DNA of 49,166 nt from Lactobacillus kefiranofaciens (GTDB taxonomy: Bacteria > Bacillota > Bacilli > Lactobacillales > Lactobacillaceae). Shown here in pieces: positions 1 through 49,166 of this stretch (position 1 is the stretch's first letter; every line of letters begins with the position of its first letter). Below the pieces are notes generated by a model that was given only the letters and a program-made list of their open reading frames with translations, was not told the origin of the DNA and did no database searches. The DNA lies in assembly GCF_900103655.1 (NCBI RefSeq), contig NZ_FMXC01000014.1, forward strand, positions 1-49,166. Reading direction: 5' to 3'. A program made the position numbers and the translations under genes.

Positions 1-201
1 AACTGAGCGCTTATTTTTCTTTTCAATCTGATAGCCTTGCTTTTTAGTTTCTTCAACTAAGCCGGCATCAACTTCTTCTAGTGCTAATTTAATTAATTCT
101 CTAATCAAATCAAAGAAGTAGCACATTAATGCCTTTTCACGGGCAATAACATTATTTTCAGACTTAATAATTTTCACGATATCAGCTATAATAGATTCCA
201 T
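1..201 (-). CDS. ISLre2 (UPF0236) family transposase, N-terminal fragment
   Basis: The first 67 codons of a transposase, open to the window edge. It starts at ATG 199-201 and reads MESIIADIVKIIKSEN, with the charged helical N-terminus seen in UPF0236/ISLre2 transposases. No clear ribosome binding site precedes the ATG; the leader hairpin described for the element covers that spot. The C-terminal end of a same-family transposase lies at the right edge of the window, on the same strand, so the two edges may be different copies of one element. I recognise the family from the N-terminal pattern and the C-terminal partner, not from a search. Confidence 0.7.
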   Translation of the reverse strand, partial: MESIIADIVKIIKSENNVIAREKALMCYFFDLIRELIKLALEEVDAGLVEETKKQGYQIEKKNKRSV

Positions 202-262
202 AAAAGACCAGCTTCTAATGTGTTTTTTTCGTTAACATCAGACTACTGGTCTTTTTGTTTGA

Positions 263-297
263 GCTCAAGTCCAGATTCAAAGGACTTGAGCTTTTTT
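263..297 (+). terminator. hairpin with T-tract in IS leader
   Basis: A perfect 10-bp stem (263-272 with 282-291), a 9-nt loop and TTTTTT at 292-297. On the plus strand this has intrinsic-terminator form. It would stop transcripts moving rightward out of the element toward the 3' end of the DUF3883 gene. On the minus strand it forms part of the transposase leader. Confidence 0.5.
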
Positions 298-352
298 AAT
301 TAATTATTCAACTTACCGCAAAAAATTATACACTTAGTTTGCGGATTATTTT

Positions 353-1597
353 TCACCTTATATCTCTCACTTTAATAGTGGCCTGATATTTAATAGGTTT
401 TAAATGTGCTAATTCGCTTTTTAAAGGATTTTTAATTTTATAAATAACCGGTTTATTTTTGACATCAAAAACTCGATAAATCCAATAATTAGGCAAAGTT
501 AAAGCATGCAATCTTTCATTTTCACTCAAAATAAAATCAAACTTTTCACTAATTTTTGCAGTAGTACTTTTAACTTCTATTTGACGAGGAGTTCCATCTT
601 TTTCAAATGACAAAATATCATAACCGATAGCATCTGACACTTGTGATTGCCACTTTATTTTTCTTTGTAAACCAGGATATTTTACTAATCTTGCTTGTTC
701 ATATGCTATTACTTCTTTTTCACCTAAATACCCCATAGCTGTAGCCGTCTTTTGTTTTGCTATATGATCAATTTTAGATAAACCTTGTACTTTTCTAACA
801 GTTTTCTTTTGCGAAAATTCAATAGCTTGCTTGTCATAAGCAACTGGAAATTTAGGTTCTTTTTTACGAGGAGGCTGAGGCTTTATCTGAATAAAATGAA
901 TCTTAGAATAATTTTTATAACCATTATCCAGATTTTCTTTTCCTAACTCATAAGCATAAGGGAAAAGATAGTATAAGTAATTGCCAAATTTTATATTGTT
1001 CCATTTTTCGGTAGCTTCATCGCTATCTTTTAACTTTAACAGCTTTTGTTGTTTTTCAAAACGTGATGCATTTAACGGAAAAGAATCCCCATAGAACTGA
1101 TATCCAAAGTAATTTAGCATTCTTTCAGAGAAAATATTTAAATATTTTTCTGGATAATATACCGACAATATCTTCATCTTAACCATTGTTGCCAAAGGAT
1201 GTGCTTGAATAGCTACTTTATCATTTCTGCCACCTGCTTCAATTAAATCGGCAATTGATTCCCTTAACTTTTTAAAAGAACTAAGCAAATCAGGATAACC
1301 TTCTGGAGTTTGCCACACTTTATTAATCATATATTTTTGCTTTTTCTGGCTATAGTAAATACCAAATTTAGATGCAGTCGCACCCTTAATACTCCCAAGA
1401 CCTGCTAATTCTCTTTCAAGACGGTTGCAGAAACTATCCTTATTGCCTTTTCCTTCAATATATTTGGAAATTGTCATTTGATTTCTAATATAGTCAATTG
1501 GAAATGAATTTACGAATTCCTTTCTAAGATCTTCAAGAATTTGATCTTGAGAATCATAGGTATCTAGCATGTAATCAAAATCACTTAATTTTCGCAT
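353..1597 (-). CDS. DUF3883 (NO VEIN C-terminal) domain protein, putative nuclease
   Basis: 414 aa. Residues about 290-395 carry the DUF3883 pattern: a GYLGEKEVIAYE helix, then GYDILSF, then RQIEVKSTT, giving the D...E-x-K arrangement of a PD-(D/E)XK nuclease fold. The N-terminal 270 residues are mixed helical with aromatic clusters and no family that I can name; McrB/EVE-like sensor domains are often fused in this position. DUF3883 proteins often occur in restriction and other defence loci, and this gene sits 1.6 kb from a type I restriction operon on the same strand, separated by two unrelated small loci. The start at 1597 has only a weak upstream ribosome binding site. An IS inserted 16 bp past its stop. 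The nuclease role is inferred from the fold signature only. Confidence 0.65.
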   Translation of the reverse strand: MRKLSDFDYMLDTYDSQDQILEDLRKEFVNSFPIDYIRNQMTISKYIEGKGNKDSFCNRLERELAGLGSIKGATASKFGIYYSQKKQKYMINKVWQTPEGYPDLLSSFKKLRESIADLIEAGGRNDKVAIQAHPLATMVKMKILSVYYPEKYLNIFSERMLNYFGYQFYGDSFPLNASRFEKQQKLLKLKDSDEATEKWNNIKFGNYLYYLFPYAYELGKENLDNGYKNYSKIHFIQIKPQPPRKKEPKFPVAYDKQAIEFSQKKTVRKVQGLSKIDHIAKQKTATAMGYLGEKEVIAYEQARLVKYPGLQRKIKWQSQVSDAIGYDILSFEKDGTPRQIEVKSTTAKISEKFDFILSENERLHALTLPNYWIYRVFDVKNKPVIYKIKNPLKSELAHLKPIKYQATIKVRDIR

Positions 1598-1644
1598 ATT
1601 ATTACGCTATTCTATTTCATATTCATATCTAATTCTTCACATTG

Positions 1645-1673
1645 TTAACTTAAGTATATAATAAATTTATGAT
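1645..1673 (+). promoter_or_regulatory. putative sigmaA promoter for the secreted protein
   Basis: TTAACT at 1645-1650, a 17-nt spacer and TATGAT at 1668-1673, lying 16 nt before the AGGAG ribosome binding site at 1690-1694. The -10 matches 5 of 6 consensus positions and the -35 four of 6. The region is very AT-rich, so other placements are possible. Confidence 0.4.
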
Positions 1674-1701
1674 TATAAGAGTTAATGTTAGGAGTTAAAA
1701 A

Positions 1702-2073
1702 TTGAAAAAGAAATTACTCAAAATTATTCTACCTTTATTAATGTTATCGTTTTTATTTATATTTAATAAAAATACTGTTTCGGCAAGCTATTTAAACGGT
1801 AATAGTTACACTGATATGTGCACACGCTATGTAAAAGTTATTAAGCCAATTAGAGTTTATAAAGTGAGAACAGGAACATGTGAAGCTAAAAACAAATTTC
1901 ATAAATATGGAAAGATCAAAAAAGGTGCGAAAATTTGGATTTCTCACTATCTTATGAGTACAGGCGGTGGTTGGGTAGTCATAAGTGCACACAAATATTA
2001 CTCAACTAGAAGAACATTTTTCTTTGCTTCTAATGGTCATGCTAGAGCCAATTGGTATAAGAGAATTGCTTAA
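1702..2073 (+). CDS. small secreted protein of unknown function
   Basis: 123 aa starting at TTG 1702, chosen because AGGAG at 1690-1694 is spaced correctly and the N-terminus is then a classic signal peptide: MKKKLLK, a hydrophobic core to about residue 22, and a cleavage site near VSASYL. The mature part of about 95 residues is basic and rich in Tyr, Lys and Trp (KPIRVYKVRTG, GGGWVVIS, RANWYKRIA). It resembles lactobacillar SLAP/bacterial-SH3-like surface domains in composition, but I cannot assign a family. It stands alone, divergent from the DUF3883 gene and followed by its own terminator. A wall- or S-layer-associated location is inference. Confidence 0.6.
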   Translation: MKKKLLKIILPLLMLSFLFIFNKNTVSASYLNGNSYTDMCTRYVKVIKPIRVYKVRTGTCEAKNKFHKYGKIKKGAKIWISHYLMSTGGGWVVISAHKYYSTRRTFFFASNGHARANWYKRIA

Positions 2074-2100
2074 AAAGCCACTAATATCACTTTAAATAAA

Positions 2101-2137
2101 AAAGATTCCAGTTATGAATGATACTGGAATCTTTTTT
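2101..2137 (+). terminator. intrinsic terminator, secreted protein
   Basis: AAAGATTCCAGT (2101-2112) pairs perfectly with ACTGGAATCTTT (2123-2134), followed by more T residues. The A-run on the 5' side makes it usable in both directions, so it may also end the leftward membrane-protein pseudogene that stops at 2148. Confidence 0.8.
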
Positions 2138-2147
2138 AATGATTCAC

Positions 2148-3006
2148 TTACAATTTAATTTTATTTACCAGATTTATTTTCATCACTAAAAATTGGAGTA
2201 ATCCTAATTTTTTAAAAAGTTTACGTATTAAAGCAGAAGAGATAGAAATTGTACCAATGTATGGCTTAAATGTCGGATCTATATATACTACGGTTAAATC
2301 TATATCTTTTTCTGGATCAAGTTTAAGTCCATCACAAATAGAAACTTCACTTGTATTGCCATAAGCATAAGTTATATTTCTAATTTCACCTACTTCTTTA
2401 CTATTAATTTTTTCAAAACCGTTCTTCACTGGGAATAATAAATCACTCCCACTTAATTCTTTTATAACTTTGCCTTCCGGTTGTGGTAAATCTGGAGGAG
2501 TGACTTCCTTGTTAATAAAATACATCTTATCAACAAATATTTTTGCGTCAAATTCTTGTTTATGTCTAGCTTTTTCTAACTCCTTTTTCAATATTTGCCA
2601 ATCTAAACTCTTGCAAATTCCTAAAAATCTAAAACTTCCTGAAATCAATCCATCGTTAAATCAATCCATCGTTAACAGGAGTTATATTTAAGATAAATCC
2701 TTGAAGATTAAGAACTTCTCTTTCATTACCAATACTATTAAGATAAGCTGGAAATTTCAAGTTAACATAAACATTTAAATTTGCTTCATGACTTTTTTGA
2801 TTTTCTTTTAACCCTAAATAAACAAATAAAATACTAACTACCGTAACTACACTACTATACCATGTAGCCGTATCACCATACCATGCAGCTAATTTATTAG
2901 AGCATAGAAATATAGAATGTACCACGCCATACAATCCTAGCAAACTAAAAAATATAATTAAGATAAAATACTTATTTTTTTGTATATTATGCCAAACTTT
3001 TTTCAT
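2148..3006 (-). pseudogene. membrane-anchored hypothetical protein split by a 16-bp tandem duplication
   Basis: Two adjacent reading frames, 2656-3006 (116 aa) and 2148-2648 (166 aa), are one gene. The sequence AAATCAATCCATCGTT occurs twice in tandem at 2642-2657 and 2658-2673. Removing one copy joins ...TPVNDGLI directly to SGSFRFLGI... in one frame of about 280 codons; the extra 16 bp puts a TAA right after the junction. The N-terminal part has two hydrophobic segments (residues about 14-33 and 50-67), then a soluble domain. No family recognised. The duplication is perfect and could revert by slippage, so the gene may be phase-variable rather than dead. It lies between a secreted-protein gene and hsdS, with no clear functional tie. 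Confidence 0.8.
2642..2673. repeat. 16-bp perfect tandem duplication (gene-breaking)
   Basis: Two identical copies of AAATCAATCCATCGTT. Because 16 is not a multiple of three, the second copy shifts the frame of the membrane-protein gene on the minus strand. A second duplication of the same length breaks another gene at 48275-48306. Confidence 0.95.
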
Positions 3007-3059
3007 TACTATTTTTATCTAAATTCTACTTTACATGATCAAAATGATATTTCATCTTT

Positions 3060-3213
3060 TCAAAACAATGTAAATAATTGTCTTATCCTAGTAATAATCC
3101 GACTTTGTTCTGATAACGGTGGAAAGGGTATGATCAATTCTCCTAGCTTAGTCGGACTTACTCTTGGTAAATTTACTCCATGCATCTCCCTCTTAATTTG
3201 GTTAAAAAATAGG
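3060..3213 (-). pseudogene. out-of-frame tail of hsdS (end of third TRD)
   Basis: Downstream of the hsdS stop, the minus strand in another frame continues as a normal HsdS sequence: FLSDLFFNQIKREMHGVN, then PRVSPTKLGELIIPFPPLSE and QSRIITRIRQLFTLF, with TGA at 3060-3062. It rejoins hsdS if the seven-T run on the coding strand (A-run at 3235-3241) is read as six, giving NNNFLYYVFLSD. The tail supplies the second half of a TRD and the start of a conserved helix, then ends. So even in frame the protein would stop within the third conserved region. Confidence 0.8.
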
Positions 3214-5154
3214 TCAGATAAGAAAACATAATACAAAAAAATTATTATTAGTATTGATTCCCTTTATAGGTAACAATTCAGTAGTGCAAACACCATCATT
3301 TGGCGCAATTAAGACTTTTCTTAAATATGGTCTTAATTTTGCAAATAATACATCGCCTTCTGTATAGACATATTTATTACTACCAACTGTACTAGTCACA
3401 ATTTCTTCTTTTATTAAATGACCACTATTAGCTTCAATATCTGCTAATTCAATTAAATTTTCACCGATCTGAACATCAGAAGGATTAACTGTTTTAAAAT
3501 TTCCCATTGTGGTAACAGCCTTACATCTAACCCATTCCCAACTATCAGGAATATCAAAAGGCTTCTCATCATCTGTAATCGGAGGAAGTGGCTTCGTCTT
3601 CTTGATCTTCTTTTCCTTGATCAGCTCTTGCTTCTCCGCCTTAATCTTCTCAAGCAACACACTCGCTGGCTCATCATTTGGATCTTGCTTAACCAATTTC
3701 CCTCGCATAGCCAAATCCAGCACCTTGGACTTCAGCAAAGTCTGAAGTTTCGCGTATTGTTGTGTAGATGTTTCGACTTTGCGAAGCAAAGCGAATAGCT
3801 GCGCTATTTTAGCAGCGTTTCGACTTTGCTCTGAAAGAGGTGGCAAAGGGAATGGTAAATGTTCCATATTTGTTTTAGTAATATGCTTCATTGTGGAACC
3901 ATGCAAGTCAGTTTCACCAACCACATTACGTTTATCTAATAAAAAATAGTATAAGAAGTTTTTATCAATAGCAGTATTATCATACTTTAATTTCCAAATG
4001 TGATAATGAAAAATTACACGACCACCATTCCAAATTTTAGGGCCAAAGGAAGCAGACCATGCATAAATTAAATCACCATTATCAATATATTTATTTGGAT
4101 CTAACTTAAGATCTGAATAATACCAAGAAGAATTAGTAAAAAGATTACCTACCCTTAGAACTGGTGTAAATTTATCATCATTCAATAATTCATTCTTTTT
4201 ATATGCTCTTCCATTATAAAAATTTACACCTGAGCCTAATATAATCCATTTCCATGACGCTGGAATATCATGTGGTTTTTCATCGCTATTCTTTAAATTA
4301 TCTTTCTCAAGCAACACACTGGCTGGCTCATCATTTGGATCTTGCTTAACCAATTTCCCACGCATCGCACACTGAAGTATAGATTGCTTCAACTTACCTT
4401 TGAATTCACTATCAATCTTTTGAAGACGATTATATGTTTCAGCGTATTGAGCAATTAGAGGCATAAACTTTTTTATTTTAGTAACTATACGTTTCTGTTC
4501 ATTTAAAGAAGGTAATGGTAATATCATACATGCTAAAAAATTAGTACCAACTCTTGGCATTTTTACACCATATACCGAAGCATTTATATTATCTACAAAA
4601 TATGGAGATAGTAAAACATAACGCAAATATAACGGATTAAGCTTTTTTTCATTAACAACTTCAATTGGCAACATTTCTGTAGTTGTATATCCATCATGCT
4701 GAGCAACTTCAACTTTTTGTAAATAAGGACGTAGTTTACCATATAAAACACTATTTTTTGAAAACTGATATTTATTACTTTTATATTCTGTACTATTAGT
4801 TTTCTTTGTAATAGATCTAAAACCGCCACCATTCTTATTAACATCTTTCATATCTACTACCCAAGCTCCGTTAGGAATTTCTCTCCCGGAAACAGATTTA
4901 AAATTACCAAACAATGTTACTTCTTTAAGTCTCACCCATTCCCAACTATCAGGAATATCGAATGGCTTTTCATCGTCGGTAATTGGTGGCAATGGCTTAG
5001 ATTTTTTTATCTTCCCATCTTTAATTAGTTGCTCTTTTTCTTTCTTAATCTTTTCAAGCAACACACTTGCAGGTTCATCATTCGGATCTTGTTTAACTAA
5101 TTTTCCTTCCATCGCATATTGCAAAATAGAAGCTCTTAATTGTTCAGGAGTCAT
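3214..5154 (-). CDS. hsdS: Type I restriction specificity subunit HsdS with two complete TRDs plus a partial third
   Basis: 646 aa against the usual 380-450. HsdS selects the DNA target of the type I HsdR-HsdM-HsdS complex through two target recognition domains (TRDs). Here the order is conserved region, TRD1 (about 72-225), conserved helix, TRD2 (about 300-445), conserved helix, and a third TRD start (about 545-646). The motif KLVKQDPNDEPASVLLEK occurs three times, and PLPPITDDEKPFDIPDSWEW occurs before TRD1 and again before TRD3. TRD1 and TRD3 resemble each other (GNFK, KLRPYL, TTELLPI). The frame ends early in TRD3 through one extra T in a homopolymer; the remainder follows in another frame. 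The gene overlaps hsdM by 1 nt. The first two TRDs alone would make a complete S subunit, so function is plausible. The repeats suggest growth by unequal recombination. Confidence 0.9.
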   Translation of the reverse strand: MTPEQLRASILQYAMEGKLVKQDPNDEPASVLLEKIKKEKEQLIKDGKIKKSKPLPPITDDEKPFDIPDSWEWVRLKEVTLFGNFKSVSGREIPNGAWVVDMKDVNKNGGGFRSITKKTNSTEYKSNKYQFSKNSVLYGKLRPYLQKVEVAQHDGYTTTEMLPIEVVNEKKLNPLYLRYVLLSPYFVDNINASVYGVKMPRVGTNFLACMILPLPSLNEQKRIVTKIKKFMPLIAQYAETYNRLQKIDSEFKGKLKQSILQCAMRGKLVKQDPNDEPASVLLEKDNLKNSDEKPHDIPASWKWIILGSGVNFYNGRAYKKNELLNDDKFTPVLRVGNLFTNSSWYYSDLKLDPNKYIDNGDLIYAWSASFGPKIWNGGRVIFHYHIWKLKYDNTAIDKNFLYYFLLDKRNVVGETDLHGSTMKHITKTNMEHLPFPLPPLSEQSRNAAKIAQLFALLRKVETSTQQYAKLQTLLKSKVLDLAMRGKLVKQDPNDEPASVLLEKIKAEKQELIKEKKIKKTKPLPPITDDEKPFDIPDSWEWVRCKAVTTMGNFKTVNPSDVQIGENLIELADIEANSGHLIKEEIVTSTVGSNKYVYTEGDVLFAKLRPYLRKVLIAPNDGVCTTELLPIKGINTNNNFFVLCFLI

Positions 5155-6629
5155 TAATCATCCTCCTCAAGTAACTTTTTAATTGCTGCCAATTGTTTAT
5201 CAATCTTGGCATTTAATTCTTTACGTTCTTTTTGATATTTATTCATTAATTCAAATGGTGGTAATATTTCTTCAGTTTCAGTTGAAAAGCCACATAAATC
5301 AAAGTTATAGTTATTTTTTGCTAATTCTTCTGGTGTATAAGCTTTTGATTTGTAATTATCATTATCATCTTTAATCTCGTGACGGTCATTCCACCATTTA
5401 CGTACTGGATCAAAATGTTCGAGCTTCATTGGACGAGTCTTAGAAAAATGTTTATATCCTTCTGGCATATCTAAACGGTAGAACCAAGTTTGTTTAGTTG
5501 GGCCAGTCTTATCAAAGAATAAAATATTTGTGGCAATTGAAGCATAAGGACTAAAAATACTACTTGGTAAACGAATAATAGTATGTAAATTAAAATCAGA
5601 AAGCATCTTTTTCTTGATATTTAACTTAGCTCCATCATTTCCAAACAAGAAACCATCTGGAAGAATCACACCAACTTTACCATCATCTTTAAGACGATAC
5701 ATAATCAAAGCTAAGAACAAATCTGCTGTTTCACTACTTTGAAGATCACTAGGAAAATTCTTTTTGATAATGGGCAATTCGGAGCCACCAAAAGGCGGAT
5801 TCATCATAATCAGATCAAATTTATCTTTTTCAGTATATTCGGTAATATTTTTTTCAAGCGAATTGCCATGAATAATATCAGGATTATCAACATCATGAAG
5901 CAATAAGTTAGTTACCGCAAGAATATATGGTTGTCCCTTCTTTTCAATACCAAAGACCGCATTATTATACTTTTTTCGATCTTCTACTGTATTTACTTGC
6001 TTCTTTAAAATATTTAACGAGCTAACAAGGAATCCACCTGTACCACAAGCTAAATCCGCAATCCGCTGTCCTAATTTTGGCTTCAACGTTTCAGCAATAA
6101 AATCAGTCAGAGCCCTAGGAGTATAGAACTCACCAGAACTACCGGCACTTTGCAATTCCTTTAAGATACTCTCATAAATGTCACCAAATAAATGACGATC
6201 TTTAGGATCAGTAAAATCTACATCATTTACTACATTTATAACTTGTCGTAATAAAACCCCATTTTTCATATAGTTATTGGTATCAATAAAGGCATCTTTC
6301 ACAATAGCCTTACTAATAGGAGTATCGGGAGTAACAGTAATCTCCTTTAATGTAGGTAACAATTGATTATTAATAAAATCTAGTAATTCATCACTAGTTA
6401 ACGCTTTACCATCTTTTCTATCTTGAGCCCATTCATGCCAATGCATCCCTTCCGGAATGATAGACTCATAATCATCCTGTTCAATTTCCCACACTTTTTC
6501 ACGATCATCATAAACTTTCAAAAACAAAATCCATGATAATTGTTCGATTCTCTGCGCATCACCGTTAATCCCCGGATCATTACGCATAATATCTCTAATC
6601 TTTTTTACAAATTGAGTTGTTCCTACCAT
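5154..6629 (-). CDS. hsdM: Type I restriction-modification methyltransferase subunit HsdM
   Basis: 491 aa, the N6-adenine methylase that joins HsdS to form the modification enzyme. The N-terminal HsdM helical domain (about 1-150) is followed by the SAM-binding motif I ADLACGTGGF at 191-200 and the catalytic motif IV NPPF at 277-280, both intact. A GEFYTPR segment at about 166-172 is typical of the family. The ribosome binding site AAGGAAG lies upstream of ATG 6629, 13 nt after hsdR. The stop overlaps the hsdS start (TAATG), consistent with translational coupling and fixed M:S stoichiometry. All catalytic motifs are present, in contrast to the second methylase-like gene at the head of this operon. 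Confidence 0.95.
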   Translation of the reverse strand: MVGTTQFVKKIRDIMRNDPGINGDAQRIEQLSWILFLKVYDDREKVWEIEQDDYESIIPEGMHWHEWAQDRKDGKALTSDELLDFINNQLLPTLKEITVTPDTPISKAIVKDAFIDTNNYMKNGVLLRQVINVVNDVDFTDPKDRHLFGDIYESILKELQSAGSSGEFYTPRALTDFIAETLKPKLGQRIADLACGTGGFLVSSLNILKKQVNTVEDRKKYNNAVFGIEKKGQPYILAVTNLLLHDVDNPDIIHGNSLEKNITEYTEKDKFDLIMMNPPFGGSELPIIKKNFPSDLQSSETADLFLALIMYRLKDDGKVGVILPDGFLFGNDGAKLNIKKKMLSDFNLHTIIRLPSSIFSPYASIATNILFFDKTGPTKQTWFYRLDMPEGYKHFSKTRPMKLEHFDPVRKWWNDRHEIKDDNDNYKSKAYTPEELAKNNYNFDLCGFSTETEEILPPFELMNKYQKERKELNAKIDKQLAAIKKLLEEDD

Positions 6630-6642
6630 TTACCGTGCTTCC

Positions 6643-8967
6643 TTAACTATAGATTCTATTCTTTATTTCTTTAATTGTGTTTTCATAATTTTTCTTGCCA
6701 CCAAAAGTCATAATGATTTTAATTGCACCACCGAACTTATCAAATTCAGGCAAACTTAATACCTGATTACTTTCCAAATCAGCAATACCATCATTCTTAT
6801 ACTTTTCAAGTAAAGTATTCAAAATTTCACGAGCAGCTCCCTGATATTTATCAAGAATCCCAGATTTCTTAACATTATTTACTCTTTCAGATTTAGTTAA
6901 CGGCTTTTGATTATAAGCAAGATGAACAATCAAATCAAAAGGATCCATATCCTTAATATTCTCTTCTTTCATCAACTCTTTATACAAAATCCCATGCTTC
7001 TCTAATTCATTAAGTAAAACTTGTTTCTTTTCTGCATCATTCCACTCAGTCAAAAAACTATCAAGAGTTGCATATTTTCCTAAAATATTCTTCTTAGTGT
7101 AATCCGTCAAAGATGTAGTAATAAGATTCCCATGTTCATCTAAATATTGAGTCTCATCCCCTACAACATTTACCTCATGATCAACTACATACTTAGGATG
7201 TTGTGAACCTTCGCCTACACAACCACCACAATGAGTATGAGGATAAGGAACACCTGTCGTACCACTGCCAGTACCACCATTAATTATCTCAATAGGTTCT
7301 CCATCAAATTCAGGATCCGCAAATAACCGCGAAACTCCACGAAAATCAATAATTGTAAAGTATTCTTTTCCGTGTGACGGATCCAATCTAGTACCGCGAC
7401 CAATAATTTGCTTGAATTCAGTCATTAAATTAATATTAGAATCCAAAACAATTATTTTGCAAGTTTTAACATTAACTCCTGTAGTTAATAATTTTGAAGT
7501 TGTAACAAGGGTTGGATATTTGCTAGTCACATTTTCAAAATTATCTAGCTGCTTTTTACCTTCTATATCATCACCTGTAATTCTCATCACATATTTATCA
7601 TTTTGAGCAACAAGATCACTATTTTGATTGATTAACTCTTCTCTCATTCGCTCAGCATGCTCAGTATCTTCACAAAAGAGAATAGTTTTATCCCAACGAG
7701 CATTTCTTTGTTTAAGGTAATCACTAACATATTTGGCAACTTCTTTAGTACGTTGTTCAATAATCATTGTTCGATCAAAATCTCGTGACGTATACTGTTT
7801 ATTTTTAATAACCTGTCCAAGCTTATCTTTTTCATTCTTTTTAGGCCAAAATCCTTTTATATCAATATCAAGATTTACTCTAATTACCTTATATGGAGCT
7901 AAAAATCCATCTTCAATTCCTTGCTTTAATGAATATGTATAAACCGGTTCACCAAAGTAAGCAATATTAGATCCGTCTTTATCATTTCTTGGAGTTGCGG
8001 TCATACCTAAATGGGTTACATTTGGTCCATCAAAATAATCAAGAATCTTACGCCATTGACTATCCTTTTTAGCTGAACCACGATGGGCTTCATCAATTAC
8101 AACTAAATCAAAGAAATCAGGTTTAAATTGTCTAAAAGGCTCATGTCCCTCCTCCTCATCTTTGCCAGCCAATTGTTGATACAAAGCAAAATGAATTGGA
8201 TAAGAACTGTCCATCTTACCACCTTGTACCTTAGTAATTTTATTTGATAAAGGATTAAAATCATCTGTCATTGCCTGATCAACTAAAATATTTCGATCAG
8301 CTAAGTATAAGACACGATGCTTAACTCCTGCATTGAGTAAACGATACACTACTTGAAAAGCAGTATAAGTCTTACCAGTACCTGTTGCCATCACTAATAG
8401 TACCCTTCTAGCACCATTAACAATCTTATTTATAATTCTATTTACTGCATTTTGCTGATAATAACGTGGAGAATAAACTTCTCGAGATGAAAAGTATGGC
8501 TCATTTATAATCTTAATTTGTTCTTCAGATGGCTGTTTTTCTTCTTTATATCTAGTCCAAAGCTCATCCTTAGTAGGAAAATCATTCAAAGAAATTGTTT
8601 TTTCCTTGCCGGTAATCATATCATGCTCAACAAAAGCATCCCCGTTAGAAGAATATACAAACGGAACATCTAAATCACGAGCATACCCAATTCCTTGTTG
8701 CAAACCTGCACCTGGTGCAGGATGCTTTTTTCTATCCTTAGCTTCGACCACAGCTATTGGATAATTAGGCTTATAGTACAAAAGATAATCTATTCTCTTT
8801 TTCTTACCGCGTGTGGCTACATCGTCCACTACATTAATCTGGCCATCTGTATAAGAATATTCCATTCTAGCATCTGCTTTTCTCCAACCAGTATGATCAA
8901 ATATAGCCGGTGAAATATATCTATTTTTAATATCTTCTTCTGATAAATTCATTTTTTCTAAGTCCAT
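6643..8967 (-). CDS. hsdR: Type I restriction endonuclease subunit HsdR
   Basis: 774 aa from ATG 8967, preferred over an in-frame upstream start because AAGAGG precedes it and it lies 1 nt past the stop of the preceding gene. HsdR is the translocase and nuclease of the type I complex. The N-terminal nuclease core shows RIDYLLY...AVVEAK (PD-(D/E)XK). The SF2 motor carries Walker A ATGTGKT, the DEAH box VVIDEAH, GMTATP, and the motif VI stretch QIIGRGTRLDP. A Cys/His/Gly-rich insert (HTHCGGC) and a C-terminal EcoEI-type helical domain follow. Nothing is missing. It is second in the operon, so its expression depends on the upstream methylase-TRD fusion gene. Confidence 0.95.
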   Translation of the reverse strand: MDLEKMNLSEEDIKNRYISPAIFDHTGWRKADARMEYSYTDGQINVVDDVATRGKKKRIDYLLYYKPNYPIAVVEAKDRKKHPAPGAGLQQGIGYARDLDVPFVYSSNGDAFVEHDMITGKEKTISLNDFPTKDELWTRYKEEKQPSEEQIKIINEPYFSSREVYSPRYYQQNAVNRIINKIVNGARRVLLVMATGTGKTYTAFQVVYRLLNAGVKHRVLYLADRNILVDQAMTDDFNPLSNKITKVQGGKMDSSYPIHFALYQQLAGKDEEEGHEPFRQFKPDFFDLVVIDEAHRGSAKKDSQWRKILDYFDGPNVTHLGMTATPRNDKDGSNIAYFGEPVYTYSLKQGIEDGFLAPYKVIRVNLDIDIKGFWPKKNEKDKLGQVIKNKQYTSRDFDRTMIIEQRTKEVAKYVSDYLKQRNARWDKTILFCEDTEHAERMREELINQNSDLVAQNDKYVMRITGDDIEGKKQLDNFENVTSKYPTLVTTSKLLTTGVNVKTCKIIVLDSNINLMTEFKQIIGRGTRLDPSHGKEYFTIIDFRGVSRLFADPEFDGEPIEIINGGTGSGTTGVPYPHTHCGGCVGEGSQHPKYVVDHEVNVVGDETQYLDEHGNLITTSLTDYTKKNILGKYATLDSFLTEWNDAEKKQVLLNELEKHGILYKELMKEENIKDMDPFDLIVHLAYNQKPLTKSERVNNVKKSGILDKYQGAAREILNTLLEKYKNDGIADLESNQVLSLPEFDKFGGAIKIIMTFGGKKNYENTIKEIKNRIYS

Positions 8968-8968
8968 T

Positions 8969-10768
8969 TTAATCCTCTTTATGCAAAATTTTGTCCATAC
9001 CCCAAGAATTAAAAAATTCATTATCATTTTGAATATACTTTCTCATCAATTCCTGTTTTTGCTTATCTAAACTTAACTTTTCCTGTTCAAGTTTTTCAAC
9101 TGCTTTATCTTGCTTTTCTCTTGCAATTACTGGAACTTTCAACTGCTCTAAATCAGTTGGAGAAATAATTGAAATTGTTGTTCCACCAGCTGCTTGTTGA
9201 ATAAAGAATTTACCCAACGGACTGTTCAAATATAACGCTAGCCATTTCATATTTGTATTATTATTTTTGGGCCTTAAAATCACCATATTTGCATTAGCAA
9301 TAGCATTTCCTAATGATTTATCAACATATGCTATTTTTCCTAATGTTCCTCTAATTGAAAACAAAACATCATTCTTTCGAACTAAATATCGATCTGGATT
9401 ACTTGATATTGAGATTTCAGATAAAGCTTTATTTTTTACTACTAAGTCATCTATATCGGTGATCTTTATTAATGCCAAGGTAGTATCGCCATTTTCATTT
9501 CTTCTAATTACATTATAGCCTCGCTTAATCTCCACTAATTCTCCAAGATTGATCATCTTCGCATCCATTAAATTTTGCTGACTAATACTATAAGTCGTTT
9601 GATCAATTTCTATTGAAGTTGGCCACACATATCTTTTAACACTCAAGGTATCCTTATATTCTGAATTCTTTATAACTCTTGAGACACCTGATTGATCAAC
9701 TTTGTTTTGATACAAACTTACAATTTTTTCTATTCCTAATGGTGTTAATTGATTAAAATTTCTAAGGACTTTTTCATACCAACCATTTTGGTCAGCTTCA
9801 ATAAATTGAATTTTGCCTTTAAACGCACCTTTATTTCTATTAAGAATTAATAGATTAACGGGAATAGCTGTTCCAAGCAAAAATTTACTTGGCAAAGAAA
9901 CAACAGCTTCAACTAGATCTAAATCAATGAGATTCTTTCTTATTTTAGCTGCTAAACCCGATTGAAATAATGGTCCATCTGCAACCAAAAGAACAGCTTT
10001 ACCATTATCAGCAATTGAAGAAATAGCATTACTAATAAAAGCATAATCACCTCTTCTTGGAATCTTTCCATAACGAAAACGATTAAAACTATTTTGATTG
10101 ATGACTTCAGAATTAATTATCATCGATATAGGTGGAAAACTAATGACTTTATCAAATTGTTTTAATTGTCCGTCCTCAATGTATTTTGGATCATTTAAAA
10201 CATCTCCAACAAGAATATTCAAATTATTTGCTTTAATGAGTTTGCCATTCAAATAAGCAATTCCTGCCAACACTGGATTTATTTCTTGGATAGTTACCTG
10301 TTGATTTTTATTTTCACGTAAAATATCTAGCCATGCACCTTCACACCCTGAAGTTGGGTCAAGGATCGTATCAGTCCTCTTAACAAGAGCCAGCTTCATA
10401 GCTAGCCTATCTATTTTTGAAGACTGAATCCTTCTTTCTATGCGACTATGTTTAACCTTGCTATTAAGCCAAATAATTAAATCTTGTGAACTAATTTTTC
10501 TAATATAATTCAAGGTTTGAAAAAGCTTATTATCTTCAACATCATCTAATTCATCTTTAATCCAGTTTTGAAGTTCTTGAAGAGCAAAAATATTACTTTT
10601 ATCCTTGCAAGAGAATATGCGACTAAAAAATTCTACTTTTTTAGTAATTGGACGATCATCTTTATTTATTCTTAAAAGTATTTCGCCAGCTACTATAGGC
10701 TTTATAATACTAGCTTCATCTCTATTAACTTGATACAGCACATTTAGTTTTGCATTCTGATTATTCAT
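8969..10768 (-). CDS. methylase-like/TRD fusion with degenerate catalytic motifs, first gene of the hsd operon
   Basis: 599 aa. Residues about 110-340 have the HsdM-type N6-methylase fold, but motif I reads DPTSGCEGAW (usual G-x-G-G broken by Glu) and the motif IV position reads DKVISFPPIS at 206-215, with Phe where the catalytic Asn of NPPF belongs. Residues about 405-530 form one HsdS-like TRD (LGELVEIKRGYN, LVRKNDVLFSIRGTLGKIAY), then a charged coiled coil (about 540-580). It is therefore an M-S fusion, probably unable to methylate. ATG 10768 follows an ideal AAGGAGGT site and a likely promoter; hsdR starts 1 nt after its stop. It could be a sequence-specific DNA binder, a regulator of the hsd operon or an accessory specificity factor. 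These roles are inference; the degenerate motifs are directly visible. Confidence 0.75.
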   Translation of the reverse strand: MNNQNAKLNVLYQVNRDEASIIKPIVAGEILLRINKDDRPITKKVEFFSRIFSCKDKSNIFALQELQNWIKDELDDVEDNKLFQTLNYIRKISSQDLIIWLNSKVKHSRIERRIQSSKIDRLAMKLALVKRTDTILDPTSGCEGAWLDILRENKNQQVTIQEINPVLAGIAYLNGKLIKANNLNILVGDVLNDPKYIEDGQLKQFDKVISFPPISMIINSEVINQNSFNRFRYGKIPRRGDYAFISNAISSIADNGKAVLLVADGPLFQSGLAAKIRKNLIDLDLVEAVVSLPSKFLLGTAIPVNLLILNRNKGAFKGKIQFIEADQNGWYEKVLRNFNQLTPLGIEKIVSLYQNKVDQSGVSRVIKNSEYKDTLSVKRYVWPTSIEIDQTTYSISQQNLMDAKMINLGELVEIKRGYNVIRRNENGDTTLALIKITDIDDLVVKNKALSEISISSNPDRYLVRKNDVLFSIRGTLGKIAYVDKSLGNAIANANMVILRPKNNNTNMKWLALYLNSPLGKFFIQQAAGGTTISIISPTDLEQLKVPVIAREKQDKAVEKLEQEKLSLDKQKQELMRKYIQNDNEFFNSWGMDKILHKED

Positions 10769-10790
10769 ATTAGTTTACCTCCTTGTATAA

Positions 10791-10819
10791 ATATTAGTAC
10801 TACTTCTGCATAAATGCAA
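10791..10819 (-). promoter_or_regulatory. putative promoter of the hsd operon
   Basis: On the minus strand TTGCAT (10814-10819), a 17-nt spacer and TAATAT (10791-10796), just upstream of the AAGGAGGT site of the methylase-TRD fusion gene. The implied leader is very short. There is no other promoter-like gap in the operon, since the later genes abut or overlap. Confidence 0.45.
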
Positions 10820-10841
10820 GATTAACAATAAAATACATAAC

Positions 10842-10874
10842 AAAAAACTTGATGCCAAACTGACATCAAGTTTT
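10842..10874 (-). terminator. intrinsic terminator of the zinc-ribbon protein gene
   Basis: On the minus strand an 11-bp perfect stem (10864-10874 with 10844-10854), a 9-nt loop and TTTTTT. It lies 10 bp after the stop of the zinc-ribbon gene and insulates it from the hsd promoter. Confidence 0.85.
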
Positions 10875-10884
10875 CAATTATCTT

Positions 10885-12336
10885 TTACTTTGAACTGACA
10901 ATGCGTCCACCGCCAATTGTTTTTATCTTAAGACCTTTAGAAGTAGACCTAGCAGAAGCACTTCTAAACTTCATAACTTGAACTCTCTTATAACGTTTAC
11001 CATTTTTATTAAACGCAAAATTGAATTCTACAGAATATCGAATATCATTCAGTGACTTATTGTTAACAGTAATATTGGCATGATACTTAGTAAGGTTAGG
11101 ACTATTACGCCAATTACTTACTAAAGTTCTTAATTCAACATAACTCTTATTCTTACTGCCACCAATAAAATCTTTAGAGTTAGGATAGTTAAAATTATCT
11201 TCCAATAATTTACCAACGTTTTTAGATTGCTGCCAATCTAATTTAAGTACAGCTACATTTTTGCTACCTTTGATAACTGCAGGTACATCCCTAACTTGCT
11301 TAGTTTTAACAAGTTTACCCTTCTGCTTTTTAGCTACATACATAGAAAACGGCTTGGTTAATGGTACATCTTCAAGAACAAGATTTCCTTTTTTATCTAA
11401 CTTACCAATATTATGGTTATTTAGATAAAGCTTACCGTTCGGCATCCCTTGAACCTTAATCGTCTTAGCATTAAGGTTCACTTCAGCCGTTTGATCTTTC
11501 CAAACATTAACTGTTTTCTTAAACTTAGCTGTTTGACCTAAATAAGAAGATTTTGCTTCTATATTATATGCACCAGGGAAAACCTTTTGCTTTTTAACAA
11601 ACTTCATGCCATTAACTGTAACAGTAGAATGGTGATAATCATTAACTACATTCAATTCATAGGTCGGCAATTGAACTACATACCGAGGGAAAAACAAGAA
11701 ATAATGTCCCTGCTTAATTAGTTTAATTGGTAAGTTATTCTTACCCATCAAACTCTTTTTCAATTTCTTATATGCGGCAGGATTATTCTTATAGTATTCC
11801 TTTAATGGCGTTAAATTTTTAGCGGTAAGTGGAACTTTCCCGTTAGTTACTACGTTGTTAACCTCGCCATTCTTTAATCCAGTCTCTATTCGACCGATCT
11901 GAGCTTTACAACTATAGTAATTCGTACCAACCATTACCAAGATTGCTATTACAGCGACTACTATTTCTATTAAAATCGACCATTTAAAATGGAATTTTTT
12001 CTTTTTAGATTTAGGTAAAGGCGTTGGCTTTTTCTTAGGAGGAAGAGGACTCGGAATTATCTCATTTTTTTCTATTTTTTGTTTTTTATCTTCATTCGAC
12101 TTAGAAACAGCCTTCTCTGGTTGCTTCTTTTTTTCAGGTTTAGCATCAGATTCTTTCTTTTCAGATTGAATCTTTTCTTCATCCTTTTTAGTCGATTCAT
12201 TATTTTTTAATCCTAACAGCCCTACATTCACTGTCACCATTGTTTCATCATTATTAACTAAATTGAAATGACAAAATGGACAATACTTCTCTTCAGGGTC
12301 TACTTCTTTACCACAATTAGGACAAATTTTCTTCAT
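10885..12336 (-). CDS. zinc-ribbon, single-pass membrane protein (TcaA/YvbJ-like)
   Basis: 483 aa. An N-terminal zinc ribbon has Cys at 5, 8, 19 and 22 (CPNC...CPFC). A long Lys/Glu/Pro-rich low-complexity linker (about 45-115) leads to one membrane helix at about 120-142 (ILIEIVVAVIAILVMVG). The extracellular C-terminal half of about 340 residues is rich in Lys, Asn and beta-type sequence. This order matches TcaA of staphylococci and YvbJ of Bacillus, membrane proteins linked to cell-envelope stress and glycopeptide response; their exact biochemical role is unsettled. It is monocistronic: preceded by 60 bp of AT-rich DNA and an IS remnant, followed by its own terminator. The family call rests on architecture, not alignment. 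Confidence 0.7.
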   Translation of the reverse strand: MKKICPNCGKEVDPEEKYCPFCHFNLVNNDETMVTVNVGLLGLKNNESTKKDEEKIQSEKKESDAKPEKKKQPEKAVSKSNEDKKQKIEKNEIIPSPLPPKKKPTPLPKSKKKKFHFKWSILIEIVVAVIAILVMVGTNYYSCKAQIGRIETGLKNGEVNNVVTNGKVPLTAKNLTPLKEYYKNNPAAYKKLKKSLMGKNNLPIKLIKQGHYFLFFPRYVVQLPTYELNVVNDYHHSTVTVNGMKFVKKQKVFPGAYNIEAKSSYLGQTAKFKKTVNVWKDQTAEVNLNAKTIKVQGMPNGKLYLNNHNIGKLDKKGNLVLEDVPLTKPFSMYVAKKQKGKLVKTKQVRDVPAVIKGSKNVAVLKLDWQQSKNVGKLLEDNFNYPNSKDFIGGSKNKSYVELRTLVSNWRNSPNLTKYHANITVNNKSLNDIRYSVEFNFAFNKNGKRYKRVQVMKFRSASARSTSKGLKIKTIGGGRIVSSK

Positions 12337-12399
12337 TTTATTTTATACTTAATCACTAAAATATTTATTATAACTACATTTATTATATCCTAATAACAA

Positions 12400-12603
12400 T
12401 ATTTGAGACCGTAAAATAGTTTGTGTAAGGATGAATTATTCCTTAATTTAATTTCCTAAAACATTAGAAAAAGGAGTTCCTTTCTCGTATGATTGGTTTG
12501 AACAAAAAACACATACAGAAAGAAGAACTCCTTCATGAATGATTTTACCAAAAATATAACTCAAGCTCTATTCAATCAAGATAAAATTAATGATTTGCTT
12601 CGT
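12400..12603 (+). mobile_element. IS256-family (IS1201-like) remnant, 5' end only
   Basis: From ATG 12535 the reading frame begins MNDFTKNITQALFNQDKIND and LLR, which I recognise as the N-terminus of IS256-family transposases of lactobacilli (IS1201 type). The homology stops after codon 23 at about 12603 and the rest of the transposase is absent. The leader holds a long imperfect hairpin (AAGGAGTTCCTTTCT near 12470 against AGAAAGAAGAACTCCTT near 12519) and begins near 12400 with GAGACCGTAAAATAG, presumably the terminal repeat. The left boundary is approximate. The break coincides exactly with the cut end of the sigma54 gene fragment, pointing to an IS-mediated deletion. Confidence 0.6.
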
Positions 12604-12742
12604 CATAGTTGCGTAATTCTCTTACCAACTCATTGGCGTTATAAGAAAGAATAGTCAAATTTTGCTGTAATTTTGGCAACAAAAAAAGCCGTGTCACCAG
12701 TTGCGTTTTGGGAGTTAATCCTAATTGCTGCTGTTGTGACAT
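12604..12742 (-). pseudogene. rpoN: 5' fragment of a sigma54 (rpoN)-like gene
   Basis: ATG at 12740-12742, preceded by an AGAAGGGAAG site, opens a frame reading MSQQQQLGLTPKTQ, then PKLQQNLTILSYNANELVRE. This is the region I pattern of sigma54 (a Gln/Leu helix, LQQ...L..L..NEL). After about 46 codons it runs into the IS256-family remnant and stops at 12587-12589. A whole sigma54 is about 430 aa or more, so this is a dead stub. It starts 20 nt after the mgtC-like gene on the same strand. Sigma54 in lactobacilli mainly serves mannose-class PTS operons, which fits the IIC-IID genes just upstream. The identification is by motif and context. Confidence 0.55.
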
Positions 12743-12761
12743 GACTTTCTTCCCTTCTAAG

Positions 12762-13466
12762 TTAAATACTGACCATTTGAATCTTCATAATATTTTTGTT
12801 TAATGAGATATCCTCAATTATATCAGCATAGTTCAAAGAATGGGGAGTTTCGATATCGTAAATATTGGTATAGATTGAATTTTCGCCGTGTTGCTTCACC
12901 ATAAAATTGACATTGGTCACGGTAATGTGATTTTGTTCAAAGTATTTTTGAATGAATTCCTTCGTTTCTATTTTATGTTTATATTGGATTTCTAGTTTTT
13001 TCATCGGATGCACTTGAATCAGGCGTTTTGAAAAAGCTAATACTAAAATGACAATGATCGCTCCCGCGATTCCAATTTCATAATTACCCATACCTAAAGC
13101 CAATCCTATTCCAGCGATTGCCCATAAGCTTGCCGCTGTCGTTAATCCCAACACTATTCGATGCTGAACGAGAATTGTTCCGGCACCCAGGAATCCAATT
13201 CCTGACACTACTTGAGCAATCAGCCTTGCTTCGTCAGCTCTAATTATTCCAGCAGCCTTCGGCTCAGCTAATGCTAATTGAATGGCATCATAGCCAATCT
13301 TTTTTTGTAGTAGTGCAATCAAACATGCACCTACACAGACTAAAATATGTGTCTTTATTCCGGCTGGCCGGTTCTTATGCTCACGATCGTAGCCAATAAT
13401 AGCCGCGACGATCACAGATAACACCAACCGAATTACTATCTCCGACAGTGTTACCGCGCTATTCAT
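12762..13466 (-). CDS. MgtC/SapB-family membrane protein
   Basis: 234 aa from ATG 13466, taken over a GTG 9 nt upstream because the family begins close to the first membrane helix. Four or five hydrophobic segments fill residues about 10-150, with the family hallmarks GYDREHKNRPAG, THILVCVGA and QVVSGIGFLGAGTI. A C-terminal cytosolic ACT-like domain of about 80 residues follows. MgtC proteins are inner-membrane factors linked to Mg2+ starvation and, in some pathogens, to F-ATPase control; function in lactobacilli is not established. The start lies 1 nt past the PTS IID stop and the rpoN stub starts 20 nt after its own stop, so all were once one transcript. With the IIC promoter lost, expression is doubtful. 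Confidence 0.8.
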   Translation of the reverse strand: MNSAVTLSEIVIRLVLSVIVAAIIGYDREHKNRPAGIKTHILVCVGACLIALLQKKIGYDAIQLALAEPKAAGIIRADEARLIAQVVSGIGFLGAGTILVQHRIVLGLTTAASLWAIAGIGLALGMGNYEIGIAGAIIVILVLAFSKRLIQVHPMKKLEIQYKHKIETKEFIQKYFEQNHITVTNVNFMVKQHGENSIYTNIYDIETPHSLNYADIIEDISLNKNIMKIQMVSI

Positions 13467-13467
13467 T

Positions 13468-14295
13468 TTACACAACCCCTACTAAGCCAAGGACAATTGA
13501 CAAGACCAAGACTCCCAGCAAGATCCAGTTAACATTGACCTTCTTGGCTAATAACCAATAACAAGCTAATGTAACTGCCAATGGTACTAAGCCTTTCCAT
13601 AATTGATCAAGATAAGTTTGCAATTTAATTGGCTTACCGCCATCAATTGGAATGCTTAGTTTTGATTCAAATTTTACCATCGTAGCTGTCATACAGCCGA
13701 TCATTAGCAGACCTAGGGTTGAAGCTGTTTTATTCAACATCTTCATCCTGCCGCTCTTATACATATCTTGAATGAATGTATCACCGACAGTGAAGCCCAT
13801 ATATGTTAAATAGTAACGAGTTAAAATTGATGGAATGTTGTAAATAAGCAAGAACAAGATCGGTCCCATAATTGTGCCTTGGCTTGCTAAACTAATACCA
13901 ATTCCGGCAGCAATAACTCTTAACACGCCCCAGAAGATGGAGTCGCCGATGCCTGATAACGGTCCCATTAATGAAGTCTTAATGGCTACCGTTGATTCAG
14001 GATCGAAGTTAGGATCTTTAGCCGTCTTCTTTTCCATCGAAGCAACCAATCCCATTACGAAAGTACCAACGTTTTGCGTAATGTTGTACCAAGTAATATG
14101 CCGCATCATGGCCTTACGGTGACCTTCCGGATCATCCTTATAATACTCATCTAAGGCTGGCATGATGGAATACATGAAGCCAGGAGCATGAGCCTTAGTA
14201 GCACCAGCTCGACTGGCAAAAACTGTAAAGGAGCGCCAGAAAATACGATTAATTACTTTTTTGTCTTCTGGCGAGACATTCTTAGTGATTTTCAT
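13468..14295 (-). CDS. PTS mannose/fructose/sorbose family transporter subunit IID
   Basis: 275 aa, the usual IID length. IID partners IIC in the membrane channel of mannose-class phosphotransferase systems. The N-terminal soluble part shows RSFTVFASRAGATKAHAPGF..., MMRHITWYN and TSLMGPLSGIGDSIFW, all characteristic of the family, with C-terminal membrane helices at about 205-275. It overlaps IIC by 4 nt (ATGA) and is followed within 1 nt by the mgtC-like gene. No IIA or IIB gene is present in the window. It appears intact itself, but its partner IIC has lost its start region, so the transporter is probably not functional. Confidence 0.9.
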   Translation of the reverse strand: MKITKNVSPEDKKVINRIFWRSFTVFASRAGATKAHAPGFMYSIMPALDEYYKDDPEGHRKAMMRHITWYNITQNVGTFVMGLVASMEKKTAKDPNFDPESTVAIKTSLMGPLSGIGDSIFWGVLRVIAAGIGISLASQGTIMGPILFLLIYNIPSILTRYYLTYMGFTVGDTFIQDMYKSGRMKMLNKTASTLGLLMIGCMTATMVKFESKLSIPIDGGKPIKLQTYLDQLWKGLVPLAVTLACYWLLAKKVNVNWILLGVLVLSIVLGLVGVV

Positions 14296-15035
14296 GAGAA
14301 AAAGTCCTCCTCTTCTTGTTCAGCTGACGTCGTGCTGGTTGAGCTATTAGCTACTTTAACTCCAGCAGTTTCTAATTCTTTTTGTTTATTTTCAAGTTCC
14401 ATTACTTGCTTATCGCGAATCCATTGCAAGACTACGATAATAATTCCGATGGCTGCAACAGCTACAGATGGCAAATTCATGTAAGCTGCCAAAATGAAGC
14501 CTAAGAAGTAGTAAGGCGATAATTGTTTACTCCATAACATCCGCATCAAGATGGCAAAACCAACAGCTGGCAATAATCCACCAGTAGCTGATAATCCGGC
14601 CATTAAGTTAGCTGGAATTTGACCAACTAAATGTTGAACTGGCTTAGCACCAGCCAATACTGCGAAGAAGGTTACAAGTGAGTAAGTGAAATAGTTGGCA
14701 AACCACATGCCATAGTGCAATCTAGTTAACATCTTCGGATCATTCTTATCTGCAGCTTTATCAACTAACGGAGCGAAGACGTTCATTACAACGTTCTTCA
14801 AGAACATTGAGATGAAGGCGCCGAAGACGCCAATTGGAACGGCTAAGGCCAAGGCCGCCTTCGTATTAACCCCCAAAGTGATGGCGAAAGTAGTAGCTAA
14901 AACTGTCGCCGTTACCGGTTCTGAGGAAAGCGCCCCACCAATATCGACAGCTCCCATGAAGATTGCTTCTAGAGCCGCACCGATTAAAATACCGGTTTGA
15001 ATGCCGCCGAACATTAATTCAGCAACCATTCCCAC
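14292..15035 (-). pseudogene. PTS mannose/sorbose family IIC, 5'-truncated by an ISLre2 remnant
   Basis: The open frame of 247 aa begins in the middle of the IIC fold: GTG 15035 yields VGMVAELMFGGIQTGILIGA, a segment normally 30-40 residues inside the protein. In-frame codons continue upstream (KLSIAPLVVG) without a start codon until they enter the transposase tail of an inverted ISLre2 remnant at about 15053. The first membrane helix, the true start, the ribosome binding site and any promoter are gone. The rest keeps several membrane helices (GVNTKAALALAVPIGVFG and others) and a charged C-terminus. IIA and IIB genes, which would lie upstream, are also missing. Inferred to be non-functional. 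Confidence 0.8.
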
Positions 15036-15052
15036 AACTAATGGAGCAATCG

Positions 15053-15171
15053 AAAGCTTAACAGCAGGTCATAGCTATTTGGATGATTTCGGCAGAAAAT
15101 TAAATCAAATAAATATTTAAGAAATTAAGGTCAGACTAATGGTTAATAGCCTACCGCAAAAATATTGACAC
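15053..15171 (+). mobile_element. ISLre2-family remnant (last 22 codons of transposase plus end repeat)
   Basis: From GAA 15053 the plus strand encodes ESLTAGHSYLDDFGRK...INI with TAA at 15118-15120, then an end region matching the right-edge copy base for base through CTACCGCAAAAATATTGACA and ending near CACTTAC at about 15171. Compared with the copy at 48858-49166 it is inverted and carries a few substitutions. Its inner side is fused to the PTS IIC gene at a shared GAAAGCTT-like sequence, so the rest of the element and the IIC start were lost together. Its outer end supplies a TTGACA 27 bp before the -35 of the bmpA promoter. Confidence 0.85.
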
Positions 15172-15191
15172 TTACAATTTACAAAATAATA

Positions 15192-15220
15192 TTGACATAA
15201 CACGTACATTAATCTATTAT
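15192..15220 (+). promoter_or_regulatory. strong sigmaA promoter of the bmpA-nup operon
   Basis: TTGACA at 15192-15197, a 17-nt spacer and TATTAT at 15215-15220. A second possible pair, TTGACA (15165-15170, inside the IS end) with TAATAT (15187-15192) at 16-nt spacing, overlaps it, so the IS end may add a hybrid promoter. Confidence 0.75.
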
Positions 15221-15264
15221 TTTAATCAAATCATTCTTAATTATTAATCAATTTGGAGGTAGAA

Positions 15265-16350
15265 ATGAACTCAAAGTTCAGAAAGATTTTATCACTTGGT
15301 GCTGTTGTTGTAGCTGCAGGTCTAGCTTTAACTGCTTGTTCAGGCAAGAAGCAAGGTGCTTCTACTAATAAAAACACAAAGCATGGTATTGCATTGATCA
15401 CTGATCAAAATGGCGTTGATGATCACTCCTTTAACCAAGCTGCCTGGGCTGGCTTCAAGGCTTATGGTAAAGAACACGGCTTAAAGCAAGGCAAAGGCGG
15501 TTATCAATATTTCCAATCTAGTGGTCCATCCGACTTTGTCCCTAACTTCGATCAATCTTCAAAGGCAGGCTATCAAACTATCTTTGGCGTTGGCTTTGAA
15601 TTGCAACAGGCTGTTGCTCAAGCCGCTAAGAAGAATCCAAAGAAGAATTTCGTCATTATCGATAGTATCGTTAACGGGCAAAAGAACGTTGCTTCCGTTA
15701 CCTTCAAGAGTAATGAAGCTTCCTATCTTGGCGGTTTAGCCGCAGCTTACACTACTAAAACCAATAAAGTTGGCTTCATTGGTGGCGCTAAATCAGCCAT
15801 CATCGATTTATTCGAAGCTGGTTTTAAACAAGGTGTTGCGGATGGTGCTAAGGCATTGCACAAGAAGATTAGCGTTCAAACCCAATACATTGGCAACTTC
15901 ACTGCAACCGACAAGGCGAAGTCTATCGCTCAATCAATGTATGCTAACAAGGTCGACATTATCTATCAAGCAGCCGGCAATGCCGGTAACGGTGTCTTCC
16001 AAGAAGCTAAGGATTACAACCAAACCTTACCAGCTAACAAGAAGGTTTGGGTAATCGGTGTTGACGTTAATCAAGCAAGTCTTGGTAATTACACCGCCAA
16101 AGGTGGCACTAAAGCCAACTTCACTTTGACTTCTGTCTTAAAAGGCTTGAACGTTGCTACTAAGAGCATCGCTGATGATGCTTACAAAGGCAAATTCCCT
16201 GGCGGCAAGCACCTCGTTTATGGTTTAAAGAACGATGGGGTTTCCATCACTAAGGGCCAACTTAGCGCCAAGGCATGGCAAGCCGTACAAAAAGCTCGTA
16301 CGCAAATCATCGACGGCAAGATTACGGTTGCTACTAAACCAGGTAAATAA
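15265..16350 (+). CDS. bmpA: BMP-family nucleoside-binding lipoprotein
   Basis: 361 aa from ATG 15265, which sits 4 nt after GGAGGT; an in-frame TTG 12 nt upstream overlaps that site and is rejected. The signal peptide ends in the lipobox LTAC with Cys25 as the lipidated residue. The mature protein is a type 1 periplasmic-binding fold of the Bmp/PnrA family (ALITDQNGVDDHSFNQAAW near the start, FIGG, VIGVDVNQ). In Lactococcus the homologous BmpA delivers nucleosides to NupABC; substrate here is inferred from that and from the three transporter genes that follow. A weak terminator after the gene would give more binding protein than transporter, the usual balance. Confidence 0.9.
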   Translation: MNSKFRKILSLGAVVVAAGLALTACSGKKQGASTNKNTKHGIALITDQNGVDDHSFNQAAWAGFKAYGKEHGLKQGKGGYQYFQSSGPSDFVPNFDQSSKAGYQTIFGVGFELQQAVAQAAKKNPKKNFVIIDSIVNGQKNVASVTFKSNEASYLGGLAAAYTTKTNKVGFIGGAKSAIIDLFEAGFKQGVADGAKALHKKISVQTQYIGNFTATDKAKSIAQSMYANKVDIIYQAAGNAGNGVFQEAKDYNQTLPANKKVWVIGVDVNQASLGNYTAKGGTKANFTLTSVLKGLNVATKSIADDAYKGKFPGGKHLVYGLKNDGVSITKGQLSAKAWQAVQKARTQIIDGKITVATKPGK

Positions 16351-16373
16351 GTTCTAATTTTAACAGTCAAAAG

Positions 16374-16398
16374 CTCTTCGTCTTGGCGGAGAGTTTTT
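16374..16398 (+). terminator. attenuating hairpin between bmpA and the ABC genes
   Basis: CTCTTCG (16374-16380) pairs with CGGAGAG (16387-16393) with one G-T pair and a 6-nt loop, followed by TTTTT. Partial termination here would keep BmpA in excess over the transporter. Confidence 0.6.
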
Positions 16399-16418
16399 CA
16401 ATTAGGAAGCTAATATTT

Positions 16419-17963
16419 ATGGAACAAAAAACAATTATCGAAATGAATCATATCGTCAAAGACTTTAATGGTTTCAAAGCCAATAACGATATCAATCTCA
16501 AGTTGGCCCAAGGTGAAATTCTCGCCCTCCTTGGCGAAAATGGTGCAGGCAAATCAACCCTGATGAGTATTCTATCCGGTTTGCTTGAGCCTACATCCGG
16601 AGAAATCAAGGTGAACGGTAAACCAGTTAAAATAGCTAATCCTACTGTCGCTAAGGAATTAGGCATTGGGATGGTCCACCAGCATTTCATGCTCGCCCAC
16701 TCTTTTACTGTTTTGGAAAATATTATTCTTGGTCACGAAACCACTAAAGGCCCAATGCTTGATATTAAAAAAGCACGTGAAAAAGTATTAGCTCTATCAC
16801 AACGCTACCATCTAGCAATCAATCCTGATGAAAAAGTCGCTAATATCACAGTGGCTCAGCAACAAAGGGTAGAAATTCTTAAAGTGCTCTACCGTGGCGC
16901 TAATATTTTAATTTTCGATGAACCCACTGCAGTTTTAACCCCACAAGAGATTACGGAGTTCATGCATATTCTAAACGGATTAGCTCATGAAGGAAAATCG
17001 ATTATTTTAATCACCCACAAACTAGAGGAAATTAAACAAGTTGCTGACGAAGTAACGATCATTCGAGCGGGAAAAGATGTTGGGACCTATCAGGTTAGAG
17101 AAATTAGTGACCAACGCATGGCCGAATTAATGGTAGGTCACGCTGTGCAGATGAAGTTGACCAAAAAAGCGGAACATTTAGGTTCAAATGTCCTTCAGGT
17201 TAAGGACCTGCAAGTTAAAGAAAGTCGCGGCAATTTAGCCGTTAAAGGCTTATCCTTCTCGATTCGCGCAGGCGAAATTCTTGGGATTGCCGGAATCGAC
17301 GGCAACGGACAAGATGAACTAGTCGAGGCGATCACCGGTTTGCGTCACGTTGATCAAGGTTCTGTGATTATCAAAGGTCAAGATATGACTAACAAACCTA
17401 CCCGCAGGATTACTGAGCAAGGTGTCGCTAGCATCCCCGCTGATCGACAAAAATATGGCCTTATCTTGCAAATGTCAGTCGCTGACAATTTAGTTCTGCA
17501 AAGCTACTACCACCAGCCTTTTTCTCATCACGGGATTATCAACTTCGCTGCTATCAAAAAACATGCTCAAGCCGCAATTAAAAAGTTCGATATCCGTACT
17601 CCTAACAGCAATTTAGTAGCCGGCGAACTCTCAGGTGGTAACCAACAAAAAGTGATTATCGCACGTGAACTTGAACGCAATAGCGATTTAATCATTGCCT
17701 TCCAGCCAACTCGTGGTCTTGATGTGGGCGCGATTGAATACATTCACAAGCAATTATTAAAAGAACGTGCGGCTGGAAAAGCCATCTTGCTCGTTTCTTA
17801 TGAATTAAGTGAGATTATGCAGTTATCTGATCGCATTCTAGTTTTGCATAATGGACAAAAATCCGGTGTTGTTAAGCCACACGAGACCAATGAAACTGAA
17901 TTAGGTCTACTAATGACCGGCGTGAAGAAAGAAGGAACTAAACTTGATCAAAGTCTCAGCTAA
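16419..17963 (+). CDS. nupA: nucleoside ABC transporter ATP-binding protein (two ABC domains)
   Basis: 514 aa from ATG 16419 with AGGAAG at 16404-16409; the upstream in-frame start lies inside the attenuator hairpin and is rejected. The RbsA/MglA-type layout has two tandem ABC domains. Domain 1 has Walker A GENGAGKST, the Q-loop segment GMVHQHFML and Walker B ILIFDEPTAVL. Domain 2 has a degenerate P-loop GIDGNGQDEL and a full signature LSGGNQQKVIIARE, as usual for sugar and nucleoside importers of this class, where one site is weak. The Walker B region of domain 2 reads LIIAFQPTRGLD, with Phe-Gln replacing the usual acidic pair, again typical of this subfamily. It energises the two permeases encoded downstream. 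Confidence 0.9.
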   Translation: MEQKTIIEMNHIVKDFNGFKANNDINLKLAQGEILALLGENGAGKSTLMSILSGLLEPTSGEIKVNGKPVKIANPTVAKELGIGMVHQHFMLAHSFTVLENIILGHETTKGPMLDIKKAREKVLALSQRYHLAINPDEKVANITVAQQQRVEILKVLYRGANILIFDEPTAVLTPQEITEFMHILNGLAHEGKSIILITHKLEEIKQVADEVTIIRAGKDVGTYQVREISDQRMAELMVGHAVQMKLTKKAEHLGSNVLQVKDLQVKESRGNLAVKGLSFSIRAGEILGIAGIDGNGQDELVEAITGLRHVDQGSVIIKGQDMTNKPTRRITEQGVASIPADRQKYGLILQMSVADNLVLQSYYHQPFSHHGIINFAAIKKHAQAAIKKFDIRTPNSNLVAGELSGGNQQKVIIARELERNSDLIIAFQPTRGLDVGAIEYIHKQLLKERAAGKAILLVSYELSEIMQLSDRILVLHNGQKSGVVKPHETNETELGLLMTGVKKEGTKLDQSLS

Positions 17964-19092
17964 AGCCAAACACTACTTAGTACCAATTATCTCCGTATTT
18001 GCCGGCTTTCTAGTCGGTGCAATTATTATGCTCATCTGGAGCTACAATCCAATTACCGCTTATGCTTCCATGTTTACTAGCGCATTAGGCAACATGAACG
18101 GCTTAGGTGAAACAATCCGTGAAGCTACACCGCTAATCTTTACCGCGATTGGTTTTGCCATTGCCTCTAAAGCTGGCTTTTTTAACATTGGATTGCCAGG
18201 GCAAGCTCAAGCAGGCTGGCTTACTTCGGTCTGGGTAGTTTTAGCCAATCCAAATTTACCCAAGTATATTCTATTACCATTAGCAATTATCGCAGGCGCC
18301 TTCGCCGGAGCTATCGTTGCCGGAATCGCTGGTTTCTTGCGTGCCTACTTTGGTACCAACGAAGTAATCACCACGATCATGCTTAACTATATCGTCCTCT
18401 ATCTTTGCCAATACCTCATGCAACAAATAATGCCAGCTAGTTTACGTAATGACACCGATACCACTAAGAATATCCCTGCTAATGGGAGTTTGCACTTAGA
18501 CTGGCTCAGTCAACTTTTCGGCAACTCCCGTATCAATGCCGGGATTTTCCTCGGGATCATCGCATTATTAATCTATTGGTTCCTAATGAAAAAGACTACT
18601 GTCGGTTTTGAGATTAAAGCAGTTGGTCTGAATCCCTTTGCTAGTCGTTATGCTGGAATGTCAGCTAAAAAAAATATTATTCTGTCTATGCTGCTTTCTG
18701 GAGCCTTTGCTGGAATTGGTGGTGTAGTTCAAGGCCTAGGCACTTATCAAAACTACTTCACCCAAACCAGCAGCATTGCTATTGGTTGGGATGGTCTTTC
18801 CGTAGCCTTATTAGGGAATAGCACTGCATGGGGAATTTTAATCGCGGCGTTGCTCTTCTCTACCCTGAAGATTGGGGGACTGGGGATGCAAACCGTAGCT
18901 GGTGTTCCTTATGAAATTGTCTCCATCGTTATTGCTGCTATTATCTTCTTCATCGCTATCAAATACGTCTTTGACCTGCTATTCAAAGTCAAGAAGACAA
19001 CTACTGAGCAACATCCCCTCAAAAAAGGTGAAGAAATTGGTCCTGATAACGGTGTCGATGGCCCCAACCTTAAGTTACAAAAAAAAGGATAA
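17944..19092 (+). CDS. nupB: nucleoside ABC transporter permease 1
   Basis: 382 aa from TTG 17944, overlapping the ATPase gene by 20 nt, with AAGAAGGAAC at good distance upstream; no later start leaves the first membrane helix intact. About ten hydrophobic segments, and family hallmarks such as GLGETIREATPLIFTAIGFA, ASKAGFFNIGLPGQ and YFGTNEVITTIMLNYI place it with the BPD_transp_2 permeases (RbsC-like, YufP group). The last 35 residues form a charged cytosolic tail. It pairs with the permease at 19098, which starts 5 nt after its stop. The reading is uninterrupted and all expected segments are present. Confidence 0.9.
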   Translation: MIKVSAKAKHYLVPIISVFAGFLVGAIIMLIWSYNPITAYASMFTSALGNMNGLGETIREATPLIFTAIGFAIASKAGFFNIGLPGQAQAGWLTSVWVVLANPNLPKYILLPLAIIAGAFAGAIVAGIAGFLRAYFGTNEVITTIMLNYIVLYLCQYLMQQIMPASLRNDTDTTKNIPANGSLHLDWLSQLFGNSRINAGIFLGIIALLIYWFLMKKTTVGFEIKAVGLNPFASRYAGMSAKKNIILSMLLSGAFAGIGGVVQGLGTYQNYFTQTSSIAIGWDGLSVALLGNSTAWGILIAALLFSTLKIGGLGMQTVAGVPYEIVSIVIAAIIFFIAIKYVFDLLFKVKKTTTEQHPLKKGEEIGPDNGVDGPNLKLQKKG

Positions 19093-19097
19093 TCTAC

Positions 19098-20054
19098 ATG
19101 AATTTTGAATCATTACTTGCATTAATCGTTTCTTCAACTCTAGTCTATTCCGCTCCACTGATTCTAGCTTCATTAGGAGGTGTCTACAGCGAAAACTCCG
19201 GTATCGTCAACATCGGATTAGAAGGCATCATGACTGTTGGTGCCTTCACTTCTATTATTTTCAATCTTACCTTCGCTCATGCTTTGGGCTCTGCTACTCC
19301 TTGGATTGGTGCCTTAGTCGGAGCTATCTTCGGTTCGATCTTTTCCCTATTGCACGCTTTTGCAACTATTAATCTTCGCGCAGACCATATTATTAGCGGT
19401 ACGGTACTCAATCTGCTTGCTCCACCTTTAGGTGTATTCTTGATCAAAGCAATTTATGAAAAAGGACAAACGCCTAATATTACCGCTAATTTTGGTTATA
19501 CCAACATTCCCGGTTTAGCAAACATTCCAGTGATTGGCAAAATCTTCTTCACCAATACTTCGGCTCCAGCTTGGTGGGCTATCATTATCACCATTTTTCT
19601 CTGGTGGGTGCTTTATAAAACTAGGCTGGGCCTGCGTTTACGCTCCACCGGTGAGAATCCGCAAGCAGCTGACATCTTAGGGATCAATGTTTACAAGATG
19701 CGCTACATTGGTGTTCTAACTTCTGGCTTTATGGCTGGTTTAGGTGGTGCTGTTTTTGCTCAATCGATTTCTGGCAACTTCTCCATTTCAACAATTGTCG
19801 GTCAAGGCTTCATGGCCTTAGCAGCAGTGATCTTTGGTAAATGGAATCCGATCGGTGCTATGCTTTCTTCCTTATTCTTTGGCTTTGCTCAAAGTTTGAG
19901 TATTATCGGCAATCAATTGCCGGGTATTGCCAAGATTCCAACCGTTTATATGCAGATCGCGCCATACGTAATCACGATTGTAGTATTGGTATTATTCTTA
20001 GGTAAATCTGTTGCTCCTGCTGCCGATGGTGTTAATTATATTAAGTCTAAATAA
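19098..20054 (+). CDS. nupC: nucleoside ABC transporter permease 2
   Basis: 318 aa, ATG 19098 with AAAAGGAT upstream. A BPD_transp_2 family permease (YufQ group) with eight or more membrane segments. Signature stretches include YSAPLILASLGGVYSENSG, NIGLEGIMTVGAF and GLRLRSTGENPQAADILGIN (the cytosolic coupling loop facing the ATPase), then GQGFMALAAVIFGKWNP. Last gene of the operon. Only a very weak hairpin (GGTTT/AAACC at 20076-20091) follows before the convergent rpiR-family gene, so readthrough in that direction is possible. Confidence 0.9.
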   Translation: MNFESLLALIVSSTLVYSAPLILASLGGVYSENSGIVNIGLEGIMTVGAFTSIIFNLTFAHALGSATPWIGALVGAIFGSIFSLLHAFATINLRADHIISGTVLNLLAPPLGVFLIKAIYEKGQTPNITANFGYTNIPGLANIPVIGKIFFTNTSAPAWWAIIITIFLWWVLYKTRLGLRLRSTGENPQAADILGINVYKMRYIGVLTSGFMAGLGGAVFAQSISGNFSISTIVGQGFMALAAVIFGKWNPIGAMLSSLFFGFAQSLSIIGNQLPGIAKIPTVYMQIAPYVITIVVLVLFLGKSVAPAADGVNYIKSK

Positions 20055-20084
20055 TTTATTTGCTCTTTATTATGTGGTTTGTAA

Positions 20085-20924
20085 TTAAACCTTTTGACTA
20101 GAAATTATTTCTTCATGTTTCTTAATATGTTCTACGCGCCGATCATCTTGCGATATCAAAATTAAGAAAATAGCCTCGATCATCGTAAAGGCTGCAACTC
20201 TTGAGAAGTAATATTGCGTTTGTAAAACAGTTTGTCTAACTGCTGTTTGTAAATGATAATCCGATTCTAGTGCAATCGGCGAATCAGAGCGATTAGTAAT
20301 CGTAATTATTTTCATCCCTTGTTGTTGGGCCACCTTAATTTGTTTGAGTAAAGCCGCAGATTCACCGGAATTAGAAATAACCAACAGGACATCTTCATGT
20401 CCGAGATTCATTGTTTGGGCAATTGCCGTTTCGACATTACCGCCCGAAGCCATGGCAAACAGGCCTATTTGGTTAAATTTATAAACCGCATCGGCAGCAA
20501 TAGGATAGGTGTCACCTTCTGCAGAAACCTGAATCACACGACTATGAGTTAAAATATCTAACACTTTTTTTAGCTTTTGACTATCAACATTTAATAAGGT
20601 CGCTTCGATTTCTGCCACCTTATTATCATCAATTTGCTTTAATGAAGTTTGTAAGTCATCCTTAGCAATATTTTGCAAAGAATGGCTTTTTTCATTGCCT
20701 GCTACCTGAGCCAACTGAATTTTCAGATCATGAAATCCCGCTAATCCTAAGTTATGACAAAAACGTGTGACCGAAGCGCCACTTACCTTCGCTAAATTTG
20801 CTAACTCAGAAATGGTACAATTTACTATTTGCCCTGGATTTTCAATAATTTTTTGTGCAATTTTTTGATCACTTTGCGACATGGATTGTAATTCACTATA
20901 GATCTGATTGATAATACTTGCCAT
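20085..20924 (-). CDS. RpiR/MurR-family transcriptional regulator
   Basis: 279 aa. The N-terminal HTH_6 domain (about 1-77) has the family pattern QKIAQKIIENPGQIV..TISELANLAKVSGASVTRFCHNLG. A C-terminal SIS sugar-phosphate binding domain (about 125-250) shows LLVISNSGESAALLKQIKVAQQQG and ITITNRSDSPIA. Such proteins usually control adjacent sugar-phosphate genes in response to a phosphosugar. It is divergent from the rpiA-like gene, with three GAAA...TTTC inverted sites between them. GGAAGGGAG before ATG 20924 is the ribosome binding site. The ligand is unknown; a pentose phosphate is a fair guess from the neighbour. Confidence 0.85.
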   Translation of the reverse strand: MASIINQIYSELQSMSQSDQKIAQKIIENPGQIVNCTISELANLAKVSGASVTRFCHNLGLAGFHDLKIQLAQVAGNEKSHSLQNIAKDDLQTSLKQIDDNKVAEIEATLLNVDSQKLKKVLDILTHSRVIQVSAEGDTYPIAADAVYKFNQIGLFAMASGGNVETAIAQTMNLGHEDVLLVISNSGESAALLKQIKVAQQQGMKIITITNRSDSPIALESDYHLQTAVRQTVLQTQYYFSRVAAFTMIEAIFLILISQDDRRVEHIKKHEEIISSQKV

Positions 20925-20967
20925 ATTTTAACTTCTCCCTTCCTATTACTAGAAGTATATCTTATTA

Positions 20968-21095
20968 GAAAAAAATTTTCATAATTTTTAGATATGCTAA
21001 ATTTTTTTAATTTTGTATTGGCTGTAACTTATTTTCATACTAATATAATTTATGTAAATAATTTTCAGATTAACAAACTTTATGAAAATAATTTC
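20968..21095. promoter_or_regulatory. candidate RpiR operators between divergent genes
   Basis: Three similar dyads lie in the rpiR-rpiA gap: GAAAAAAATTTTC at 20968-20980, GTAAATAATTTTC at 21054-21066 and GAAAATAATTTC at 21084-21095. GAAA/TTTC half-sites are the form reported for several RpiR-family regulators. The DNA is AT-rich, so chance matches are possible; the common spacing and location support the call. Confidence 0.4.
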
Positions 21096-21098
21096 GAG

Positions 21099-21785
21099 GT
21101 GACCATTATCAATAATATTAGCAAATTAGCTATCAGCAAAATTAAAACTGGCATGACGATCAGTCTGGGCGGCGGTCATAATGTTATAAATTTAGCAGAA
21201 GAGTTACATCAAAGCTCAATTACTAACATTACCTTATGCTCACCATCTGAATTGACACGCATGAACTGTAAAATGTTGGGCATGAACGTTCATCCTCTAG
21301 ATGAAATCAAACGGATTGATCTGGCATTCGATGGCTGTGACAGTGTTGACTATCAACTGAACGCACTGAAAAGCGGCGGTGGCATTCATTTATTCGAAAA
21401 GATAGCTGCTCAAATGTCAAAAGAATACATTCTGCTAGTACCCGAAAAACGAGTTCAAAAAGAACTTTCTAGTAAAGTTCCACTTTGTATCGAAGTTGCA
21501 GAACCAGCAATTAAGCAAGTTTTAAATAAATGCCCAAACTTGAAGCTGCAAGCAAATATTCGCTTAGATCAAAAAGTGGCAGCGCTAGCTAGAAGTCCTG
21601 AAGGCAATCTACTGATTGATGCCTTTGCAAAAAACTGGCGGGAAATTGATCAAATTAACCAGAAAATTTGCAACACAAATGGTGTTGTTGCTACTTCCTA
21701 CTTTAAGAACTTAGCAACAAGTTTAATAACTACAAATACTCAAGATAAAGCAATTGAAATTAAGAAAGGTGATTTAAATGACTAA
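21099..21785 (+). CDS. rpiA: ribose-5-phosphate isomerase A family protein
   Basis: About 228 aa if begun at GTG 21099. RpiA interconverts ribose-5-phosphate and ribulose-5-phosphate. Family motifs are ISLGGGHNVINLAEEL (usual SGST loop altered to GGGH), IDLAFDGCDSVDYQLN with the catalytic-type acidic residues, and LKSGGGIHLFEK. The start is unclear: an in-frame ATG at 20994 would add 35 hydrophobic residues foreign to RpiA. GAGGTG at 21096-21101 looks like a ribosome binding site, which would point to the rare ATT (21105) or ATC (21108) codons. The altered substrate loop suggests a paralogue acting on another sugar phosphate. The gene overlaps the start of the next one and is probably RpiR-controlled. 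Confidence 0.75.
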   Translation: MTIINNISKLAISKIKTGMTISLGGGHNVINLAEELHQSSITNITLCSPSELTRMNCKMLGMNVHPLDEIKRIDLAFDGCDSVDYQLNALKSGGGIHLFEKIAAQMSKEYILLVPEKRVQKELSSKVPLCIEVAEPAIKQVLNKCPNLKLQANIRLDQKVAALARSPEGNLLIDAFAKNWREIDQINQKICNTNGVVATSYFKNLATSLITTNTQDKAIEIKKGDLND

Positions 21786-22769
21786 ATATAATTGGGGCAT
21801 GATTGGAACTGGCTGGATAGCTCTCATGAGATGGCTGATGCTTTGAACGCAGTTAATGGCCAAGTATATGCCGTAGCAGACGTTAATGAAGAAATGTTAA
21901 AGAAGTTTGCTAGTGAAAAGCACATCAAGAAAACTTATAGCAATCCTGATGACTTGATTGCCGATCCGAACGTCGACATTGTTTACATTGCCACCCCTCA
22001 TACCTTCCACTATGACTACATCAAGAAGGCATTGAACGCCAACAAGCATGTCTTTTGTGAAAAAGCAATCACTGTCAACGCGCGACAATTCGACGAAGTC
22101 GAAAAGTTGGCTCAAGAAAAAGGATTGATTTTAACTGAAGGCTTCACCCTCTACCATATGCCAATCTATCAAAAGGTACTCAACCTAATCAAAGATAGTA
22201 AATTGGGCCAAATCAAGATGATTCAAGTCAACTTTGGCTCTTTAAAGGATTACGATCCTAAGAATCGTTTCTTCAACAAGGATTTAGCTGGTGGCGCCTT
22301 GCTCGACATCGGTGGTTATGCAACCGCCTTTGCCAGAACGTTCTTAGACGAAGCTCCAGAAAGTATTTTAACCTCAGTTAAATTCTTTGAAACTGGCGTT
22401 GATGAGCAGTCTGGAATTATTATGAATAATACCAAAGATCAAATGGTGGTCATGGCTCTGTCAATGCGGGCCAAGCAACCAAAGCGCGGCGTGGTTTCTG
22501 GAACTAAAGGCTACGTCGAAATTAATCAATATCCGCGTGCAACTGAAGCTGATATTACTTATACTGCCAGTGCCCATGAAGAAAAGCACGAAAAAATCTC
22601 TGCTGGAGACAGCGACAAGGCCTTGCAATATGAAGTTGCTGATATGCAAAGATATATTGATCAAGGCCACGATGATGGTCAACTGCAGATGTCGCATGAT
22701 ATTGCACATATTTTAACTAGCGTACGGACCACATGGGGGATGAAATATCCTTTTGACGACGCAAAATAA
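21778..22769 (+). pseudogene. Gfo/Idh/MocA-family oxidoreductase, frameshifted near the N-terminus
   Basis: ATG 21778 follows AAAGGTGAT and overlaps the rpiA-like stop. It reads MTKYNWGMIGTGWIA, the expected Rossmann start, then goes out of frame at GCTCTCATG (21820-21828). Deleting one CT of CTCT restores ...GTGWIAHEMADALNAV... and joins the long frame that continues to 22769. The remainder is normal for the family: VDIVYIATPHTFHYDYIKKAL, the EKAI motif (CEKAITVNARQF) and the C-terminal beta domain. An in-frame TTG at 21792 opens the long frame but lacks the NAD-binding glycine motif. NAD(P)-dependent sugar oxidoreductase activity is expected of the intact gene; this copy is inactive unless the CT unit is lost again. 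Confidence 0.85.
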
Positions 22770-22794
22770 AACTCATATAAATATTTAGTTTTAG

Positions 22795-22838
22795 AAAAAA
22801 GCATCCCTGAATGAGAAAAATCTCATAGGGATGCTTTT
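22795..22838. terminator. bidirectional terminator, hairpin-family copy 1
   Basis: The long stem AAAAGCATCCCT-x-ATGAG / CTCAT-AGGGATGCTTTT lies between the convergent oxidoreductase pseudogene and purD, with A- and T-runs on both sides, so it can end both transcripts. Near-copies of the same hairpin sit at 36483 and 38865. Confidence 0.85.
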
Positions 22839-22919
22839 ATATATACAGAAATTTTTCAATACATTACTGAAAGTTGAAAGCACCAAAACTGACTAGATTT
22901 CTTAATTGAAACTCTTATT

Positions 22920-24176
22920 TTATACTTTCAGTGCCTTATCACCAATATCATAACGATAAAATGTATGAGGAATATTCAAACTATTTAAATACTCATAAAC
23001 ATTAGTTTGTGATCTTTTTAAATCTTCAGACTCACTAATCACCATCAAGATACGTCCACTGTTATTTTGTAAATTAGATAAATCACCTGATACATTTGCA
23101 TAATCAATATAGACTTTATCACTTTGAGGTAATTTACCTAATTTTATCTGCATAGGATTTTTTGGATAACCTTCTGCGCAGAGAACAACACCAAGAATTG
23201 CCTGATTATTTTCTTCAATTTCTGGCATCACATCCTCATTGATAGCTGCATCAACAAGTTGAGCAAAATCTGTTTTCATTTTCGGTAAAACAACTTCGGT
23301 TTCCGGGTCACCTAGACGAACATTATATTCAATCACCTTAGGCCCTGAACTTGTCATCATCAATCCAATATAAAGCACGCCATGATAATGATATTGTCCA
23401 GCAATTAAACCTTGGATAGTTGGCTTAACAATTTTTTCAATCATCTCTTGTCGATCGTGTTTGCTAAGTTGGGGTAATGGACAATATGATCCCATGCCTC
23501 CGGTATTTGGACCCTGATCACCATTTCCAACACGTTTATGATCCTGAGCCATCGGTAAGATACGATATTGATCTTCGGATACAACTACAAACATCGAATA
23601 TTCTGGCCCAACTAAACATTCTTCAAGCACAAGTCTCTTTTGGCCACCAGAAAACATTGCTCTAATTGTCTTTTGTGCTACTTCTTCATCAGACGCAATT
23701 GTGACGCCTTTTCCACCTGCTAAGCCATCTTCTTTAATAACTACCGGATAGGAAAAATTCTTTAATCCAGCAATACATTTTTGAGGACTATCAAAAGTTT
23801 CATGCATAGCAGTAGGAACTTTATATTTATCCATAAATTTCAATGCATATTCCTTAGAACCTTCAAGCTGAGCAGCACGCTGATTAGGACCGAAAATTTT
23901 CTGACCAGCTTTAGTAAACTTATCTACAATTCCAGCACATAAAACATTTTCTGGTCCAACAAAAGTCCAACTAATATGATGTTCTTGAGCAAAAGCAAGC
24001 AAGCCATCTAAATCCATTTCATTCAAATTGACATTTTTTACGCCAATAGTCTGCATCCCGCTATTACCCGGAGCACAATAAACTTCTTCAACTAGTGGAC
24101 TTTCTTTGAATTTTTTTGCTACAGCAAATTCACGTCCACCTGAGCCAACGACCAGAATTGATAATTTATTTTCCAT
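22920..24176 (-). CDS. purD: phosphoribosylamine-glycine ligase
   Basis: 418 aa, the normal length. It joins phosphoribosylamine and glycine to GAR using ATP, the second step to IMP. The N-terminal motif is VVGSGGREFAVAKKFKESP, the ATP-grasp core includes FVGPENVLCAGIVDKF and VIKEDGLAGGKGVTIA, and GGMGSYCPLPQLS and EYNVRLGDPETEVVLP are conserved PurD blocks. Last gene of the purC-D operon, 12 nt after the purN-purH fusion gene, and followed at about 80 nt by a bidirectional terminator. All active-site blocks are present. Confidence 0.96.
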   Translation of the reverse strand: MENKLSILVVGSGGREFAVAKKFKESPLVEEVYCAPGNSGMQTIGVKNVNLNEMDLDGLLAFAQEHHISWTFVGPENVLCAGIVDKFTKAGQKIFGPNQRAAQLEGSKEYALKFMDKYKVPTAMHETFDSPQKCIAGLKNFSYPVVIKEDGLAGGKGVTIASDEEVAQKTIRAMFSGGQKRLVLEECLVGPEYSMFVVVSEDQYRILPMAQDHKRVGNGDQGPNTGGMGSYCPLPQLSKHDRQEMIEKIVKPTIQGLIAGQYHYHGVLYIGLMMTSSGPKVIEYNVRLGDPETEVVLPKMKTDFAQLVDAAINEDVMPEIEENNQAILGVVLCAEGYPKNPMQIKLGKLPQSDKVYIDYANVSGDLSNLQNNSGRILMVISESEDLKRSQTNVYEYLNSLNIPHTFYRYDIGDKALKV

Positions 24177-24188
24177 TTGAGTATCCTA

Positions 24189-26324
24189 TTAATGTCTGAA
24201 ATGTCTATAACCAGTAAAGACCATTGCAATGCCATATTTATTAGCAGATTCGATTGACTCTTGATCACGAACAGAGCCACCTGGTTGAACAATCGCCTTA
24301 ATCCCATGTTTACCAGCATATTCAACACAATCACCAAATGGGAAAAATGCATCAGAAGACATTACCGCTGTATTGTCTATCGCCTCACCCGCATGCTTCA
24401 CCGCAATCTTAGCTGAATCAATTCGATTAGGCTGGCCAGCTCCAACACCTAAAGTTCGTTCATTATTTGCTACAACAATTGCATTTGACTTGGTATGTTT
24501 TACTGCCTTTAAAGCAAACATCATTGTCTTAAGTTGCTGCTCAGTTGGCTTAACATCAGTTACGCATTTCCAGTCTGCAACATTTTCATTTAAAACATCT
24601 TGTTCTTGCATTAACAAACCACCCATTACCGATACAGTTTCGTAACGTACTGGTTCATTTTCGTGTGAAAAATCTAGTTGCAAAAGACGAATATTCTTTT
24701 TCTTTTCTAAAACCGCAAGAGCATCATCATCAAAGCCTGGTGCGATCACAATTTCTAGAAAAATCTTATGCATCTTTTTTGCAGTTGCAAGATCAACTTG
24801 ACGATTCAATGCAATTACTCCACCAAAGATAGAAATCGAATCAGCCTCATATGCTCTATCCCATGCTTCTTCAAGTGTTTTCCCTCGACCAATACCACAT
24901 GGATTCATATGCTTCATAGCTACTACAGTAGGTTCAGCTTGAAACTCACGAATAGCACGTAGTGCTTCATCAGCGTCTTTGATATTGTTATAAGACAATT
25001 TCTTACCATGTAGTTGTTCAGCTTGTAAAACAGAAAACTTTTTTGGTAATGCGTCTTCATAAAGCCACGCTTTTTGGTGAGAGTTTTCACCATAACGCAT
25101 CTTTTGTTTTAAGTCATACGTTAAGGTCAGTTTTTCAAGATCTTCTAATCCGGTCTGCTTAGTCAAATATTCAGCAATCAAAGCATCATAAGCTGCCGTA
25201 GTTCTAAATACTTTAGCAGCAAGTTCTGCTCTAGTTTTTAAGTTAGTATCACCATTTTCGGTAATTTCTTTAAGTACTCGATCATAATCAGCTTGATCTG
25301 TGACTACCGTTACACTAGCATAATTTTTTGAAGCTGCTCTAAGTAAACTTGGTCCACCAATATCAATGTTTTCAATAGCATCAGCTAATTCAACATTAGG
25401 CTTCTCGATAGTTTGCTTAAATGGATACAGGTTAACACAAACCAGATCAATGGTATGAATGTTGAGCTTCTCCAATGTTTTCATATGTTCAGGTTTATCT
25501 CTTTCAGCTAAAAGTCCACCATGGATGTATGGATTTAAAGTTTTAACCCGACCATCTAAAATTTCAGGAAAACCAGTTATTTCTTCAACACTAATTGTTT
25601 TAATGCCTGCTTCATCAAGCTTTTTCTTAGTACCACCAGTTGAAATAATCTCATAATGATTTTCGACTAATCCTTTTACAAAAGGAACTAAATTTGTCTT
25701 ATCACTAACACTGACCAATGCACGTTTCACTTTATTGCCTCGTTTCATTCTTGTTTGAATAACTTCACTAACTGCCATTGGAAAAAGCTCATGCTCTGTT
25801 TCATGAACCCTCGTCTCTAATGTTTCTTCTGTGTCATCAGGATAAATAGGAACTGCTTTTTGAGCAATAATCGGGCCATGATCAAGACGTGCATCAATAA
25901 AATGAACGGTTACTCCCGTCTTATCAATTAACCCCCTTTGATAATCTGCAAAAGCTCTCGCAATGGAATTTAATCCTGGATATTTAGGCAAAAGAGCAGG
26001 ATGAAGATTCACAATTGAGTCAGGATATTCATTCAAAATAGTTGAACCAACAACTCTTAAATAACCAGAAAGAATAATGAAATCAATCTTGTATTCTTTT
26101 AAAACTTTAAGAAGACGAGCTTCATAAGCTTGCTTACTACCGCACTCTTTTACTGAAAATGTTTCATAAGGAATACCTAGTCTTTGTGCTCTTTTAATTA
26201 CAGGAGCATTAGGATGGTTACAAAACATTAATGCTTCAGTTCCAGGAATTTCTCCTGCTTGAAATTTTTTAGTTAAAACTTCAAAATTGGTTCCATTTCC
26301 TGAAGCTAAAATTGCAATTTTCAT
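24189..26324 (-). CDS. purNH: PurN-PurH fusion: GAR transformylase joined to AICAR transformylase/IMP cyclohydrolase
   Basis: 711 aa, one frame where most bacteria have two genes. Residues 1-195 are PurN (start [15 protein letters not shown]; catalytic Asn106-His108 in NLHPALLP and Asp148 in [10 protein letters not shown]). Residues about 199-711 are Pur[44 protein letters not shown], and the closing GYRHFRH. The two formyl-transfer steps are thus on one chain. At the junction GAGG lies 7 nt before GTG 25730 (codon 199), exactly where a separate purH would begin. PurH may therefore also be made alone, and an indel may have merged the genes. purM overlaps its start by 4 nt. Confidence 0.9.
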
Positions 26325-27370
26325 TTGAAGCTCCCATTAAAAACAATTTTTTTCTCTCCAATTGGTCTCTTTCTTAATTTCCCAATTTCATAATATTGTT
26401 CATTTTTTTGTTTTAGTTGCTCTTTTACTTGTAAGACATTTGCTTTTGGTACAAGCAACACTAAACCGATACCCATATTGAAGGTATTTAAACAATCCTG
26501 CTCTTTAAGCTGCCCTTTATTTTGTAAATATCTAAAAATTGCTTGCACTGGCCAAGCTCCTAAATTCACTTCAGCTTGTAAGTCATCATTATATGTCCTA
26601 GGTAAATTTTCAATTAGACCACCACCGGTAATATGAGCAATACCATGTAATAAATGCCTTTTAACTAATGATAAAACTGCTTGAACATATATCTTAGTTG
26701 GAGTTAGTAATATTTCTCCGATGCTTTTACCTTCTAATGCTTCTGGACGATCTGTTACTTTTAAGTGATGATCCTTAAATAAAACCTGTCTAATTAAGCT
26801 AAAACCATTAGAATGTACTCCTGTTGAAGGTAACCCAATTAATATATCGCCTTCCTTAGCCAAATCTTGGGTAAGAATATCTTCCTTATTAGCAATTCCA
26901 GTTGAAAAACCAGCTAAATCGTATTCATTTTTAGGATACATGTCTGGCATTTCTGCAGTTTCTCCACCAATTAAGGCAGAACCACTTTGCCTGCATCCTT
27001 CAGCTACACCATGAACCACTTGTGCCAACTTAGCAGGATCATTGTGACCAGTCGCAATATAATCTAAGAAAAACAACGGTTCAGCACCTTGAGCTAGAAC
27101 ATCATTCACGCACATGGCTACACAATCGATGCCAATCGTATCATTAATTCCCATCTCTTGTGCAATCATTAACTTTGTACCAACTCCATCTGTTCCAGAA
27201 ACTAAAACTGGATGTTGGTAGCCAAGTTTTTCCAAATCAAACATGCCACCAAAACTGCCAATAGTTCCACTGGTTTCTGGACGACTAGTAGCTGCAATAT
27301 CCTTTTTTATTCTTTTAACCAAATCATAGCCGGCTTCAACGTCAACTCCAGCATCTTTATATCGATTCAT
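26321..27370 (-). CDS. purM: phosphoribosylformylglycinamidine cyclo-ligase (AIR synthetase)
   Basis: 349 aa. It closes FGAM to AIR with ATP. Characteristic blocks are [19 protein letters not shown] at the N-terminus, [49 protein letters not shown] and [14 protein letters not shown] normal-length, intact reading. It lies 25 nt after purF and overlaps the purN-purH gene by 4 nt, which supports translational coupling. Confidence 0.96.
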
Positions 27371-27395
27371 TTTATTTTTATCCTAGTTCTAACTT

Positions 27396-28829
27396 CTATT
27401 GTTCATTTAATGAGGCTAGGTAACCCTGTTCATAATCATCCAGTTTAGTTGGATATTGACCATTGAAATAGGCTACAGTTAAACCACCATAAGGTGATTC
27501 ACCAGCATCTGGAATATCAATTGCTTTGATCAAACTTTCTACACTTAAAAATCTCAAACTATCGACACCTAATATTTTTTGCATTTCTTCAACTGAATGA
27601 TGAGCTGCAATTAATTCTGTTCTCGTAGAAATATCAATCCCATAAAAACAAGGAAACCTAAATGGTGGACTAGCAATTCGTAGATGTATTTCTTTAGCAC
27701 CAGCTTTTTTTAACATCCTACAAATTTGTTTAGATGTTGTTCCGCGCACAATTGAATCATCAACTACAGCGATTTTTTTACCTTGTACTACACCGCGAAC
27801 TGCAGAAAGTTTTAATTTAACCGCATTTTCCCGTAATTCTTTAGTTGGCTCAATAAAAGTACGTGCCACATATTGATTTTTAACTAATCCCATCTCATAA
27901 GGAAGACCTAGCTCTTCAGCATAACCAGATGCCGCAGATAAAGATGAATTTGGCACGCCAATAACGATATCTACATCTGCTGGCTGCTCCTGAGCCAATA
28001 ATTTACCCATCCGTTTTCTAGCATTATGAACGGTTACGCCATGAATAATAGAATCTGGTCTAGCAAAATAAATATATTCCATCGAACATACAGCTAACTG
28101 TGTTTGGGTGGTGAAATGATCAATATGCATTCCTTCTTGATCAAAAATTATCAATTCTCCTGGCTGTACATCCCTTACAAATTCAGCTTGAACAATATCT
28201 AATGCACATGTTTCACTGGCTACAACATAAGCACCATTTGTTAATCTACCAATACATAAAGGTCTAATCCCATTCGGATCAAGTGCCGCAATCATGCGAT
28301 CTTTTTGTAAAAGTAAGAAAGCAAAACCGCCATGTACCTCGTTCAAACTCTTTTTTAAGGCAGGAATAAAACCATCTTTAATATGATTACGAATTAAATG
28401 AATCAAAATTTCTGTATCAGAATCAGATTGAAAAATAGCTCCATGCTTTTCTAAGCGATTCCTTAAAGAACGAGCATTTACCAAATTACCATTATGCGCT
28501 AGTGCAACATCCCCATCTAGAAAGTGGTACAAAAATGGTTGAACATTCTGAATTGAATTACGGCCAGTCGTACTATAACGCACATGTCCAATTGCACTAT
28601 CACCAATCAATTTTTTTAAATCATTTGGATCTGCAAATGCTTCTGAAAGCAAACCACGATCTCGATGTTGGTACAGCTGTCGTCCATCGCTAGACACGAT
28701 TCCAGCTCCCTCTTGACCACGATGCTGTAAATTATGAAGACCTAAATAAGTTAACTGACTAGCATTTTCTGAATTATATATTCCAAAAATTCCGCATTCT
28801 TCATTTAAGCTTTTGATTTCATTAAACAA
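27396..28829 (-). CDS. purF: amidophosphoribosyltransferase
   Basis: 477 aa. It transfers the amide of glutamine to PRPP, the committed step. The N-terminal Ntn glutaminase starts at Cys12 after an 11-residue propeptide ([11 protein letters not shown]), followed by LGLHNLQHRGQEGAGI. The PRPP loop reads IAVVDDSIVRGTTSKQI. CGIDISTRTELIA near the C-terminus is replaced in part by FYGIDISTRTELIAAHHS, i.e. without the cysteine used as an iron-sulfur ligand in the Bacillus enzyme. The start overlaps purL by 25 nt. Confidence 0.96.
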   Translation of the reverse strand: MFNEIKSLNEECGIFGIYNSENASQLTYLGLHNLQHRGQEGAGIVSSDGRQLYQHRDRGLLSEAFADPNDLKKLIGDSAIGHVRYSTTGRNSIQNVQPFLYHFLDGDVALAHNGNLVNARSLRNRLEKHGAIFQSDSDTEILIHLIRNHIKDGFIPALKKSLNEVHGGFAFLLLQKDRMIAALDPNGIRPLCIGRLTNGAYVVASETCALDIVQAEFVRDVQPGELIIFDQEGMHIDHFTTQTQLAVCSMEYIYFARPDSIIHGVTVHNARKRMGKLLAQEQPADVDIVIGVPNSSLSAASGYAEELGLPYEMGLVKNQYVARTFIEPTKELRENAVKLKLSAVRGVVQGKKIAVVDDSIVRGTTSKQICRMLKKAGAKEIHLRIASPPFRFPCFYGIDISTRTELIAAHHSVEEMQKILGVDSLRFLSVESLIKAIDIPDAGESPYGGLTVAYFNGQYPTKLDDYEQGYLASLNEQ

Positions 28830-31036
28830 GAAATACTCTCCTTCCAGATTTTTTCTAAACTAGCCACGTCAGTATTTAATTCATCGTTAGCTAATTTAAT
28901 AGACAATTTTCGCTGATCAGTAACTCGACCAATTTCTTGAACAGCAGATCCTAAAAGACTTTCAAAAGCACTCTTATTTTCTGGCTTAACTGAAACAATC
29001 AATCTTCCTGGTGTTTCACTAAAAAGCAGAGTTTTGTCGAATTCACTTAAATTAATATTCAGACCAAATTCAGTGTCAAAAACACTTTCAGCGAGGCTAA
29101 CAGCTAAGCCACCTTCACTTAAATCGTGCGCGCTTGTTACAAGTCCTTGAGTCATAGCTTTATGCAAGTTCTTTAAATAATCATGAATCACCTCTAAATT
29201 AGGTGCTTCTGGTAAACCGCTAATCTTACCTTGCAACATTTTTTGAACTTCAGATCCAGCAAAATCCGCAGTGGTTTTACCTACTAAGTAAACAATGTCG
29301 TCAGCTTCTTGCACGTGCATCGGAATAACATAATCAGTATTCTTAATTAAACCAACCATCCCGATCATTGGTGAAGGATAAATAGCTTGACCATCGTTTT
29401 CGTTATAAAGGGATACGTTCCCTGACACGACGGGCGTCTCAAATATGCGACAAGCATCTGCAATTCCTTGACAAGATTCACGCAAACCCCAAAAAATTTC
29501 TGGATCATTGGGATCACCATAGTTAAGACAGTCAGTAATAGCTAAGGGTTTTGCACCACTAGCCACGATATTGCATACACTTTCAATAACTGATCTCTGG
29601 CCGCCAATTTTGGGATTTAAATAAACAAAACGTCCATTAGTGTCAGTGCACATTGCAACAGCTTTTTTAGTATGTCGAATTCGCAACACACCTGCATCTG
29701 AACCAGGTTTAACAATTGTATTAGTTCTAACTTGAGAATCATATTGTTGGGTGATAAATTGATCATTAGCAATCGTTGGTTGATTTAATAATCGCTTCAA
29801 AGTTTCACCAGATGATTCAAAACTAGGTCGCCATGCTGGCATCTTTTCCGCATCAATAATATATTGTGGCTTAATTTCTTTGCTAGGTTCTTCGAGCACA
29901 TCCTCAGTTAATGATCGAACCGGAATATCACAAACTTGTTCTCCTTCATGATAAAGAACATAGTTTTCACCTTCAATAACGCGACCAATGGTTACTGCGT
30001 CAAGATTGTAGTCCTTAAAGATTTTCTTAACATCTTCTTCATGTCCTTTTTTAACGCAGAGCAACATTCTTTCCTGTGATTCACTCAACATGATCTCATA
30101 AGCTGACATATTAGGTTCTCTTTGTGGGACTAAATCCAGATTGAGTTTCATTCCTGCATTGCCTTCAGTCGCCATTTCAGCACTTGAAGATACGATACCA
30201 GCTGCTCCCATGTCTTGAATACCAACTAACCAATCGCGGTGTTTTAAAATTAGTTTTAAACATGCCTCCATTAATAATTTTTCCATAAATGGGTCGCCCA
30301 CTTGAACCGCTGAGCGCTGAGTTTCATGTTCTTTTGAAAAGTCAGCTGAAGCGAAAGTTGCCCCATGAATACCATCACGTCCAGTTTTGGCACCAACGTA
30401 CATGATTGAATTACCTAATCCAACGGCTTTACCATGTTCCATATCCTTAATGTTCATTAAGCCAACACACATAGCATTAAGCAAAATATTTCCATTGTAG
30501 CAAGAATCAAAAGTGGTTTCACCACCCAAATTAGGAATTCCCATACAGTTACCATAATCTCCAACTCCACGAATGGTTTCTTCCATCTTGTAGCGCATGG
30601 TTGGATTATTTTTTAATTCACCAAAATGAAGAGAATCAAGAATTGCGACTGGGCGAGCTCCCATACTAAAAACATCACGCAGAATACCGCCAACTCCGGT
30701 AGCTGCTCCTTGATATGGTTCAACAGTTGTAGGATGATTGTGGCTTTCTGCTTTAAACACAACTGCTTGCCCGTCATCAATGTCAACTACCCCTGCACCT
30801 TCACCAGGACCTTGAACAACGCGCTTTCCTTTTGTCGGAAATAGTCGTAAAACTGGCTTTGATTTTTTATAAGAACAATGTTCGCTCCACATTGCTGAAA
30901 AAAGACCAATTTCAGTGTAATTGGGTAATCTCTTTAATAACTTGTCACAAATATAATCATATTCATGTTCAGTTAAGCTCCAATCAAGATATGGCTTTTC
31001 TTCTTTAATTTCTTCTGGCGTCATTGCTTGTTTCAT
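28805..31036 (-). CDS. purL: phosphoribosylformylglycinamidine synthase, large subunit
   Basis: 743 aa, the small-type PurL that works with PurQ and PurS. It converts FGAR to FGAM using ammonia from PurQ. Blocks seen are [67 protein letters not shown] and GVVDIDDG. The start overlaps the purQ stop by 4 nt and its end overlaps purF by 25 nt. No missing segments. Confidence 0.96.
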
Positions 31037-31704
31037 GCAAGTACTCCTGATTTCAAAAATGATTTAAATAATGGCAATCCATCAGTTCCACCTAGAACTT
31101 CTTCAACAGCTCTTTCTGGGTGAGGCATCATCCCTAAAACATTGCCTTCTTTGTTACAAATACCAGCAATATTTTTGACGCTCCCATTAGGATTGTGTTG
31201 GTAGTATTCAAAAACGATTTGATTATTTTTCTCTAATTCGGCTAAAGTAGCATCATCTGCATAATAATTGCCTTCACCATGAGCAATTGGAATATCAATA
31301 ATTTGATCTTGATCATATTCAGTGGTAAAAGGTATTTGATTGTTTTTAACCTGCAACTTTACTGTCTCACAAATAAATTGCAAGCTATTATTTCGCTTTA
31401 AAGCTCCAGGTAAAAGCCCCATTTCAGTTAAAATTTGAAATCCATTGCAGACGCCAAGAACTAGTTTGCCATCCTGCGCCATCTTTCTAATAGCTGGAAT
31501 CACTGGAGCAAACTGTGCAATTGCACCAGCTCTTAAGTAATCACCATAAGAAAATCCACCAGGTAAAATTACTGCATCAAAGCCATCTAATTTCTTTGTC
31601 CGATATGAAACATATTCTGCTTCAGCATGACATACTGTATTGAGCGCTTCATACATGTCAATATCACAATTAGATCCGGGGAAAACAACAATTGCAATTT
31701 TCAT
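31033..31704 (-). CDS. purQ: FGAM synthase glutaminase subunit
   Basis: 223 aa. A class I glutamine amidotransferase supplying ammonia to PurL. The nucleophile is in [11 protein letters not shown] and the His-Glu pair of the triad in [12 protein letters not shown]. The N-terminus [20 protein letters not shown] and [15 protein letters not shown] are family-specific. It shares one base with purS and four with purL, so the S-Q-L subunits are translated as one block. Confidence 0.96.
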
Positions 31705-31955
31705 TAATTTTCCTCCAAAACTTTAAGGCGATATGTTTCCATATTGAAGTTAACCAACAAGGCTTCTGCAATTTCTTTTACGTCTTGCTTAGCCTTGTCT
31801 TGATCGTCCTCATCAAGTTTAATATCAAAGAATTTACCAACAACGATATTTTTAACTTCTTGATGACCTAATGAATTAACAGAATCAGTAATTGCAGCAC
31901 CTTGTGGATCAAAAACAGATGGCTTGTAGGTAACGTAGATTCTAATAGTCGTCAT
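31704..31955 (-). CDS. purS: FGAM synthase small subunit
   Basis: 83 aa, the usual size. PurS bridges PurQ and PurL in the Gram-positive FGAM synthase complex. The sequence shows [17 protein letters not shown] and [20 protein letters not shown], diagnostic for the family. It shares one base with both purC upstream and purQ downstream. Confidence 0.96.
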
Positions 31956-32671
31956 TAATCTTCCTCCAAGACTTCTTCAATTCTTGCCAGTACTTTTTTA
32001 TAGACGGCAGTTAAGTCACCAATATCGCGACGATATACATCTTTGTCCATATGAGATTTTGTTTTCTTATCCCACAAGCGACAGTTATCTGGTGAAAATT
32101 CATCAGCTAAGACTATTTGACCATTATGGAGTTTTCCAAATTCAAGTTTAAAATCAACTAGATCCATGCCAGCTTCGTCAAATAAATTAATCAATAATTG
32201 GTTGACTTGACGGGACAAGCTCCACATCTGTTCTTGCTCTGACTTGGTCGCAACATTTAAAGCAACAGCATCAGATGAGTTCAAAATTGGATCATCTAGT
32301 TCATCGCTTTTGAAAAATAATTCTTCAACTGGGATGGCGAATCTCATCCCTTCATCCAAGCCATATCTACTTGAAAAATGCCCAGCAGCAATATTTCTGG
32401 TAACAACTTCAAGCGGAAACATTTCACACTTTTTAACCAACTCTTCTTTGTCGGAAATTTTTTTAATGAAGTGAGTTGGAACGCCATTCTTTTCCAAATA
32501 CTGAAAAATCAAAGTAGAAATTTGATTGTTTAATTCTGCCTTGTCTTTGAAATTGTCTTTCTTTTTTCCATTACCGGCAGTTGCCTGATCGGTATAAACA
32601 ACTCGTAAAACTTCAGGGTCATTAGTTGACCACATTTGCTTAACTTTACCGGTATATAAGAGCTTGTCCAT
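31955..32671 (-). CDS. purC: SAICAR synthetase
   Basis: 238 aa from ATG 32671, preceded by GAGGAG; an in-frame ATG five codons earlier contains that ribosome binding site and is rejected. It condenses CAIR with aspartate. Visible blocks are LLYTGKVKQMWS, DQATAGNGKKKDNFKDKA, CEMFPLEVVTRNIAAGHF and LVDFKLEFGKLHNGQIVLADEFSPDNCRLWD in two parts. First gene of the main purine operon, with a promoter and PurBoxes upstream. Confidence 0.96.
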   Translation of the reverse strand: MDKLLYTGKVKQMWSTNDPEVLRVVYTDQATAGNGKKKDNFKDKAELNNQISTLIFQYLEKNGVPTHFIKKISDKEELVKKCEMFPLEVVTRNIAAGHFSSRYGLDEGMRFAIPVEELFFKSDELDDPILNSSDAVALNVATKSEQEQMWSLSRQVNQLLINLFDEAGMDLVDFKLEFGKLHNGQIVLADEFSPDNCRLWDKKTKSHMDKDVYRRDIGDLTAVYKKVLARIEEVLEED

Positions 32672-32691
32672 TTTGTTTCTCCTCATTTGCT

Positions 32692-32736
32692 AAAAGACGA
32701 ACAATTATTAACTCACTAGTAATATTTGTTCACTGA
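32692..32736. promoter_or_regulatory. inverted PurBox pair in the purC leader
   Basis: AAAAGACGAACAATT (32692-32706) and, on the opposite strand, the complement of AATATTTGTTCACTGA (32721-32736) form two inverted CGAAC-type boxes about 16 nt apart. That resembles the arrangement bound by PurR in Bacillus. They lie downstream of the promoter -10, so PurR bound here would block transcription. A looser box (ACTGAACATT on the minus strand) overlaps the -35 spacer. Confidence 0.65.
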
Positions 32737-32745
32737 TTGAGTATA

Positions 32746-32775
32746 ATTATAGCAAGCAATGTTCAGTAATGTCAA
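32746..32775 (-). promoter_or_regulatory. sigmaA promoter of the purC-D operon
   Basis: On the minus strand TTGACA (32770-32775), an 18-nt spacer and perfect TATAAT (32746-32751). Transcription would start near 32739, giving a leader of about 70 nt that contains the PurBox pair. Confidence 0.85.
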
Positions 32776-32820
32776 CATATTCTTAAAAAATACTTCAAAA
32801 TTACTAGCTTTTAGCCAGTG

Positions 32821-32835
32821 AAAGACGAACAATAC
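32821..32835 (+). promoter_or_regulatory. upstream PurBox for the purC promoter
   Basis: AAAGACGAACAATAC repeats 11 of the bases of the box at 32692. It lies roughly 80-95 bp upstream of the predicted purC start and next to the purK terminator. An upstream PurBox near -76 is where lactococcal PurR acts as activator, so this site could serve activation while the leader pair serves repression. Confidence 0.55.
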
Positions 32836-32837
32836 TA

Positions 32838-32866
32838 AAAAGAGCAGACTGATTGTCTGCTCTTTT
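32838..32866 (-). terminator. terminator after purK
   Basis: A perfect 12-bp stem AAAAGAGCAGAC/GTCTGCTCTTTT (32838-32849 with 32855-32866) and a 5-nt loop, followed on the minus strand by TTTTTAG. It ends the fhs-purE-purK transcript and separates it from purC. Confidence 0.9.
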
Positions 32867-32867
32867 A

Positions 32868-34013
32868 TCATCTATCCCAAATGTGCGTTGCATTAATATC
32901 GCTAATCGTTTTAGCAATATTATCAGTTAAAATTGTTACATGACCCATTTTTCGATTATGACGTATTTCAGCTTTACCATAATCATGGAAATGCCAGCCA
33001 CGCTTTTCCGCAATAATTTTATGAATCCCAGCAACATGCTGCCCTAAGACGTTTACCATCACAACTTTAGACATGAGTTTGATTTTTGGCAAAGGCCAAT
33101 TACAAATAGCACGATCATGTAAATCAAATTGACTGAAATTGCATGCTTCAATCGAATAGTGTCCTGAATTATGAGGTCGCGGTGCTAATTCATTAATATA
33201 AATTTCACCATTATTCAGTACGAACATCTCTACGCCCAAAATACCTCGCAAATCAATCGCTTCAGCAATCTGCACAGCGATTTTTTGTGCTTTTTGATAT
33301 ACATCAGGTGAAATTCTTGCTGGTACGATACTCATATGTAAAATTTCATCTTTATTATAATTTTCACTAACAGGAAAGACCGATACTTCCCCCATTGCAT
33401 TACGAGCAACCATCACAGAAGCTTCAACCTTAAACGGCACCCAGCCTTCTAAAATACAGTCACCTGTTGACAGAATTTGTTTAATGTGGTCATTGGTCAG
33501 ATCAGCATCTGAATGCAAAACTTCTTGACCATGGCCATCATAGCCGCCTTCACAAGTTTTAAGAACACAGTTGTAACCTATTGTCTTTACAGCTGCTTGT
33601 AAATCTGACTTATTTTTAACCGGAATATATGGCGCAGTTTGACAGCCAGCAGAACGCAAAAAGTTCTTTTCTCTAATTCGATGCTTAGTAATATAAAGCA
33701 GCTTAGTTCCTTGAGGAATAGCAACTTTATCTTTAACATCTTCTAGAGCTTTTAAATCAACATTTTCAAATTCATAGGTTAATACATCACTGCGTTCTGC
33801 TAGCTCCTCAATTGCGGAAGTATCAGAATAATTAGCTACAATCTGATCATCAGCTACTTGACCACAAGGGCAATTAGGTGTGGGATCTAATGTAATTACC
33901 TTCATGCCTGAGTATTTAGCTGAAATAGCCATCATTTGCCCTAATTGACCACCGCCGATAATACCAATTGTTTTTCCTTGTCCAATAAAGTCCGTTCTAC
34001 TCAAGTTCGCCAC
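32868..34013 (-). CDS. purK: N5-carboxyaminoimidazole ribonucleotide synthase
   Basis: 381 aa ATP-grasp enzyme that carboxylates AIR. The N-terminus [37 protein letters not shown] and [16 protein letters not shown] are diagnostic. It overlaps the purE gene by 17 nt. PurK and PurE act in succession to make CAIR, the substrate of PurC. Terminated immediately downstream. Confidence 0.96.
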
Positions 34014-34485
34014 TGCTTTCTTTTGCTAAATCATGTAATTTTTGACGATAATTCTTCAGGCGACCACGTAATTTTTCATCATTCGTGCCTAAAATTTCTA
34101 ATGCAAGTAAAGCTGCATTGCTTGCACCAGCATTTCCTATTGCCGTCGTTGCCACAGGAATGCCCGTTGGCATTTGTACAATGGACAATAGTGAATCCAT
34201 ACCACCTAAGGCTTTAGTTTGTCCCGGTACACCAATCACTGGTAAAACTGTATTTGCGGCTGTCATCCCAGGTAAATGTGCGGCCATCCCAGCACCAGCA
34301 ATAATAACCCTAATTCCGCGTTCTTCTGCTTTTTGAGCAAAATCATACATTTCTGTTGGCATTCGATGAGCAGAAATCACATGTTTTTCATAACCAACAT
34401 TAAATTGATCAAGCAAATCACACGCATGTTTCATCGTTGGCCAATCAGACTTACTTCCCATAATTACTGCAATCTTGACGGTCAT
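33997..34485 (-). CDS. purE: N5-CAIR mutase
   Basis: 162 aa. The class I PurE signature [13 protein letters not shown] is followed by [11 protein letters not shown] and [13 protein letters not shown], with [20 protein letters not shown]. It moves the carboxyl group of N5-CAIR to C4. The stop lies inside purK, and fhs ends 10 nt upstream, so fhs-purE-purK form one transcript. Confidence 0.96.
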
Positions 34486-34495
34486 TTTTTACTCC

Positions 34496-36157
34496 TTAAA
34501 ATAAGCCACTAATTTGGCCATTATCATCAATATCCATATTTTCTGCTGCAGGATGCTTAGCCAACCCTGGCATGGTCATAATGGTACCGGATAAAGCAAC
34601 GATAAAGCCTGCTCCAAGTTTTGGAACTAAATCACGAATATGAAAATCAAAATCCGTTGGAGCACCTAACTTAGTTTGGTCGTCTGTAAATGAATATTGG
34701 GTTTTAGCGATACATACTGGTAATTTTTCCCAGCCAAATTTAGCAAATTGTTTCATTTGCTTTCTTGCTTTTTTAGAAAAAACAACACGTTTAGCACCAT
34801 AAATTTTGGTAGCTATAGTAGTAATTTTTTCTTCTATTGAATCATTTTCATCATATAAGGGAATAAAATCATACGTTTTTTTAGTTAAGGCAATAACTTC
34901 TTTAGCTAAATCTTGTGTGCCGTTGCCGCCCTTAGCCCAAGCATCAACTCTAATGCCCTTTATATCCATTTCTTGACAAGCATCTTTAATAGTTTGAATT
35001 TCGGCTTCAGTATCAGAATCAAAATGATTAATTGCCACAACAACTGGAATGCCATACTTTTGGATGTTGTGAACATGGCGAGCTAAATTCGCCATCCCTT
35101 TCTTCAAAGCAGAAATGTTTTCTTTAGTTAGATCTTTTTTATCTACGCCACCGTTATATTTCAAAGCTCTTGCCGTTGCTACAATGACCGCTGCATCGGG
35201 TATTTTCTTTAGCACCCTGCATTTAATATCTAAAAATTTTTCTGCACCAAGATCTGCGCCAAAACCTGATTCAGTAACGGTATAATCTGATCTAGCCATT
35301 GCAATTTGTGTTGCTAAAACAGAGTTACAACCATGAGCAATATTAGCAAATGGCCCACCATGAATAATCGCCGGGGTATGCCCAAGAGATTGGACTAAAT
35401 TAGGTTTAATGGCATCTTTCAATAAAAGCGTAATAGCACCGGTAAAACCTAATTCATTAACAGTAACTGGCTTTTTCTCATAAGAATAGCCGACAACAAT
35501 TCGCCCAATTCTTCGCTTCAAATCATGAAGACTTTCAGATAAACAAAGAATTGCCATCATTTCTGAAGCTGCAGTAATATCAAAGCCGGTCTCTCTAGGA
35601 ACTCCTTGGCTCAAACCACCTAATCCTGTAACAACAGTCCTTAAAGCACGATCATTCACATCTTCAACCCTACGCCAAATAATCCTACGAGGATCAAGTC
35701 CCAACTTATTATCGCGCATAATGTAATTGTCAATTAGCGCAGCCAAAGTATTGTTGGCAGAGGTCAAAGCGTGTAAGTCGCCAGTAAAATGAAGGTTTAT
35801 GTCCTCCATTGGGATAATCTGACTATAACCGCCACCAGTTGCACCGCCTTTAATTCCAAAAACAGGTCCCATCGATGGCTCACGCATAGCAATTGTAGTT
35901 TGATGGCCTAATTGATTCATCGCATCCCCTAAGCCAACTAGAACCGTGGACTTTCCTTCTCCAGCCGGAGTTGGATTAATTCCTGTTACTAAAATCAATT
36001 TATGTTTTTTACCTGAAATTTCTTTAACAGGGAAATTAATCTTAGCCTTATACTTACCATATTGTTCAAAATCATCTTTTTTTAAGGCAAGTTTAGCAGC
36101 GATTTCAGTAATAGGTTGCATTTTGGCAGCATCAGCAATTTCAATGTCTGTCGGCAT
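34496..36157 (-). CDS. fhs: formate-tetrahydrofolate ligase
   Basis: 553 aa from ATG 36157, behind AAGGAG; an in-frame upstream ATG would precede that site. It makes 10-formyl-THF from formate, THF and ATP, the one-carbon donor for both formyl transfers done by the PurN-PurH fusion. Visible blocks are [20 protein letters not shown] (nucleotide-binding), [20 protein letters not shown] and [16 protein letters not shown]. First gene of the fhs-purE-purK unit; its leader holds a PurBox. Confidence 0.95.
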
Positions 36158-36267
36158 GATTTTCTCCTTTATTAATATTAACAATAATTATCATATTTAT
36201 GATAATTATTCCTATTTTTTACTTGTATTTATAGAATACTGGGTATTTTAGTAAAAGTAAATAGATA

Positions 36268-36281
36268 GAATACGAACTATA
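36268..36281 (+). promoter_or_regulatory. PurBox upstream of fhs
   Basis: GAATACGAACTATA matches the PurBox core (CGAAC flanked by A/T) in the same form as the purC boxes, with A for C before the core. It sits about 110 bp upstream of the fhs start, next to a plausible promoter, so fhs-purE-purK is likely PurR-controlled together with purC-D. Confidence 0.5.
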
Positions 36282-36287
36282 TAAATA

Positions 36288-36329
36288 AAAGTCATTGCAA
36301 CACTTAATTAAAAATATCGCAATGACTTT
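36288..36329 (-). terminator. hairpin between fic and fhs
   Basis: AAAGTCATTGC (36288-36298) pairs with GCAATGACTTT (36319-36329) with a 20-nt AT-rich loop. On the minus strand TTTTATTT follows, so it could end the leftward fic transcript before the fhs promoter. Confidence 0.5.
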
Positions 36330-36482
36330 ATGAAAAGGCAAGCAGAAAGATCTATTTACACAAAATATTTGACAATGTCAACGCAATGCATGATGATTCA
36401 ATAAGAGCAAAGAAACCAATTAAAGCATAGAAAGTTTCTAGTAAAAAACTATTTGTGACCAAATATTAATCTGTTTAAAAAA

Positions 36483-36521
36483 GAAGCATCCCTAAATGAG
36501 AAAAAATTATTGGGATGCTTC
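36483..36521. repeat. dispersed hairpin, copy 2
   Basis: GAAGCATCCCTA (36483-36494) pairs with TGGGATGCTTC (36511-36521) around AATGAGAAAAAATTAT. Stem and loop match the hairpins at 22795 and 38865, but this copy lacks a T-run. Confidence 0.7.
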
Positions 36522-36598
36522 TAATTCATAATGTTATTAACCTAGTAAAAACTCTAGGATGTATTTTATAGTTCTAATTTTGATAGTTAAAGATCTTA

Positions 36599-37375
36599 CT
36601 AATCCAAATTCTTCTTAAAAAACGATTTTACTCGTTTATTTTTCAGCTTATTAATACCCTCATCCTTTTGTTCTATTGAATTACTCAAATAATACTGAAT
36701 TTCTTTAGAGGTTGGCAAAGTATCTATGATGCGATCTAATGCTATATTTTCCTGCTCTTTCGTAGTAGCTCGATAGAAGCGCATTAAGTTAACCATGAAT
36801 GCTGCATGTTCAATATTATCAAAAGGCAAAATCAGATAATCTTTCGAACCCCAAGTATTAAGAGCCGTATTGGCAGCAATTAAAGCCGTCCTTTTATTCC
36901 CATCTTGAAAAGGTTGCAATTTAGACAGTTCAGCAAATACTCTCCAAGCATCTTTAACAGATTGCTCAGATGACTTGAATTCATTTACTATATCATCTAA
37001 ATCCTGCGGACAAACATTTTCAGGTGCATAATATGCTCCGTCTGTTGTATCATTAGGATCTGTTACAACTATAACTGCATCATCAGGATTAGAGCTAGCT
37101 TTTCTTAAGTGACCTGGAATATTGGGATCTTCATTTTGGTTATGAACGAAAGTCTTATTAATTTCAATAATACTTTTCGTAGAAAAGCCCATTTTTTGAG
37201 CAACTGTTATTCCGTCTAATGCGTCCTTTAGTAATTCACCATCATGATGCTGATTTTTAAGCTGGGATAAATTGTGAAAATCTAACGCAAGCTTAGTTTG
37301 TAGAACGGTACTACTATAGCCATTCATGCTACCAAAGGAAACTATGAAATTTGCTAAGCTTAAATTGTCATCCAT
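36599..37375 (-). CDS. Fic/DOC-family protein with Gln at the catalytic His position
   Basis: 258 aa. Fic proteins transfer AMP or other phosphate groups to target proteins through the motif HPFx(D/E)GN(G/K)R. Here the motif at 154-162 is QPFQDGNKR: everything is kept except the catalytic His, replaced by Gln154. The flanking helices are normal (VFAELSKLQ, ALIAANTAL) and there is no frameshift. IPGHLRKAS and YYAPENVCPQDL match the Fic core. A Gln here should abolish AMP transfer in the usual mechanism, leaving a binding or regulatory role, or another chemistry. It lies 53 nt after the AAA ATPase gene on the same strand and is probably co-transcribed. Confidence 0.85.
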   Translation of the reverse strand: MDDNLSLANFIVSFGSMNGYSSTVLQTKLALDFHNLSQLKNQHHDGELLKDALDGITVAQKMGFSTKSIIEINKTFVHNQNEDPNIPGHLRKASSNPDDAVIVVTDPNDTTDGAYYAPENVCPQDLDDIVNEFKSSEQSVKDAWRVFAELSKLQPFQDGNKRTALIAANTALNTWGSKDYLILPFDNIEHAAFMVNLMRFYRATTKEQENIALDRIIDTLPTSKEIQYYLSNSIEQKDEGINKLKNKRVKSFFKKNLD

Positions 37376-37428
37376 CTTATCTCAACCTTCTTTACTAACT
37401 CAATTTTACAACTTGCAATCTGAACCAA

Positions 37429-38694
37429 TTATTCCAGCAAAAATTTATACAGTGGTACTAATTGAATCGTCTTGCCCTCTTTTTCAATTGTTTCTTCCTC
37501 ACCATGGGTGACAATCACGAGATTTTCCACTTCAGTAAAATTGTCAGCTAATTTGAGTAAATTTCCTATTTCACGCTCTTTCGAGGTGTCATTTACTTCC
37601 CATGCAACTTGAATAGCAGTTTTGCTAGCCGGTACATAGAAATCAATGTCAACTCCAGTCTTTTTAGACTTTAGATAAAATAGTTTTTTTTGATATTTGT
37701 TATGTAGTTTAATTGCCACTATATTCTCCAGTAACGCTGGCAACTTATCAATATAAAATAAATTCAAAATACCATTATCTGTAAAATAGTATTTAGGACT
37801 GCTTTCACGCTCATTGAATTTTGCAAAATAATTTTTGGTCGAAAAAATTAAATACGCTTCCTTAGCATAATCTATATAATCAATAATCGCATTACGACTG
37901 ACTGTATTAATCACTGATTTCACATTTTTGTACAAGTTTGCATACGAAACTATATGCATCACAGTATCAGCAATTTTTCTGATCAGTAGTGAGATGGTTT
38001 TCTCATTACGAATCTTATTACGCACGATTATGTCAGCCAAAAATACATTTTGATAAATATTAGTCAAATAGTTTCGCTTGTCTGATAACAAAATAGACTC
38101 TGGCAGTCCGCCATAGCGCAGGTACTCATTTGCGACTGCACGAATTTGACCATTATTGACTGTATCCAAAAGAGCTAGCTTGTCATGAGAAATATTTTTA
38201 GCGGTTAAATATTCAGAGAAATTAAACGGTGCAATATATTTAGCCATATACCTGCCACCCAATCTCAAAACAATATCGTGACCTAAAACTTTGGAATTAC
38301 TCCCAGTCAAATATACACTCTCACCTTGATCTGCCAAACGACGAGCAAATTTTTCCCAGCCTTCAATATTTTGAATTTCATCAAACAAAAAATAATGTTT
38401 CTTCGTCGTTAATTGATTAGCTGCAATCAAAATATTATTACAATCACTCAATTGAAAACCATCAAGACGTTCATCTTCAAAATTCAAATAAACAATTTGA
38501 GACCAATCTACGTTTTGCTTGTTTACCAGATCTTGGGCACGTTTAAATAGCAAAGTTGATTTACCAGATCGACGCAAACCAACTAAAACATAGTTCAAAC
38601 TATCCTCAAAATGATAGTCTCTAGGTATGATACTAATATTTCTGATATTCTTTTGCCCTTCAATAATAATGGCAGCAAGTAGATCTGGATTCAT
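37429..38694 (-). CDS. AAA-family ATPase with DUF4143 domain
   Basis: 421 aa. N-terminal AAA_14 domain: Walker A VGLRRSGKSTLLF, Walker B HYFLFDEIQNIEGW, sensor-like YLTGSNSKV. The C-terminal DUF4143 domain (about 195-350) contains YLRYGGLPES and a PD-(D/E)XK-like end VDIDFYVP...AIQVAWEVND. Members of this family are common, often singly or next to toxin-like genes; their role is unproven, with DNA repair and defence suggested. It has its own AT-rich upstream region and is followed by the fic gene. Reading frame intact. Confidence 0.85.
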   Translation of the reverse strand: MNPDLLAAIIIEGQKNIRNISIIPRDYHFEDSLNYVLVGLRRSGKSTLLFKRAQDLVNKQNVDWSQIVYLNFEDERLDGFQLSDCNNILIAANQLTTKKHYFLFDEIQNIEGWEKFARRLADQGESVYLTGSNSKVLGHDIVLRLGGRYMAKYIAPFNFSEYLTAKNISHDKLALLDTVNNGQIRAVANEYLRYGGLPESILLSDKRNYLTNIYQNVFLADIIVRNKIRNEKTISLLIRKIADTVMHIVSYANLYKNVKSVINTVSRNAIIDYIDYAKEAYLIFSTKNYFAKFNERESSPKYYFTDNGILNLFYIDKLPALLENIVAIKLHNKYQKKLFYLKSKKTGVDIDFYVPASKTAIQVAWEVNDTSKEREIGNLLKLADNFTEVENLVIVTHGEEETIEKEGKTIQLVPLYKFLLE

Positions 38695-38864
38695 TTAAGT
38701 TATCTCCCATTTCTATTAATACAGTAATTAAATTTATTATATTTTAGCTTATTATATTAATCAATAATTTAATACTTTGTATTATTATGGTGAGAATATC
38801 ACCCATGATTTTTTAAATACCCGATAGCAGATAACAATCTAGTTAGCTTTATAATTTACTAAAA

Positions 38865-38902
38865 AAACATCCCTGAATGAAAAAACTCATAAGGATGCTT
38901 TT
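38865..38902 (-). terminator. terminator of the amidohydrolase gene, hairpin-family copy 3
   Basis: CATCC (38869-38873) with GGATG (38893-38897) plus TGA/TCA pairs around an A-rich loop. On the minus strand a run of seven T follows. The sequence is close to the hairpins at 22795 and 36483. Confidence 0.65.
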
Positions 38903-38927
38903 AATTACAATATCATATAAAAATATT

Positions 38928-40133
38928 TTAAAACTTTCTCACTCCGTGTTGATAAACTTGCTTATCATCCTGCTCTACTGCCGAAACATTTTCAAGTGGA
39001 TTTGCTTTTAATACTAAGAAGTCTGCATACTTCCCTTCTTCTAAAGAACCATATTCATTATCAATTTTCAATAATTCTGCTGAGCCCAATCCTGCTGCAT
39101 GTAAAGCTTGATAGTTACTTGCGCCTGCTCGAACAAGTTCTGTTAATTCTTTAGCAGTATTTTTAAGTGGGTTCATAAATGTACCAGCATCTGTTCCAAG
39201 AGCAAGCTTTACTCCTGATTTAATGGCCTTTCCAACGTGCGCATAGAAGGCATCAACATGTTCGCACATCTTTTGATATGAAAAGTCTGTCATCTTTCCT
39301 TTACCGTAAACTGCAAGTTGGTGTCCAGCAATCAATGTTGGTGACAAAAATGTACCTTGTTTTTTCATTAATTCAATATCTTCATCACTTACATAAAAGC
39401 CATGTTCTACTGAATCTACACCTGCCACCACCGCATAATGGATTCCTAATCGTCCTTCTGCGTGAGCACATACTGTCATGTGTTTAGAGTGGGCTTCTTC
39501 TACAGCCATTTTCATCTCTTCTAGTGACAATTCAGTATCATCGATTTGATCACCTTGAGACATAATCCCCCCTGTAGCCATTAACTTGACGTTTTCAGCA
39601 CCTTTTTTGAATTGCTCACGTACAGCTTTACGAACATCGTCCGGAGAATTAACTAAGTGAGCCGCATTTAATTCATGGTTTTCACCTAATGGTTGATCAG
39701 CGTGACCGCCTAAAATAGAGATTGGCATCCCTGCTGGTCTCATTCCAGGTCCTTCGAAAGGATAAGCATCTCTCATATTTTTGAGTTTTACGTCTACATC
39801 AAAGGGAACTCCGCAACTTATGATATATGTTACTCCTCCTTTTAACCCACTTTTCAAATCTTTCAACGCCTTATAAGTCACCAAAGTTTCAGTTTCTGGA
39901 TAATGATCTTTAGCTGCATTTACCAATCCTACATGAGTATGTGCATTAATTAATCCAGACATTACATATTGGCCATTTAGGTCAACTGTCTGCTCAGCAG
40001 TAATAGTAACTTTTCCTGTACCCTTTGCAGTCAACTTGCCTGTCTCATTATCAACTACAAACCATGCGTTCTCTAACAATTCCTCACTATTACCAACAAA
40101 TAAATTACAATTTACAAAAACTGTCTTAGTCAT
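38928..40133 (-). CDS. metal-dependent amidohydrolase (imidazolonepropionase/prolidase-like)
   Basis: 401 aa, complete. The metal site of the amidohydrolase superfamily is all there: His65 and His67 (NAHTHVG), the lysine that is carboxylated, Lys183 (NVKLMATGG), His224 (CAHAEG), His244 (SVEHG) and Asp315 (LGTDAG). This is the set of the binuclear prolidase/dipeptidase subgroup. It follows the peptide-binding lipoprotein gene by 12 nt, inside the same T-box-controlled unit. That makes a dipeptidase or Xaa-Pro-type hydrolase more likely than histidine catabolism, of which no other gene is seen; this is inference. The premature stop in the upstream gene may reduce its expression by polarity. Confidence 0.8.
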   Translation of the reverse strand: MTKTVFVNCNLFVGNSEELLENAWFVVDNETGKLTAKGTGKVTITAEQTVDLNGQYVMSGLINAHTHVGLVNAAKDHYPETETLVTYKALKDLKSGLKGGVTYIISCGVPFDVDVKLKNMRDAYPFEGPGMRPAGMPISILGGHADQPLGENHELNAAHLVNSPDDVRKAVREQFKKGAENVKLMATGGIMSQGDQIDDTELSLEEMKMAVEEAHSKHMTVCAHAEGRLGIHYAVVAGVDSVEHGFYVSDEDIELMKKQGTFLSPTLIAGHQLAVYGKGKMTDFSYQKMCEHVDAFYAHVGKAIKSGVKLALGTDAGTFMNPLKNTAKELTELVRAGASNYQALHAAGLGSAELLKIDNEYGSLEEGKYADFLVLKANPLENVSAVEQDDKQVYQHGVRKF

Positions 40134-40145
40134 ATTATCTTCCTC

Positions 40146-41771
40146 CTACTTTGTAACAAATGTATTTCTAAAATCAAAATTACTGTTAAAGACTAGATTA
40201 TGAACATTTCCTCTAACCATCCAGGCTTGACCATCATGATAAAGTGGTGTTAATGGTTGCTGATTATCTAAAACCTGCTCTGCTTTAACTAAATCAGATA
40301 AACGCTTTTTTACATTCATCTCTTTGCTTGAAAGGGTTAGATATTGGTCATATTGCTTATTAGACCATTTACCAAAGTTATAATTTTCACCACTCATCAT
40401 TACGCTCAACATTGAGTAAGGATCGTTATAATTAGTAGTTAACCCAGTAAAATCAACATCGTACTTTCCATTAAGCATATTGCTTACTCTAGTGGTCTTA
40501 GGCATTGATTGAACATGAACTTCAACTTTTTTACCAAAAGTACTCTCAAGTTGACTCTGAACATATTCCATAACCTTCTTGGAAAGGTCATCATCATCTC
40601 CACCTAGAGTAAATTCAACTTTAGACTTACCTAGTTCTTTCAAAGCTTTGTTGAATAAAACTCGGCCCTCTTTTTTATTAAAATCTGTGTATTTACTAGT
40701 AGCACCTTGGCTATCAAAATATTTATTAAAGTTCATACTATTAACAGTTTCTTGAGGCCCGGTAAAAGTTGTAGCTACCGTATTAGCTCAGCCAACAGTT
40801 GATGCAAGTTCTTTTCGGTTTAGAACCATTGAGAATGCTCTTCTTAAGTTAACATTAGCCATATCTCTATTCTTAGCAACGTTATAAGTTAAATATTCTG
40901 TCCTATCCGACTTAAATACTCTATAACCGTTTTGATGTTTTAATTGTTTAGATGCTTGAGTATCAAGAAAAGCACCGTCTAATTTTCTAGCTTGATACAA
41001 AGTATAGTCTGTAGCTGGGGTCTTCACTACTGTGTAATTAATAGTGTTCAATTTAACATCTTTCTTATCCCAATAATAATTGTTTTTCTTTAATTTCCAG
41101 CTTAAGTTTGAACCCGTCCAACCGGTACTTACGAAAGGACCATTATAAACCACGTACTTAGATGCAGTACCATATTTCTTGCCATATTTTTTAACAGTAT
41201 GCTCATTAACCGGATTCCAGCTTGAAGCAGTTAATGTTTTAAAATACGGTACTGGATGGGTTAAATGAACAACTAAAGTATGCTTATCTTTAGCTTCTAC
41301 ACCCAATGAAGTTGGTGATTTCTTACCAGCTACTACTTCCGGAGCATTTTTAACTGCTTGATAATTATTTTGTTGCTGCGATTGCGTCTTAGGATCCATC
41401 ACTCGCCTTAAAGAATAAACGAAATCATCAGCCGTAACTGGATTACCATTGCTCCACTTGGCATTATTTCTTAACTTAAATGTCCAAGTTAATCCATCTT
41501 TGCTTGCAATAGAAACGGTAGCAACACCAGGTTCGATTTTGCCGTTTTTTCCCACGCGATTTAGTCCTTCAAACACATTAGTTGCTTGCTCACTACTAGA
41601 AGTATCAACCATTTTGTTTTGATCAAGTGTTTGAATTTCCGATGTTGTCATCCAAGTTAAAGATTTTTCCAACCCTTTAGAATCGGCTTTACTATTAGAG
41701 CAAGCTGCTAACACTGTCGCAGCACTTGTCATTACTAATCCACCTGCTAAAACTTTTAACCATTTATTCAT
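40146..41771 (-). pseudogene. oppA: oligopeptide ABC transporter substrate-binding lipoprotein, in-frame stop
   Basis: ATG 41771 (after GGAGGAGAAAG) begins a lipoprotein signal with lipobox LAAC, Cys24. The family features of OppA/SBP_bac_5 follow: LEKSLTWMTTSEIQTLDQN, VFEGLNRVGKNGKIEPGVA and DDFVYSLRRVMDPK. The frame is stopped by TGA at 40788-40790 in ...ELASTVG-stop-ANTVATTFTGPQ, and then continues in the same frame without any shift to TAG at 40146. One base change would restore a protein of about 541 residues. The domain is thus split at about 60 percent of its length. A T-box leader lies upstream and the amidohydrolase gene follows. Confidence 0.88.
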
Positions 41772-41808
41772 AACTTTCTCCTCCATTTATCTCTTTAGCT
41801 TGGATAAA

Positions 41809-42060
41809 CAAAAAACGCCCTACCAGATCTACTTGATCTAATAGGGCGTCTATACGCGGTACCACCTATTCTTCGTCAATGACTTAATCATTGACCTCAT
41901 GCACGTGCGGCCAATCAAGACTGATTAGCAATACGTCGCCGCTGTAAAGGGCGGACCCTGAAAACACTAATATCGTGTTTTCTGCTCAAAGGTGATTTTC
42001 GCGTAAAGCTTAATTATCTTCTTGCACCAACCAAAGACTCTCTGAAAATCTTACTTTATG
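41809..42060 (-). promoter_or_regulatory. T-box riboswitch, probably Ile-specific
   Basis: On the minus strand: a stem I with the K-turn AGAGAG and GGTTGGTGCAAGA distal motifs near 42020-42050, a specifier region GAAAATCACCTTTGAG (41985-42000), the T-box core AGGTGGTACCGCG at 41855-41867, and an intrinsic terminator ACGCCCTATTAG.../...GGTAGGGCGTTTTTT at 41809-41850. The specifier is best read as ATC (41994-41996), because the conserved purine follows it, which means isoleucine. TGGT in the T-box pairs with ACCA, the end of tRNA-Ile. Uncharged tRNA would allow readthrough into the peptide-binding lipoprotein and amidohydrolase genes. Confidence 0.88.
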
Positions 42061-42105
42061 TTACTTTCCTTATCAAAGCTAAAATATTTTTTCTTGTTGG
42101 AAATA

Positions 42106-42133
42106 ATAATAGCAAGATTTAATTTTATGTCAA
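42106..42133 (-). promoter_or_regulatory. promoter of the T-box transcript
   Basis: TTGACA (42128-42133), a 16-nt spacer and TATTAT (42106-42111) on the minus strand, about 50 bp before the T-box stem I. Confidence 0.7.
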
Positions 42134-42176
42134 TAGTTTTCTTAAATAAATTTAATTTTTAAAATAACATTCTACC

Positions 42177-43861
42177 TTACTTCAACGCATCAAAGACATA
42201 GTTATCAGGATAGAACTTCATCCGATATGCTCGGTAAACGTAAGTCTTATTCTTGGCTGAATTATAAGTTGTCAGATTGAAAACCTGCTGACCTAAAGGA
42301 TCAACTTCAATGATATTGCTTTGGTTACCATTGTCCTTGTAACCAAAGTCAATCAAAGTATTGCCATTGGCTAATCTCTGAGAATAGCCAATGACATTGG
42401 TGAAGTTGGCTTTTCCTAATTGCTTACCATATGACCAAACTTGCTTAATTGACTTGGTTTTAGTATTAATCTCGTATTCAGCACCCTGGCTTGCTCTGCT
42501 TCTTATCACCGTTAGTCACGGCTACGTTATTGTCATAAAGCATGATCTTTAAGACATCGCCACTTTGACTCAGTTTGTACACACCGTGTTGACCACCAGT
42601 ATATTTGGTACCCTTAGTTGGTTTTAACAAATATTTTCGGTAAGACTTAGGCCACTTGCTGGCTGGCTTACTAGTAAAAATCCAATTCAGCTTGTTAGTT
42701 CTATAATTCATCGACCACACCATATCTTGATTACGTGAAGACAAGATAACATTGTCAGTCTTAGCATCATAATCAATAGTGTTAAGGTGCATCCAGTCAA
42801 TTAAACCTAGCCCAGCACTTGCTTTGTCAATTGCCTTCAAATGGCTCTTAGTATACATCGAAGATGGAAAAATTTTCTTAAAGTCAATTACTTTGACAAT
42901 CTTGCAAGCCTTCGGATCCAATTCAGCAATGGTATCTTCGACATATTTACTACCATCATCCACTGTAATCAACCAATGGCCATTTGGCATTTCCGCCACG
43001 TCATGGTGCACGATTGAGACGCCTTGCGTACCTGCTAGGCTACCACCAAGCGTTTTATCCAAGCTGATTTGATGATAAACTCAACCTAAATAGTCAGTCT
43101 CTACGAGCAAATTATACTTTCCATCACCGCTCTTGATCTTGCCATACATTAACAAGTGACCATTGTGCAATTGTTCAAAAACGTGTTCATTCCAGCGTAG
43201 GTAGTACCAACGCACTTGTCCGTCGGCATCAACGACATAGGTTTGCTTGGTGGTCCGATTTAAAACCGTAATTCATTTGAACCAATTTGCATTTTACTCT
43301 TATCATTTTTGGTAACATTTAATGGCGTAGTTCTAATCCATTTCGGCAATTTACTTGTTTTAATTTTAACGGTCTTAGTTTGAGTATTGCCTGCTTCATC
43401 GGTCATCGTTAGCGTTACCGTATTTTCAAAGCCAGCATGCAAGCCGACAATTGGAACTTGATGCTCAGTCTGGTAACCATCGACTTTATTAGAAATAGTT
43501 GTGTGATCACTAATTCCTTGCACTTGATAGCTAATCTTAGTTGGTTGATTAGTGTGGAAAATCATCAAAGCCGTTAATGGCGAGTTCTTGTAAGGATTGA
43601 CCTTCAAGTATAGGTTTTCCCAAGTATATTTTTGCCCTCTAACTATCTCGGCATATTTTTGAGTTAGCTGGTCATTTTCTGGATTAGCAACTGCCTAACT
43701 CCCAGATTCTTAATGATTTGACCATCACTTAACTTAGTCTTTTTAGCGTTGCCATTTCTCTTCTGCGCTAAAACTATTTGCGAATTAGTATTTACTGTTA
43801 GTGGTGTAGCTAATGCCAATGCTCCAATAATTAGGGTGATTGATAAGTTCTTTTTCCTCAA
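42177..43861 (-). pseudogene. assT: aryl-sulfate sulfotransferase, multiply broken
   Basis: Starting at TTG 43859-43861 behind AAAGGA, the signal peptide (RKKNLSITLIIGALALA) and N-terminal domain are followed by four interruptions. There is a frameshift near 43690 (LGV into AVANPENDQL), one near 43258 (after SNELRF), an in-frame TGA at about 43079-43081 (DYLG-stop-VYHQIS), and one near 42490 (DKKQS into RASQGAEYEI). Pieces show arylsulfotransferase motifs such as VHHDVAEMPNGHWLITVDD and GLIDWMHLNTIDYD (catalytic-type His). The enzyme moves sulfate between phenols at the cell surface in species that keep it. Several independent lesions show long decay. Confidence 0.85.
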
Positions 43862-43982
43862 TATGTGATCCTTTCTACTATCCCATTCGTCATTATAGTC
43901 TTCAGATTTTGCAGAATGATGACAGAACACGAATACTAATGGTAAAAAAGAACTACCTAAGTTTATCAATCTCCAACATCAC

Positions 43983-44216
43983 TTACTCAAACAAATCCTT
44001 TTTAATTGCATCGAAATCGTAATGCTCCAATGCCGCTGCATTTTTTAACCTTTTTAGAAGATCCAACGCAGTAATAAATTCATCATATTCGTTAATATCA
44101 ACTAAAGCATACTTAAGCTGACCATCTTGGTTAAGAAAAGTCGGCTTGCCCTTTTTGACCTTATCCAAAACAGTTTGATAGTTTTTCAACTCTGAAACAG
44201 GTTTAATTTGTGCCAT
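43983..44216 (-). CDS. Phd/YefM-type antitoxin, no toxin partner seen
   Basis: 77 aa with GGAGGT before ATG 44216. The N-terminus MAQIKPVSELKNYQTVLDKV and the segment PTFLNQDGQLKYALVDINEYDEF match Phd/YefM antitoxins, which bind DNA at the N-terminus and neutralise a toxin with the C-terminal tail (KNAAALEHYDFDAIKKDLFE). The toxin gene should follow at once on the minus strand, but 43982 downward is the sulfotransferase pseudogene. The upstream plus strand carries an unrelated hydrolase. It is therefore a solitary antitoxin, possibly acting as a repressor or anti-addiction remnant. Confidence 0.8.
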   Translation of the reverse strand: MAQIKPVSELKNYQTVLDKVKKGKPTFLNQDGQLKYALVDINEYDEFITALDLLKRLKNAAALEHYDFDAIKKDLFE

Positions 44217-44417
44217 TATAATCTACCTCCGATAATTACCTTATGGATTACGATAAATATATGTTCGTATTTGCGAGTTATTTACATTATACCCGAACTG
44301 ATGATCTGTGGCAACATATGTTTTTTAATGATGACTTACTTACAATAAATCCACGGGCTAGCACGTTATACGGAAACTATTCAGAAGCCAATCGCAATAA
44401 ACTAATTAGTACTTTAA

Positions 44418-44445
44418 TAGACAATATTTTTATTCGGAATATAAT
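44418..44445 (+). promoter_or_regulatory. promoter of the nicotinamidase-like gene
   Basis: TAGACA (44418-44423), a 16-nt spacer and TATAAT (44440-44445). It lies 34 nt before ATG 44480, so it supports that start and argues against the longer in-frame extension from 44243. Confidence 0.7.
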
Positions 44446-44479
44446 TAAAACAACTAACATATTTCATGAGGTGAACAAG

Positions 44480-45025
44480 ATGACTAAAGCATTACTAATA
44501 ATTGATTACACCAATGACTTTGTAGCCGATGATGGTTCCTTGACCTGTGGCAAGCCAGCTCAAGCAATAGAAGACTATTTACTTTCTTTAGCAAATGATT
44601 TTTTTGACAATGGAGATTATGTAATCTTTCCGACTGATGGGCATACTGGTGACAAATTCAGTCCTGAATATAAACTTTTTCCGCCACACAACATTGTGGG
44701 GACACCAGGTCAAGAACTGTACGGTAAACTCAAAACTTGGTTCCAGGAACATAAGGATAGTAATCGCGTTTACCAGTTTAACAAAAATCGCTATTCTTCT
44801 TTCCAAAATACTAATTTAGATAATTATTTACGTGAGCGTAAGATTGATGATCTCTGGCTTACTGGTGTCTGCACTGACATCTGCGTTCTCCATACAGCAA
44901 TTGCGGCTTATAATTTGAATTACAAAATTACTATTCCTAAAAAAGGTGTGGCTACTTTTACTAAGTATGGCAATGAGTGGGCTTTTGACCATTTTAGAAA
45001 TTCATTAGGTGCAAAATTAATTTAG
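44480..45025 (+). CDS. pncA: isochorismatase-family hydrolase, probable nicotinamidase
   Basis: 181 aa from ATG 44480, chosen because GAGGTGAAC precedes it and a promoter lies between it and the upstream in-frame ATG at 44243. The catalytic triad of nicotinamidases is visible: Asp9 (LLIIDYTNDF), Lys102 (FNKNRYSSF) and Cys135 (TGVCTDICV). Metal ligands are Asp53 and His55 (PTDGH) and His70 in FPPHNIVGTPG, the last a strong nicotinamidase marker. It converts nicotinamide to nicotinate for NAD salvage. It is monocistronic and divergent from the antitoxin gene, with its own terminator. Confidence 0.85.
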   Translation: MTKALLIIDYTNDFVADDGSLTCGKPAQAIEDYLLSLANDFFDNGDYVIFPTDGHTGDKFSPEYKLFPPHNIVGTPGQELYGKLKTWFQEHKDSNRVYQFNKNRYSSFQNTNLDNYLRERKIDDLWLTGVCTDICVLHTAIAAYNLNYKITIPKKGVATFTKYGNEWAFDHFRNSLGAKLI

Positions 45026-45035
45026 AATTAAATTT

Positions 45036-45077
45036 AAACACCACTGTATTCGATAGAAGATGATACAGCGGTGTTTT
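45036..45077 (+). terminator. terminator of the nicotinamidase-like gene
   Basis: AAACACCACTGTAT (45036-45049) pairs with ATACAGCGGTGTTT (45063-45076) with one mismatch and a 13-nt loop, followed by T residues, 11 nt after the stop. Confidence 0.75.
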
Positions 45078-45211
45078 ATACTAAATAATAGATTTTGATA
45101 TATTAAGAAAAGCCATCCATTCATTTTATGAATAGTAGCTTACAAAAAATAAATATTTAATACCTATAAAGTTCAATACCAAACTGAAATTGAAAAAGGA
45201 GGACATAAATT

Positions 45212-45534
45212 ATGAGTCTAACAGTCAATCTTTACTATACTGGTAAAAATGGTAGTGCACAAAAATTTGCTAAAGAAATAAAAGAAAGTGGTCTGGCTGA
45301 TCAAATTCGTCAAGAAGCTGGCAATTTGCGCTATGATTATTTTCAACCATTAAGTGATCCCGACACAATTCTATTGATTCCTGGAAAGATCAAAAATCAA
45401 TTGATCACCATCACCAAACTTCAATGATGGCAGACCTAGCTAAATTGCGTGATAAATATGATTTACATATGAAAATTGAACGCTTTACTTCTAATATAGT
45501 CCCAGAAAAAGATCAAAAGTATTTACGTAAATAA
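45212..45534 (+). pseudogene. antibiotic biosynthesis monooxygenase (YgiN-like) domain protein, frameshifted
   Basis: ATG 45212 follows AAAGGAGGA. The first 54 codons (MSLTVNLYYTGKNGSAQKFA, ...RYDYFQPLSDPDTILLI) lead into a wrong frame at about 45376. Another frame continues perfectly as DSWKDQKSIDHHHQTSMMAD, LAKLRDKYDLHMKIERFTSN and ends at TAA 45532-45534. Together they form the full ABM ferredoxin-like domain of about 107 residues. TTGATTCC at the break would be TTGATTGATTCC in the intact gene, so loss of one GATT unit is the simplest cause. These small enzymes oxidise quinols or similar compounds; the substrate is unknown. Confidence 0.8.
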
Positions 45535-45785
45535 CTGAAAAAAGTAGAAGTTGAATTCACAGAAAAGATTGTCAAAATAATTGAGCAATTTGTTTTAATA
45601 TTGCCTAAGTTTATTCAAAAGATACTAAAAGAATTCGCCTAAAAACTAATTTAATAGCAAAACATACTAATTAAAAATAAAATTCACATTTTACATTAAT
45701 TTATCACCACATGACTCATATTATTGTTAAGCAATATATATTTCACTTTTATTTAACGACAAAACAATTTATAAAATTCATTTTT

Positions 45786-46700
45786 TTACCCAACACTCTT
45801 CTGTATAATCAGCTGCAACTTTTCAGCTACCTTTTTAACCAAATCAGGGGAAGTAGCATTAATACTTATCCCCACGTCTAAATTAATAAGACTCTCTGGT
45901 AATTCCATCAAATTATAATTATGCTTATTTCCTAAATAAAGCAAAATATCACCTAATGTAATAGTAATTCCCATACCTTCAATTGCTAATAATCCGGCGC
46001 CAATAAAGTCATTGGTTCTAATTATCTTCTTGACCTTTAATCCATCATCTTCAAATACATGATCAACTATAGTTTGATATAAAGAATTGTCCGTCAATGC
46101 TACATAGTTACTTTTATTCAATTTAGCAAATAGTTCCGGAGTATAGGCAAGATATTTTTGGGATTGATCATACAAAGGATGATTAAACGGAATAATCACA
46201 TAAGCTTTTGACCGATATAAGTACTGGGATGTAATTTGATCTTGATGCAAAAATGCACCCCAAAAGATATCAATCTTGTTGCTCTGAAGTAATGCTGGTG
46301 CATTCTCCGCTGTAAAAAAACGCTCAATCTGAAATTGTACTTCTGGAAACATAGCTTGTAAATCATGGATTACCTTAGCAGTTAAATTTGAAATCCAAAT
46401 CGGGGTAATTGCTACGCAAATGACTCTGCCATTTTTAGAAGCAAAAAAAGATAAATCTCGTTTGGTTTTCTCATGCAATTTGATTTCATCATCTAAATCC
46501 TGCAACAATTTAATACCTGCTGCCGTTAAAGAAATTGGCTTTTCATTTCGATTCACCAATTTAGTTTCATATTTCTTCTCTGTTTTACTTATAATCTGAC
46601 TAACATATGGCTGACTCAAATACAGTCCATTAGCTACATTACTAATCGTATTATTGGTAGAAACTGCTGTTAAAATTTTATAAATAAGTTTATTTTCCAT
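45786..46700 (-). CDS. LysR-family transcriptional regulator
   Basis: 304 aa from the second of two adjacent Met codons. The N-terminal winged helix (about 1-62) has ISNVANGLYLSQPYVSQIISKTEKKY, where LSQPYVSQ is the recognition helix pattern, then LTAAGIKLL. The C-terminal effector domain (about 90-300) has type 2 periplasmic-binding fold features (VAITPIWISNLTAKVI, MFPEVQF, GAGLLAIEGMGITI). It is divergent from the broken flavoprotein gene at 46842, the usual layout for a LysR regulator and its target, so it likely controlled that gene. The effector is unknown. Confidence 0.9.
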   Translation of the reverse strand: MENKLIYKILTAVSTNNTISNVANGLYLSQPYVSQIISKTEKKYETKLVNRNEKPISLTAAGIKLLQDLDDEIKLHEKTKRDLSFFASKNGRVICVAITPIWISNLTAKVIHDLQAMFPEVQFQIERFFTAENAPALLQSNKIDIFWGAFLHQDQITSQYLYRSKAYVIIPFNHPLYDQSQKYLAYTPELFAKLNKSNYVALTDNSLYQTIVDHVFEDDGLKVKKIIRTNDFIGAGLLAIEGMGITITLGDILLYLGNKHNYNLMELPESLINLDVGISINATSPDLVKKVAEKLQLIIQKSVG

Positions 46701-46841
46701 CATATTATTACTAATCTACAATAACTTTCTTCTCAAAAAACTATTTTACTTGCTACAACATACTCAATATATTATACATGTAAACAATTACAAAATTCTT
46801 AATGATAATAACTAATTAATAATAATCAGAGGGCTAAAATA

Positions 46842-47634
46842 ATGCTACCTAAATAAAATCAATATGATGTAGTAATTGTCGGTGCTGGATTAGCTGGTCA
46901 GTCAGCTGCAGCTGAAGCAGCTTCAAAGAATTTAAAAGCCCTAGTTGTCGAAAAAGGACGTACGACTGGTGGTTCAGGCAACTATGTTGAAGGCGTGTTT
47001 GCTGTTGGAACTGATATGCAAAAGAAGCAAGGTATTAATATAACTGGTAATGAAATACTCCATGATGAGCAAGAATTCTCTCATTATGAAGCTGATACCT
47101 TAATTTGGAAAGATTATATTAAGCAATCAGCCGAAAATGTGTCCTGGCTTAAAAATCTAGGTGTCAAATTCAAGGGTGTCGCTACCTTAGGTTCAGGACT
47201 TAATACCTGGCATATGTTTAATGGTTTAGGTCGTCATGCAATTCACGATGCACTTGAGCCTTACGCTAAAAAACACAATGTTGAATATATAACTTCAGCT
47301 ACGGTAACTAAACTTAATCAAGATAGCTCTGACAAGATCACCGGTATAACTATTCAAGATTTTGAAACTAAAAAGGCGAAGAATATCGCAACTAAAGCAG
47401 TTATCCTGGCAACTGGTGGATATTTAAATAACCGTGAGATGCTAACTAAATATTTCAACTCTAATTCTAATCGAATTGTACCAATGAACTCTGGTAAAAG
47501 CGGTGGCTCAGGACTTAAACTTGCTTGGGCAACCGGTGCTAAAAAATTTAATTTAGGAATGGCTATGATGTTCGGTGGACAAATTAAAGAAGATAAGATT
47601 CCATCTTACAAATATTGGAAGACTGATAGGATCA
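46842..47634 (+). pseudogene. FAD-dependent fumarate reductase-like flavoprotein, nonsense codon and 3' loss
   Basis: ATG 46842 behind AGAGGG gives MLPK and then TAA at codon 5 (46854-46856). The same frame goes on as NQYDVVIVGAGLAGQSAAAE (FAD-binding GxGxxG), VVEKGRTTGGSGN and KAVILATGGYLNNREMLTKY, all typical of the FAD_binding_2 (fumarate reductase/flavocytochrome c) family. After about 260 codons it ends abruptly in the first CRISPR repeat at 47629, where the intact family has 200 or more further residues, including the substrate-site Arg and His. The gene is dead twice over. The divergent LysR gene was presumably its regulator. Confidence 0.85.
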
Positions 47635-47839
47635 CCTCCACATACGTGGAGAACACGGGTGGGCAGTGGTAGGAAAAATTAAATAGCTAGGATCACCTCC
47701 ACATACGTGGAGAACACCGAATGGGATCTAAAAGGCCCAAGCCTTGAAGAGGATCACCTCCACATACGTGGAGAACACTGATATTGACACTACCAATTAC
47801 AAGTATGTCGGGGATCACCTCCACATACGTGGAGAACAC
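47629..47839 (-). CRISPR. four-repeat type I-E CRISPR array, no cas genes in the window
   Basis: Four identical 28-bp repeats at 47629-47656, 47690-47717, 47751-47778 and 47812-47839, separated by three 33-bp spacers. The repeat has an inner palindrome CTCCAC-ATAC-GTGGAG. Read on the minus strand it ends in GGTGATCC, the type I-E crRNA handle form; the repeat is of the kind found in the L. acidophilus/crispatus group. Transcription is therefore expected leftward, with a leader at 47840 and above, an AT-rich stretch. Repeats without any decay suggest a recent origin. No cas gene lies within the window. Confidence 0.95.
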
Positions 47840-48208
47840 ACTAAAAGATCCTTGATCTATCAACATTTCTAAATTCTTAGAAGCTCATTTTTATTCAGTT
47901 TAGTCAGAATAAAATGAATCCTAGCATTTTTCCCTTTAATTATATCATGCTACCATCATGTACTTAACATCCAAAAAAGGATACCCATCAGGAAAATACA
48001 TTCCTAATTGAATATCCTTCAATCCTTTTAATTTTTTATCCTGCGAAGCAATTTTATCTAATCAAAGATCCTCACCATTTGAAAGGTAATCCAATAATTT
48101 ACCTCGTCTTTATAACGAATAAAAATGCAAGAAAAAAGCCTATTGATCTTAGAACTATCAATAGGCAAGCTCAAAAATTTAGTGACTATCTAACCATCCT
48201 TTAATACT
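47840..48208. other. region with CRISPR leader side and a gene remnant
   Basis: The first 100 bp next to the array are AT-rich and could be the leader. On the minus strand from about 48105 to TGA 47945-47947 there is a decayed frame reading GKLLDYLSNGEDL-stop-LDKIASQDKKLKGL and IQLGMYFPDGYPFLDVKYMM. It looks like the C-terminal end of a protein with one nonsense codon, family not recognised. A terminator hairpin follows at 48132-48166. TTAATTATATCATG occurs both at 47938-47951 and at 48809-48822. Confidence 0.4.
48132..48166 (-). terminator. terminator of the DUF4160 pair
   Basis: A perfect 10-bp stem GCCTATTGAT/ATCAATAGGC (48138-48147 with 48157-48166) and a 9-nt loop, followed on the minus strand by TTTTTTC. 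It lies 43 bp after the reconstructed stop (48209) of the DUF4160 gene. Confidence 0.8.
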
Positions 48209-48269
48209 TTAGCTATGAAATTCAATTTTTGATAAATTGAAGAAACTTTTCCATTTAGAGCAAAAAACA

Positions 48270-48503
48270 TCAAAGTTTAGTTCGATAAATGTTTAGTTCG
48301 ATAAATTTTTCTAGCTTTTTTAATTCTTTATCAGAAATATCTGTACGATTGTAGGCTAATTTACATGTTCCATCTTCTAAAAGCCATAATTTTACTGAAG
48401 CTTTAGAGGGTCTGCCTTCTGTAATATGCACGTGAATCGGCTCAATACCATCCCCAGCATAAAAATACAGCACGAAATTTTTAAATCTAAAGTAATTAGG
48501 CAC
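48270..48503 (-). CDS. DUF4160 protein with C-terminus altered by a 16-bp tandem duplication
   Basis: 77 aa from GTG 48503, which overlaps the upstream stop by 8 nt and gives the family-like start VPNYFRFKNFVLYFYAGDG; a TTG at 48530 would add nine unlikely residues. FYAGDGIEPIHVHITEG is the DUF4160 hallmark. These proteins are usually paired with a small partner and are regarded as toxin-antitoxin-like. GTTTAGTTCGATAAAT is present twice at 48275-48306. With one copy removed the frame continues as ELNFDVFCSKWKSFFNLSKI, ending at TAA 48209-48211, about 20 residues longer. The present end ...NIYRTKL is therefore a mutant form. Confidence 0.8.
   Translation of the reverse strand: MPNYFRFKNFVLYFYAGDGIEPIHVHITEGRPSKASVKLWLLEDGTCKLAYNRTDISDKELKKLEKFIELNIYRTKL
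48275..48306. repeat. 16-bp perfect tandem duplication (changes the DUF4160 C-terminus)
   Basis: Two identical copies of GTTTAGTTCGATAAAT, 48275-48290 and 48291-48306. The same unit length as the duplication at 2642-2673, with unrelated sequence. Confidence 0.95.
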
Positions 48504-48771
48504 TAGTTTTTTTCTCTTTAGCACATTCAATAATTAATGGCGCATTTCTTTTCAAGATATCAAGATTTTTCTTTGTTTCCGAAGGCGTGAAGTCATAATT
48601 ATAAACTTCTTTAAACCCAGGAAGAATATACCTTGCTTCTTTGAATCCAAAATCAGTTGGTTTCTCAAAATGAACGAAAATTTTTTCTCCATTTTTCATC
48701 TCAGAATCTTTTATCACTTGTGAATAAGTAATTGAAAGCTCACCTGGAAATTCAGCATACGGATACAGCAT
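48496..48771 (-). CDS. small partner protein of the DUF4160 gene
   Basis: 91 aa, ATG 48771 with AAGGGGG nine bases upstream. The sequence is acidic and aromatic in the middle (KIFVHFEKPTDFGFKEARYI) with a basic C-terminus. I do not recognise the family. Its position is that of the DUF2442-type partner in DUF4160 pairs, and its end overlaps the DUF4160 start by 8 nt, implying coupled translation. An antitoxin or toxin role is inferred from the pairing only. Confidence 0.6.
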   Translation of the reverse strand: MLYPYAEFPGELSITYSQVIKDSEMKNGEKIFVHFEKPTDFGFKEARYILPGFKEVYNYDFTPSETKKNLDILKRNAPLIIECAKEKKTSA

Positions 48772-48857
48772 GTGGAAGCCCCCTTTTTATATAAAATAAA
48801 ACTCTATTTAATTATATCATGTCTACTCTTATATAGAAAAAGGGATAGTCATCATCG

Positions 48858-49166
48858 TAAGTGTCAATATTTTTGCGGTAGGCTATTAACCATTAGTCTG
48901 ACCTTAATTTCTTAAATATTTATTTGATTTATTTTTCTGCCGAAATCATCCAAATAGCTATGTCCTGCTGTTAAGCTTTCAATGGCGCCGTGATGAATGC
49001 CCAGATGAGCTTCATGCGTCTTTCTTAGGCTGGCACGAACTGCACCTTTCAATTCTTCCTGATCACCAATATCGAGCTGCCCACCTGCAAACTCACTGCT
49101 AAGCCAGTATTCCAGCTCTTTGTTTTTGATACAAGTCAGCACACGCAAAATACCCTCAGCGCCATT
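48858..49166 (-). mobile_element. ISLre2-family element, 3' end with terminal inverted repeat (cut by window edge)
   Basis: Starts at the terminal repeat TAAGTGTCAATATTTTTGCG (48858 onward), which mirrors the repeat at 314-336. The end region 48858-48911 and the transposase tail match the remnant at 15053-15171 closely. A hairpin formed by CCCCTTTTTATATA (48780-48793) and TATATAGAAAAAGGG (48830-48844) lies just outside it. Confidence 0.8.
48912..49166 (-). CDS. ISLre2-family transposase, C-terminal fragment
   Basis: 84 codons plus stop, open to the right edge. It contains GAEGILRVLTCIKNKELEYW, then LGIHHGAIESLTAGHSYLDD and ends GRKINQINI. The last 22 codons match the remnant near 15053 except for a few changes. 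Same strand as the N-terminal fragment at 1-201. Confidence 0.75.
   Translation of the reverse strand, partial: NGAEGILRVLTCIKNKELEYWLSSEFAGGQLDIGDQEELKGAVRASLRKTHEAHLGIHHGAIESLTAGHSYLDDFGRKINQINI

Follow-up and report, generated by a model that had tools for sequence, protein, structure and literature searches.

A type I methylase half-unit with degenerate catalytic motifs as a probable autoregulatory transcription factor at the head of a restriction-modification operon in Lactobacillus kefiranofaciens

The fusion gene and its operon

The window analysed in this work is a stretch of 49,166 nt from Lactobacillus kefiranofaciens (contig NZ_FMXC01000014.1), and all coordinates of the locus refer to it. 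An operon on its reverse strand starts with a gene in which a degenerate N6-methylase domain is joined to a single target recognition domain (TRD), followed by the type I restriction-modification (R-M) genes hsdR, hsdM and hsdS (Table 1). The first gene had been described in the initial annotation as full length, with a good ribosome binding site and adjoining hsdR, and this was borne out by the ORF list: the reading frame is complete, it is preceded by AGGAGG, and a gap of 1 nt separates it from hsdR. A terminator-like hairpin lies between the upstream gene and the operon, and therefore the fusion gene probably starts its own transcription unit.

Table 1 Features of the operon and of its first gene in the window
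Feature	Coordinates	Strand	Evidence
Fusion gene for a pseudo-methylase and a TRD, 599 aa, at the head of the operon	8969..10768	-	ORF list, Pfam, AlphaFold2 model, homologue
Degenerate N6-methylase domain, residues 113-384	9617..10432	-	Pfam N6_Mtase; nearest solved relatives
Broken motif I, residues 137-146, DPTSGCEGAW (canonical DPxxGxG)	10331..10360	-	Sequence motif comparison
Broken motif IV, residues 211-214, FPPI (canonical NPPF/Y)	10127..10138	-	Sequence; FPPI also in L156
Single HsdS-type TRD, residues 403-568	9065..9562	-	Pfam, TRD identity comparison, model, Foldseek
Long C-terminal helix, residues 550-588	9005..9121	-	AlphaFold2 secondary structure
hsdR, EcoAI family, start 1 nt beyond the fusion stop codon (8971-8969)	6643..8967	-	Pfam, NF046051
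hsdM with canonical motifs (NPPF)	5154..6629	-	ORF list, Pfam, motif scan
hsdS, repeated TRD/conserved-region units, third TRD frameshifted	3214..5154	-	ORF list, repeat search
Intrinsic terminator-like hairpin beyond the upstream gene, between that gene and the fusion operon	10843..10875	-	Terminator scan
Candidate operator AGTA-gtactaa-TATT, one mismatch to AGTA-N7-TACT	10790..10804	-	600 of 5000 gap shuffles reach it; not significant alone
Weak candidate promoter TTGCAT-N17-TAATAT	10791..10819	-	Read by eye; not called by promoter scan

The domain structure of the fusion protein was assigned with Pfam, which placed N6_Mtase at residues 119-384 (3.8e-39; 135.3 bits against a gathering cut-off of 20.4) and one Methylase_S at residues 403-568 (1.5e-13; 51.7 bits against a gathering cut-off of 22). 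The third match at E 0.01 was a sub-threshold TaqI_C. A type I HsdS has two TRDs split by conserved helices, and the fusion has one Methylase_S stretch. The AlphaFold2 model (pLDDT 81) ends in one long helix, and this helix is probably a coiled coil for dimerisation. Motif I was located at D137 (D137-PTSGCEGAW) and motif IV at F211-P-P-I214, and motif X, searched with the pattern [EQ][FY][YFH][TS]P, was absent, so that all three motifs of an active HsdM (X; I, DxxxGxG; IV, NPP[FY]) fail in this protein. An HsdM-like fold with broken motifs, a single TRD and a coiled coil had been proposed for it, and this layout was confirmed by Pfam, by the motif reading and by the models, with the long helix as the probable coiled coil. 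The TIGR00497 profile did not discriminate between the fusion (75.9 bits) and the ordinary hsdM of the window (76.2 bits), as both score below its cut-off of 242.75 bits.

The three genes behind the fusion had been called intact. This holds for hsdR, which reached 1064.7 bits with the EcoAI-family profile NF046051, and for hsdM, in which motifs X, I and IV are all present, but hsdS is not plainly intact because its third TRD carries a frameshift near 3214-3236, beyond which the ORF at 3060-3236 carries on S-like sequence. An 80-nt conserved-region repeat occurs three times in hsdS (80-84% identity to the reference) and a 225-nt repeat twice (75%). The region 3060-5154 (reverse strand) may have grown by recombination between these repeats.

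The fusion family and the loss of catalytic motifs

Whole-genome and plasmid searches gave a family set of 48 members including the window, with L190 taken as the same plasmid as L159 and not counted. At E 1e-50 the fusion was present in 11 of the 397 genomes of the window's bacterial family. The nearest relative, L156, is a protein of Lactobacillus amylovorus plasmid p2, 42% identical over 96% of the query and with FPPI kept. A search of genome contigs with the window protein returned one distant cyanobacterial match and nothing else, and nine phage records held no match spanning 80% of the query. One M/S protein of 605 aa on a plasmid of the cyanobacterium Oscillatoria (L161:3545-5362) has the same layout, with FPPF as motif IV, and lies downstream of hsdR. 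It is a far outlier and was left out of the motif counts and the later site counts; since it is so distant from the family, degenerate M-S fusions may also have emerged outside it.

Motif IV takes many forms in the family, such as FPPI, LPPL, MPPV, VPPV, VPPI, TAPM, VVPF, EPPF, NFPF and SPPF among others. The pattern [NDS]PP[FYW] was found in 9 of the 48 fusions and NPP[FYW] in 2, DxxxGxG in 13 and motif X in 2, and the three motifs occur together in two members only (L090 and L095). When the same kind of pattern was applied to 31 HsdM proteins of the fusion loci (HsdM-class ORFs of at least 440 aa; 38 were so classed and 7 fusions were removed by hand), NPP[FYW] was found in 30 and all three motifs in 23. 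Among HsdM rows from other loci, repeats included, NPP[FYW] was kept in 70 of 75. A smaller comparison with nine HsdMs, one of them (L098) from a locus without a fusion, gave all three motifs in 9 of 9 and is thus kinder than the 23 of 31. In a tree built from 56 rows (47 fusions and the nine HsdMs), a branch with support of 100/100 sets the HsdMs apart from the fusions, the window fusion pairs with the L. amylovorus plasmid protein (100/96), and L090 and L095 are nearest to the HsdMs with support of 89/87, which is not strong. The picture is as if catalytic activity were ancestral and had been lost early in the family.

These family-wide motif losses support the suggestion of the initial annotation that the subunit would read DNA and not methylate it. 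It is very unlikely that the fusion still methylates DNA by way of unusual motifs, a reading to which the nine [NDS]PP[FYW] members and the apparently intact L090 and L095 could be assigned, and under which methylation of sites in its own promoter could still give autoregulation. The window protein lacks all three motifs, including the Asn which in PacII M2 hydrogen-bonds the amino group of the target, according to the portion of PMC9613975 available. The matching residue is Phe in the window, and FPPI is found in L156 as well.

Pairwise dN/dS could be computed for 15 of 17 pairs and was 0.045-0.34 in these, and low in both the methylase domain and the TRD. These are simple Nei-Gojobori counts over pairs that are not independent and in several cases near saturation, and the pairs come from relatives, as the window gene has no close enough relative. 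In the sister loci L083 and L084 the R-M genes behind the fusion are in pieces or were not found, while in L176 and L177 they are kept; all four loci have a full-length fusion. The view that the gene is maintained and not decayed is therefore supported by purifying selection in relatives, by motif losses common to the family and by FPPI being kept at 42% identity. A decaying remnant of an M-S fusion would agree with the lost catalytic motifs and with the internal stop codon of L077, yet it was rejected as extremely improbable on the dN/dS values, which are low in the methylase domain too, and on the FPPI common to the window and L156.

Genomic contexts of the fusion

Context classes were counted by hand. 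Type I R-M genes follow the fusion in 29 of the 48 loci, nine of them with one small ORF in between. The other loci have a broken R-M system (1), other helicase/methylase restriction genes (2), a Wzz-type gene first (5), a sigma-70 gene (3), a PRD/PTS operon (1) or nothing clear (7, two of these at contig ends). The order fusion-hsdR-hsdM-hsdS of the window was searched for in the other loci and found exactly in L090, whose hsdR matches that of the window at 5e-246. In L179, R, M and S genes follow the fusion after a small ORF. For L089 (8876-9673) and L096 (8128-8805), a gene of 225-265 aa lies between the fusion and the R-M genes; the two proteins have a common CDGH motif and no convincing Pfam family, and a gene of like size stands at the same place in L179-L182. 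In the Lactococcus plasmid pJM2A (L157:12086-15551) the fusion and hsdM are followed by hsdS, by a gene for a xerA-type recombinase and by additional S fragments in either orientation, an arrangement which suggests a shuffling specificity locus.

For L072 the presence of further capsule genes was checked with Pfam. The terminator scan gave nothing between the fusion and wzz in L072 and L076, and in L072 a sequence with a 10-of-12 promoter match lies between the two genes, so the capsule genes of L072 may have their own promoter. Another capsule-locus fusion (L077:7733-9259) has an internal stop. The sigma-70 contexts belong to two lineages, L080/L081 and L097. The sigma factor behind the fusion in L097 (6281-7504) is RpoD-like, with regions 1.2, 2, 3 and 4, and is followed by a large helicase protein. 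In L081 a single ORF of 909 aa (6344-9073) joins the fusion and sigma-70, which in L080 are two genes overlapping by 26 nt. This was not counted as a true sigma-factor domain fusion, as by comparison with L080 the joint looks like a length change in an A-run, which could be an error, slippage or phase variation.

The fusion was then compared with the HsdS of the adjoining genes in 13 pairs of loci. The fusions of L093/L094 are 99% identical and their HsdS 36%, and the corresponding values are 99 and 32% for L157/L158, 97 and 33% for L180/L181, 97 and 34% for L096/L180, and 97 and 36% for L096/L181. More divergent fusions gave a similar result (L091/L093, 77 and 36%; L085/L087, 90 and 37%; L085/L088, 85 and 33%; L087/L088, 84 and 39%). 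In two pairs the whole system differs: the fusions of L096/L179 are 99% identical, with M, S and R at 28, 21 and 23%, and those of L138/L139 are 72% identical, with M, S and R at 29, 25 and 27%. The exceptions are L176/L177, which are alike throughout, and L093/L188, whose HsdS identity (58%) is closer to that of the fusion (73%). In some pairs HsdM and HsdR are more conserved than the fusion (both 92% in L091/L093, against 77%). The identity of the fusion TRD follows that of the methylase domain with r = 0.89 over all pairs of 40 loci, near-copies included. Since HsdS is exchanged behind a near-constant fusion, the DNA reader of the fusion is, judging from these identities, constant while the restriction target changes.

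These data bear on the suggestion that the protein alters the target choice of the R-M complex. As an accessory subunit, it would be a second M/S half joining HsdM, HsdS or HsdR, like M1 beside M2 in PacII_M1M2S. PacII M1/M2 are the closest solved relatives, 29 of 48 members stand in an R-M operon, and single-TRD units are expected to dimerise, all of which would fit such a subunit. Even so it is quite improbable: fusions 97-99% identical stand before HsdS that are just 32-36% identical, and those of L096 and L179 before M, S and R that are wholly different; in some members the fusion is followed by capsule, PTS or sigma genes, and the stretch fetched contains no R-M genes; and L084 keeps the fusion without remaining R-M genes behind it. 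A role as R-M specificity subunit was thus rejected, mainly because HsdS or whole R-M systems are exchanged behind a constant fusion, and the altered target choice is disfavoured on the same grounds and because the fusion also heads capsule and PTS operons.

A bipartite palindrome upstream of the family

A palindrome, TTAGTA-N7-TACTAA, was first seen upstream of the capsule group, with differing gap sequences. All 4-letter half-sites with gaps of 3-11 were then ranked over 32 reduced loci (an earlier set, still containing L087), and AGTA-N7-TACT came first with 10 of 32. In 300 shuffles this word had a mean of 0.18 and a maximum of 3, and the best count of any word was 7. Exact sites were counted at the operon heads in 19 of 40 loci. 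For the later counts a reduced set of 39 loci was used, without the near-duplicates L075, L081, L084, L158, L094, L088, L087 and L177 and the truncated L077. The short form GTA-N7-TAC is present in 24 of the 39, whereas every other gap length between 0 and 16 gave 1-6 loci and shuffles gave a mean of 2.07 (maximum 7). The long form AGTA-N7-TACT is present in 17 (shuffles: mean 0.27, maximum 3). After near-copies were merged (L083 with L176; L096 with L179-L181), GTA-N7-TAC was found in 23 of 35. The 200 nt before the gene alone contain the short form in 21 and the long form in 13 of the 39 loci.

Control loci with hsdM and without a fusion gave, over 200 nt, the short form in 2 of 65 and the long form in none; before the removal of repeats the counts were 5 and 0 of 73. 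The set of 65 was obtained by removing repeats and the TRD-containing locus L060, which itself carries GTA-N7-TAC. Before the other ORFs of the fusion loci the long form occurs in 5 of 440 cases, four of which are the small ORF directly upstream of the fusion, and no exact AGTA-N7-TACT was found in the 300 nt beyond the fusion stop in 40 loci. Nine loci were fetched after the long form had been fixed; three of them carry it, two being near-copies of L083, and five carry the short form, which was however defined after inspecting them, so that this held-out check is a weak one. The reverse pattern TAC-N9-GTA was found in 12 of the 39 loci, 8 of which have it in overlap with GTA-N7-TAC; a further half-site may thus often lie 22 nt from the first, i.e. 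about two helical turns.

In nine groups the 260 nt that precede the operon head contain two sites, spaced 89-178 nt. The best promoter-like sequence lies between both sites in eight of these nine (the exception is L080), although the groups were counted by hand, the starts are predicted and some of the promoters match the consensus at 8 of 12 positions only; those of L086 and L157 match at 12 of 12. Relative to the predicted start, the site centres are near -54 and +35 to +44 in L083, L086, L160 and L178, and at -45/+52 in L188, -69/+72 in L157, -76/+57 in L138 and -110/+68 in L072. Such bracketing sites resemble those of the gal operon, where paired operators repress by looping.

An exact GTA-N7-TAC is missing in 15 of the 39 reduced loci, including the window, the PTS locus L073 and the sigma locus L097, so that some subfamilies would bind something else or nothing. 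No exact operator was found in the 116-nt gap before the window fusion; the best candidate is a one-mismatch site which overlaps the weak -10-like TAATAT. The promoter candidate to which this TAATAT belongs aligns in place with the promoter TTCTGC-N17-TATAAT of L156, and the GTA-N7-TAC of L156, which is exact, stands at about the same distance (-41) as the candidate site of the window.

The loci without the site would also be accounted for if the palindrome belonged to a different regulator and the fusion were a passenger in regulated operons. This is unlikely, because the site accompanies the fusion across families and in several contexts (R-M, capsule and, in L080/L081, sigma), hardly ever precedes hsdM in loci that lack a fusion, and consists of two inverted half-sites of 3-4 nt with a constant gap, which is the geometry of a type I recognition site. 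Among the roles suggested in the initial annotation, regulation of the operon is favoured by the palindrome upstream in 24 of 39 reduced loci and the bracketed promoter in eight of nine groups, with the reservation that the site of the window is mismatched. The role of sensing the modification state, also suggested there, is neither favoured nor disfavoured by these data.

Proposed function

Taken together, the sequence comparisons make it fairly probable that the fusion is an inactive type I methylase half-unit which has been reused as an autoregulatory transcription factor. Two copies of the protein would pair through the long helix, and their two identical TRDs would read the two inverted GTA half-sites, as an S subunit does with its two TRDs. 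Half-S dimers reading palindromes are known from work on type I systems. The dead M domains would enclose the DNA like a clamp. Bound at sites flanking a promoter, the protein could repress by looping, or activate from the upstream site and block at the downstream one. By either route the fusion would adjust its own expression together with that of the downstream restriction, capsule, PTS or sigma genes, and in the window it would control hsdR-hsdM-hsdS.

A further possibility, to which a low probability is given, is that the fusion serves as a decoy sensing anti-restriction: DNA mimics of invading phages and plasmids, such as Ocr or ArdA, would pull it off its operators and so release R-M, capsule or sigma genes just when restriction is blocked. 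Such mimics would capture the fusion because the clamp shape of a type I M-S unit is kept. The support is indirect: PacII M1M2S is bound by Ocr and ArdA in competition with its DNA, as stated in part of PMC9613975, the solved folds matching the fusion include Ocr- and ArdA-bound type I methylases, and the closest solved relative of the TRD was crystallised together with a second protein, Prx.

If the autoregulatory function is true, the family would represent a type of transcription factor for which the literature searched has no description, in which DNA reading was kept and the chemistry lost. It would bear on the control of type I restriction operons, for which a candidate operator is offered. 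Genes annotated as N-6 DNA methylase, for example the plasmid members, would be regulators and not epigenetic writers, which would affect the matching of methylomes to genes, and the specificity of a TRD could be proposed from promoters alone.

Comparison with known systems

No prior description of the fusion family was found in the open-access PMC text searched. The closest solved relatives of the methylase half, both by sequence and by fold, are PacII M1/M2 and EcoR124I HsdM, together with other type I M subunits. These are working M subunits with a separate S of two TRDs, whereas the fusion is without motifs X, I and IV and has one TRD of its own. The closest solved match to the TRD and long helix is Esub1 (PDB 8vsq, 8vsr; family profile 2.2e-38, Foldseek rank 1), but its chains of about 200 residues are too short for a methylase domain, unlike the fusion. 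The title of 8vsr gives Esub1 as co-crystallised with Prx, which we take to be the streptococcal phage protein paratox. Among the MADS genes, MAD5 profiles match the TRD of the fusion and a MAD2 profile its methylase half; the MAD5 score is however 58.7 bits against an NCBIfam cut-off of 400 bits, and the window has an ordinary type I R-M operon at this locus, unlike MADS.

In the proposed function the fusion is closest to the regulators of R-M operons. C proteins such as C.Kpn2I and C.Csp231I act at the promoter of an R-M operon and control it by feedback, as far as excerpts of PMC6237814 and PMC3115060 describe it, which is what is proposed here for the fusion. They resemble the helix-turn-helix repressor cI (PMC12255303, in part), whereas the fusion is an M-S half-unit of 600 residues and, at 599 aa, no small helix-turn-helix protein of the C protein family by Pfam at E 0.01. 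As would be expected of a controller, the gene heads the R-M operon in the window, and type I R-M genes follow the fusion in 28 further of the 48 family loci, some with a small ORF before the fusion. RptR likewise heads a type I R-M island and represses its own promoter at conserved palindromes; as described in the same part of PMC12255303 this four-helix protein of 9 kDa binds 6-bp TAGCTA repeats, and is set apart from the fusion by its size and described fold. The fusion would work like an R-M controller in function, and its architecture would be new for a regulator.
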